Shown one piece after another: positions 1 through 42,102 of a stretch of 42,102 nucleotides of DNA. Every line of letters begins with the position of its first letter. Within the stretch, counting starts at the first letter, position 1. The stretch comes from Candidatus Sumerlaeota bacterium (lineage in GTDB: Bacteria > Bacillota > SLNR01), in assembly GCA_007132905.1 (NCBI GenBank), contig SLNR01000034.1:1-42102 (forward strand), given 5' to 3'. Both the position numbers and the translations under genes were made by a program. The notes under the pieces are model-generated. The model had not been told where the DNA came from, did not search any database, and saw only the letters and a list, made by a program, of their open reading frames with translations.

Positions 1-56
1 AGGAATGGGTACCGGTACGAAAAGCAATCGTCACGCTTTAAGCGAACCCTCATTGA

Positions 57-359
57 CCGGGGGATGATAAGACCGGTAAAACTCTTCCGACTGGCGGATG
101 GGGGCGAAAAAAGAAGGATTCATCCGCTCCGGCATTTGTGTATGGAAATGCGTATGTAAGTCAAGGACGGGTCATGGGCCTGACGGAATCCTTCCTGAGC
201 ATGGGTCGGATCATTAGGCCCCTGTGGGGCGAACTCATTTTCGATGTAAGCATGCCGTATCCTCTCATTAGCGGTGGATTAGTTTTGCTGATCACAGCCG
301 GTGTGACTGATGACAAATCCGGACAATGCCTGAATGATGATCTGGTATACGAACCATAA
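57..359 (+). pseudogene. Remnant of an MFS transporter (C-terminal part)
   Basis: The reading frame is open from about 57 to the stop at 357-359. From about 138 it resembles the C-terminal half of drug-type MFS transporters: a GRVMGL segment, then SFLSMGRI, PLWGELIFDV, and a hydrophobic stretch (PYPLISGGLVLLITAG). That order matches the last helices of TetA/BmrA-like proteins. The N-terminal helices are missing: a TGA at 54-56 closes the frame upstream, and the residues before 130 do not look like membrane protein. The tail after LLITAG is not MFS-like either. I read this as a decayed fragment rather than a 73-residue gene; the rest could lie outside the window only if a frameshift is also present. 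Family recognition is by motif only. Confidence 0.5.
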
Positions 360-391
360 CAGAAATAAATAAAATATTTTCTTCAACCGTA

Positions 392-421
392 TTGACAAGC
401 AGCATGGCTTCTCTGTATAAT
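392..421 (+). promoter_or_regulatory. Sigma-A type promoter of the hydrolase-tetR operon
   Basis: A perfect TTGACA box lies at 392-397 and a perfect TATAAT box at 416-421, with an 18-bp spacer. Transcription would start near 428, inside the palindrome described next, about 60 bp upstream of the hydrolase start. This is the best promoter in the window. Confidence 0.85.
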
Positions 422-450
422 AGACCTAACAGTCTAGACCGTTAAGTCTA
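421..450. promoter_or_regulatory. 30-bp operator palindrome, probable TetR-family binding site
   Basis: The 30 bases from 421 to 450 form a near-perfect palindrome centred on TCTAGA (433-438), with TAGAC and GTCTA at the outer ends; only two symmetric base pairs break the symmetry. It overlaps the last base of the -10 box and covers the expected transcription start, so a bound protein would block the promoter. The TetR-family gene two positions downstream in the same operon is the obvious candidate, giving autoregulation and induction by a ligand. TetR-family proteins commonly bind palindromes of this size; the pairing is inferred from position. Confidence 0.8.
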
Positions 451-489
451 CACCGATAAATCCACCAAAATTGCAGAGGAGCGAAAAAC

Positions 490-1362
490 ATGGGTATTCA
501 CAAATGGATCGATCAAATGAGCATGGGGTTGGCCGGGAAAATCACGAAAAAGAAGTATTTTTCCGACGAAGCCCAGAGTCCCAGCATTAAGGAATGGCTG
601 GAAGAAGCCGAGTTAATTGCTTTTCCTGACATTGATGGGGAAGGAAATTATCCGGTGGCCTTCAAAAAAGAAAACGAAAATTTAGAGGGTGCTTTCATTG
701 TAGAGCAGTGGCTGGGAAATGAATATCCCACCATCATTTATCACCATGGAGCGGCGGAAGGATCTTATGATTTCAGTTTCAACCGCATCTTAAAAAAAGG
801 AAAAGACAAAATTGCGGCCAATCTGATTGCCATTCAAGCCCTATTTAACCATAACAACAAAGAATTCATGGAGAGCATTACCCGCCTTTCCAACTACTGC
901 TTTATGCTGGCCACTTCCGCACTGATGGTGGAGGAATTGGTGAAGCAGCTCCGTACAAAGGGAAGCCGGCGGATTCTTGTTACGGGTACCAGTCTGGGCG
1001 GGGTGGTTACCAATATTCATTTTACCTACTTCAACACCGCCGACCGCTATCGGCCCATGCTGGCGGGGGCAAAGGTCGGCGAAGTATACATCACCTCCGC
1101 CTATGCCAAAGTTGCTTCCGAAAAAGGGAAATCGCAGCCAAAGAACCTGCGGCGAGCGCTGAATTTTGAGGAGGACATGAGAGGCAAGGACCAGGAAAAC
1201 CTGGCGGCCCTGATGGCAAAATATGATCAGCTGATCCAGTTTGATGTGCAAAAGGGAGCGTATGATCCTGCCAGAATTACGGCAATCCCTTACGGTCATG
1301 TTACCGGAGCCACTCGCTTCGCACAGCTTCGAGAGCATATCCTGGATGGACTAGAGGATTAG
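490..1362 (+). CDS. Alpha/beta hydrolase-fold protein
   Basis: This 290-residue protein has the marks of an alpha/beta hydrolase. A nucleophile elbow GTSLGG places the serine at residue 168, and an earlier YHHG motif after a hydrophobic strand (about residues 78-84) is typical of the oxyanion-hole strand. A histidine near residue 273 (YGHVTG) could complete the triad; the acid residue is not obvious. There is no signal peptide or membrane segment, so it is probably cytoplasmic. The start is supported by a GAGGAG ribosome binding site just upstream. It is the first gene of an operon with a TetR-type regulator 15 bp downstream, controlled by the promoter and palindrome at 392-450. That arrangement suggests a hydrolase induced by its substrate or by a toxic ester or amide. 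The substrate cannot be deduced. Confidence 0.8.
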   Translation: MGIHKWIDQMSMGLAGKITKKKYFSDEAQSPSIKEWLEEAELIAFPDIDGEGNYPVAFKKENENLEGAFIVEQWLGNEYPTIIYHHGAAEGSYDFSFNRILKKGKDKIAANLIAIQALFNHNNKEFMESITRLSNYCFMLATSALMVEELVKQLRTKGSRRILVTGTSLGGVVTNIHFTYFNTADRYRPMLAGAKVGEVYITSAYAKVASEKGKSQPKNLRRALNFEEDMRGKDQENLAALMAKYDQLIQFDVQKGAYDPARITAIPYGHVTGATRFAQLREHILDGLED

Positions 1363-1377
1363 AGAGGATGAAAAAGA

Positions 1378-1983
1378 ATGAAGAGGGACCACATTATAGA
1401 GGCGGCGCTTGTAGAGTTTGGAAACCATGACTATGACGGTGCCTCCGTTAATGCCATCATTGAGCGATCTCAAACCAGCAAGGGAACCTTCTACCACCAT
1501 TTTCGAAGTAAAGAAGACCTCTATCTGGAACTGGTCCGGCAGGTAGCGGATGAGAAAGTACGATACATGGGAAAACTGGCAGGCAAGAAACGGAAGGAAA
1601 AGATACCGGGGACCCTGTTCGATATGCTCCGGGATCAGATCGAGGCCTCCATACGTTTTGCAGCAGAATACCCTTGTTATGCCCGCTTCAGTGCCCGAAT
1701 TGCCAATGAGACTCGAAAAGATATCCGAAAAACGATCGATGGACTGATCGGGGGCAAGACCAGTGAAATGTTCAGCCGCCTGATTATGGATAACATTGAG
1801 CATAAACATCTGCGCACCGATCTTTCGGCTGACTTCATCACCCGTATCATAGTTTTTTTGATCAGCCGATTTAATGAGTTTCTTTTGGAAATGGGTGTGG
1901 AGATTGAGCCGGAAAACATGGACCGGATCACGCAGGTATTGGAAGAATACATCGACTTTATTGAAAAAGGCTTGGGAGAATAA
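1378..1983 (+). CDS. TetR/AcrR family transcriptional regulator
   Basis: This 201-residue protein has a classic TetR N-terminal helix-turn-helix in residues 1-50: an IIEAALVEFG helix, then the recognition part TSKGTFYHHFRSKEDLY, which is the family signature. The rest is an all-helical ligand and dimerisation domain that is poorly conserved in the family, so the inducer is unknown. The gene starts 15 bp after the hydrolase stop, and a short purine-rich ribosome binding site lies between them, so the two are co-transcribed. The 30-bp palindrome over the operon promoter is the likely operator. It most likely represses its own operon and releases it when a small hydrophobic compound binds. A hairpin terminator follows at 2014. 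Confidence 0.92.
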   Translation: MKRDHIIEAALVEFGNHDYDGASVNAIIERSQTSKGTFYHHFRSKEDLYLELVRQVADEKVRYMGKLAGKKRKEKIPGTLFDMLRDQIEASIRFAAEYPCYARFSARIANETRKDIRKTIDGLIGGKTSEMFSRLIMDNIEHKHLRTDLSADFITRIIVFLISRFNEFLLEMGVEIEPENMDRITQVLEEYIDFIEKGLGE

Positions 1984-2013
1984 CCTGCCGTTTAAAGCAG
2001 TAATCTGCTGGAT

Positions 2014-2050
2014 AAGAAGCACGATGGGGCAACCCATCCCGTGCTTCTTT
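2014..2050 (+). terminator. Rho-independent terminator after tetR gene
   Basis: A 10-bp outer stem (AAGAAGCACG at 2014-2023 pairing with CGTGCTTCTT at 2040-2049) encloses a second small stem ATGGG/CCCAT, followed by a short T-rich run. It lies 31 bp after the tetR stop codon. Confidence 0.7.
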
Positions 2051-2178
2051 CTCTTATGCCTGTGGATTCCAAATCCAGACGCTTCTAGTGGGGAAGAATT
2101 TCCTGCTGGGTACTTGAAGATTATGTGCATACAGCCTCGCTGCTGTCTGGATGAAAGACGATTAAGGACTGCCTTCTA

Positions 2179-2232
2179 AAAATTACTTAAAGGGGAGACA
2201 GCTTATAAGCTGTCTCCCCTTTAAGTAATTTT
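2179..2232. terminator. Perfect 54-bp palindrome, probable bidirectional terminator
   Basis: The bases 2179-2232 read identically on both strands, giving two 27-base arms with no spacer, centred at 2205/2206 on GCTTATAAGC. The transcript of either strand would end in a run of four to five U. It lies between the tetR operon on the plus strand and the convergent lipoprotein gene that ends at 2263, which fits a shared terminator. The long perfect arms are unusual for a terminator; see findings. Confidence 0.75.
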
Positions 2233-2262
2233 CGCAAGCTGAGAAAGTAAGATGAAATGTAT

Positions 2263-2811
2263 TTAGAGGATCTTTACCTCAATATTTTGAGCATGTTCTC
2301 CTTCTTGTGCTGTAAAAAACATAACATAGATATTTCCATTATAATACTGGTCGAGTATTTCTGCGGAAACATTTAATTCGTATCTATCTTCCTCAATTTT
2401 AGTGCCTACTAATTCATATCCCCGTTCTTCAAGAAGGGCTTTCATTTCGGTGACATCATCACCAGTTATCGTTCTGTCTACTACATATGAAAGTGCCAGT
2501 ATTTCACCCGCATTGACAAGTTTAGGTTCTTTTTCGAAAATTTCTTCCAGTGCTGATCTAAAATCTTCATCCATAGCGATATTACGATCGTCAATCGGAA
2601 CTATTTCTTCTGCCAAAACATAGGGATCTTCCTCTTCGACCCCCGCTTCTTCTTCTTTCGGAGCCGGATCTTCTTCACGGCCATTTTCTTCATTCAAAGG
2701 ATCATCTGCAGGATCTTGGTCTTTGGTCCCGCACCCAAAGATCCCCACCAGAAAAAGCAAGGCTATTGCCATGAAAAATCCTAAGTGCTTACGACGCTTC
2801 ATGTCAATCAT
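2263..2811 (-). CDS. Small acidic lipoprotein of unknown function
   Basis: This 182-residue protein has a basic N terminus (KRRK), a hydrophobic segment (residues about 11-26) and a lipobox-like end GIFGC, so it is predicted to be lipid-anchored on the outer face of the membrane. After the cysteine comes a very acidic, proline-containing linker (about residues 30-65, rich in E and D), then a folded domain of about 110 residues with mixed alpha/beta pattern ending in a strand-rich part (YELNVSAEIL, NIYVMFF, IEVKIL). I do not recognise the family. The first of two possible ATG codons is chosen because an AGGGGA ribosome binding site lies 9 bases before it. It stands alone, convergent to the tetR operon. 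Confidence 0.75.
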   Translation of the reverse strand: MIDMKRRKHLGFFMAIALLFLVGIFGCGTKDQDPADDPLNEENGREEDPAPKEEEAGVEEEDPYVLAEEIVPIDDRNIAMDEDFRSALEEIFEKEPKLVNAGEILALSYVVDRTITGDDVTEMKALLEERGYELVGTKIEEDRYELNVSAEILDQYYNGNIYVMFFTAQEGEHAQNIEVKIL

Positions 2812-3537
2812 TAATCTTATTCCCCTTTTTGATGATTTGTATTCACCTAAGATTCTTACTTAAAATTCCTTCCAGGGAAAAATATCAACTCCTTCTTTTT
2901 CACCTGGATTTCCCGGTTAGACCAAAGCAGAAAAATTTCTTTAAAATGAGCAAGTAATACTTTTAGATGGACTGCTTTCTGAGGAAGTAAAATTTTGATC
3001 AAAAAGCTGCAAAGGATTGATAATATTCTCAATCAGTCAAATTGACCAAATAACAGCAAAGGTAGTTGAAATTACTGAAAGTGCCTGGAAAGAAACAGTG
3101 AACATTCTTAAAATACCCGGCAGATAACCTGCCGTGAGGGAGAAAATGCTTTTAGTAAGACCAAGAAACTGTTAGAAAATTTTAAAAACAGATAGAGTGG
3201 TAAAGAAAATTGTTGACCAAAGAAAGCAGGTAGCCGCCGGCTACCGGTCCTTTTTTTGACCGGGTTGTAAGTATTCATAATACAGCGCACGGCCTATTTA
3301 GGAAAGGTAAGCCTAGAAACCCGGCAGAGTTTAGCTGCAGAAGGATAAACAAGAAGCGCAAAAGCAGGTAGTCTTTGGCTAGGGCGCCACAAGAAAACCC
3401 TTCTGATGAGGCTTTGTTAACTGAGGATTTTAAAAAGCGTCCAAGGCTTTATGGTAAGTCCCCGGGGGATAGCTATAGAGAGAGGCTTTGTATCTAAAGG
3501 AAACGAGGCTTATGCAAAGAAGAAGGCGTCAAAAGGG

Positions 3538-3566
3538 CTGAGTCTGTCTAAGCAAGGCAGACTCAG
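3538..3566. repeat. Stem-loop in gene-poor spacer
   Basis: A 12-bp inverted repeat (3538-3549 and 3555-3566, one wobble pair) encloses the loop AAGCA. An A-run, not a T-run, follows on the plus strand, and the minus-strand side is followed by CCCTTTTGA, so it is at best a weak minus-strand terminator. No flanking gene explains it. Confidence 0.45.
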
Positions 3567-3889
3567 CAAAAAAAAGGAAAAGAAAAAAGCAACCCCGGTT
3601 TAAAAGATTACAGCGTTGGTGCGTTGGTATTGTAACGATGATTCGTCTGCTAAAACGAAAGAAAGTATAATAAGCCGCAGCCGGTCAAGAGGGCAGCAGA
3701 GAAAAAAAGTTGCTTGGGTAAGCTGGCCTGCCTGCAACCTGAAAAGAATAGTCTCTATGGTATGGGAAAAAGGAGATGGTATAATCCTTATGCAGAGGTC
3801 CTTGCAAAAGAATCCTATTGCACAGCAATTTTTAAAAAAGTTGTATTTAGGGAACTAATTGCTTCGTTTTCAGAAAACATCTTGATAAA

Positions 3890-4063
3890 TCACTGACCTT
3901 CTGATTGCTGGTTGTAAATCGTTTTGATTTCGTGATAAAATGTTTTTAGCTTGGGGTCGCAGATCTCATATTTTTGCTTAGTTTCTTTAACAGGCCAGAC
4001 ATTTTGCCATAAGCCTTTGTTTTTCATCATCCGCGGGTAGTTAGCTCCCAATTCGCTTTTCAT
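3890..4063 (-). CDS. Possible 57-residue ORF or gene fragment
   Basis: An open frame of 57 codons runs from an ATG at 4063 to a TGA at 3890. Its composition is protein-like: basic start, several tryptophans and tyrosines (GLWQNVWPVKE, KTFYHEIKTIYNQ). No ribosome binding site is visible before the ATG, and it sits in a region that otherwise looks decayed, so it may be the surviving end of a larger lost gene. I do not recognise the family. Confidence 0.25.
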   Translation of the reverse strand: MKSELGANYPRMMKNKGLWQNVWPVKETKQKYEICDPKLKTFYHEIKTIYNQQSEGQ

Positions 4064-4197
4064 TTAGACAGACATGCTGATCACTATTTTTTTCCTGTTT
4101 ACAGTTTGATTTTTCTTAAAGTACGGTATTATTTGAATTTTTTTTTACATAGATGTACTCCGCAAAGGAATACATAAAGATTGCGAAGGTGAAATCC

Positions 4198-6927
4198 ATG
4201 AAAAAGGCTACATTAAAAATCGCAGGTATGACCTGCACCGCCTGTGCCCGGTCCGTAGAAAAAGCACTGCTGGATACAGAAGGTGTTACCGAAGCCTCGG
4301 TAAACTTTCCCGCGCAAAAAGCCCATGTAACTTACGGGGGCGGTTTAACCAGTGTGGACGCACTCGTCCGGGCAGTGGAAAATGCCGGTTATGAAGCCAA
4401 AATATTGGAGAGCGAAGACGAAAAACCAAACGGTGAACAAGTCGAGATAACTTTGAAGATCTTTGACATGACTTGTACTGCCTGCTCCGGTGCCGTCGAA
4501 AGAGCTTTGAAAAATACAGACGGAGTGAGCGATGCCTCTGTAAATTTTCCGGCTCAAAAAGCTTATGTGACTTTCAATACACAAAAGGCTACCACCGATG
4601 ATCTGATCCAGGCAGTAGAAACCGCAGGGTATAAGGCAGAATTTTTGGATTCGGATCATAAACAAGACGGGCTGGTGACAGAGGTTTATCATGTATCCGG
4701 CATGACTTGTGCCAGCTGTGCTGAGTCCGTGGAAAAGATTCTGGCTGAGGTGGATGGCGTCGCGGAAGCTAAAGTTAATTTTGCAGCCAGCCGGCTGACG
4801 CTGAAGTTTATTCCGCTGGAAACCAATAGGGGGGAATTAAGGGAGCTTTTAGAAGCGGCCGGCTACCAGATTGAACTGGCCGATGACTATGCGGTCGGAG
4901 GGGTACTAGAAGACGAAGACAAAGAAGTAAAAGAAGCCAGGAGACGGATGATTATTGCCGGTGTCCCCGCCGTAACCATATCCGTTCTTATGATTTTGAA
5001 TATGTTTGTGCTTACGATAGATTTTTACGTTTACACAACCATTGTGGCGATTTTAGCCATCCCCTCCATTTTCATTGCTGGTGCCAGGACACACAAAGGC
5101 AGCATCAATGCCATAGTTCACCGCAGCCCCAATATGGATGTTCTGGTGTCATTAGGTTCTGTGCCCCCTTATCTGATTGGTCTGGCCTCTTTTTTCGTTC
5201 CGGTAACCACATTTATTGAAATGGGTGCAGCAATAATGTTCTTTCATTTGATTGGCCGGTATCTGGAAGCTCGGGCCAAGGGTCAAGCCTCTCAAGCCAT
5301 CAAAAAATTGTTGCAAATGGGAGCCAAAACAGCCCGGGTACTGCGTGACGGCGAGGAGGTAGAAGTCCCTGCGGAATCACTCAAATCCGGCGATGTGATG
5401 GTGATTCGCCCCGGTGAGAAAATTCCCACCGATGGTTTGGTAGTGAAGGGTCACAGTGCTATCGATGAATCGATGGCTACGGGTGAATCTCTCCCGGTAG
5501 AGAAGAAGGAAGGCAGTGAAGTGATCGGTGCTACCATCAACAAGCAAGGCCTTTTGCACGTAAAAGCCACGAAGGTCGGCAAGGATACCTTTCTGTCACA
5601 AGTCATTAAAATGGTGGAAGAGGCACAAGGGTCCAAAGTACCGATTCAAGAGTTTGCTGACAGAGTAACAGGCTACTTTGTTCCACTGATCATTCTTTTC
5701 TCTTTGAGCACATTTATTGTCTGGATTGTGTTCAGTGAACAGCTTCTTCCGATGCTGGTAGCGGTTGAACCGTATTTGCCCTGGATAAACATCGATGTAG
5801 GCTCTTGGACTTTAGCTTACCTGGCCGCGGCCGCGGTATTAGTAATATCATGTCCCTGCGCACTGGGATTGGCCACACCTACCGCTCTCATGGTGGGCAG
5901 CGGCATCGGTGCCGAAAAAGGGGTATTAATACGGCGGGGTGAAGCTATTCAGACTATGAAGGATGTTAAGGTGGTGGCCTTTGATAAGACCGGTACATTG
6001 ACCAAAGGCAGACCGGCGGTAACCGATGTAGCCGTTTACGGCGAATTTTCTGAGCAACAGTTGCTAAGCTATGCCGCCAGTGTGGAAGCCGCGTCAGAAC
6101 ACCCCCTGGCCAATGCTGTTGTGGAAGCTATCAGGGACAAAGGCGTGGAAGTTCAAGACGTGGAGAATTTTACCTCTCACACAGGTAAAGGCGTCAGCGG
6201 CACGGTCGATGGACATAATGTCCTGGTCGGCAGCCGCCGCCTGATGGAAGAAGAAAAGATTGACGCCGGTGAACCGGGAGTACGTATGAAAGAATTGGAA
6301 GAGCAGGGTAAGACCGTGGTAATTGTGGCGGTGGGCAGTAAAGCGGCCGGTATCATTGCCGTCGCTGATACACTTAGAGAAGAAGCGCAGGCTGCCTTGG
6401 CGGAGTTAAAATCGCTGGGGTTGGAAGCGGCCATGATTACCGGTGATAATGAACGGACCGCAGCATCCATTGGCAAGCAGCTGGGTATTGATCATGTTAT
6501 TTCTGAAGTGTTGCCCGACGGCAAAGTAACTGAAATAAAGAGATTGCAAGATAAGCACGGCGTCGTGGCTATGGTGGGTGACGGTATCAATGATGCGCCG
6601 GCGCTGAAACAGGCTAATGTTGGTATTGCCATCGGCAGCGGCACGGATATTGCTATTGAAGCGGCGGACTTAACCCTGATTCGGGGCGATCTTGCCGGTG
6701 TGATAACAGCCATAAAACTTTCCCGCAGCACATTCCTCAAGATTAAACAAAACTATTTCTGGGCCTGGGTTTATAATGCCATAGCCATTCCCCTGGCAGC
6801 CGCCGGAATGCTTCATCCCATGATCGGTATGGGAGCTATGAGCATGAGTTCTGTGAATGTGGTTTGGAACTCACTGCGTTTGCGAAAACATGATATGGAA
6901 GCAGATTATCTAAAAGATAAAAAATAG
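4198..6927 (+). CDS. copA: CopA-type copper-exporting P1B-type ATPase with three HMA domains
   Basis: This 909-residue membrane ATPase pumps Cu+ out of the cytoplasm using ATP. Three N-terminal heavy-metal-associated domains carry CxxC metal sites at C13/C16, C93/C96 and C171/C174. The transmembrane part carries the CPC ion-binding motif at residues 552-554 ([13 protein letters not shown]), the P-domain has the phosphorylated DKTGT aspartate at D596, the N-domain has the SEHPLA histidine, and the hinge has GDGINDAP near residue 795. These place it in the P1B-1 (Cu+/Ag+) group. The start at 4198 is chosen because a good AAGGTGA site precedes it; an in-frame ATG at 4153 lacks one. No CsoR, CueR or CopZ gene is adjacent. 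HMA1 and HMA2 are more alike than either is to HMA3, suggesting internal duplication. Confidence 0.95.
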
Positions 6928-7442
6928 CAGTATGGCGGGATACCTTTATCAAAGATGATGAAAATGTCCTTTTCGTATTTCACTGTTTCTGCCCTTGCAG
7001 CAACTATCCTAACTCGGGCTTTAGACCTGTTTCCTACGATTTTCGCTGCCTCCGCATCTAGTTCGTTTCCCCTGAAATACGACTTTTAAGAAAAAAAGCC
7101 GTACTTTACGGATGCTGATTAACGGGATTACCAGAAGTTCCTTTGGAAAAAGCAGGATATGGGACGCCCGTATAGAATGACTATAAACCGGGATAAAAAT
7201 GGTCCGGCATGTTCGCCTCAGAATGAATAAAACCCTGATAAGTCCCCTGCATAAGGCATCGCTAAACGATTCTTCAGCTACCCAAGAGTAAAAGCAGAAA
7301 GGGTGGGGTTTTGTTTTATAACCGGGCGGATCCATGCAGACTGTCGTGTAGAGCAGAGAACACAAGGGAAGGAGGTGCTGGTCTACATTACGGGCCGTTT
7401 ATTCTTAAGAAAAGATTTATAATGATAATGAGGAGATGGTAA
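6928..7442 (+). other. 515-bp spacer between copA and first SBP gene
   Basis: No gene is visible. It holds a possible copA terminator (7075-7107) and the GAGGAGAT ribosome binding site of the next gene. A TATAAT at 7418-7423 lies too close to the start codon and lacks a partner -35 box, so it was not called a promoter. Confidence 0.5.
7075..7107 (+). terminator. Possible copA terminator
   Basis: AAATACGACTTT at 7075-7086 can pair with AAAGCCGTACTTT at 7095-7107 around an A-rich loop, with one mismatch and one extra base. It ends in only three T. It is about 150 bp after the copA stop, so the assignment is tentative. Confidence 0.35.
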
Positions 7443-8366
7443 ATGATGTTTACCCGCAAAAACCGATTTATGAAAACACTTATCGCGGGAGTAATGGTAC
7501 TCAGTTTGCTTGCTATGGGAGGATTTGGCTGCGGAGCTCCCGATGTGGATGATGATCCTGTGAAGCTGTCGTATCAAACCTGGACAGAAGCCATGATCGT
7601 CGGGGAAATGTTCCATATTATGCTGACCGAACACACGGATATCCCGATCGAAGTTGTTGAGCTGGAGAGTTTTGCCATTCAGTGGGAAGCGATCACCAAT
7701 GACGAAATCGACCTTATGGGGACCTATACTTCCACCGGTTATATGACCGTACTTGGTGATACGGGCTTGCGTGATCCGGAAGAAGTATATGATTATGTGA
7801 AAGAGGAATTAAAGGACCAGTACGACATCGTGGTTCTGGACAGGATCGGGTTTTATAACAACTATGACTTGGCGGTCAGGCCGGAGATTGCAGAAGAATA
7901 CGGCTTAGAAACTTACTCTGATCTTGCTGAAGTGGCCGGTGAACTGACCATCGCGGCGGATGTGAACTTCCTGGACAGAGAAGATACCTATCCTCTCCTG
8001 CAGGAAATGTACGGCATGGAATTCGGAGACATTAAAACCGTTGGTGTTACACTAAAGTATCCGACCATCGCTGAAGGCGAAGCCGATGTCATCAACAACT
8101 ACACCACCGATGCTCAGATCCAAGAGCTGGGACTAGTAGTGTTAGAAGATGATTTGAACGCTTTCCCGCCTTATGATAAGGTTTCTTTCGCCCGTGCCGA
8201 AGTATTGGATATGTATCCTGAAATCGAGGAAGTCATGGGCAGACTTGCCGGGATGATCGATACCGATGAAATGGTAGCCATGAATTATGCAGTTGAAATC
8301 GAAGAAAAACAGCCAGCCGATGTAGCCAGAGATTTTCTAATCGAAAAAGGCTTGATTGACGGATAA
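7443..8366 (+). CDS. Osmoprotectant (glycine betaine/choline-type) ABC transporter substrate-binding lipoprotein, copy 1
   Basis: This 307-residue protein begins with a signal sequence (hydrophobic core about residues 11-26) ending in GGFGC, a lipobox-like site, followed by an acidic linker. The mature part follows the OpuAC/OpuCC/YehZ pattern: SYQTWTEAMIVGEMF, an IQWEAI-NDEIDLMGTYT segment, the RDPEEVYDYV helix, YNNYDLAVR, and EADVINNYTTDAQI. These are ligand-binding regions of quaternary-amine receptors. A GAGGAGATGG site precedes the start. The next gene is a close paralogue. No ATPase or permease gene lies nearby, so it must work with a transporter encoded elsewhere or act as a sensor-type binding protein. 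Family assignment is firm; the exact ligand is not determined. Confidence 0.88.
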   Translation: MMFTRKNRFMKTLIAGVMVLSLLAMGGFGCGAPDVDDDPVKLSYQTWTEAMIVGEMFHIMLTEHTDIPIEVVELESFAIQWEAITNDEIDLMGTYTSTGYMTVLGDTGLRDPEEVYDYVKEELKDQYDIVVLDRIGFYNNYDLAVRPEIAEEYGLETYSDLAEVAGELTIAADVNFLDREDTYPLLQEMYGMEFGDIKTVGVTLKYPTIAEGEADVINNYTTDAQIQELGLVVLEDDLNAFPPYDKVSFARAEVLDMYPEIEEVMGRLAGMIDTDEMVAMNYAVEIEEKQPADVARDFLIEKGLIDG

Positions 8367-8370
8367 AGAA

Positions 8371-8422
8371 GAAAGAGAAAGGAACGGACCGGCGCGTTGC
8401 ATGCGTTTGGTCCTTTCTTTTT
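8371..8422 (+). terminator. Terminator after SBP copy 1
   Basis: GAAAGGA and GGACC upstream (8373-8390) pair with GGTCCTTTC (8409-8417) around a GC-rich loop with a small bulge, then five T follow. It separates the two paralogous genes, so the second probably has its own transcription start in 8423-8660; no clear promoter boxes were found there. Confidence 0.6.
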
Positions 8423-8668
8423 GGCAAAAGGCAGAAATTGCACATCCTTTGTTGGACGGTTTTTTCTTTTATTAGAAAAGGGCTTGAGCATCTGAACAAG
8501 AGTTGCCCAAAAGGTCATAAGTTATCAGTTGCGTGATGGTCAGTCTTTGTTCGAATAATCCCGATCGAAAACTTGGGCAGAATGAAAGAACTCGAGGATA
8601 AGGCAAGGAGGTAGGAAGAAAAAAACTCTGACCTCTTTTATGAGAAGAAGAAAAAAGAAGGAGATGGT

Positions 8669-9598
8669 ATGTACGTGTTTACTCGCCAAAAAAAAATTTA
8701 CGGAAGTTTGATTGCGGGATTGGTTATGATGGCCTTGCTAGTGGCAGGAGGTTTCGGCTGCGGAGCTGGTACGGGAGAAGTGGACGAAGAATTGGTTCTT
8801 ACTTATCAGACATGGTCCGAAAGCTTAACCATCGGAAACATTTTTCACATTTTACTCGAAGAGAAAACCGACATCCCCATTAGGGCCGTTGAACTGGAAA
8901 GTTTTTCGATCCAGTGGGAAGCCATGATTCATGACGAGGTGGACATTCTTCCCAGCTTCACGGCCAGTGCCTATATGAATGTGCTAGGAGATGAAGGATT
9001 AAGAGATCCAGAAGAAGTGTATGACTATGTGAGCCAGAGACTAGAAGAGGAGTATAATGTTATTTTACTCGAACAACTTGGCTATTACAACAATTATGAT
9101 CTAGCAGTCAGACCGGAAGTTGCTGAGGAATATGGATTAGAAACTTATTCTGATTTAGCCGAAGTATCTGATGAATTGATCATTACGGCTGACGCCAACT
9201 TCTTGGATATCCCGGCCGGGTATCCGCTGCTGCAGGATGTGTACGGCATGGATTTCAAAGACATTAAAACGGTAGGGGTGGCCTTGAAATATCCGGTGAT
9301 CGAAGACGGACAAGCCGATGTCATTAACAACTACACAACCGACGCCCAGATTGTGGAATTGGGTCTCGTGGTCTTAGAAGACGATCAGTTTGCGTTTCCG
9401 TCTTATGACGCTGTGCCTTTTGTAAGGAAAGAGACGCTGGAAAAATATCCAGAAATAAAGGAAGTGCTCAACTTATTGGCAGGGCAGTTTTCCAACGATG
9501 AAATGCGAGAAATGAATTACCGGGTGGAGATCGATGAAGAAGATCCAGAAGATGTGGCCCGAGACTTTCTTATTCAAAAAGGGCTGATCGGAGGATAA
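8669..9598 (+). CDS. Osmoprotectant-type ABC substrate-binding lipoprotein, copy 2
   Basis: This 309-residue protein is a paralogue of the preceding gene, roughly 60 percent identical by eye over the mature part, with the same landmarks: signal sequence ending GGFGC, TYQTWSESLTIGNIF, RDPEEVYDYV, YNNYDLAVRPE, LETYSDLAEV, and DVINNYTTDAQI. It differs in the loop after IQWEAM (DILPSFTASAYM in place of DLMGTYTSTGYM), a region that lines the ligand pocket in this family, so ligand preference may differ. An AAGGAG site at 8658-8663 supports the ATG at 8669. The pair is a tandem duplication separated by a terminator and about 300 bp. It too lacks adjacent permease and ATPase genes. Confidence 0.88.
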   Translation: MYVFTRQKKIYGSLIAGLVMMALLVAGGFGCGAGTGEVDEELVLTYQTWSESLTIGNIFHILLEEKTDIPIRAVELESFSIQWEAMIHDEVDILPSFTASAYMNVLGDEGLRDPEEVYDYVSQRLEEEYNVILLEQLGYYNNYDLAVRPEVAEEYGLETYSDLAEVSDELIITADANFLDIPAGYPLLQDVYGMDFKDIKTVGVALKYPVIEDGQADVINNYTTDAQIVELGLVVLEDDQFAFPSYDAVPFVRKETLEKYPEIKEVLNLLAGQFSNDEMREMNYRVEIDEEDPEDVARDFLIQKGLIGG

Positions 9599-9621
9599 AG
9601 AGAAATAGACAGACGAGTAAT

Positions 9622-9651
9622 AAAACCGGAGAATTTGATCTCCGGTTTTTT
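9622..9651 (+). terminator. Terminator after SBP copy 2
   Basis: A perfect 11-bp stem (AAAACCGGAGA at 9622-9632 with TCTCCGGTTTT at 9639-9649) with a six-base loop ends in a T-run, 24 bp after the stop codon. Confidence 0.92.
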
Positions 9652-10185
9652 ACGTGCACTTTTTATTGAAATGGTAAAAGTGCTTAAAATATATTCAAAT
9701 GAACGGAAACAGGCGCAAATATTTAGGCATGGTTCTTTATTCCCAGACAACTTTAAAGTAGCGCACTACTAAAAGGAAAGTGATTTAACACCGCAAACAT
9801 TCCACGCTTTCCTGACAACTAGCTTTGCTGCCTAATTTTGGGGATTGCAGTTATCCCTCGGGTGTGGATAATAAATGCATTGGGCTCTTATTCCTGTATC
9901 GGCCGACGTGGTTGCGAAGCGGGCTCGGGGTGTTGTCTTTAGTTTAAGTGGATTTAGAGCCGAAAAGCTTTTAGTTAACCGTTTCATTGACGTGTCGTGG
10001 ATGTCTCTTTTGTGACAATCCGGGGGTTTTCGAAGCGGGTGGATTTACCACTTACAGTGCCATTATTGCCAAGGAATACGGATGGTCTAAAGTGGGGGAT
10101 AGTAATAATGCTGCCAAAGAGGAGCGAAATAAAAAGCAAATTCCCGGGACACTAGATTTGCAAATTAGTCTGACAAAATTGACAT
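9652..10185. other. Gene-poor spacer
   Basis: No intact gene is seen. One short frame near the end (9987-10187) holds a membrane-transporter-like fragment, listed separately. The rest shows no recognisable coding sequence, and no promoter could be picked with confidence. Confidence 0.45.
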
Positions 10186-10187
10186 AA
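9987..10187 (+). pseudogene. Possible remnant of an MFS transporter N-terminal region
   Basis: The frame includes AGGFTTYSAIIAKEYGWSKV, which resembles the first loop of OFA-type MFS carriers (a glycine-rich helix end followed by an EYGWSR-like motif). The residues before and after do not continue as membrane protein and no ribosome binding site is visible. The match is short, so this may be chance. Confidence 0.25.
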
Positions 10188-10217
10188 AAAGACTGCGCCG
10201 TTTCGGCCGGTCTTTTT
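10186..10217. terminator. Terminator of the SLC13 transporter gene (works on minus strand)
   Basis: An inverted repeat with AAAAAGAC at 10186-10193 and GTCTTTTT at 10210-10217 encloses a GC-rich inner stem CCG/CGG. On the minus strand it lies 20 bp after the transporter stop and ends in five T; the plus strand also ends in five T, so it can work both ways. Confidence 0.85.
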
Positions 10218-10237
10218 CAACTGCTGCAAATTTCCTG

Positions 10238-11515
10238 CTATAAGCCGTAGACAATGGGAATAATCAAACAAAGAGCGATGGTCAAAAAGATCGTTAAAAT
10301 GCCTCCCACTTTGGTGTAGTCGGTAAAGCGGTAGCCTCCGACTAAAGTCATGGTCACCGGCACCGTGCCGACAGGGGTGGCAAAAGCCAGGTTGCAGCCA
10401 ATGACGGCGGCTAAGACAAAGCTGATGGGATTAGCGCCGATGGCTTGGGCTAGATTGATGACAATAGGGGTCATCATGGCGGCGGTGGCGGTGTGGGACA
10501 TGACATTCCCCAGGCCGACCGAAATGACCACGATAGCCGACATGACCCAAAAAGCAGAGGCGTTTTCTCCGCCCATGACGGACAGAATGCCGTCGGTGAT
10601 CAACTGGCCTCCTCCGCTGACATCCAGACCCTGGGAGAACCCGATGGCCGCACCCAGGATGACCACCGTGGACCAGTCCACGCTTTGATAGGCCTTTTTC
10701 TCATCAATGCAGCCAGTGACAATGACAATGGCTGCACCTAATATGGCTATGACGCCCACATTCCAAATTTCCATGACAAAGCCGGCCACGCAGCCTAAAA
10801 GCACCAAACCGGCGATTATCATTTTTTTGGGATCTTTTGCTTGAAATTCTTCTACTGATTGATCAAAAGAAGCATCTTCCACTTCAGGAAAGTCAAACAC
10901 CTTTTTCATATAGCTATAGCCAAACACAGCCAGATAAATTAAAAGGATAAACACCATGGGAACAGCGGCCAGGCTAATCTCAAAAAAACCGAGGGTACGG
11001 ACTCCTTCTGTCTGAGCCAATATTCCCTGGGCCACTAGCTGAGGCGTCGAGCCGACCAGGGTGGTGTTGCCTCCCAGCACAGCGGCAAAACCCAGGGCCA
11101 TGAAGGTGTTTTTCTTGGTGATTTTCCCTTTGGATTGAGCGGCTACAGAAGCAATGATGGGCATAAACATGGCCACCGTGGCGGTGTTGCTCAAAAACCC
11201 GGACAGCACGGAAGCCACAATGACGATCACAAACATAAAACGACGTTCATCACTGCCGACTCGCTGGAATATAGAATTTCCAATCAATTGGGCCAGGCCC
11301 GTTTCGAAAATGGCTTTGCCGATAATGATCATGCCTACGACCAGCATGACGGTGGGAGAGCCAAAACCCGATAAGGCTTCCCGATAGCCGATGATACCAA
11401 AGATGGCCATCGCCAGGGCGGCAAATAAAGCGGTCATGGCAAGGGGTATTTTTTCTGTGGCAAACAAAACGACGGCAATTCCGATAATGACAATAGACAA
11501 TACGGCTTGATCCAT
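10238..11515 (-). CDS. SLC13/DASS family anion (dicarboxylate, sulfate or phosphate-type) transporter
   Basis: This 425-residue protein is almost entirely hydrophobic, with about 11-12 predicted membrane helices. It shows the two inverted-repeat signature loops of the DASS and ArsB/NhaD (ion transporter) superfamily: SNTATVAMFMPI followed by GGNTTLVGSTPQLVAQG in the first half, and SHTATAAMMTPI followed by FATPVGTVPVTM in the second. The SNT-type motifs bind Na+ and carboxylate in characterised DASS members. No RCK/TrkA domain is inserted, so it is the short form. A GAGGTG site 6 bases upstream supports the ATG. It is a single-gene unit with its own terminator, divergent from the efflux operon. 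The substrate is not predictable from sequence; a Na+-coupled dicarboxylate or sulfate is likely. Confidence 0.88.
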   Translation of the reverse strand: MDQAVLSIVIIGIAVVLFATEKIPLAMTALFAALAMAIFGIIGYREALSGFGSPTVMLVVGMIIIGKAIFETGLAQLIGNSIFQRVGSDERRFMFVIVIVASVLSGFLSNTATVAMFMPIIASVAAQSKGKITKKNTFMALGFAAVLGGNTTLVGSTPQLVAQGILAQTEGVRTLGFFEISLAAVPMVFILLIYLAVFGYSYMKKVFDFPEVEDASFDQSVEEFQAKDPKKMIIAGLVLLGCVAGFVMEIWNVGVIAILGAAIVIVTGCIDEKKAYQSVDWSTVVILGAAIGFSQGLDVSGGGQLITDGILSVMGGENASAFWVMSAIVVISVGLGNVMSHTATAAMMTPIVINLAQAIGANPISFVLAAVIGCNLAFATPVGTVPVTMTLVGGYRFTDYTKVGGILTIFLTIALCLIIPIVYGL

Positions 11516-11798
11516 ATAGACACCTCATCAGATATGAAAGAATAAACCCTTTGGTAAATCAGAAGGGCTTCTTAGATAGTAGCATAGTTTAAGGACAGGG
11601 ACAAGAAAAGACAAAAAGAAAAGATCAGGTCACTCACTAACAGACGAAGCGGTGTACAAGGTTATAATCGGGAGAGAGAAGGGTTGATAAGCAAAGAGTT
11701 GATGTTTATTGAAGTATAAGAGAGGAAGAGAGAGAAAGAAGAAGAATTGCAAACAGTAGAGATTAAGATGATAAGGGAAAGCAGTTGGAGGGGAGAAC

Positions 11799-12941
11799 AT
11801 GAAGACAAAGTGGAAAATTATCTTAGGTGCGGTAGTGATCGTCATAGCAGCTGTGATTATCGGAGTACATTTTTTGACGGGGGCCGAGGTGGACGTGCAT
11901 GAAGTCGCACGGGGAAATCTGGAGGATACTTTTTCAGAAGACGGGGTTTTAGTAAGCGAAGATGAACGCATCGTCTACTCCGTGCTGCAGGCTGTCATTA
12001 AGGAAGTGACTGTGAAAGAAGGAGAACAGGTACAACAAGACGACCTGCTGGTGGTGCTGGACAGCCAGGAAGTAGAGTACAGCCTAGAGGATGTGAAGAG
12101 CCAAAAGCAGGCGCTGGCAAAAGAGATTAAACAGGCGGAGGACAGTCTTGTAAGGGCAGAGGATCACTACGACAGAATCCAAACCTTATACAATCGGGAC
12201 TGGGCAAGTCGTCTTGAACTAGAGGAGGCGGAAGCGAAAAAACAAGAAGTACATACGATGATCGAAACCCTCAAAGCGAAAGAAAAATCGTATGAGGCAC
12301 AGATCGACACTTTGCAGTGCCGCTTGAGTTACCATCGAATCCACGCTCCTATAGAAGGGATCGTTACTCATCTTGAAGCACAAGAGAAAAGCCCGGCCGG
12401 CCCGCAAAGACCATTGATGCGGATTTTGGGCAGTAAAGGGCCTGAAGAGCCGATTCTTGAACTAAAAACCAGAGTGTTAACAAGAGATGTATTGGACATG
12501 TATGTCGGTCAGGAAGTAGCCTTATCCTTTTCTCTTAGGGAGGAAGAGAAGAGGTTTTCCGGTGAAATTATCCGCATAGCCCCTCTCGCAGAAGAAGCTC
12601 TTTCTCCTCTTGGAATTGAAGAAGAGCGGGTGACGGTGACGATCCTTCCTTTTTTGCCCGGTGAAGTGACGCTGTTGCCCGGTTTTAAAGTAGAAGTGAC
12701 CTTTACCACCAGGGAAGAAGAAAATGTACTGACAGTCCCTAAGCGAGCTTTATTTAGATACAACGGAGAAGATGCGTTAATGGTGGCAGAAGGCGCACGG
12801 GCCCGGTTGAGGAAAGTAAAGACGGGAATGGAGACGCAGCGCCGGGTAGTAATCGAAGAAGGATTAGAAGAAGGGGATCTTGTCATTTTAGATCCGCAGC
12901 GCGAAGGGGTAACCGACGGCGGTCGGGTTGACTATGATTGA
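11799..12941 (+). CDS. HlyD/MacA-type membrane fusion (periplasmic adaptor) protein
   Basis: This 380-residue protein has one N-terminal membrane anchor (about residues 5-25) and the standard adaptor order: first half of a lipoyl-like domain (VKEGEQVQQDDLLVVLDS, about residues 69-90), a long coiled-coil hairpin with heptad patterns (about 90-180), the second lipoyl half (RIHAPIEGIVTHLEAQ), then a beta-barrel domain and a C-terminal membrane-proximal domain (LTVPKRALF, EGLEEGDLVI). Such adaptors link an inner-membrane exporter to an outer channel. A GGAGGGGAG site precedes the start. It begins an operon with a TolC-like protein, an ABC ATPase and an FtsX-type permease, that is, the MacA-TolC-MacB layout. 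A TATAAT at 11663-11668 upstream may be part of the operon promoter but has no good -35 partner. Confidence 0.9.
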   Translation: MKTKWKIILGAVVIVIAAVIIGVHFLTGAEVDVHEVARGNLEDTFSEDGVLVSEDERIVYSVLQAVIKEVTVKEGEQVQQDDLLVVLDSQEVEYSLEDVKSQKQALAKEIKQAEDSLVRAEDHYDRIQTLYNRDWASRLELEEAEAKKQEVHTMIETLKAKEKSYEAQIDTLQCRLSYHRIHAPIEGIVTHLEAQEKSPAGPQRPLMRILGSKGPEEPILELKTRVLTRDVLDMYVGQEVALSFSLREEEKRFSGEIIRIAPLAEEALSPLGIEEERVTVTILPFLPGEVTLLPGFKVEVTFTTREEENVLTVPKRALFRYNGEDALMVAEGARARLRKVKTGMETQRRVVIEEGLEEGDLVILDPQREGVTDGGRVDYD

Positions 12942-13028
12942 TAAAAACCCGGAAATTTATGGAAATTTTACCGAAAAAGCCGGAGACAGACGCCTGCGGG
13001 TTCATCTTCACGAAAGAGGTGTTGATAA

Positions 13029-14114
13029 ATGAAACCAAAAAAAAGACGCAAACTTTCTTACCTAAGTATGATAGTGATGTTCTTTGTCCTTATCGGCGCC
13101 ATCGGAGCGGGATCTGTCCACAGCGCCTCAAGCGGGGTTGTTTTAAAGATGGAAGAAATAAGGGAGAGGATTGTCCTTCATCATGCCGATTACCAGGTGA
13201 TGGTAAAGCAAGTGGAGGATACTAAAAAAGCGGTGGAGCGTACGGAAGATTTTATTTCGGATTTACGGGAATGGGCCGATCTGATCGGTGACGAAGCAAT
13301 GGCCTCCTTTCTTTTGTTTACAGCCGAGCAATTAGAAGATCAAAAAATAGAGATGAAACTTACCCTGCTTGAATTGGAGTTTGAAAAGAAACGTTTGGAA
13401 GAGGGCTTGACCCGTCAGGGAGAAGAATTCTATCTTACCTATTTCTCTCTGGCCGAACAGATCGAAAAACAAGAAGAAACGAATGCTTTCTTAGACGAAG
13501 TGGCGGCTTTTGAAAAAGAGCGCCACCGGCAGGGCATGATAACCCCATTGGAAACAGCCGAGGCCAAATTGGCAGTCGATCGGGGGACTCATGTGAAGGA
13601 GGCCCTGGTTTTAAAGCAAGAAATGGTGTTGTTTCGAATCAGAGAAATTACCGGTTTTGGTTTAGACCAGGAAATTAAGCTTAGCAAACCGGCACTTTTT
13701 AACGGGCAGGATATCGACCTGGAAGAAGCGGTAACTTATGCGGTGCAGGAAGGATTGACAACCTCTTATCACCGGGTCCGAAAGGAAACGACTTCTGAGG
13801 AAACGGACGAGCTGCTGCTAGATCAAGCCGAAAGACGGGCGCGGGTGCTGGTGGAAGAAGCCTACCGGACAATAAGGCAGGCAGAAGATGCTTATTTGCT
13901 GCAGGGCCGTTTCCTTGATCTTGCAAAAACAAAATCAGAGCGAGCCAAGGCACGCCATGCGGCGGGACTTTTGTCAGGGCTGGATGTGATGAAATCCTGC
14001 CTGTCTGAAATGGAAGCGCGTCAAATGTATACAGAGGCGCAGCTTGTTTACCAGCGGGCGTACAAGGATTTTCAGTTGGCACGAGCCGGTGCCTTGGGAT
14101 GGGATTTACGGTAG
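13029..14114 (+). CDS. TolC-like (outer membrane efflux protein family) coiled-coil protein
   Basis: This 361-residue protein has a type I signal peptide (hydrophobic segment about residues 12-30, cleavage near HSA-S) and is otherwise almost all helix with heptad repeats. It has two repeats that match the TolC pattern: RHRQGMITPLETAEAKLAVDRG in the first half and RHAAGLLSGLDVMKSCLSEME near the end, each equivalent to the RY-x-G-x-x-S-x-LDVL helix turn of TolC. The adaptor gene before it and exporter genes after it fit a tripartite pump. It is shorter than typical TolC (about 430-490 residues), and I see no clear beta-barrel strands, so it may not span an outer membrane. An AAAGAGGTG site precedes the ATG. 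Confidence 0.75.
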   Translation: MKPKKRRKLSYLSMIVMFFVLIGAIGAGSVHSASSGVVLKMEEIRERIVLHHADYQVMVKQVEDTKKAVERTEDFISDLREWADLIGDEAMASFLLFTAEQLEDQKIEMKLTLLELEFEKKRLEEGLTRQGEEFYLTYFSLAEQIEKQEETNAFLDEVAAFEKERHRQGMITPLETAEAKLAVDRGTHVKEALVLKQEMVLFRIREITGFGLDQEIKLSKPALFNGQDIDLEEAVTYAVQEGLTTSYHRVRKETTSEETDELLLDQAERRARVLVEEAYRTIRQAEDAYLLQGRFLDLAKTKSERAKARHAAGLLSGLDVMKSCLSEMEARQMYTEAQLVYQRAYKDFQLARAGALGWDLR

Positions 14115-14150
14115 GATCCTTTCATAGCGAAGGCAGGGAGGATGCGGTCA

Positions 14151-14852
14151 ATGGAATTAATCGTAGCGAAAAACATTGTTAAAAAATATAAGATGGGGGA
14201 AGTGGATGTCTATGCCTTAAGGGGCGTGGATTTTACTCTTTATGAAAAAGAACTGGTGGTGGTGTTGGGGCACAGCGGGTCCGGGAAAAGTACTTTGGTA
14301 AATATTGTCGGCGGCATGGATACGGCCACCGAAGGGGAACTTTTTTTTCGCGGGGAGGCGTTGCATGATGCTACTGAGAAAAAACTGACTCTCTACCGCC
14401 GCAACCGGATTGGTTTTATATTTCAATTTTACAATTTGATGCCCAATCTTACGGCTTATGAAAACATCAGCTTATCCGTGCAGATTGCCGATGATCCTTT
14501 GGAAATAGAACCTTTATTGGAGCAAGTGGGACTGGCCGACCGGCGGGACCATTTCCCTTCGCAATTATCAGGCGGGGAACAGCAGCGGGTGGCTATAGCT
14601 AGAGCTTTGGCCAAAAACCCCGATCTGTTGTTGTGCGACGAGCCCACGGGGTCGCTTGATCTTCCGGCCGGGAAGCAAATTTTAAAAACCCTCAGGGATT
14701 TTTCGGATCACTACAGTAAGGCGGTGGTGATTATAACTCACAATACCAGCATCAGTGAGATGGCAGATCGGGTGATTCATCTAAAGGACGGACGGGTGGA
14801 TAAGGTTGTAGAAAATTCAGAGCCGGTTCCGGCGGAGAAGGTGAGCTGGTAA
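14151..14852 (+). CDS. ABC transporter ATP-binding protein, MacB/LolD type
   Basis: This 233-residue ATPase has Walker A GHSGSGKST (residues 40-48), a Q-loop in FIFQFYNLMPNLTAYEN, the signature LSGGEQQR (139-146), Walker B LLLCDEPTGSLD (159-170) and a switch histidine in IITHNT. The FQ-x-NL-x-P-LTA-x-EN segment and the TGSLD extension are typical of the MacB/LolD/FtsE group that drives extracytoplasmic lipoprotein, peptide or macrolide export. The ATG at 14151 is preferred to the one at 14142, because the GGGAGG ribosome site ends directly before 14142 and leaves no spacing. Its stop overlaps the permease start by one base (TAATG), so the two are translationally coupled. Confidence 0.93.
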   Translation: MELIVAKNIVKKYKMGEVDVYALRGVDFTLYEKELVVVLGHSGSGKSTLVNIVGGMDTATEGELFFRGEALHDATEKKLTLYRRNRIGFIFQFYNLMPNLTAYENISLSVQIADDPLEIEPLLEQVGLADRRDHFPSQLSGGEQQRVAIARALAKNPDLLLCDEPTGSLDLPAGKQILKTLRDFSDHYSKAVVIITHNTSISEMADRVIHLKDGRVDKVVENSEPVPAEKVSW

Positions 14853-17281
14853 TGCTGTTTCGAAAAATGCTTCGGGACATCTGGGGCAGCAAAGGTTCCT
14901 ATATGGCCTGCCTGGTGCTGGTCATATTGGGTCTGGTGACCTTTACTTCTTTTTCCATCGGGGCGGACAACTTAAGACAAGCCCAGGAGGATTTCTATCG
15001 GGAAACGCAATTTGCGGAAGGTTTTGCCGAAGTTATGTCAATGCCGGAAGCCCGCATAGGGGAGCTTGCCAGGGAAGAAGGGGTAAAGAAAGTAGGCGGA
15101 CGAATCAGTCGGGAAGTGAGGGTGTATGATCCACAGGCCGATATCGGTGTCTACCTGAAGCTGGTCGCCATTGATACAGAAGATACAGAAAGAATCAATG
15201 ACCTGCTTCTTTTAGAGGGCCGGCCCTTAAAAGCCGGCGAAAAAAACCTTTGGCTGGATGATATGTTTTTTGAGGCTAACCAGCTTTCTTTGGGAGATAC
15301 CATCGAAATCATTGCCGCCGGTCAGATTCATGAATTCCGCTTAGAAGGGGTGGCCATGAGTCCGGAGTTTACTTACCCGTTGCGGACTTTAGGTGAATTG
15401 TACCCGAACCCGGAACAATTCGGCATTGGCTTTCTGTCAAGAGAGACCATGTGGCAGCTGTTTCCAGACTTGAGAGGGCAGGTAAACGATGTCGCGTTTA
15501 TCCTTGAGCCGCAGGCCGCCTATGATGAGGTTGAAAGCCGCCTAGAAACGACGCTTAAGCCTTACGGCTTAATCAGTATCTACCCGAGAGATAATCAAAC
15601 CAGCCATCTGATTCTCCAGGAAGAAATTGACCAGCTGTCCAGGATGGCCAGTGTGATCCCTCTGATGCTTTTGATGATCGCTGCTTTGATCATCTATTTT
15701 ATGCTGAAGCGGCTGGTGGAACAGCAGCGTGGACAAATCGGTATTTTAAAAGCTTTTGGCTACAGCAACTTTGAAGTCATGGTTCATTACCTGGGTTATG
15801 CCTTATTGATCGGATTGTTAGGTGGATTGGTCGGAGGGCTTACGGGCATGTATCTGGCTAACCCCCTGACCTGGTTGTTGTATGAATTTTTTCATGTGCC
15901 GGAAGTATATCTTGGTTTTTCCTGGTATTATTTAGGAATGGGGCTTGTGATTTCACTGGCTATTTTTTTGGTTGCCGGCTATCAGGGCTGCAAATATGCC
16001 CTTACACTTACTCCGGCCGAAGCTATGCGACCGCCTGCACCGGCATCGGGCCGCAAGACCCTTTTGGAAAAAGCGGCTTTTTTCTCCGAAATGCTGACCA
16101 TTCAAGGGAAGATGGCGATCCGAAACCTGGGTCGTCAAAAAGGGAGAACAGCCTTTTTGTTTCTGGGGGTGATGCTGAGCTGTGCGGTGGTCGTGGTCAC
16201 CTACTCGTTAAATGACATATTTGATAAGCTGGTGTTTTATCAGGTGGAAAAGGTGGAGACCTATCACGCCAAAGTGCTGCTGACAGGACCAAGGCATCAA
16301 CAGCCGATAAAAAGGGAGCTTTGGGCTTTGGATGAAACAACATGGGTGGAGCCGTTGGCAGAGGTACCGATTAAGCTTACGCATGCCTGGCGGGAAGAAC
16401 AGGTGGTTTTGTTGGGCATTCCTCAAGACAGTGTTTTGTATTCCATTCGCGACCAAAAAGAACAGCGTATCGCTCCTTCCGATCAAGGATTGATCCTTTC
16501 TGAACAGTTGGCCGAAAATCTCGACGTAAAAGAAGGCGATACAGTCCGGTTGGAAAGCCCTTATCTTTTGGGTGAAGACGATTATGAAGAGATTGCTGTA
16601 TACAGGATCGTCCCCCAGTATTTGGGCATGAATGCGTATCTAGAATTAGAGGCGGTCCAAGAACTTTTGGGCCAGGGGCCGCTGGCCACTTCTTATATGG
16701 TGGATGTAAAAGACCATCCGCCTGCCTCGGGTGAAGACAAGGACGCGCAGCGGACTCGGGAGGAAGAAATTCAACAAAACATTGCTTCGCTGAGAGCGCG
16801 TTATCAGGAAAGCGAAATGGTGGCCGGAGTGGACGGGACCGATGAGAAAATACAGGAGATTCGAGACCTGTTGGAATCATTCGGGGTGGTGATGTATCTA
16901 TATGTGCTGGTAGGGGTGATTATGGCTTTTGCCATTATTTACAGCTCTAGTTTCATTATTCTTTCTGAACGTAACCGGGAACTGGCTTCCATGAAAGTAC
17001 TGGGCATGTCGTCCCGAGAGGTGTTTTCGGTGATTACCTTTGAGCAGTGGTTTATTGGCATACTGGCCATTTTGGCGGGCCTTCCGCTGGCCCAGGGATT
17101 GATGTTTCTGCTGGCGGATGCTTTGGATACGGATTTGTATACGATCCCTACGGATTTATCGTTGGAATCACTTTTCATGGGCGGACTGATTACGGCCATT
17201 TCTATTCTGATAGCCCAGATGTTTGCGCTGAAAAAAGTGGAGCAGCTTGATCTGGTGGGAGTGTTAAAATCCAGAGAATAA
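14852..17281 (+). CDS. ABC transporter permease with two FtsX/MacB-type units
   Basis: This 809-residue permease consists of two tandem units. Each has one N-terminal helix (about residues 17-38 and 435-455), a large extracytoplasmic domain, and a three-helix FtsX domain (about 275-390 and 690-800). The FtsX domains are marked by GQIGILKAFGYSNFEV and NRELASMKVLGMSSREVF, the conserved R-x-x-I/LKxxG turn. This is the layout of DUF214/FtsX-domain permeases in Gram-positive bacteria, about twice the length of MacB's transmembrane part. It forms the exporter with the ATPase encoded just before it; adaptor and TolC-like protein come from the same operon. The cargo is unknown; peptides, lipoproteins or amphiphilic drugs are usual. 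No clear terminator was found downstream. Confidence 0.9.
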   Translation: MLFRKMLRDIWGSKGSYMACLVLVILGLVTFTSFSIGADNLRQAQEDFYRETQFAEGFAEVMSMPEARIGELAREEGVKKVGGRISREVRVYDPQADIGVYLKLVAIDTEDTERINDLLLLEGRPLKAGEKNLWLDDMFFEANQLSLGDTIEIIAAGQIHEFRLEGVAMSPEFTYPLRTLGELYPNPEQFGIGFLSRETMWQLFPDLRGQVNDVAFILEPQAAYDEVESRLETTLKPYGLISIYPRDNQTSHLILQEEIDQLSRMASVIPLMLLMIAALIIYFMLKRLVEQQRGQIGILKAFGYSNFEVMVHYLGYALLIGLLGGLVGGLTGMYLANPLTWLLYEFFHVPEVYLGFSWYYLGMGLVISLAIFLVAGYQGCKYALTLTPAEAMRPPAPASGRKTLLEKAAFFSEMLTIQGKMAIRNLGRQKGRTAFLFLGVMLSCAVVVVTYSLNDIFDKLVFYQVEKVETYHAKVLLTGPRHQQPIKRELWALDETTWVEPLAEVPIKLTHAWREEQVVLLGIPQDSVLYSIRDQKEQRIAPSDQGLILSEQLAENLDVKEGDTVRLESPYLLGEDDYEEIAVYRIVPQYLGMNAYLELEAVQELLGQGPLATSYMVDVKDHPPASGEDKDAQRTREEEIQQNIASLRARYQESEMVAGVDGTDEKIQEIRDLLESFGVVMYLYVLVGVIMAFAIIYSSSFIILSERNRELASMKVLGMSSREVFSVITFEQWFIGILAILAGLPLAQGLMFLLADALDTDLYTIPTDLSLESLFMGGLITAISILIAQMFALKKVEQLDLVGVLKSRE

Positions 17282-18058
17282 CCGAAGGCAAAACAGGAAA
17301 CAGATTTTCGTAAAGAGGGTAATACGGTTATCCATCCACTCACCGGGTGGATTCATTCTGCAGAACATAACAGCCTTTCACTCACGTGTTGCAGTTTTGC
17401 TGTTACACTAAATACGTGAGGGCATCCTATACGGCTATACTTTGCAAATACTTTTGCCGCGCCGGACTTGAACTGACCGCTGAAATGAAAGGGTCCTTTT
17501 TGGCTTCTTACCCAATGATTAAAAAACGGCAGATGAGCAGACAGGAGATTACAGAACCTGTCCAATCCGACGGGACAGCGAATTTCGGATGGGAGAGATG
17601 GAATTTACGAAGATAAAGCACCTCTCTTCTTTTAAACTGAACAAGAAGACATCTTTTGGGCCGTCAGCCAAGCTGGCTGCGCGCGATGCCATGGATGCCT
17701 TCTGGGACTGGGTGGACTATGCTCAAAGAAAAAACTGCAAGGAAGAAGCAGAGGTAGTTTTTACGGTCACGAGCATTTGGATTTCTCGGGTAAAGGCACA
17801 GTAATCTAAGTGAAAGACTGCTTTTTAATGAATGAAAACCGGGAGGCTTCTTGCGGTTGCTTGCTGAGGATTGATAGTAAACAGATTAGACTTCGTAAAC
17901 AGGCCAGTACGAAAATTTTTCACAATACAAGGGCGGAAGATCACACAAAAAAACCGCGGTATGAGGTTTTACTATGATTACAGTTAAGAAAGCAGCCGGG
18001 AAAGTCTGTTTGGTTTTTGATTTGATGTAAATTGCTTAAGTTCCCAACCCAAACAGGC
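17282..18058. other. Gene-poor spacer after the efflux operon
   Basis: No reliable gene is visible. A short frame at 17589-17804 (71 codons, with KLAARDAMDAFWDWVDYAQ and a hydrophobic end) has some protein character but no recognised family. An inverted repeat CTCACGT/ACGTGAG lies at 17381-17420. Decayed coding sequence is likely, because a LuxR remnant follows directly. Confidence 0.4.
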
Positions 18059-18265
18059 TTAGGGTAGAAAACTCAATTTACCTGCCGTCGACACAGTCTT
18101 TAATCTGCCTCTTACACCTATTTTCCCGTAGATATAACTGGTATGCCACTTAACTGTTCCCGTTGAGAGAAAAAATTTGCCGGGAATTTTCTGGTCGGAG
18201 AGCCCTTGGCTGATATATTCAGTATCTCAATCTCCCGGGGGAGTTAGCGCTTTTACTAGCTCTGC
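18059..18265 (-). pseudogene. Remnant of a LuxR-type transcriptional regulator (C-terminal HTH)
   Basis: Read on the minus strand, the frame ending in TAA at 18061-18059 encodes a nearly complete LuxR/GerE helix-turn-helix: EYISQGLSDQKI, then FLSTGTVKWHTSYIYGKIGV, then RLKTVSTAGKL. These match the family pattern of an ILxLxAxGLSxKEIA helix followed by SxGTVKxHxxxIYxKLGV. Just upstream, LTPPGD stands where the family has LTxRE, but an in-frame TGA interrupts it (about 18227-18229), and no coding sequence for the rest of a regulator is found between here and the Lnt gene. It is therefore the tail of a lost LuxR or MalT-like regulator. Confidence 0.7.
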
Positions 18266-18417
18266 GGAGATTTCTTTACCTTTTTCCCTGCGCCTGGGAA
18301 GATGCCATTTTTCTGCCAGGTTGGAGGCGAACACCCATGTTCTAATTCGGAGTACAGGACGGTCTGTCGTTTCGGTGCTCATTTTTCGGCGGGCTGAGAC
18401 ATTTCAGGAGGTTTTTT

Positions 18418-19944
18418 ATGAAAGAGACTGTAATGAGTGGGAGTATAACGCATGGGAAAGCACCTCAAACAGTGCAAATGCCGTTCATGTTCAGGCTTTT
18501 TTTCGGGCTGTTTTTTTCCGCCTCGGGGGCCTTGCTGTTTACCCTGGCTTTTCCTCCTTACAGCTTTTGGCCGTTGGCTTTTATCTGGATGGTTCCGGTT
18601 ATGTTGGCGGTGCACCGTATCATGCCGGAGAGGTTATCGGGCCTGGCCATGGGGGTAGGAGTGGGAGGCTTTTTCTATGGCTATTTTGGGGCCATGTTCG
18701 AGGGCGTCTTATTTATGCAATTTTTACCGTTGTTAATTGGTATTATGGCTGCCCTTATGGGGTTACGGGATCGACTCTTTCACGCCCGCACCGGCTACCG
18801 GTGGTTTATTCTGCACGGGGCTGCCGTGTGGGTGGGTATCGAGATGATTCGCGGGTTCATTCCCGTGATCGGAACCTGGGGTTTTGCCGCGTACACCTTA
18901 TATCGGCTGCCCTGGATCGTGCAGCCGGTAAGCATATTTAGCATCTACGGTATGAGTTTGCTCATCATGTTGTTTAACTACGCATTGGCCCAGCTGTTAC
19001 TGGCCTGCATGGACCGGCGCTGGAAGTTTGAAGAAAAAAATGTTCCCGTAAATCCTGCCCGGGCCATTCGTTGGGCGGGAGGAGTGCTTCTTTTGCTGTT
19101 GGTCTGGGGCGGCGTAAGTATGAGTATGTACCATACCCCTGAGCCGGACCTGCAGGTGGCGGCTGTCCAACCGGCGGCCATAATATCTCCGGAAGCTGAC
19201 GAAGAGGGAATAAACAAGGGGTTGCAAATAATAGGTGGCTTAACCAGGCAGGCAGCCGACGAGGGAGCAAGGTTTATTGTATGGCCGGAAGGATATCTGT
19301 CCTTTGATCCCCGGAAGAAAGAGACGTCTTTCTTTATGCAGCTGGCGGAAGAAACGGGGGCGTATATAGCTATCGGTTACATCGTGCAGACCGATGAAGG
19401 TTTGCGAAACGAAGCTACAGTGATCTCACCGGAAAAGGAATTTTTAGGCGTATTCGGCAAAGATCACCCGGTGGCCTTTGCTGGGGAAACCAGCATTACT
19501 CGTGGGGAGTACCCTGTTTACGATACAGAAATAGGGAGCCTGGGAACTATCATCTGTTATGACCTGGATTTTACCGATACCGCTCGCAAGGTAGCTTCCA
19601 ACGGCGCCGAAGTCATCGGGGTGCCTTCGGCTGACTGGCCCGCCATTGCCCATAAGCACTATTCCCACGTGGTTTTCCGGGCGGTGGAAAACCGGGTTTC
19701 CATGATCAAGGCTGATACTGCTTTTAATTCTGCCATTATCGATCCGTACGGCAATATTATTAAAAAGCATGTTTCTCCGTTAGGGGACCGGGCTGTCCTG
19801 GTGGGAGGAGTGCCCCTTGGTTCCTCTGACACGATTAGCATGAGGTGGGGTGACTGGATCGGCTGGATTAGTCTCGCTGCTATGATCTTTTTTTTGGGAA
19901 TGGATTTCTATACGGCTTTTTGGGAGAAGAAGCAGCGTGGATAG
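18418..19944 (+). CDS. lnt: Apolipoprotein N-acyltransferase homologue (Lnt)
   Basis: This 508-residue protein has six or so N-terminal membrane helices (about residues 24-235), an extracytoplasmic carbon-nitrogen hydrolase domain (about 245-475) and a last C-terminal helix (about 480-500), the Lnt layout. The catalytic triad can be placed as E291 (VWPEGYLSF), K348 (FGKDHPVAF) and C380 (IICYDLDF), and the downstream SADWPAIAHKHYSH and FRAVENRVS segments are Lnt-like. The known reaction is transfer of an acyl chain from phospholipid to the N-terminal cysteine of lipoproteins. The triad surroundings differ somewhat from the Escherichia coli enzyme (CYD rather than CYE), so another nitrilase-fold amidase or acyltransferase role is possible. 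An AGGAGG site precedes the start; it is a single gene. Confidence 0.83.
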   Translation: MKETVMSGSITHGKAPQTVQMPFMFRLFFGLFFSASGALLFTLAFPPYSFWPLAFIWMVPVMLAVHRIMPERLSGLAMGVGVGGFFYGYFGAMFEGVLFMQFLPLLIGIMAALMGLRDRLFHARTGYRWFILHGAAVWVGIEMIRGFIPVIGTWGFAAYTLYRLPWIVQPVSIFSIYGMSLLIMLFNYALAQLLLACMDRRWKFEEKNVPVNPARAIRWAGGVLLLLLVWGGVSMSMYHTPEPDLQVAAVQPAAIISPEADEEGINKGLQIIGGLTRQAADEGARFIVWPEGYLSFDPRKKETSFFMQLAEETGAYIAIGYIVQTDEGLRNEATVISPEKEFLGVFGKDHPVAFAGETSITRGEYPVYDTEIGSLGTIICYDLDFTDTARKVASNGAEVIGVPSADWPAIAHKHYSHVVFRAVENRVSMIKADTAFNSAIIDPYGNIIKKHVSPLGDRAVLVGGVPLGSSDTISMRWGDWIGWISLAAMIFFLGMDFYTAFWEKKQRG

Positions 19945-20053
19945 AAGTATTTTTGTTTCGGGAAAACCGTACCTGGGGCGGTAAGACCTGGCTGCCGCCT
20001 AAACATTGACAAAAATCGTCGGGAAAGGTATATCCGATGCAGCAATCTGATTG

Positions 20054-20092
20054 AAAAAAGCCCCTGTTTACTCAGGTGTTAGCTCTTTTTTG
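20054..20092 (+). terminator. Probable lnt terminator
   Basis: AAAAAAGC at 20054-20061 pairs with GCTCTTTTTT at 20082-20091 with a small bulge, and CCTG/CAGG forms an inner stem. It ends in six T, about 110 bp after the lnt stop. Confidence 0.6.
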
Positions 20093-20254
20093 AGGGGTGG
20101 CCGCGGCAGGTGGCTTTTCATCGACAGTTTTTACGCGAGCCACTGGCAGAAATAAAATTAGTGCTTTAAAATACTGACTTAGAGGTAAAAGAGATATTAT
20201 ACCGATCGGTATGCTTGCTCCTCTGTGTTTCGGCCGTGCCTGTGTTTGGTCAGG

Positions 20255-20452
20255 GATTTGGGGACCGGGTTCGGCCTTTTCGTTAGCAATTGACCTAACC
20301 CGGGCAATTTTACTGTCACCCGAAGCAAAACAGTTGATGATCTGTTCTTTAATACATCGGGTTCGGTCATTGGATTTATTTCAATTTTGGGATTGAAAGT
20401 AGCAAGTAAGCATGCGGGTTCTCTGTATAAAGTTTTTAATGCAGCCGAATAG
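20255..20452 (+). pseudogene. Possible VanZ-family remnant (frameshifted)
   Basis: Two overlapping frames together resemble the end of a VanZ-type membrane protein. One reads SAFSLAIDLTRAILLSPE, like the S-x-x-IELxQ helix. The other reads RSKTVDDLFFNTSGSVIGFI, like the R-x-x-DxDDxxxNxxGxxxGY motif that closes the family. A frameshift near 20310-20325 separates them and no start region is found. The call rests on motif resemblance only. Confidence 0.35.
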
Positions 20453-20742
20453 AAAGTTTATGAAGTGAAGTAATTGCATTAGTAAGGCGGTGGCACAATA
20501 AAATGTCAATGATCATTAATTGCTTTCTTAAAATAGGATTTGTCATTTTAGTAAGCACAAAACTAAATCAAATCTCTGGCAAGAACGATTTAGAAGTTTT
20601 TTTGAAGCCGGAAAGGACATAACGGTTTGCAGGGATAAGAAGGAATGTCTTTTCGGTGGGCGAATTAGTCAGGCAGACCGATGAAGAAAGGCAGACCATG
20701 CGAAGATGATGAAAACGGCATTTTTAGGAAGAGGGGGTTCTT

Positions 20743-20976
20743 TTGCCTGACTGGGTGCATGCAGTAGTCATGATTTTTCTCTGGATCGGGATAGGGCTGT
20801 TCATTGGCACAAGGGTCGACGGCGTTTTAGGCGTGATCTGGGGTGTAATGGTCGGTTATTTGGTGGCCGGTCAGGTGGTGCAGAAAATCCCCGGTTTTTG
20901 GAAAGACAAAGATGGGAACGATATCAGGCGTGAGCCTGAAGAAGAAGAGGATGATGGCAAAAAAGAGAGCCTTTGA
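20743..20976 (+). CDS. Small glycine-rich membrane protein
   Basis: This 77-residue protein starts with TTG, five bases after a strong GAGGGGG ribosome site; no ATG is available in frame. It has two closely spaced hydrophobic segments (about residues 6-25 and 27-47) with glycines every three to four residues (GIGLFIGTRVDGVLGVIWGVMVGYLVAG), a pattern of tightly packed helices, followed by a charged tail rich in E, D and K (about 55-77). I do not recognise a family. Its stop codon lies inside the arm of a terminator hairpin, so it is a one-gene transcript. The position before a DUF4236 protein may be accidental. Confidence 0.65.
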   Translation: MPDWVHAVVMIFLWIGIGLFIGTRVDGVLGVIWGVMVGYLVAGQVVQKIPGFWKDKDGNDIRREPEEEEDDGKKESL

Positions 20977-20990
20977 AGAGGCCTCTTTTG
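20959..20990 (+). terminator. Terminator overlapping the stop of the small membrane protein gene
   Basis: AAAAGAGAGCCT pairs with AGGCCTCTTTT (one bulged A) around the stop codon at 20974-20976, which sits in the loop. A short T-run ends the structure. Confidence 0.75.
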
Positions 20991-21215
20991 TAGGCAAAGA
21001 TCCGTCCTCTTATTGGCGGCTTGTATAGGAGCAGATAAGAAAAAAGATAAGAAGGCAGGATATGAATCTGAAGAAAAGGTCATAGAACATCCTTATAGAA
21101 GGTCTGTTTATATAAGGCTAAAAGACATAGGAACCGGTGTCTTTCAGCACGGGTTTTCTTGTTCGCAAAAGCAAGGCGGGTGATAAAAAAATTGGTGCCG
21201 CCCATAGGAGGCTCC

Positions 21216-21326
21216 ATGAGCGGAAAGGAAGTCCGAGGATATTCAATCAGCCGATTAAGGCAAGAACAAGCGGACATGTACAGCCATGCAGGAAACCACG
21301 AGATCCCTGCGGAACACGAACAATAA
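21216..21326 (+). CDS. Candidate 36-residue small protein
   Basis: An ATG at 21216 follows a good GGAGG ribosome site with five bases spacing, and the frame runs 36 codons to a TAA at 21324-21326. The product is soluble and charged (MSGKEVRGYSISRLRQE, ending in HEIPAEHEQ), with no membrane segment. The same frame stays open upstream to about 21180 from a GTG. It lies 107 bp before the DUF4236 gene and could be its leader gene or an independent small protein. No family recognised; a decayed gene end is the alternative. Confidence 0.4.
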   Translation: MSGKEVRGYSISRLRQEQADMYSHAGNHEIPAEHEQ

Positions 21327-21432
21327 ACATAAGGGAAAAGGAGCAGGAAGGATCGTAAATACAGTTCGGTTAACGGACTTTACAGCCCATAACAAGAAAA
21401 CAGTATGAGTAAAGAAGAGAGGAGGTCCTTTT

Positions 21433-22419
21433 ATGGGAGTTCGATTCAGACGCAGGATAAAGATTACCAAAGGAGTAAATCTTAATATCAGCAAGTCAGG
21501 AGTGGGCATCAGCGGTGGCGTACGGGGATTGAGAGCGGGAGCAGGGCCAAAAGGAGCCTACCGGTCCATGGGCATTCCGGGGACTGGCCTTTATATGTTC
21601 GATTATGCCAAAAAAGGCAAAAAAACACCTTTAGCCAACACAGCAGTCGGCGGCGCTGTCAAAGGGGATTCAGAGACCACGGATACGGCCTCTTTGGCGC
21701 CGCCTGAACTTGCGGTGTCTTCGCTTCCCGTTGTGGGCATGGTTTTGTCTGTTGTTTTGATGATCTTCTATCTTCCTCTGGGCCTTCTTTCTCTGGCCGC
21801 CTCCGGCTATTTTTTTCACCGGCAAAGAGAATCGGACCGGTATAAATCTTTCACTTCCTTCCAAAAGGGGCTGGAAGAAGCAAAGGAGGGAGACCAACAG
21901 GGAGCTTTGGCCAAGTTCTTGCACGCAGACCGTCTATTTCCCGGCGTGCCGCGAACCCAGCGCTACATTGCCCAGTTGTTTCACCTTGAAGGCGCCTATG
22001 AAAAGGCTCTGCCGTATTACGAACAATACCTGTCTCAAGAGAAAGAAGATTGGGAAGCCAAGTTGGAGTATGCCCGTAATCTAGCCTCTGACGGAAAGCA
22101 CGAAGACAGCATAAGAAAGCTTCAGAACCTTCCCGACGAGATCAAAGAACTTCCGGTTGTCTACAATACCATCGCTGCAATTTTCATTGACATGGAAAAC
22201 AATGAAGAAGCGGCTCAACTGCTTACTTCCAAGGTGGGGCGAAAAAGAAAAATGAACGAGGATTTGATGCTGTCCCGGTACCTGCAGGGTACGGCCTATA
22301 AGAACTTAGACGACAAAAAGAGGGCGTTGAGGGAATTGAGAAAGGTCTATGCCGAGGACATGGATTATCTTGATACCGCAAAGATGATAGAAGAATTAGA
22401 AGCAGAGAGTAGAAAATAA
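21433..22419 (+). CDS. DUF4236 domain protein with membrane segment and TPR repeats
   Basis: This 328-residue protein starts with a DUF4236 domain (about residues 1-55): FRRRIKITKGVNLNISKSG, GVGISGG and a MGIPGTGLY end are its hallmarks. A linker follows, then two hydrophobic segments (about 93-126) and a cytoplasmic-type helical region (about 130-325) with tetratricopeptide-like repeats (GALAKFLHADRLFP, YEKALPYYEQYL, EEAAQLLTSK, ALRELRKVYAED). TPR parts normally bind other proteins. The function of DUF4236 is unknown. The start has a strong GGAGG site. The gene is single; the next gene (GNAT) is about 290 bp away with its own ribosome site. Confidence 0.85.
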   Translation: MGVRFRRRIKITKGVNLNISKSGVGISGGVRGLRAGAGPKGAYRSMGIPGTGLYMFDYAKKGKKTPLANTAVGGAVKGDSETTDTASLAPPELAVSSLPVVGMVLSVVLMIFYLPLGLLSLAASGYFFHRQRESDRYKSFTSFQKGLEEAKEGDQQGALAKFLHADRLFPGVPRTQRYIAQLFHLEGAYEKALPYYEQYLSQEKEDWEAKLEYARNLASDGKHEDSIRKLQNLPDEIKELPVVYNTIAAIFIDMENNEEAAQLLTSKVGRKRKMNEDLMLSRYLQGTAYKNLDDKKRALRELRKVYAEDMDYLDTAKMIEELEAESRK

Positions 22420-22551
22420 AAAAGAAAGCAGGCAGTTAAAATGGTGACAGAGTAAAGTAGAAAGGCCGGAATCGAATAGCCCGGCCGTAAGGAAACAAAG
22501 AGATATACTCTGATAAGATGCGGGAAAGCTGTCTTAAAGAGCAGGAGAAGG

Positions 22552-22588
22552 AGAAGAATCCGTTTTGTTAAAGGGTTTTTCTTTTTTT
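22552..22588 (+). terminator. Possible terminator before the GNAT gene
   Basis: AAGAA and CC (22554-22561) can pair with GG and TTCTT (22573-22582) around an AT-rich loop, followed by seven T. A separate GGCCGG/CCGGCC hairpin lies at about 22464-22486 without a T-run. Confidence 0.4.
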
Positions 22589-22705
22589 CCTTGGGAAGGC
22601 AGCCTTTGTCATGAACAGGAAGAAAAAAAGTAAAAAGGGAATGTAAGGGAGAAGGCAAAATACAAGTCGTAGAGCAAAAAAGATACCAAAAAGAGGTGAT
22701 GGATC

Positions 22706-23221
22706 ATGAACAGTTGGTTTAAAGAAGAGACAAAATGCGTTGACGGTGATGAGTTTTTGTTCAAAACGATAGAAGATCCGGATGAGAAAAGCCGTATCTG
22801 CGGGGATATTTTATCTTCTATTCCGGAGTGGTTTGAAAGTGAAGAAGCCAATCAAATTTATAGAAGAAGAATTCGCAATCAAATTGCTTTGGTGGTGAAA
22901 AAAGAAGGCCGGGCGGTGGGGTTTTTGGGGTTGGAAGACCATAATCCGTATACGAGTGAGATCTATGTTTTCGGTATCAGAAAAGGGTATCAGAGGCATG
23001 GACTGGGGCGTGAATTGGTGTCAATGGTAACCGAAGAGCTGAGAAAACACCCCGAAAAAAAATACCTTACGGTCAAAACACTGGGAGAAAGCCGGCCGGA
23101 TCCGTTCTATGAAAAGACCAGGGCTTTTTACCGGAAAATGGGGTTTTTGCCGTTAGAAGAGATGAAAACACTCTGGAGTGAAAACAATCCCTGCCTCTTT
23201 ATGATCAAAGACTTAAGGTGA
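22706..23221 (+). CDS. GNAT family N-acetyltransferase
   Basis: This 171-residue protein shows the GNAT fold. Strand beta-4 and the acetyl-CoA loop appear as EIYVFGIRKGYQRHGLGRELVSMVTEEL, where QRHGLG is the R/Q-x-x-G-x-G pyrophosphate-binding loop. The preceding ALVVKKEGRAVGFLGLEDHN is the beta-2/beta-3 hairpin, and AFYRKMGFLPLEEM is the C-terminal F-Y-x-x-x-GF motif with the usual tyrosine. It is cytoplasmic and uses acetyl-CoA; the acceptor is unknown. An AGAGGTGAT site lies just before the ATG. It stands alone between two spacers. Confidence 0.88.
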   Translation: MNSWFKEETKCVDGDEFLFKTIEDPDEKSRICGDILSSIPEWFESEEANQIYRRRIRNQIALVVKKEGRAVGFLGLEDHNPYTSEIYVFGIRKGYQRHGLGRELVSMVTEELRKHPEKKYLTVKTLGESRPDPFYEKTRAFYRKMGFLPLEEMKTLWSENNPCLFMIKDLR

Positions 23222-23531
23222 GTGCAGTTAAAGAAAAATATTGGCAACATGATTGTTTTTGTTTTGATGCAGATACAGCAAGACGCGGGATAAAAGTCTG
23301 GATCCCTCTTCCCGCACCCCAATGAAAGTGGTTGAATTCAGGAATTTTCCCGCAATATCCGGCTGAGAATATCCTATTTTCCGTTAGGGTCTTTACTTTA
23401 AAATCATCGTGAGTTTCTTTTATGAATCAAACGTTCCGTCTCCGTCTTAACGGCAGAGAACAGGGTGGTTTTTCTATTTTCCCGAACAGAGGCAGATTGG
23501 CTTTCATCTAATAAAGCGAGCTTTCGGGGAG
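23222..23531. other. Spacer between convergent genes
   Basis: About 310 bp between the GNAT gene and the end of the minus-strand hydrolase gene. I see no gene and no strong terminator; a weak GGGAT/ATCCC inverted repeat lies near 23288-23306. Confidence 0.4.
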
Positions 23532-24668
23532 CTAAGAATCTTCGCCATAAAGTGAATCCACCGTTTCTTTGACGCGCACCATCTCGAGCCTGAACCTTTC
23601 AGGTTCTTCGAAATTGGGGCTGTGGGCGGAGTGTTCAAACCAGACCATTTCTTTATAAGGGGCTTGCAGAGCCTCGTAGTATTTTTCGACATATTCATAG
23701 GCGGTGACATAGTCGTGGCGGCCGCTAAAGAAAAACACCGGTACTTCAAGCTTTGGTACTTGTTTGAGAAAATCCACCGAGGTTAAATCGTCGAGCATCC
23801 AAGCAACCGACTGCTGATTGCCTTTTACATAACGTACGATGTCCTTTACAGAATATTCAGGAGCGAAGAGATGGATTTTGGCAAGTTCAAGCAAATGAAG
23901 TACATTGTTTGATTCACCGTATACATCGCCGCCAAATTGAAACAGCCATTTTCTCTGTACGGAGATTTTCTCAAGGAACGCATCCTCTTCATAAGGAGGA
24001 GAACCAATGGCTGTTAACTCCTCCACCGCCTGATCCAGATTTCTTCTTTTGGCTTCGTCCAGGGTAAATTGATACGAGATTTTCTCAGCTTCCGTAAAAT
24101 GGACCGCCTGCCCTATCCCGACATAAGCGGCGTAATACTCAGGCTTTCTATGTACGGCGTGGGTCCCTACAATACTGCCCCAGGAATGTCCCGCCAGATA
24201 GATCGTATCGACATCAAATCTTTCTTGTAACATTTCCGTCAATTCCAGTGTATCCCCGATTATTTGCTCCAGGGTTACATCTTCGGGGGTAAGTTTTTGT
24301 GAAAAGGATTTTCCTGCCCCTCGTTGATCCCAGCCGACCACCACATAATGATTTTCCAGGTCCTGGTTGTAATGACGCATGGGGACCATTTCAGGAGATC
24401 CCGGCCCGCCGTGCAAAAACAGCAGTACGGGGTTGGTTGTGTCCTGCCCACGGAAAGAAACCCACTGGTCTACGCCCCCCAAAGAAATTTTCTCCAACGA
24501 TTGGATTCCGTCGGGGGATGTAATTTCAATCGCCTGGACGGTTTGGTACTGCCAATAAAAAACAAATAAAGAAAAGACGGCCAGGAAAACCAGCAGCAAA
24601 GAAAAAACAGGCAGCAGCACATAGCGAAACAGTTTGGATGAAGCAAGGGATACACGAATGATAATCAC
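23532..24668 (-). CDS. Membrane-anchored alpha/beta hydrolase, proline iminopeptidase-like
   Basis: This 378-residue protein has one N-terminal membrane helix (about residues 14-38) and an alpha/beta hydrolase domain outside. The oxyanion motif LFLHGGPGSPE (84-93) with HGGPG, the VVVGWDQRGAGKS segment, and the nucleophile elbow AGHSWGS (S162) are typical of the S33 prolyl aminopeptidase group. The acid is likely in FFSGRHDYVT and the histidine in FEHSAHSPNFEEP near the C terminus. Some S33-like proteins are esterases or epoxide hydrolases, so peptide substrate is not certain. The start is GTG at 24668; no ATG lies in frame nearby and only a weak ribosome site (TTAGGC) is seen. It is a single gene. 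Confidence 0.83.
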   Translation of the reverse strand: MIIIRVSLASSKLFRYVLLPVFSLLLVFLAVFSLFVFYWQYQTVQAIEITSPDGIQSLEKISLGGVDQWVSFRGQDTTNPVLLFLHGGPGSPEMVPMRHYNQDLENHYVVVGWDQRGAGKSFSQKLTPEDVTLEQIIGDTLELTEMLQERFDVDTIYLAGHSWGSIVGTHAVHRKPEYYAAYVGIGQAVHFTEAEKISYQFTLDEAKRRNLDQAVEELTAIGSPPYEEDAFLEKISVQRKWLFQFGGDVYGESNNVLHLLELAKIHLFAPEYSVKDIVRYVKGNQQSVAWMLDDLTSVDFLKQVPKLEVPVFFFSGRHDYVTAYEYVEKYYEALQAPYKEMVWFEHSAHSPNFEEPERFRLEMVRVKETVDSLYGEDS

Positions 24669-25611
24669 CGCCTAAAAAGAAGTCGCCTTTTTATCTGGAT
24701 TGAAAAAAGAGAGAAAAGAGACGTAAAAAAAGTAAACTTTTTGCTGTGAGAATATAAGGTTTTTCAGATGAAAAAGCTTCAGAAAAAACGTCTTCCGTTC
24801 GCAAAAGAATGGCATTTTTCCATAGGACTCCGATGAGAAAGGTTTGACAGTGTTTACCGGATTCAGAAAAAGTGAACACCCTTCTTTTTCTTTCTCGTAA
24901 AGAAGAATCCTTTTTTATTTTGATCGCTTGCTGGAAAACGCTCTTTTTCATTGTTTTCATCATGAAAAAAAGGCTCTATAGCTAAACGGACATGTACTAT
25001 GCAATTGGTTTTTCAAGTTTCTCATCTTGTCTGCACGGCCGGGCAAGCTCGCGTGTTTCTGCAGGGGAGAAACCTGCCCAAGCGGTGAAAAGATCAGTTG
25101 GTACGTGATTACAAAGAAGGGGCGACAACAAAAAATTTTCAGTGTGGACCTGCGATAAGTATTGAAAGGGAAAATGAAATGACTGGACTGTGAAAACGTG
25201 TCATGGGGGAAAGCAGATGCTTTTGCACGCATAATGCAACTAGGAGGATGAGATTCGTTGGAGTCCATGGATTTCGTAGTTGGATGACTTGGTCTATTAG
25301 ACTGTTGATAAGCAGAACGATCTTAAAATCTTTCATAGAAAGCCACCTCGAGTAATTCGCTATGGGGGCGAGCAGAGAGTATTGTGGACTTTCTTAAGTG
25401 ATTTTGGAGAGGTATTACTCCGTTGTTCTGTCCGAAGTTTGCGTGAAAGTTCAATGTTTCATGTAATAGTGAGTGGAGAAGTGTCCTTCATCTTGAAACG
25501 GCGGCTTTTCGCACCGATTAATATTCTAACCGAGGACAAGCATCTTGGTAATTATTGTCTATACCCGGTCTTCGCGCCCTTGTATGAGCTTAGTCGAATG
25601 AAAAGAAGGTT
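24669..25611. other. Gene-poor spacer
   Basis: Nothing recognisable was found apart from one short minus-strand frame with a good ribosome site (25139-25336, listed separately). The sequence contains AT-rich stretches near 24680-24760 that may hold the promoter of the minus-strand hydrolase, but no clear boxes. Confidence 0.4.
25139..25336 (-). CDS. Doubtful 65-residue ORF
   Basis: The ATG at 25336 follows a GAGGTGG ribosome site with six bases spacing. The product begins MKDFKIVLLINSLIDQVIQL and contains moderately hydrophobic stretches (LILLVALCV, ISFSLSILIAG), so it could be a small membrane protein. I recognise no family and the region looks decayed, so it may be spurious. Confidence 0.22.
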   Translation of the reverse strand: MKDFKIVLLINSLIDQVIQLRNPWTPTNLILLVALCVQKHLLSPMTRFHSPVISFSLSILIAGPH

Positions 25612-25639
25612 TTGAAGAAAGCTATGTATGTGATAGAAT
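25612..25639 (+). promoter_or_regulatory. Probable promoter of the PsiE-like gene
   Basis: TTGAAG at 25612-25617 and TAGAAT at 25634-25639 with a 16-bp spacer, about 53 bp before the start codon. Each box deviates from consensus by one or two bases. Confidence 0.45.
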
Positions 25640-25691
25640 GGAGCTCGTGAATTAATCTTTAGACATCATATAAGAAAGGGAGGTGTTTTTT

Positions 25692-26120
25692 ATGGCAGAT
25701 TCGAGTTTTACTGGTAGCAAGCACTTTCGGGGCTATCGGGAACAAATCGTGGAGCTGAGCGGGAAGGTTATCTTCTTGTTGTTAACTCTTTTGACAGCTG
25801 TGATTTTATTGGCTGTGGTTGTTGGTGTATTTGATCTGATAAGATATATTCCGTTCATGATCGGTCCAACAGTTGGCAGATCTTACCAGGTAGTGCGAGA
25901 ATTTTTAGGGTATATTTTGCTGCTGGTGATCGGCCTTGAGATTGCTACGGCTTTGATTCGGCAAAAAGCTGCGACATTTTTGAATGTCATGATCTACGGT
26001 GTGACCATGAAAGTGTTGATTCGTTCTGAGCAAGTGTATGAATTACTATTTGGAGCTTTGGCACTAGGGGTGCTGTTTCTCATCAAGTGCTATCTTCTCA
26101 ACCCTGTGAAAAGCGAGTAA
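25692..26120 (+). CDS. PsiE-like small membrane protein
   Basis: This 142-residue protein has four hydrophobic segments (about residues 25-48, 71-91, 96-110 and 115-135). The pattern EFLGYILLLVIGLEIATAL, then FLNVMIYGVTMKVLIR, then a short last helix resembles the phosphate-starvation-inducible PsiE family, whose members share an ExL-x-x-xR region followed by a transmembrane VARKxI-like helix. Function of PsiE is not established. The ATG at 25692 is chosen over a GTG at 25683, because the GGAGG ribosome site overlaps the latter. It is a single gene with its own promoter and terminator hairpin. Confidence 0.6.
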   Translation: MADSSFTGSKHFRGYREQIVELSGKVIFLLLTLLTAVILLAVVVGVFDLIRYIPFMIGPTVGRSYQVVREFLGYILLLVIGLEIATALIRQKAATFLNVMIYGVTMKVLIRSEQVYELLFGALALGVLFLIKCYLLNPVKSE

Positions 26121-26221
26121 AGGAGATATCGTTTGATGGGATCAGTTGGCTGTTTCCATTAAAAGTCGATCTATCATGAGTTGATTGGAAGGAAGAACGG
26201 AAAACACAATTATAGTTAAAC

Positions 26222-26266
26222 AAAGTGCACCTTCGTGTTAGAAAATCTTACACGGGGGTGTACTTT
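26222..26266 (+). terminator. Hairpin terminator after the PsiE-like gene
   Basis: AAAGTGCACCTTCGTGT at 26222-26238 pairs with ACACGGGGGTGTACTTT at 26250-26266, partly through G-U pairs. It has a long stem but only a short T-rich end, about 100 bp after the stop. Confidence 0.6.
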
Positions 26267-26941
26267 ATCATCGAAGCGTGCTTCAATTTTATATAAAGAT
26301 TTGCATGCTTTTTTTTGCTCGATAAAGCGTTCTTTTCATTGTTTTCTTCACGAATGGGATTCTCTATAGATATAAAGTGACATGCAATGAAGGCAATCGG
26401 CTGTTTAAGGTTTTCTATTGGATGAAAAAGGGGAGAGGAAGTCGGGCATGCATTAGAGGGTTTGAGAGAAAAGATCAAGAAAATAGTTGGTAATGACAAA
26501 GCCGGGCAAGTTATTTTGGAGGCTTTTATCAAAACGGCAGGACACGAACGAAAATAATCACGACAAACACAAAAATCAAGGGAGCGAATACATATCAAGA
26601 TACCATCTGTTGAATAACGAAGCAAAAAATCCGTTTTCAAACCGTTATTCGGTTGTCCTTTTGCGATCATCAAAAGACTTCATGCAGGAGGGAGACTCCC
26701 TGACAGAAAAAAAAGAATACGGCGGAGATGTTTTAGTGCATGTTAGCCATGACAAAAAAAGCACCGGAGCGGAATATCAAAATTTGACATCTAGAAAAGC
26801 ACTTTTTAAAAAAGCAAATGACTTCGCAGAAAAGAGTTATAAGGCAAGGGCAGTAAGGCCTAAAGTCAGGTTTTTTTTGTCTAGCAGCCGACGGAATTAC
26901 TATGGTGGTAAAAGATTGCCAAAAAAGTACAGGGGGAATCT
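26267..26941. other. Spacer upstream of the copB-type gene
   Basis: No certain gene. One frame (26426-26557) reads ALEGLREKIKKIVG and VILEAFIKTAGHERK before a stop; it is helix-like but has no start codon and looks like a fragment. Another frame from 26487 stays open for 153 codons and overlaps the ATPase start by seven bases, but it has no ribosome site and no protein-like pattern. The ATPase promoter must lie here; I could not pick it. Confidence 0.4.
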
Positions 26942-29041
26942 ATGGTGAAGATACCTAAGCAGACAGATCATTCCCATAAAAAGGAAAAAAAAGAAGAAGT
27001 TCATGAATCTGATCATGAAAACGGCCCGGATTATCACGACAGTCATGACGAACACGCAGGCCATGACGGGCATGATAAACACGAAGGTCACAGCCCGGCC
27101 ATGTTCCGTGAGAAGTTTTGGTTGTCCTTGGCCTTAACACTGCCTGTCGTCTTCTGGTCAGAGCATATCCAGATGCTTTTTGGCTACCGGGCTCCGGAGT
27201 TTTTCGGATCATACTGGATCGGTCCTGTCCTCGGTACCATCATCTTCTTTTACGGCGGTTGGGTGTTTATCAAAGGTGCTTATCGGGAGCTTAAAGACAG
27301 GCTGCCCGGGATGATGACCCTTATTTCTCTGGCCATCACCGTGGCTTTTGTCTTCTCATGGGTGGTGCAGCTCGGGCTTGTGCAGGCGGAGGCTCTCTGG
27401 TGGGAACTGGCTACCCTGGTCACCATTATGCTTTTGGGGCACTGGATCGAAATGAGATCCATCACTCAGGCCCAGGGAGCACTGGAGGAAATAGCCAAGC
27501 TTTTACCGGATAAGGCTACCCGCATTACCGATGAGGGCGAGGAAACCGTCCCGGTAAACGAGCTTGAAGAGGGCGATCTGATTTTAATTCGTCCGGGGGA
27601 AAGCATCCCGGCCGACGGGGTGCTCACAAAGGGAAAAAGCGAAATCAACGAAGCGATCATAACAGGCGAGTCAAAACCCGTAAAAAAAGCAGAAGGCGAT
27701 GAAGTGATCGCCGGCACCAGCAATGGAGAAGGTTCACTGCACATCGAGGTTTCGGGCATTGGAGAAAATACCAAGCTCTCGGGGATCATGCGGCTGGTCT
27801 CAGAGGCACAAAAATCCAAATCGAGGGCACAGAACTTAGCGGATCGCGCTGCGCAGATGCTTACCGGAGTCGCCATTCTTGCCGGAATGATTACCCTGGT
27901 GGTATGGCAGTTGCTCGGGATGCCCATTGACTTTACGATTGTCAGGGTGGTTACTGTTTTGGTCATTGCCTGTCCTCACGCTTTGGGTCTGGCGGTGCCT
28001 TTGGTGGTAGCCATTTCCACGACTTTGGGCGCCACCAATGGATTGTTGGTGCGGGATCGGTTGGGTTTGGAAGAAGCCCGCAAGATGGATGTTGTCGTCT
28101 TTGACAAGACCGGAACTCTAACATTGGGTGAGTTTCGAGTGGTGGACATGTCGGTAGCGGAAGGTCTATCCGAAGAAGAGGCACTCACAATGGCGGCCGG
28201 AGTCGAAAAAGATTCCGAGCATTCCATCGCCAAGGGAATAGTTAAGACGGCGGAAGAAAAAGGAATAAAAATTCCGGAGTCAGAAGAGTTTCGGGCCTTG
28301 ACCGGCAAAGGCGTGGCAGCGAAAATGAAGGGCCGTGAATACCACATGGGCGGGCCTTCACTTCTTAAAGAAGAAAAGACGAAAGTGCCGCCTGAGCTTG
28401 AAGAAGCGGCCGAGAAGGCGTCTGAGCAGGGACAGTCCGCCATTTACCTGCTGGAAGACGGACAAGCCATCGCCGTGTTTGTGGTAGCCGATGCCATTCG
28501 AGAGGAAAGCCGGGAGGCGGTCCGTACTCTCCAAAAACAAGGCCTGGAAGTGGCGATGCTGACCGGTGATGCCAAGGCAGTGGCCGCTTCGGTGGCCGAG
28601 GAGCTGGGGATCGACCAGGTTTTCTCTGAAGTGCTTCCCGAAGAGAAGGCTTCTAAAATAAAAGAGCTTCAAGAAGAAGGGAAAAAGGTAGCCATGGTCG
28701 GCGACGGGGTCAATGACGCGCCGGCTTTAGCCACGGCCGACATTGGGATTGCCATCGGGGCAGGCACGGATGTGGCTGTGGAAGCGGGCCACATTGTCCT
28801 GGTAAAATCCGATCCGCGGGATATTCCCAGGATCATTACCCTGTCTGAAGCGACATACAACAAGATGGTGCAGAACTTGTGGTGGGCGGCCGGCTACAAC
28901 ATTGTAGCGATTCCTTTGGCGGCGGGGGTTCTCATCAATATGGGGATTCTCTTGACACCGGCGGTGGGGGCTGTGCTTATGTCGGCTAGCACCGTGATTG
29001 TGGTAATCAATGCACAGCTGATGAGACGTCTCTCCCTCTAA
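26942..29041 (+). CDS. copB: CopB-type (CPH) copper or silver P1B-type ATPase with His-rich N terminus
   Basis: This 699-residue ATPase lacks HMA domains. Its N terminus (about residues 8-50) is very rich in H, D and E (DSHDEHAGHDGHDKHEGH), a metal-binding tail. The membrane ion motif is CPH at residues 344-346 (ACPHALGLAVP), the phosphorylation site DKTGTLT has D388, SEH is present (DSEHSIAKG) and GDGVNDAPA closes the P-domain. CPH plus a His-rich tail defines P1B-3, which exports Cu+/Cu2+ or Ag+ in characterised examples such as Enterococcus hirae CopB. The ATG has an AGGGGG site upstream. No regulator or chaperone is adjacent. Together with the CPC-type CopA at 4198 the cell has two copper exporters of different class. 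Confidence 0.93.
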   Translation: MVKIPKQTDHSHKKEKKEEVHESDHENGPDYHDSHDEHAGHDGHDKHEGHSPAMFREKFWLSLALTLPVVFWSEHIQMLFGYRAPEFFGSYWIGPVLGTIIFFYGGWVFIKGAYRELKDRLPGMMTLISLAITVAFVFSWVVQLGLVQAEALWWELATLVTIMLLGHWIEMRSITQAQGALEEIAKLLPDKATRITDEGEETVPVNELEEGDLILIRPGESIPADGVLTKGKSEINEAIITGESKPVKKAEGDEVIAGTSNGEGSLHIEVSGIGENTKLSGIMRLVSEAQKSKSRAQNLADRAAQMLTGVAILAGMITLVVWQLLGMPIDFTIVRVVTVLVIACPHALGLAVPLVVAISTTLGATNGLLVRDRLGLEEARKMDVVVFDKTGTLTLGEFRVVDMSVAEGLSEEEALTMAAGVEKDSEHSIAKGIVKTAEEKGIKIPESEEFRALTGKGVAAKMKGREYHMGGPSLLKEEKTKVPPELEEAAEKASEQGQSAIYLLEDGQAIAVFVVADAIREESREAVRTLQKQGLEVAMLTGDAKAVAASVAEELGIDQVFSEVLPEEKASKIKELQEEGKKVAMVGDGVNDAPALATADIGIAIGAGTDVAVEAGHIVLVKSDPRDIPRIITLSEATYNKMVQNLWWAAGYNIVAIPLAAGVLINMGILLTPAVGAVLMSASTVIVVINAQLMRRLSL

Positions 29042-29439
29042 ATGCCCGGCGCAAAGCGGTTAGTCGGCAGCGAAAAGAAGGGATAGGAAAACGGGGAAAA
29101 GATTCTACGAATGAGCAAATATGGGTAAAACAGTTGAAAAACGAGCCCGGAATTTTGCGAAGCAACTCTTTGCAGGAGAAGACGCTTTCTGTTACAAAGA
29201 GACCCTTCCTATACGGATCTTTTTCGCCCGGCGTTCTTGGAGGTTTGAAGCGGGCTACCCGTAAGTCAAAAATAGGGTTGTGGTGGGCAAAGAGAAAGAT
29301 TGTATATATTTGTATATGTCTAGAGGCAAACAATTTTGAAGTGACGGGCAGAATATGGTCAGTCTCGTTGCTAGTAAAAAGGCAAAACTAAGAAAGCGGT
29401 TATGGATACATGCACCGCTTTTAGAGGAGGAGGAGGAAA
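29042..29439 (+). other. Spacer between copB-type gene and deacetylase pair
   Basis: About 400 bp without a gene. It ends in a very strong GGAGGAGGAGGAAA ribosome site for the first deacetylase. The alternating TGTATATATTTGTATATG near 29297-29318 is a possible promoter element, but no box pair is convincing. Confidence 0.4.
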
Positions 29440-30306
29440 GTGGACAATGAAGAGGTAAAGTGGCCGGATCAGGCCCGATGTGCCGTGATGCTGACATTTG
29501 ATTTGGATGCAGAAATTACTTGGCTTAATGAATGCCGAAGCCATCCCCACGGGGAGCGTTTCATCAAGACACCGTCGCTGGGACAGTACGGGCCTTTAAG
29601 GGCTCTTCCCCGACTACTGGAGATTTTAAATAGGTATGAACTGCCGGCGACTTTTTTTGTGCCCGGCTGGGTAGCCGAAAACTATCCCCAAGAGTTTGTG
29701 AGCATAGCCGAAAAAGGGCATGAAATAGGACATCACGGCTATACCCATGAACGGTTTGTAGAGAAAAGCACACAAGAGCAGCGGGACATTATTGACAAAA
29801 GCCAGCGTATTTTCGAAAAATTGATCGGGAAGAAAGCGGTTGGTTATCGAACACCTTCGGGTGACTGGTCCCATGAAACACCGAAGATTCTTAACGAGCT
29901 GGGATTTTCTTTTTCCAGTTCCATGAGGGGGGACGACCGTCCTTATCGTACGATCATTGAAGGGAAAGAAACGGACCTCATCGAAATCCCCGCTCACTGG
30001 GAGCTTGATGATTATGTTCAGTTTGCCTACAGCTATTTCCCCGCCGAGCCGGTTGGGCAGGGAAGGATTTCAAGCCATGAACATGTCTACGATAACTACC
30101 GGAGAGAGTTTGATGGCTATCATCGGTTCGGACTTTGCTATGTATTGATGATGCATCCTCAGGTGATCGGCAAGCCCGGCCGGGCCGTTATGTTGGAGCA
30201 TTTGATTCAATATATGAAAAGCCGACAGGACGTGTGGTTTGCCACCGGAAGCGAGATTGCCGATTGGTGGCGGTCTCGTTATGAAGGAGGGAAGGCAGGA
30301 AAATGA
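29440..30306 (+). CDS. Polysaccharide deacetylase, HpPgdA-like (carbohydrate esterase 4 fold), copy 1
   Basis: This 288-residue protein matches the short cytoplasmic-type CE4 group of Helicobacter pylori PgdA and cyclic imide hydrolases. The FDLDAE motif gives D21 (expected catalytic base) and D23 (metal ligand); GHEIGHHGYTHE gives metal ligands H99 and H103; GYRTPSGDW and EIPAHWELDD line the pocket; and LMMHPQVIGKPGR supplies the C-terminal histidine H239, matching the IHP-x-x-x-GRP motif. No signal peptide or membrane segment is seen. Family members remove acetyl groups from peptidoglycan or hydrolyse cyclic imides, so the substrate is open. It starts with GTG after a very strong ribosome site. 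Its stop overlaps the next start by four bases (ATGA), so both are translationally coupled. Confidence 0.88.
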   Translation: MDNEEVKWPDQARCAVMLTFDLDAEITWLNECRSHPHGERFIKTPSLGQYGPLRALPRLLEILNRYELPATFFVPGWVAENYPQEFVSIAEKGHEIGHHGYTHERFVEKSTQEQRDIIDKSQRIFEKLIGKKAVGYRTPSGDWSHETPKILNELGFSFSSSMRGDDRPYRTIIEGKETDLIEIPAHWELDDYVQFAYSYFPAEPVGQGRISSHEHVYDNYRREFDGYHRFGLCYVLMMHPQVIGKPGRAVMLEHLIQYMKSRQDVWFATGSEIADWWRSRYEGGKAGK

Positions 30307-31142
30307 AAAGAGAGAAGATTGATTGGCCCAGCGGGGCTCGGTGCGCTTCGGTTTTGACTTTTAATTTGGACGCCGAATATGTTTGGAAAGGATTGGCACA
30401 AGACAGCGACCGTCGGCCCAAAACTCTATCCTTGGGCAAGTACGGTATGAAAAGAGGCCTTCATCGGGTCCTCCAGGCACTAAGAGAACGTTCTTTGACG
30501 GCTACCTTTTTTGTGCCGGGGGCAGCGGCGTTACAATATCGAAAGGAAATAACCGACATAGTTGAAGAAGGCCACGAAATTGGTCTTCACGGCTATGAAC
30601 ACGAGGATTTTAGCTGCTTGGATTACGATGAGATAAAAAGGTTATTAGAGGCAGGATGCGAAGCGCTCATAAAGACTACCGGGACGGCACCTGTGGGGTT
30701 TCGGGTTCCGGAAGGAGAGATGAATCAGCACCTCTATGAAGCGATGGCAGCGTCCGGTTTTCTCTATTCCTCTTCCATGCTGGGAGACGACAGACCTTAT
30801 CTTGTGCAAACAGAGAAGCAGAATAAAAAGATAGTGGAAATACCGGCTCCCTGGGAGCTTCACGACTTTTTGTATTTCGGGTTTAACTACACACCGGCTT
30901 TTCCCGCGGGGCAGGGGAGGATTGCCAATTACAGTCAGGTGTTGGGTATCTTTCGAGAGGAGTTTCGGGCCTATTACCGCTATGGGCTTTGTTATGTGCC
31001 TCAGTTTGATCCGCAAACCATCGGGACTCCGGGACGGATACCTTTGCTAGAAGAGATCATTAAGACCATAACCCATGCCGAAGGGACCTGGATAGGCAAG
31101 GGCTGCGAAATGGCTTCCTGGTGGCTTGAAAATCACAGATAG
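30303..31142 (+). CDS. HpPgdA-like polysaccharide deacetylase paralogue, possibly non-catalytic
   Basis: This 279-residue protein is a paralogue of the preceding gene with the same order of motifs. The metal ligands are kept: D23 in FNLDAE, H96 and H100 in GLHGYEHE. But the expected catalytic base is N21 rather than D, and the C-terminal catalytic histidine is replaced by D236 (QFDPQTIGTPGR where copy 1 has MMHPQVIGKPGR). GFRVPEGE and EIPAPWELHD keep the pocket shape. Both losses together suggest a changed reaction or a non-catalytic partner that pairs with copy 1. HpPgdA-type enzymes are known to assemble as oligomers, so a mixed complex is possible. The two genes overlap by four bases, so similar amounts are made. 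Confidence 0.85.
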   Translation: MKREKIDWPSGARCASVLTFNLDAEYVWKGLAQDSDRRPKTLSLGKYGMKRGLHRVLQALRERSLTATFFVPGAAALQYRKEITDIVEEGHEIGLHGYEHEDFSCLDYDEIKRLLEAGCEALIKTTGTAPVGFRVPEGEMNQHLYEAMAASGFLYSSSMLGDDRPYLVQTEKQNKKIVEIPAPWELHDFLYFGFNYTPAFPAGQGRIANYSQVLGIFREEFRAYYRYGLCYVPQFDPQTIGTPGRIPLLEEIIKTITHAEGTWIGKGCEMASWWLENHR

Positions 31143-31344
31143 AGGAAATGGTTTGCAGAGGGTACACAGTCTGTAAAAATGAGAATGCCCGGTGTATCTT
31201 ATTGACGCCACCGGGAAAAATGAGTTAAGGGTTTTGATACCTGCTTCAAAAAGACCGCCAGTAGAATGCAAGAAAAGAAACAGGGCGTAAAGGTTGCCCT
31301 CGTTTTTCAGACAGGAAGTTGTGTATGAAAATCTCTATGAAGGA

Positions 31345-31386
31345 CAAAGCTGTTCGTTTCAGAAACAGGTTTTGTCTTTTTTTTTG
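31345..31386 (+). terminator. Terminator after the deacetylase pair
   Basis: CAAAGCTGTT pairs with AACAGGTTTTG with a wobble and a bulge, followed by a run of nine T at 31377-31385. It lies about 200 bp after the second deacetylase. Confidence 0.65.
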
Positions 31387-31519
31387 AGCGGGAAATGACT
31401 TGCTTGCTGTGCCGATCGGACAAAACTAAGTCAAAGAACGGTTGTACAAAACAGGGTTCCAAACTTAAAAACATTTTCCTGTCAACTTTTGCAAACCGGG
31501 AGGCAATACCGGGAAACTT

Positions 31520-31547
31520 TAAAACGCCGGCTGCGGGTCAAGGATAT
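31520..31547 (+). promoter_or_regulatory. Candidate SigD (flagellar/chemotaxis sigma factor) promoter
   Basis: TAAA at 31520-31523 and the octamer AAGGATAT at 31540-31547 are 16 bp apart. The SigD consensus is TAAA with 14-16 bp to GCCGATAT; the last five bases of the octamer match. It lies about 50 bp upstream of the chemoreceptor gene, where such a promoter is expected. Confidence 0.35.
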
Positions 31548-31596
31548 AGTGAAGTTGTCGATGGTAGAATATCATTAAATGAGAAAGGATGATTTT

Positions 31597-32802
31597 ATGG
31601 GTGAAAGCAATCTGGTGCAGGGTAAACGGCTGAATCGTTTCTCCGGTCTGCTGCAGAGCACGGGACTAAGTTTGAGAGCCAAAATCCTGATCGGTCTAAT
31701 AGTTGTTTTGCTGATCAGCCCTTTTTTGGGCACCCTTATCGAAATCCAGATCATCCGAATTTTTGATTTTCAAGAACTTCGATTCGCGGTCTACATTTCA
31801 ACGATCATTAATGTATTAACCGCTTCTTTACTGATCTTCTTTCTCATGAATACGTTCATTATCGAGCCGTTAAAACGGATTTCCAAAGACGCCGAATTGA
31901 TGAGCGATGGGGATTTGACCGGAAGCATTGATCTTCAAAGCCGCGATGAAATGGGGAATCTGGCAATCAGCTTTTCGGCCATGAAGGAAGACTTAAAGGT
32001 TTTGATACACGGCATCAAAGAAGCCGGAGGGAAGATGGGCGAGAACAGCCAAAGTATTGCCCAAAGTGTGGCGAGCAATACCAGTGCTGTTCAGGAAGTA
32101 GCTTCAAGTTCCAATGAATTGGCCGTAAATGCCCAGTCGATCAGTTCCCGCATGAAAGAGCTGACCGAGATTACCAAAAATGTGCACGCCAATACCCAGG
32201 AAGGAGAGGAGATGCTCCTTGGGGTCCGGGGCTCCGTGGAATCAACCTGGGCAACGGTAAAAGCCTCGGTGGACGAGGTGGAGAAACTAAATGTATTGGC
32301 AGAAGAAATCGAAGCGGTCCTTTCGATTATCACCGGCATTGCCGATCAGACAAACCTGCTCGCGCTTAATGCGGCGATTGAAGCCGCGCGGGCCGGTGAG
32401 TACGGTAAGGGTTTTAGTGTGGTGGCAGAAGAGGTTCGAAAGCTCGCCGAAAGAAGCAAGGAAGCAACCGGGGAAATTTCGGATGTGATCAAGCGGATGA
32501 TGGATACCACCGGCGAGACCACGACCAGCATAAAAAGAAGCGAAGAAGATATTGACAAAACCAATCAGGATGTTACCAAAACAGTGGGAAATTTGCAGAA
32601 GATCATAGGATCCGTGGAAGAAATCAATCAGTCCATCCAGCGGACCTCCGGTGAATCAGAAGAGATGGCGGCTTTTTGTCAGCAGGTAGCCGCTTCGACT
32701 CAGCAACAGTCGGCTTCTCTTCAGGAAGTGGCGGCACTTGCCGAGAAAATGGAAGAAGTTTCTAGGGAGCAAAGCGACTACTTGAAAAGATTTCGGCTTT
32801 AG
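31597..32802 (+). CDS. Methyl-accepting chemotaxis protein without a large sensor domain
   Basis: This 401-residue chemoreceptor has two membrane helices (about residues 24-42 and 59-83) joined by a loop of only about 16 residues, so there is no periplasmic sensor domain. A HAMP domain follows (about 86-138, with [17 protein letters not shown] and DEMGNL). The rest is the cytoplasmic coiled-coil signalling rod, with the conserved hairpin tip [24 protein letters not shown], then [15 protein letters not shown]. Receptors with this layout probably sense signals in or near the membrane, such as redox state, temperature or membrane energy. The start at 31597 is chosen because an AAAGGATGA site precedes it; an in-frame ATG at 31579 has none. 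No che genes lie nearby. A hairpin follows at 32833. Confidence 0.92.
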
Positions 32803-32832
32803 TGTTGATTGTCGGCAACAGGGCGCAGGGAT

Positions 32833-32856
32833 GAAATGCTGCGGCAGCATTTCTTG
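32833..32856 (+). terminator. Terminator after the chemoreceptor gene
   Basis: A perfect 9-bp stem GAAATGCTG/CAGCATTTC around a three-base loop (32833-32853), followed by a short T-rich end, 30 bp after the stop. Confidence 0.5.
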
Positions 32857-33080
32857 TGCAAAACGTTCTAAGTAAATAGGACCGATGATTTCAGGATCGT
32901 AAACGGCAAAGGATGCAGAATTTTTGAAACGGCGGCCAGAAAAAAGCTATTGCATCATGCATAATTTTTCTTTTTAGTAAAAACCAGTTATTTGAAAACA
33001 GCCTAAAACAAGGGACTCCTCTTTTGATCTCGAATAAATAAGGTACCGTGGAAGTTCAGTAGCTCAAAGGAGGCGGGACC

Positions 33081-33881
33081 ATGGATAAGTTGATTCAAAA
33101 AGCGGCCGAGGATCTCATCAAAGCCAAACATGCCGTGGCGCTGACCGGTGCTGGTATATCCACAGAATCGGGTATTCCGGATTTTCGGGGGCCGGACGGG
33201 ATTTGGACCAAAAACCCCGATGCCGAGCGAAAAGCCTATGAAACTTACGGCATTTTCCGAAGGGACCCCAAGCGCTACTGGAGCGAGCATTTGACTACTT
33301 CTTTTTGGAGGAAAATGGACAAAATAGAACCCAACCGGGGACATCTGGCGTTGGTGGAATTGGAGGAAATCGGGGTTTTAAAAGCGGTTTTGACACAGAA
33401 CATCGACAATCTTCATAAAAAAGCCGGATCAAAGCGGGTGCTTGAGTATCACGGCAGTGTGGGAAAACTGCGCTGTCCATCCTGTTTGTCAAGATATGAA
33501 CGAAACGACGACGAATTGATGAAGCTGAAGGAGGAGCAAAAACTTCCTCCCCGTTGCGATGACTGTGGACAGCCCTTAAAATCGGATGTAGTGGACTTTC
33601 AAGAACCCATTCCCGACGATGTGGCTTCGGAAAGCTTTCAGGAAGCTGTACAATGCGATGCGATGATTATTTGCGGCACGTCTGCCACCGTGCATCCTTT
33701 CGCTACCCTCCCTTCAACCGCTCGGAAAAAAGCGGGGGTTGTGATTATCGAAGTCAACTCCGACCCGACTCCGCTGACCCAAAGCGGCGTTTCCGATTAC
33801 CTTATACAAGGCAAGACCGGCGAAATTCTGCCTCGTATTGTAGAAGAAGTAAAGAAGATCGAAAGCGAAAAAAGAAAATAG
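33081..33881 (+). CDS. Sir2-family NAD-dependent protein deacylase (CobB-type)
   Basis: This 266-residue protein has the sirtuin sequence order: GAGISTESGIPDFRG (NAD loop, about residues 24-38), TQNIDNLHKKAG, the catalytic histidine H124 in EYHGS, and a zinc site formed by C132/C135 and C159/C162. It then has DVVDFQEPIPDD, where most relatives have a VVxFGE motif, and GTSATVHPFATLP, the GTS motif of the nucleotide-binding wall. The reaction is NAD-dependent removal of acetyl or other acyl groups from lysines. The QE for GE change near the acyl channel may alter acyl preference. A strong GGAGG site precedes the ATG. It stands alone, with a terminator hairpin 20 bp downstream. Confidence 0.93.
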   Translation: MDKLIQKAAEDLIKAKHAVALTGAGISTESGIPDFRGPDGIWTKNPDAERKAYETYGIFRRDPKRYWSEHLTTSFWRKMDKIEPNRGHLALVELEEIGVLKAVLTQNIDNLHKKAGSKRVLEYHGSVGKLRCPSCLSRYERNDDELMKLKEEQKLPPRCDDCGQPLKSDVVDFQEPIPDDVASESFQEAVQCDAMIICGTSATVHPFATLPSTARKKAGVVIIEVNSDPTPLTQSGVSDYLIQGKTGEILPRIVEEVKKIESEKRK

Positions 33882-33901
33882 TGTTTTTATCCAAAAGACC
33901 T

Positions 33902-33938
33902 ACGATCCTTGGCGGCTTAAGCCGTCAAGGATCGTTTT
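33902..33938 (+). terminator. Terminator after the sirtuin gene
   Basis: A 34-bp inverted repeat (33902-33935) is symmetric except for one wobble position and centred on GGCTTAAGCC, followed by TTT. It closely follows the sir2 stop. Like the palindrome at 2179, it has almost no separate loop. Confidence 0.85.
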
Positions 33939-34993
33939 AGAGTCTGAACGGCCGGTTATCAAAGGGGATGACAAGCGCCCGCATGGGGAGGATAAAACGA
34001 GGAAAACATTGATGAAAAAAGGAGGGCCTAACCATTCATGCCGTGAGCAATCGGTCCCCTTGCTAACAATGTCTTGCCGGTAAGCAAGAAAGACACAACC
34101 TATGGAACCGCTGAGACACACACAGGAAAAGAAGGGAAGACACGGACCTCGGCAAAAAGAATGCGTTTAATCTCCCGGTGAAAAGGAGTGTTTTTCAGTA
34201 CGAAAAATTTTCAGAGAAAGAAAAACGCCTGCAAAACGAAACCTTTTATTGTTGCCTCCCATCTTTCGAGGTTATGCCGCTTTGTTTTTGCCAAAGCGTA
34301 TCCGGAGGATAGGGCGGCGATAGTTTTTTTGATATGGCCCACTTATTTGGATCCCGGCATTGAAAAAAGTGACTTGGATCTGGCAGCTACGACTTCGGCA
34401 ACCGGGCAATAGGGGTTTTCTGCCGATACTCGCAGCCATTTCGGCTCACTGGTGCTCCTGCGAATTTTTTTGTCTTCGAACGAATGATCAAGATCAAATA
34501 AGGGTATATTTCAAGATGTCGTCAAAAAGCACAGGGTACGTCGAAAAATGGATGGGGGACGGAGCTTTGGAACTTGCTGCTATGAGTGGATTATCTTTTA
34601 AAGGGAAATTGTGTGTTCTGAGTGGATGGAAAACAAAAGTCATTTTTATCCCGTTCTTTTAAAGTCGAAAAGAAATAGCAGAAACGGCCGGTACTTTATT
34701 CAAGCCAATGGATCTGAATGGCTCTGCGGTCTGCTTATCGAATTTTATTGAAGTGGAAGGAAAAGCCCTTCAAGCAGCCAAAACGAAGAAGAGAAGTGTC
34801 ATCTGTGCGGGACGATCTAATCCGAACGGCTAAAAATATGGATGAAAATTCTGACTTTTCCGCCGGCAAAAGGACAGAAAGCAGAACTATTTGGATTCGG
34901 GGGCCCTTGCAAATGAAAGTTGTCAAATAGAGTAGAAGATGGTTATGATCTTAAAGATACAAGAACCTAAGAATAGCTAAAGGATTTGAAAAA
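33939..34993. other. Gene-poor spacer with protein-like fragments
   Basis: About 1 kb without an intact gene. Short stretches look like former protein in shifting frames, for example about 34516-34640 (STGYVEKWMGDGALELAAM) and 34671-34830 (AETAGTLFKPMDLNG, then RSVICAGRSNP). Stops separate them. I cannot name the family. This region joins directly onto the PAP2 pseudogene. Confidence 0.45.
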
Positions 34994-35491
34994 ATGGGTT
35001 GGGATAAAGCGCTCTTTATTTTCTCTATGCACCGGCAGCAAAGATTCCTGTAATGGGCGGGGTGGCGGTCTTTATTACACGCGCTTTTGCTTTTTTGTTT
35101 TTGGCCATTTATCTTTGACACTTATGTATCTAGTTGTCAGAAAAGCCGGCGGTTGATGTTGGTCGTTTCGACGGCTACTGCACTGCGGGTAGTACAAGTG
35201 ATCAGGAGGTTGTATGACCGTCCCCGACCTTTTGCGGTGCTAGACATTGAAAGCTTGATCAACCATGCAGCCAACGCTTCTTTTCTTAGCTAGCACGCAA
35301 CTAGTGCTTTTGCGATTGCGACTGTGCTTTTTTAGGGCGTGGATCGACATAGACGGGGTAAAGGAGCTCTTGTGTTGGCCGGGTTTACGGCTCTGCGTGT
35401 TATGGTAGGGGTTCATTATTCTCTTGTGGTGTTGTCGGGGGTTTTTCTGGGATGTTTTATCGCCTATGGGGTGCACCGATTGCTGGCCTGA
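34994..35491 (+). pseudogene. PAP2-family phosphatase pseudogene (BcrC/undecaprenyl-diphosphatase type)
   Basis: The end of this sequence is clearly a PAP2 phosphatase: YDRPRPF is the first signature (KxxxxxxRP type). SFLS-stop-HATSAFAIATV is the second signature, in which the glycine of PSGH is replaced by a TAG at 35291-35293. A second in-frame TAG lies at 35333-35335, followed by VDRHRRGKG, FTALRVMVGVHYSLVVLSG (third signature, with the catalytic histidine) and a last helix to the TGA at 35489-35491. The N-terminal helices are spread over two or more frames (MGWDKALF, then KIPVMGGVAVFITRAF, then LMYLVVRKAGG), so frameshifts have also occurred. The parent protein would hydrolyse undecaprenyl pyrophosphate at the membrane. 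An AAAGGAT site precedes the old start. Confidence 0.85.
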
Positions 35492-35744
35492 AGGGGAGTT
35501 TGAAAAAACTAGGTTGGTTTTGGTCCATAACTCTTTGTTTTATAAAAAAAGAATAATTAGGCCTTCTTCGCCGGGCGAACTAGTTGATTCTATGTTTTTT
35601 TTCATTGCTTTTAAGAAGGAAGAGGTATATTCACTTTGTTAGACTAATATGGATTGTAAAGGGAAAATGCACATAGCACAGGACCTGTTGAGATAAGGAA
35701 TAAAGAAAAGGGAACAGGCACAGCGCGGGAGAAGGAGGGCAGTC

Positions 35745-35948
35745 ATGCAGGGGGTACCTATAAATGGAGTTATAGCGCTTTTGGTGACGGCGGCTTTTTT
35801 TTTATTGGCCAGGGAACTAGTTATGTGGTATTGGAAAATCAATCAGATGCTTTATGAGTTAAAGGAAATCAATCAAAATTTGCTGCGGGTGATGAGAGCC
35901 GTGGAATCTTACAAGACAGATGAGGGACAAAACGAATTGCCATCTTAA
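35745..35948 (+). CDS. Small single-helix membrane protein with coiled-coil tail
   Basis: This 67-residue protein has one membrane helix (about residues 8-24, IALLVTAAFFLLARELVMW) followed by an amphipathic helical tail (about 30-53) with heptad-like spacing (INQMLYELKEINQNLLRVM), ending in a charged hydrophilic tip. The layout suggests a small anchored coiled-coil protein that forms oligomers or binds another membrane protein. A strong GGAGGG site precedes the ATG. It is followed by a good terminator, so it is transcribed alone. Family not recognised. Confidence 0.7.
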   Translation: MQGVPINGVIALLVTAAFFLLARELVMWYWKINQMLYELKEINQNLLRVMRAVESYKTDEGQNELPS

Positions 35949-36031
35949 GACAGAGTGGCCGTCTGCCCTCAAAAGAAGAGTGGAGACCGTTTTTGCTGTA
36001 CAAAGAGCAGTCGTACAAAAGTTGTTGCGAG

Positions 36032-36067
36032 AAGAAGGGGCAGGACGAAAAGGCCTGCCTCTTTTTT
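36032..36067 (+). terminator. Terminator after the small membrane protein
   Basis: AAGAAGGGGCAGG at 36032-36044 pairs with CCTGCCTCTTTTTT at 36054-36067 with two imperfect positions, ending in six T. It also sits just beyond the end of the minus-strand histidine kinase gene and may act in both directions. Confidence 0.8.
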
Positions 36068-36137
36068 GGATGGATTTTGCCGGCTGATCCGGGTTAGGGA
36101 CGCCCCTCGGGGATGGCCAAAGAAACAGCCTTTCCCA

Positions 36138-37454
36138 CTATACAATCTTTTCTTCTTCCCGGTCATCAAAAGGTAGTATGACCGTAAAGGTGGAGCCCTC
36201 GTCGGGCCCACTGTCCACTAGGATCTCCCCGCCAAACAATTCAACAATCCTTTTTGCCAAGGTGAGGCCCAACCCAGCGCCTTCTTGCCGCCGGGCTTGA
36301 TCTCCCTGATAGAACTGGTCGAAGATGCGTTGCTGGACGCTTTCGTCCATGCCGATGCCGGTGTCGGATATATCGACTTGAATGCCCTTGTCAGTGGGTT
36401 TCATTTCAACCTTGATCAATCCTTTTTCCGGTGTAAATTTAATGGCGTTGGATAAAAGATTCAGCCATACTTGTTCTAGTAACTCTTCGTCTCCTTGGTA
36501 GAGAATTTTTTCGAGATGAATATCTAGGTCCATATCTTTTTTTGTCCATAAAGGTTCCAACGCCAGCAGGCAATTTCTGATTTGTTCGTCGAGATAAAAA
36601 GGTTTTTGCTTTTTTAATTCTTCTTGTGTTTCTAAACGAGAAAGCCGCAAAATGTTGTCGGAAAGGCGGGACAAGCGGTTGGTCTCCCTAATGAGAATGT
36701 CTGCGTATTCTTTTCTTTCTTCTTGACTAAGGTGTTCATCGGACAACAGCCGGGCGAAACCTTGCATGGAGGCGATGGGCGTCTTAAACTCATGGGAGAC
36801 ATGGGTGATAAAATCTTTGCGCATTAGTTCGGTTTTTTTAAGTTCATCGGCCATTTGATTGAAATGCCGGGTCAGCTGTCCGATTTCGTCCCGGCTTTTA
36901 TGTTCAAGATGCACATCAAAATTTCCCCGGGCGATCTTTTGGGTGGCCCGGCTTAATTTTACCACCGGCTTGACTACATTGCGGGTCAGCAGCAAAACCA
37001 GGATGGTACCGATGATGACCATGGCAATCAAAGAAAAGGCGGCTTGCGATCCGACCAGTTCCCACAAAGTTTTGTGAGGGAGAAGGTAAATTTTCAAAAG
37101 TGTTCCGTCCACGTCCAATACCGTGATATTGTGGTGCAGGTTACGGTGAGGCAAAAAGACATACCCTTCTTCTTCCAACCGGGAGGTTTTGGGTTCGCTC
37201 AAGGCCAGATCCTGCCGTTGTTCAATGATTTCGATGCCGTACATGGACAACGGCAGAAATTCCAACACCTGTTCCAAAGGAAGACCGGTGGTTTGCGTAA
37301 AGCGGAGGATGGATTCGGCCAGGTCGGTCTGGGCCTGTTGGATTTCCTCTTTGAGGGGGTCGACGTACAAAAGGGAGATTCCCAGGGACAAAAGGGAGGA
37401 TATAAAGATCAAAACAATAAAGAACAGGGCGAGCTTCACGCTGATTTTTTTCAT
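36138..37454 (-). CDS. Sensor histidine kinase (EnvZ/BaeS-like)
   Basis: This 438-residue kinase has two membrane helices (about residues 9-30 and 138-160) flanking an extracytoplasmic sensor domain of about 105 residues. A HAMP domain (about 160-212), a HisKA domain with phosphorylated H221 in THVSHEFKTP, and an HATPase domain follow: N-box NLLSNAIKFTP, G1 DTGIGMD and G2 GAGLGLTLAKR. It phosphorylates the response regulator encoded immediately upstream. The two genes overlap by four bases (ATGA). Position behind the RND pump suggests it senses a pump substrate or envelope stress and controls pump expression. The sensor domain is not of a type I recognise. Confidence 0.95.
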   Translation of the reverse strand: MKKISVKLALFFIVLIFISSLLSLGISLLYVDPLKEEIQQAQTDLAESILRFTQTTGLPLEQVLEFLPLSMYGIEIIEQRQDLALSEPKTSRLEEEGYVFLPHRNLHHNITVLDVDGTLLKIYLLPHKTLWELVGSQAAFSLIAMVIIGTILVLLLTRNVVKPVVKLSRATQKIARGNFDVHLEHKSRDEIGQLTRHFNQMADELKKTELMRKDFITHVSHEFKTPIASMQGFARLLSDEHLSQEERKEYADILIRETNRLSRLSDNILRLSRLETQEELKKQKPFYLDEQIRNCLLALEPLWTKKDMDLDIHLEKILYQGDEELLEQVWLNLLSNAIKFTPEKGLIKVEMKPTDKGIQVDISDTGIGMDESVQQRIFDQFYQGDQARRQEGAGLGLTLAKRIVELFGGEILVDSGPDEGSTFTVILPFDDREEEKIV

Positions 37455-38125
37455 GACATCCTCTCCGCTTTGTACCCCAGTCCCCGCACAGTGACGATGT
37501 CAAAATCCGGATGGGAGGCAAATTTTTCCCTCAGCCGTCTGATGTGTACATCCACCGTTCTTTCATCGGCATGGGAATTCCTTCCCCAGATCTGGTCCAT
37601 CAATTGTTGTCTTGTAAAAATCTGGCGGGGGTAGCTAAGCAAAGTAAAGAGAAGAAGGAATTCTTTTTGAGGAAGGACCGTGGTGGTTTGTTCGTGCGCT
37701 ACCGACATGGTGTCAAGATCAAGGACCGTCCTGCCCACTTTCAGAACTCTTTCATTGGCAATCCGGGACCGGCGCAGCAAAGCGGCCACCCGCAGGATCA
37801 TTTCTTCCATGTCCACCGGTTTGACCATGTAGTCGTCGGTGCCGGAAGTAAAGCCCTGGACTTTTTCTTCTTTGCTTTCCTTGACCGTAATCATCAAAAT
37901 AGGCAGTGTATTCTTTTGCTGCCGCAGGGTGCGTGTCAGTTCGTACCCGTCCATATCAGGCATCATGATATCGCAGATTAAAAGATCGATTTGGGCCCGG
38001 TCAAAAAGAGCAAGGGCTTCTTTTCCGTCGGACGCAGACAGGACATGGTGCCCCTCCTTTTTCAGCACGGCTTCCATGAGTTTTCTTAAGCTAGGGTCGT
38101 CTTCGGCTACGAGAATGGTGGGCAT
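37451..38125 (-). CDS. OmpR/PhoB-family response regulator
   Basis: This 224-residue regulator has a receiver domain (acidic pocket EDD at residues 8-10, phosphorylated D52 in CDIMMPDMDG, T and K in MITVKESK and the YMVKPVDMEE switch region). Its C-terminal winged helix DNA-binding domain (about 125-224) carries LPQKEFLLLFTLLSYP, a QIWG turn and ERTVDVHIRRLREKF recognition helix. The ATG at 38125 is preferred over the upstream in-frame start at 38158, because AAGGAGGT lies eight bases before it. It is followed by the histidine kinase gene (four-base overlap) and preceded by the RND pump gene with a 51-bp gap, so all three appear to be one operon. It likely activates this operon. Confidence 0.95.
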   Translation of the reverse strand: MPTILVAEDDPSLRKLMEAVLKKEGHHVLSASDGKEALALFDRAQIDLLICDIMMPDMDGYELTRTLRQQKNTLPILMITVKESKEEKVQGFTSGTDDYMVKPVDMEEMILRVAALLRRSRIANERVLKVGRTVLDLDTMSVAHEQTTTVLPQKEFLLLFTLLSYPRQIFTRQQLMDQIWGRNSHADERTVDVHIRRLREKFASHPDFDIVTVRGLGYKAERMS

Positions 38126-38176
38126 TGTAAGTACCTCCTTCTTTATAAAGAGTCCCATTGCTTTTTTAAAGGCGGT

Positions 38177-41100
38177 TTATTCGTCAGAATCATCGTCTAA
38201 GCTAACTTTGATCTTCTGTAGCGGTTGGCGGTTCAGCAGATCGTACATGACGGGAACCACCAAAAGAGTCAATAAGGTGCCGTAAGCCAGGCCGCCGATG
38301 GCGACGACCGCCATGGGTTGGGTTAATTCCGCCCCTTGGCCGTAAGCGAAAGCCATGGTGCTCATGGCTAAAATGGTTGTCAGGGCGGTCATCAAAATGG
38401 GTCTGATACGCAAGCGACCGGCCTCGATGATCGCTTCGTGTTTTTGGCGGCCGTCCAGCCGCAGTTGGTTGACAAAATCGACAAAGACAATGCCGTTGTT
38501 GACCACGATCCCGGCCAGGACCAAAAAGCCCATCATGGCCGGAAGCGAAATGGCCATGCCCGTGACCCAGGGGAGCATTAACCCCCCGGTGAAGGCCAGC
38601 GGCAGCGTAAAGAGGATGATAAAGGGGGACAGCAGGCTTTGAAACTGGCCAACCATGATCAGATAGATAAAGACAATAGCTAGGACGGCCATTAAGAGGA
38701 CATCCTGGAGGGCGCCGGCAATCATTTCCCCTTCGCCCTCGATTTCAAAGCTTACCCCTTCCATGGGGGTATAGTCTTCCAGTGCTGCGTTCACGACCCG
38801 GCTTACATGCCCGACGTTGTATTCCGGATCGATGAATATGTGCACCGATACATAGCGGGACTGGTCGTCTCGCCGGATGGCATCGGGGGTATCGGCCTCT
38901 TTGATTTGGGCGATGTCTTCTAGCAGAACCTCATGTTCTGTGCCGTCCAATCGGGAGGCTGTCATGACAAAATCGCTTAGATTTTCCTGTTCCAAACCGG
39001 CCCGGTGAGGATCAAGAATCAAGACTTCATAGTCTTCTGTCCCCGAGCTCAGTATAAAAGCCCGCTCTTCCGTCACTAAAGCGCCGGCGATTTCAGCGTA
39101 TACCTGAGCGGTCGTCAATCCTTGACGGGCAGCCTTTTCCTTGTCGACAATAATTCGCACCTCTTTTTCAGGATCTTCTTCACCCGCCCGGATATCCCTT
39201 GTGCCTTCAATTTCCGAAGCCAATGTCGCGATCTCGTCGGCACTGGTGTAGAGGTCGTCTAGATTATCGCCTTTGACCAGCACTTCAATGCCTTCGCCGC
39301 CAAGGGCTGTCATGTCCATATCAGAAGCCCGGACTTGAATGTCAGCCTCCATGTCGGATGTTTTATCCAAAATAGCCTGTTCGATTTCTAGATTGCTGCG
39401 AGCGCGGTCGTCGTGAAGAAGTATGTAAAAAGACGTGCTACCTTCTCCAAGATCCATCATCCCGCCACCTAGGTCCGCCGACCCGCCCACATGGGCCACC
39501 TCTTCGATGTCGAGCACCCTATCTATGAATTCATCGCTTAAGGAAAAAAGATCGGGTTCCTTTGAATCCTCGGCCGGGGACAGAGAAGCACTGAGCTGCG
39601 GACTATCCATGTTGGGCAGGAAGCTAGTCCCTACTTGAGAGGCGCCGAAGAGACTTAGGGCAAACAGCAGGGCGGCGCAGAGCAGCACCAAAGGTTTGGC
39701 ACGCAAAGAGAAGGTCAGCAGGCGCTCATAGCTGTCCACAAGCCGCTCGAACCAGATTTGACGCCGCTCGGTGGTCTTTTTCAACGCGGTGGAAGCCATA
39801 GTGGGAACCAGCGTAAGCGCTACCACCAGACTTGCCAGCAGGCTGTAGGCGATGGTCAGGCCCATGTCGGTAAAAATCTCCCTGGCCAGTCCGTGGGTAA
39901 AAACAATGGGCAAAAAGACACAAATGGTGGTTAAAGTGGAAGCAAAGATCGCTCCGGAGACTTGACGGGCTCCGAAAACAGCGGCTCGAAAGACCGGAAC
40001 TTTGTCTCTTCTAAGCCGGTAGATGTTCTCGATCACCACAATGCTGTTATCCACCAGCATGCCAACACCCAAAGCCAAACCCGACAAAGAGATGATATTC
40101 ACCGTGACCCCGCTGAAGTACATCAAAGTCAAAGCAAACATCAGACTGATCGGGATGCTAAAGGCAATGACCAGCGTGGGGCGCACATCCCGTAAGAATA
40201 GAAGAAGAACGGCAAGGGCCAGAAGCCCTCCCAAAAACAGATTGGTCAGCACACTGTCGATGGTCGTGTTAATGTATTCCCCTTGGTCCATCAAGGGCAG
40301 GACATGCAGGCCCTCGTGCTCATCGGATAAAGAAGCGATGGTGTCGTGAATGCGTCCGGTTACCTCTGAAGTCGACGCGGTGCTTTGCTTTTGAAACATG
40401 AGCATGACACTGTCCTGTCCGTCCAGACGGGCGTAGGTTTGGGCCGAATCGTCCGTTATTTTAACAGAGGCAATGTCTTTTAAGTAGACATCGCCGATGC
40501 CCTCCATGGAGAACAGCATGGCATTTTTCAAATCTTCCTCGCTGTCAAAGCGGTCCCCTACTTTTACCAGTGTGTTCCGTCCGTTCTCATTTTCTAAATA
40601 GCCCGCCGGCATGGAAAAATTCTGGGCGCCGAGAAGGCCGCCGATCAAGTCCTGATCTATGATAGAATGAAGGTCTGCTTCTTCGTGGGCCTGTGCTCTG
40701 GAGTTTTCAAGCTCTGTAAGACCGTCTTCGATTTCAACCAGACCTGAGTCGATCCGTACCAAAGCCCTGGTCATTTCCATCGTTAGGGTCATTTTGCCTG
40801 CTTCCACTTGCGAAAAACCGGTTTTGGCCTCGCTGAGACCTTTTTCAAGTTGCGGCCGCATAGAAGAAAGAATGCTTTTTTGGATCTGGAGGTTTCTAAG
40901 TTCGGAATCAATCCCTCCCAGCCGCCTCATTCCGTGTGCTGCCTGTTCTTCCAGGGCGATCATGTCTTCTTGAGAAAGGCCTTTTATTTCAGCAGGGAGA
41001 GAATCAGCCAGCCGTTCCATCATGGCGTCAAAAAGAGGCTCCGGCAAAGAACCGACACCAAAAGGAAAATAGGTGGAGAAAAGCTGATGAAGTTCTTGTA

Positions 41101-41938
41101 TGGGCAAGAGGGCTTCTTTTTCCTGCTGTAAAACCAGGGCCTGGGATTCGATCCACGTTTCTTCCGCCAGCAGGGATTCAAGGTTGGAAATGGCACTAAC
41201 CAGCTCTGCGCCGGCTTGTGATAGCCTTGTCTGCTGGGTTTGGGTTTCGTCCTTTAGTTTTTCTTTGGCACTAACCAGTTCTGCGCGGGCTTCTTTCAGT
41301 GCCGCCTCTGCCTCGTCCATTTTCTCGTCGATCTGGGCGAAGGCGGTCTTGTTCAGATCATCGATTTTATCCGGGTCCAGAGTAATGCGAATTTCTGAAG
41401 TCAATAAACCGGAAGCATTGACATTGGCCACGCCGGGCGTTCGCAAAAAAGCCGGGACCAGGGTTTCTTCGGCAAAGGTAGACACTTGGGCTGTGTCCAT
41501 CCCTTCCACGGTGGTGGTGGCCACCATGACCGGCATCATATCTGGGTTTAAGCGCATCAGTCTGGGGCTTCCCACCCCGTCCTCTAACTGTCCGGAAACC
41601 ATGTCCAGGCTATTGGAAAGTTCAATGACCGCGGTGTCCATGTTGATCCCCTGGATGAATTCCAAAATGATGGTGCTGCTGTTTTCCCGGGAGACGGAGC
41701 TGATTTGACTTAAGCCGCCGACAGTGCTGACAGCGGACTCAAGCGGTCGGGTTGCATTTAACTCGACTTCTTCGGGGCTTGCCCCCGGATAAGGAGTCAA
41801 AATGAGAATATAAGGAAGTTCGATGTCCGGCAGCAGATCAGTGGTCATTCCTTGAAAGGAAACAAAGCCTAACAGAATGATGAGTATCACGGCCACCAAA
41901 ACGGTATACGGTCGTTTTACGCTAAACTGAGACAGCAT
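38177..41938 (-). CDS. RND efflux transporter with a large coiled-coil insertion
   Basis: This 1253-residue protein is an AcrB/HAE-like RND exporter. It has the N-terminal helix with FVSFQGMTTDLLPDIELP, the PYPGASPEEVE porter start, two six-helix bundles (about residues 560-780 and 1080-1240) and the TM4 motif GVGMLVDNSIVVIEN with one acidic residue of the usual pair. The porter domain is interrupted at about residues 195-428 by a long helical region with heptad patterns (for example EAEAALKEARAELVSAKEKL), after which the fold resumes (FSMPAGYLENENG). That makes it about 200 residues longer than AcrB. A strong AGGAGG site precedes the ATG. It is the first gene of an operon with its regulator and kinase. 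No adaptor or TolC gene is linked to it. Confidence 0.93.
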   Translation of the reverse strand: MLSQFSVKRPYTVLVAVILIILLGFVSFQGMTTDLLPDIELPYILILTPYPGASPEEVELNATRPLESAVSTVGGLSQISSVSRENSSTIILEFIQGINMDTAVIELSNSLDMVSGQLEDGVGSPRLMRLNPDMMPVMVATTTVEGMDTAQVSTFAEETLVPAFLRTPGVANVNASGLLTSEIRITLDPDKIDDLNKTAFAQIDEKMDEAEAALKEARAELVSAKEKLKDETQTQQTRLSQAGAELVSAISNLESLLAEETWIESQALVLQQEKEALLPIQELHQLFSTYFPFGVGSLPEPLFDAMMERLADSLPAEIKGLSQEDMIALEEQAAHGMRRLGGIDSELRNLQIQKSILSSMRPQLEKGLSEAKTGFSQVEAGKMTLTMEMTRALVRIDSGLVEIEDGLTELENSRAQAHEEADLHSIIDQDLIGGLLGAQNFSMPAGYLENENGRNTLVKVGDRFDSEEDLKNAMLFSMEGIGDVYLKDIASVKITDDSAQTYARLDGQDSVMLMFQKQSTASTSEVTGRIHDTIASLSDEHEGLHVLPLMDQGEYINTTIDSVLTNLFLGGLLALAVLLLFLRDVRPTLVIAFSIPISLMFALTLMYFSGVTVNIISLSGLALGVGMLVDNSIVVIENIYRLRRDKVPVFRAAVFGARQVSGAIFASTLTTICVFLPIVFTHGLAREIFTDMGLTIAYSLLASLVVALTLVPTMASTALKKTTERRQIWFERLVDSYERLLTFSLRAKPLVLLCAALLFALSLFGASQVGTSFLPNMDSPQLSASLSPAEDSKEPDLFSLSDEFIDRVLDIEEVAHVGGSADLGGGMMDLGEGSTSFYILLHDDRARSNLEIEQAILDKTSDMEADIQVRASDMDMTALGGEGIEVLVKGDNLDDLYTSADEIATLASEIEGTRDIRAGEEDPEKEVRIIVDKEKAARQGLTTAQVYAEIAGALVTEERAFILSSGTEDYEVLILDPHRAGLEQENLSDFVMTASRLDGTEHEVLLEDIAQIKEADTPDAIRRDDQSRYVSVHIFIDPEYNVGHVSRVVNAALEDYTPMEGVSFEIEGEGEMIAGALQDVLLMAVLAIVFIYLIMVGQFQSLLSPFIILFTLPLAFTGGLMLPWVTGMAISLPAMMGFLVLAGIVVNNGIVFVDFVNQLRLDGRQKHEAIIEAGRLRIRPILMTALTTILAMSTMAFAYGQGAELTQPMAVVAIGGLAYGTLLTLLVVPVMYDLLNRQPLQKIKVSLDDDSDE

Positions 41939-42102
41939 GAGGTTCCTCCTAACGACGAATGTCCGATATCTATGGGTAAGCGGATATTACTTGGAGATTA
42001 TACAGGAAGAAAATGAACTGAGTATGAACAAATCGACAGAAATGATATTTGTCGACGGAACAAAAGGCGGAAAAGAGAGAATACTATAAGAGAGGATCTC
42101 AG
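41939..42102 (-). promoter_or_regulatory. Upstream region of the RND-two-component operon
   Basis: On the minus strand a TATAAT box lies at about 41998-42003, around 60 bp before the RND start, without a good -35 partner. Upstream of it are two TCGAC repeats (42033-42037 and 42052-42056, 19 bp apart) and an ACAAAT/ATTTGT inverted repeat (42028-42052). A promoter that needs an activator is expected to lack a -35 box, and the repeats are candidates for the OmpR-type regulator's site. The window ends here. Confidence 0.35.

Follow-up and report, generated by a model that had tools for sequence, protein, structure and literature searches.

The window, a stretch of 42,102 nucleotides from a Candidatus Sumerlaeota bacterium, carries two adjacent genes which code for related NodB-fold proteins; they and all features of the window described below are located on the forward strand. 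Copy 1 (29440..30306), termed A in the following, starts with GTG and, as read from the sequence, is preceded by a strong Shine-Dalgarno sequence (GGAGGAGGAGGA, 29426..29437). Copy 2 (30303..31142), termed B, is joined to copy 1 by an ATGA stop/start overlap (30303..30306) and has its own Shine-Dalgarno sequence AAGGAGGG (30284..30291), located within the end of copy 1 approximately 11 nt upstream of copy 2. Both reading frames are open over their full length. A possible intrinsic terminator lies 3' of copy 2 (31282..31300), but this is a consensus match only and the number of such matches is near chance expectation. The overlap suggests translational coupling; near equal synthesis of both proteins, as had been proposed in the first-pass annotation, does not follow from it since copy 2 has its own Shine-Dalgarno sequence. 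The pair stands by itself, with a P-type ATPase gene on one side and a chemotaxis receptor gene on the other, and is without the transporter and lyase neighbours found at other loci. A third, solitary paralogue with a canonical active site is encoded elsewhere in the genome (L035, 9868-10698, contig C28), flanked by a pair of amidohydrolase-like genes on one side and an acetamidase/formamidase-like gene on the other, all named from sequence reading; this context would fit a small amide or imide as substrate. The contamination of the assembly is stated as 6.28%, and a search for relatives gave genomes of the same phylum only, with no close relative among them.

Both proteins matched the PF01522 profile (92.5 bits for A and 70.2 bits for B, curated cut-off 23.1) and stayed far under the cut-off of 424.6 of the PuuE allantoinase model TIGR03212 (95.9 and 72.4 bits, respectively). 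A PHROGs search gave no match. The AlphaFold model of copy 2 (pLDDT 86.6, pTM 0.89) showed the NodB barrel fold and its best structural match in the PDB was 3rxz (TM ~0.9), which is also the nearest solved structure by sequence for both copies, followed by HpPgdA or PuuE relatives. For members of the HpPgdA/PuuE/HxnM fold group, either the substrate is a small molecule or none has been proven (PMC3084791, PMC9304392, PMC10967932): PuuE is an allantoinase (PMC10967932) and HxnM, which has the NodB fold, is a cyclic imidase (PMC9304392). The public annotation of both genes as "polysaccharide deacetylase" is probably wrong on the substrate in both cases and, for the second gene, probably wrong on catalysis as well.

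The active-site residues of HpPgdA are Asp12, Asp14, His86, His90 and His247 (PMC3084791), in agreement with the first-pass annotation. Copy 1 has the intact set, with the base D21 and the metal ligand D23 (codons 21-23, D21, L22 and D23, 29500..29508), H99, H103 and H239 (30154..30156), the last of which was found opposite a histidine of HpPgdA consistent with His247. The two copies share 43% identity, and in their pairwise alignment D23, H99 and H103 of copy 1 pair with D23, H96 and H100 of copy 2, that is, all metal ligands are present in copy 2. D21 aligns with N21 (codons 21-23, N21, L22 and D23, 30363..30371) and H239 with D236 (31008..31010), gap-free and unambiguous. Direct alignment with the HpPgdA chain 3qbu placed N21 of copy 2 opposite Asp12 and D23 opposite Asp14. 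These alignments agree with the earlier description of copy 2 as a protein that has kept its metal ligands and lost both predicted acid/base residues, and N21 and D236 do sit at the catalytic positions.

Copy 2 as a lone query against genome contigs gave no match; an alignment query was used instead. The scan of reference genomes revealed 80 loci, 13 of which, together with one locus from a phylum search, are adjacent pairs like that of the window. All in all, adjacent A-B pairs on the same strand were found at approximately 35 loci from three phyla, Bacillota, Actinomycetota and Pseudomonadota, a count in which some Burkholderia plasmid records may duplicate species already included. In every pair the canonical A comes first and the altered B second. 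Pairs are present in Syntrophomonas, Lutispora, Dysosmobacter, Bacilliculturomica and Streptomyces and, further, in Paraburkholderia, Burkholderia, Caballeronia, Rhodoferax, Rhodospirillales, Paracoccus, Ensifer, Rhizobium and Ochrobactrum, with up to three pairs per genome (three in Bacilliculturomica, two in Streptomyces iranensis). The distribution is patchy, the majority of relatives in each group being without the pair. B was encoded in 11 of 200 sampled genomes of the Burkholderiaceae group and adjoined A in all 11; among all B proteins located in these sampled collections, none was found without an adjacent A.

To compare the active sites, the residues at positions 21/23/99/103/239 were written as a five-letter code. 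All A proteins have DDHHH except for one with HDHHH, and of the solitary homologues 85 out of 88 have DDHHH, two HDHHH and one, of the PuuE type, NEHWH. DDHHH was found in no B protein. The state of copy 2, NDHHD, recurs outside the window strain in B proteins of Syntrophomonas, Lutispora and one Bacilliculturomica locus. In these genera the pair is kept as neighbours with the same substitutions, and the earlier view that the loss of both residues is unlikely by drift alone is upheld by these orthologues. Other B proteins have NNLHD, NNLQD, NNLND, NDRCD, NDRLE, NDHHT, DDHHQ, LDHFR, GDHTR, INHFR or LSHIH, those of the Burkholderiaceae have DNSCH, and in B of S. flaveus the HxxxH stretch is wholly missing. 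The least altered state found, DDHHQ, belongs to Streptomyces iranensis (L177, 6843-8614) and makes a helpful example of site loss in its early phase. A histidine at the base position of an otherwise intact site (HDHHH) was seen at L143 (G628) and at L119 and L124 (G188); one of these proteins is an A partner whose B has MDHHT. Judged from the sequences compared, what is conserved is the pair and not any altered active site, and the retention of the metal ligands in copy 2 probably marks one step of a loss of catalysis that is general among the B proteins.

In a tree calculated from 102 proteins, a single branch set apart each of the three groups, A, B and solitary proteins, from the rest. The grouping persisted in a tree that included 21 pairs and was made without the five site columns, with support of 100/99 for the A clade and 98/96 for the B clade; one ancient tandem duplication before spread among phyla would be the simplest reading. 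The distance matrices of A and B were correlated (r 0.78, with 0 of 5000 permutations as high), which mostly reflects joint travel of the two genes, partly by simple co-transfer. In nine close comparisons, which did not include the B of the window, dN/dS of B amounted to 0.05-0.26 and was similar to that of A, the values for A being approximate because some A sequences carry extra upstream codons; B is therefore maintained. Further, both members of the pair have a loop with the motif PxGQxRI (in copy 2 residues 198-207, PAFPAGQGRI, 30894..30923), which in most solitary homologues is shorter by four or five residues. In the models the loop belongs to the regions of lowest confidence, which would be compatible with, though no proof of, a segment that is ordered by a partner.

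Taken together, B is probably a non-catalytic partner subunit of A. This reading, put forward already in the first-pass annotation, gains strong support, of a comparative kind, from the always-adjacent pair in three phyla, the single duplication, the purifying selection and the broken site in every B; we infer that B is inactive and that both proteins form a mixed A-B oligomer, presumably a tetramer. A single metal-dependent amidohydrolase of the cytoplasm would then be built from A and B as its two subunits. In A, D23, H99 and H103 would hold the metal, D21 would act as base and H239 would position the water or protonate the leaving group. B would be a pseudo-subunit which has retained the fold and the loop common with A but lost catalysis, and it may replace identical neighbours in a tetramer of the PuuE/HpPgdA type and be needed for stability, substrate binding or activation of A. 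HpPgdA and PuuE are tetramers, and the arms of HpPgdA embrace the neighbouring subunit (PMC3084791). An AlphaFold model of a fused A-B protein, made by read-through of the stop codon in a related pair (L117) and from a thin, unpaired alignment, had well folded halves with a pTM of 0.52, but their relative placement was not confident. Two points argue for caution: copy 2 keeps all metal ligands and its Asn21 by itself would be compatible with activity, by analogy to the active allantoinase PuuE, and adjacency and co-inheritance could also be expected of two enzymes that act independently in the same pathway.

The latter point leads to the question of whether B could be an active hydrolase with altered, PuuE-like chemistry that acts on a cyclic imide or in a second step of the pathway and requires no complex with A. 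PuuE, a real allantoinase, has N, E and W at the positions of D21, D23 and H103 (PMC10967932), a cyclic imidase, HxnM, occurs within the NodB fold (PMC9304392) and copy 2 has a complete set of metal ligands. However, PuuE keeps the equivalent of H239, which is absent from copy 2 and from most B proteins outside the Burkholderiaceae, and the B proteins of other pairs have lost metal ligands in many combinations, up to the missing HxxxH in S. flaveus, so that no single alternative site is conserved. This disfavours a specific new reaction and favours a role free of catalysis. The proposal of a different reaction for copy 2, also made earlier, is weakened by the ligand losses, with the Asn of the working PuuE at the D21 position still in its favour, and we consider it unlikely. 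B might instead have turned the old active-site pocket into a binding site for a small molecule and serve as a separate sensor, storage or substrate delivery protein. Its fold and several residues (R134, P181, D188 and the PxGQxRI loop) are kept while the substitutions in the pocket differ by lineage, as such a protein could have them, but B has no regulatory domain and a separate binding protein offers no reason why B should always adjoin A or why both should share a loop which is missing in most solitary homologues; this possibility appears quite improbable. Finally, the long branch of the window B (~0.94-1.02) and its two lost catalytic residues could point to a decaying duplicate retained by chance. 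This was rejected as highly improbable, since orthologues have the same pattern, the frame is intact and of full length, B is under purifying selection elsewhere and the pairs are conserved in three phyla.

What a partner-dependent enzyme of A and B might act on can be approached from the gene neighbourhood at other loci. There, the pair is accompanied by an ArgH-family lyase and by a transporter, which is an AGCS symporter or an ABC transporter for amino acids, together with either an MmgE/PrpD protein or an Asp/Glu/hydantoin racemase. The MmgE/PrpD gene adjoining the pair has iminodisuccinate epimerase (IDS-epimerase) as closest PDB match. In Ensifer, Rhizobium and Ochrobactrum, the genes for the transporter, A, B, the MmgE/PrpD protein and the lyase follow one another in this sequence; the Bacilliculturomica loci add fumarase and malic enzyme and the Paracoccus locus adds arginase and ornithine cyclodeaminase. 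In the window genome, one match to an ArgH-type C-terminal domain and three matches to Asp/Glu racemases were found, none of them on the contig of the window. In Lutispora (L180, 6024-11279) and at one Bacilliculturomica locus (L184), A and B lie inside the transporter cluster, between permease and ATPase genes. From these neighbours a pathway for N-substituted aspartate can be guessed: an N-substituted aspartate derivative would be imported, hydrolysed by A/B and epimerised, and the product would be split by the ArgH-type lyase to fumarate and an amine, perhaps arginine. The substrate of the pair would, speculatively, be an imide, lactam or amide of this kind, perhaps cyclised or derived from argininosuccinate. 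Argininosuccinic anhydride is a guess only, for which no bacterial paper was found in a literature search. The full proposal is that of a hitherto undescribed NodB-fold enzyme with one live and one dead subunit, which would catalyse the first cytoplasmic reaction of a catabolic operon spread over three phyla, namely ring opening or deacylation of an N-substituted aspartate in cyclised or amidated form, such as a cyclic derivative of argininosuccinate; it is tentative and has the weight of probability against it. On a plasmid of Sulfitobacter faviae (L194, 4457-8730) a solitary homologue lies beside genes of an isoaspartyl peptidase/asparaginase and the creatininase family, a hint at cyclic or amidated aspartate-type substrates.

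The combination of MmgE/PrpD and ArgH-family neighbours resembles iminodisuccinate degradation, which uses an IDS-epimerase of the MmgE/PrpD family and a C-N lyase; we know of no CE4-type step in that pathway. The operon context offers a testable pathway for the fold group of HpPgdA (HP0310, 3qbu) and 3rxz from M. smegmatis. Both have the fold, the metal site and the base/acid residues in common with copy 1 and are thought to act on small molecules, with no settled substrate, but in neither case has a broken-site protein been described as paired partner. Within the same fold group, the PuuE allantoinase (3cl6) and HxnM act on substrates that are small and cyclic. The base position of PuuE is, like that of copy 2, occupied by Asn, but PuuE keeps the C-terminal His and has lost a metal ligand, the reverse of copy 2. 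The CE4 pseudoenzymes BA0150 (4m1b) and BA3943 (7bkf) have, like B, the NodB fold and a broken site, but neither constant adjacency to an intact paralogue nor a subunit role beside one is described for them. Neither a paired NodB pseudo-subunit nor this operon was found in searches of open-access papers, and the known kinds, NodB fold, CE4 pseudoenzymes and prozymes, were not found described in combination. In trypanosomatids, prozymes of AdoMetDC (PMC5201418) and deoxyhypusine synthase (PMC3663545) are dead paralogues shown experimentally to partner the live enzyme. Likewise, B is a broken-site paralogue of an intact enzyme, and every B located in the sampled collections is beside an intact A. 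The prozymes differ in being eukaryotic, of unrelated folds and not encoded in an operon, and the complex of A and B is a putative one. If true, the conserved pair of a live and a dead protein would be a bacterial case, within a single fold, of an enzyme dependent on an inactive paralogue, and its natural B variants would represent many stages of site loss.
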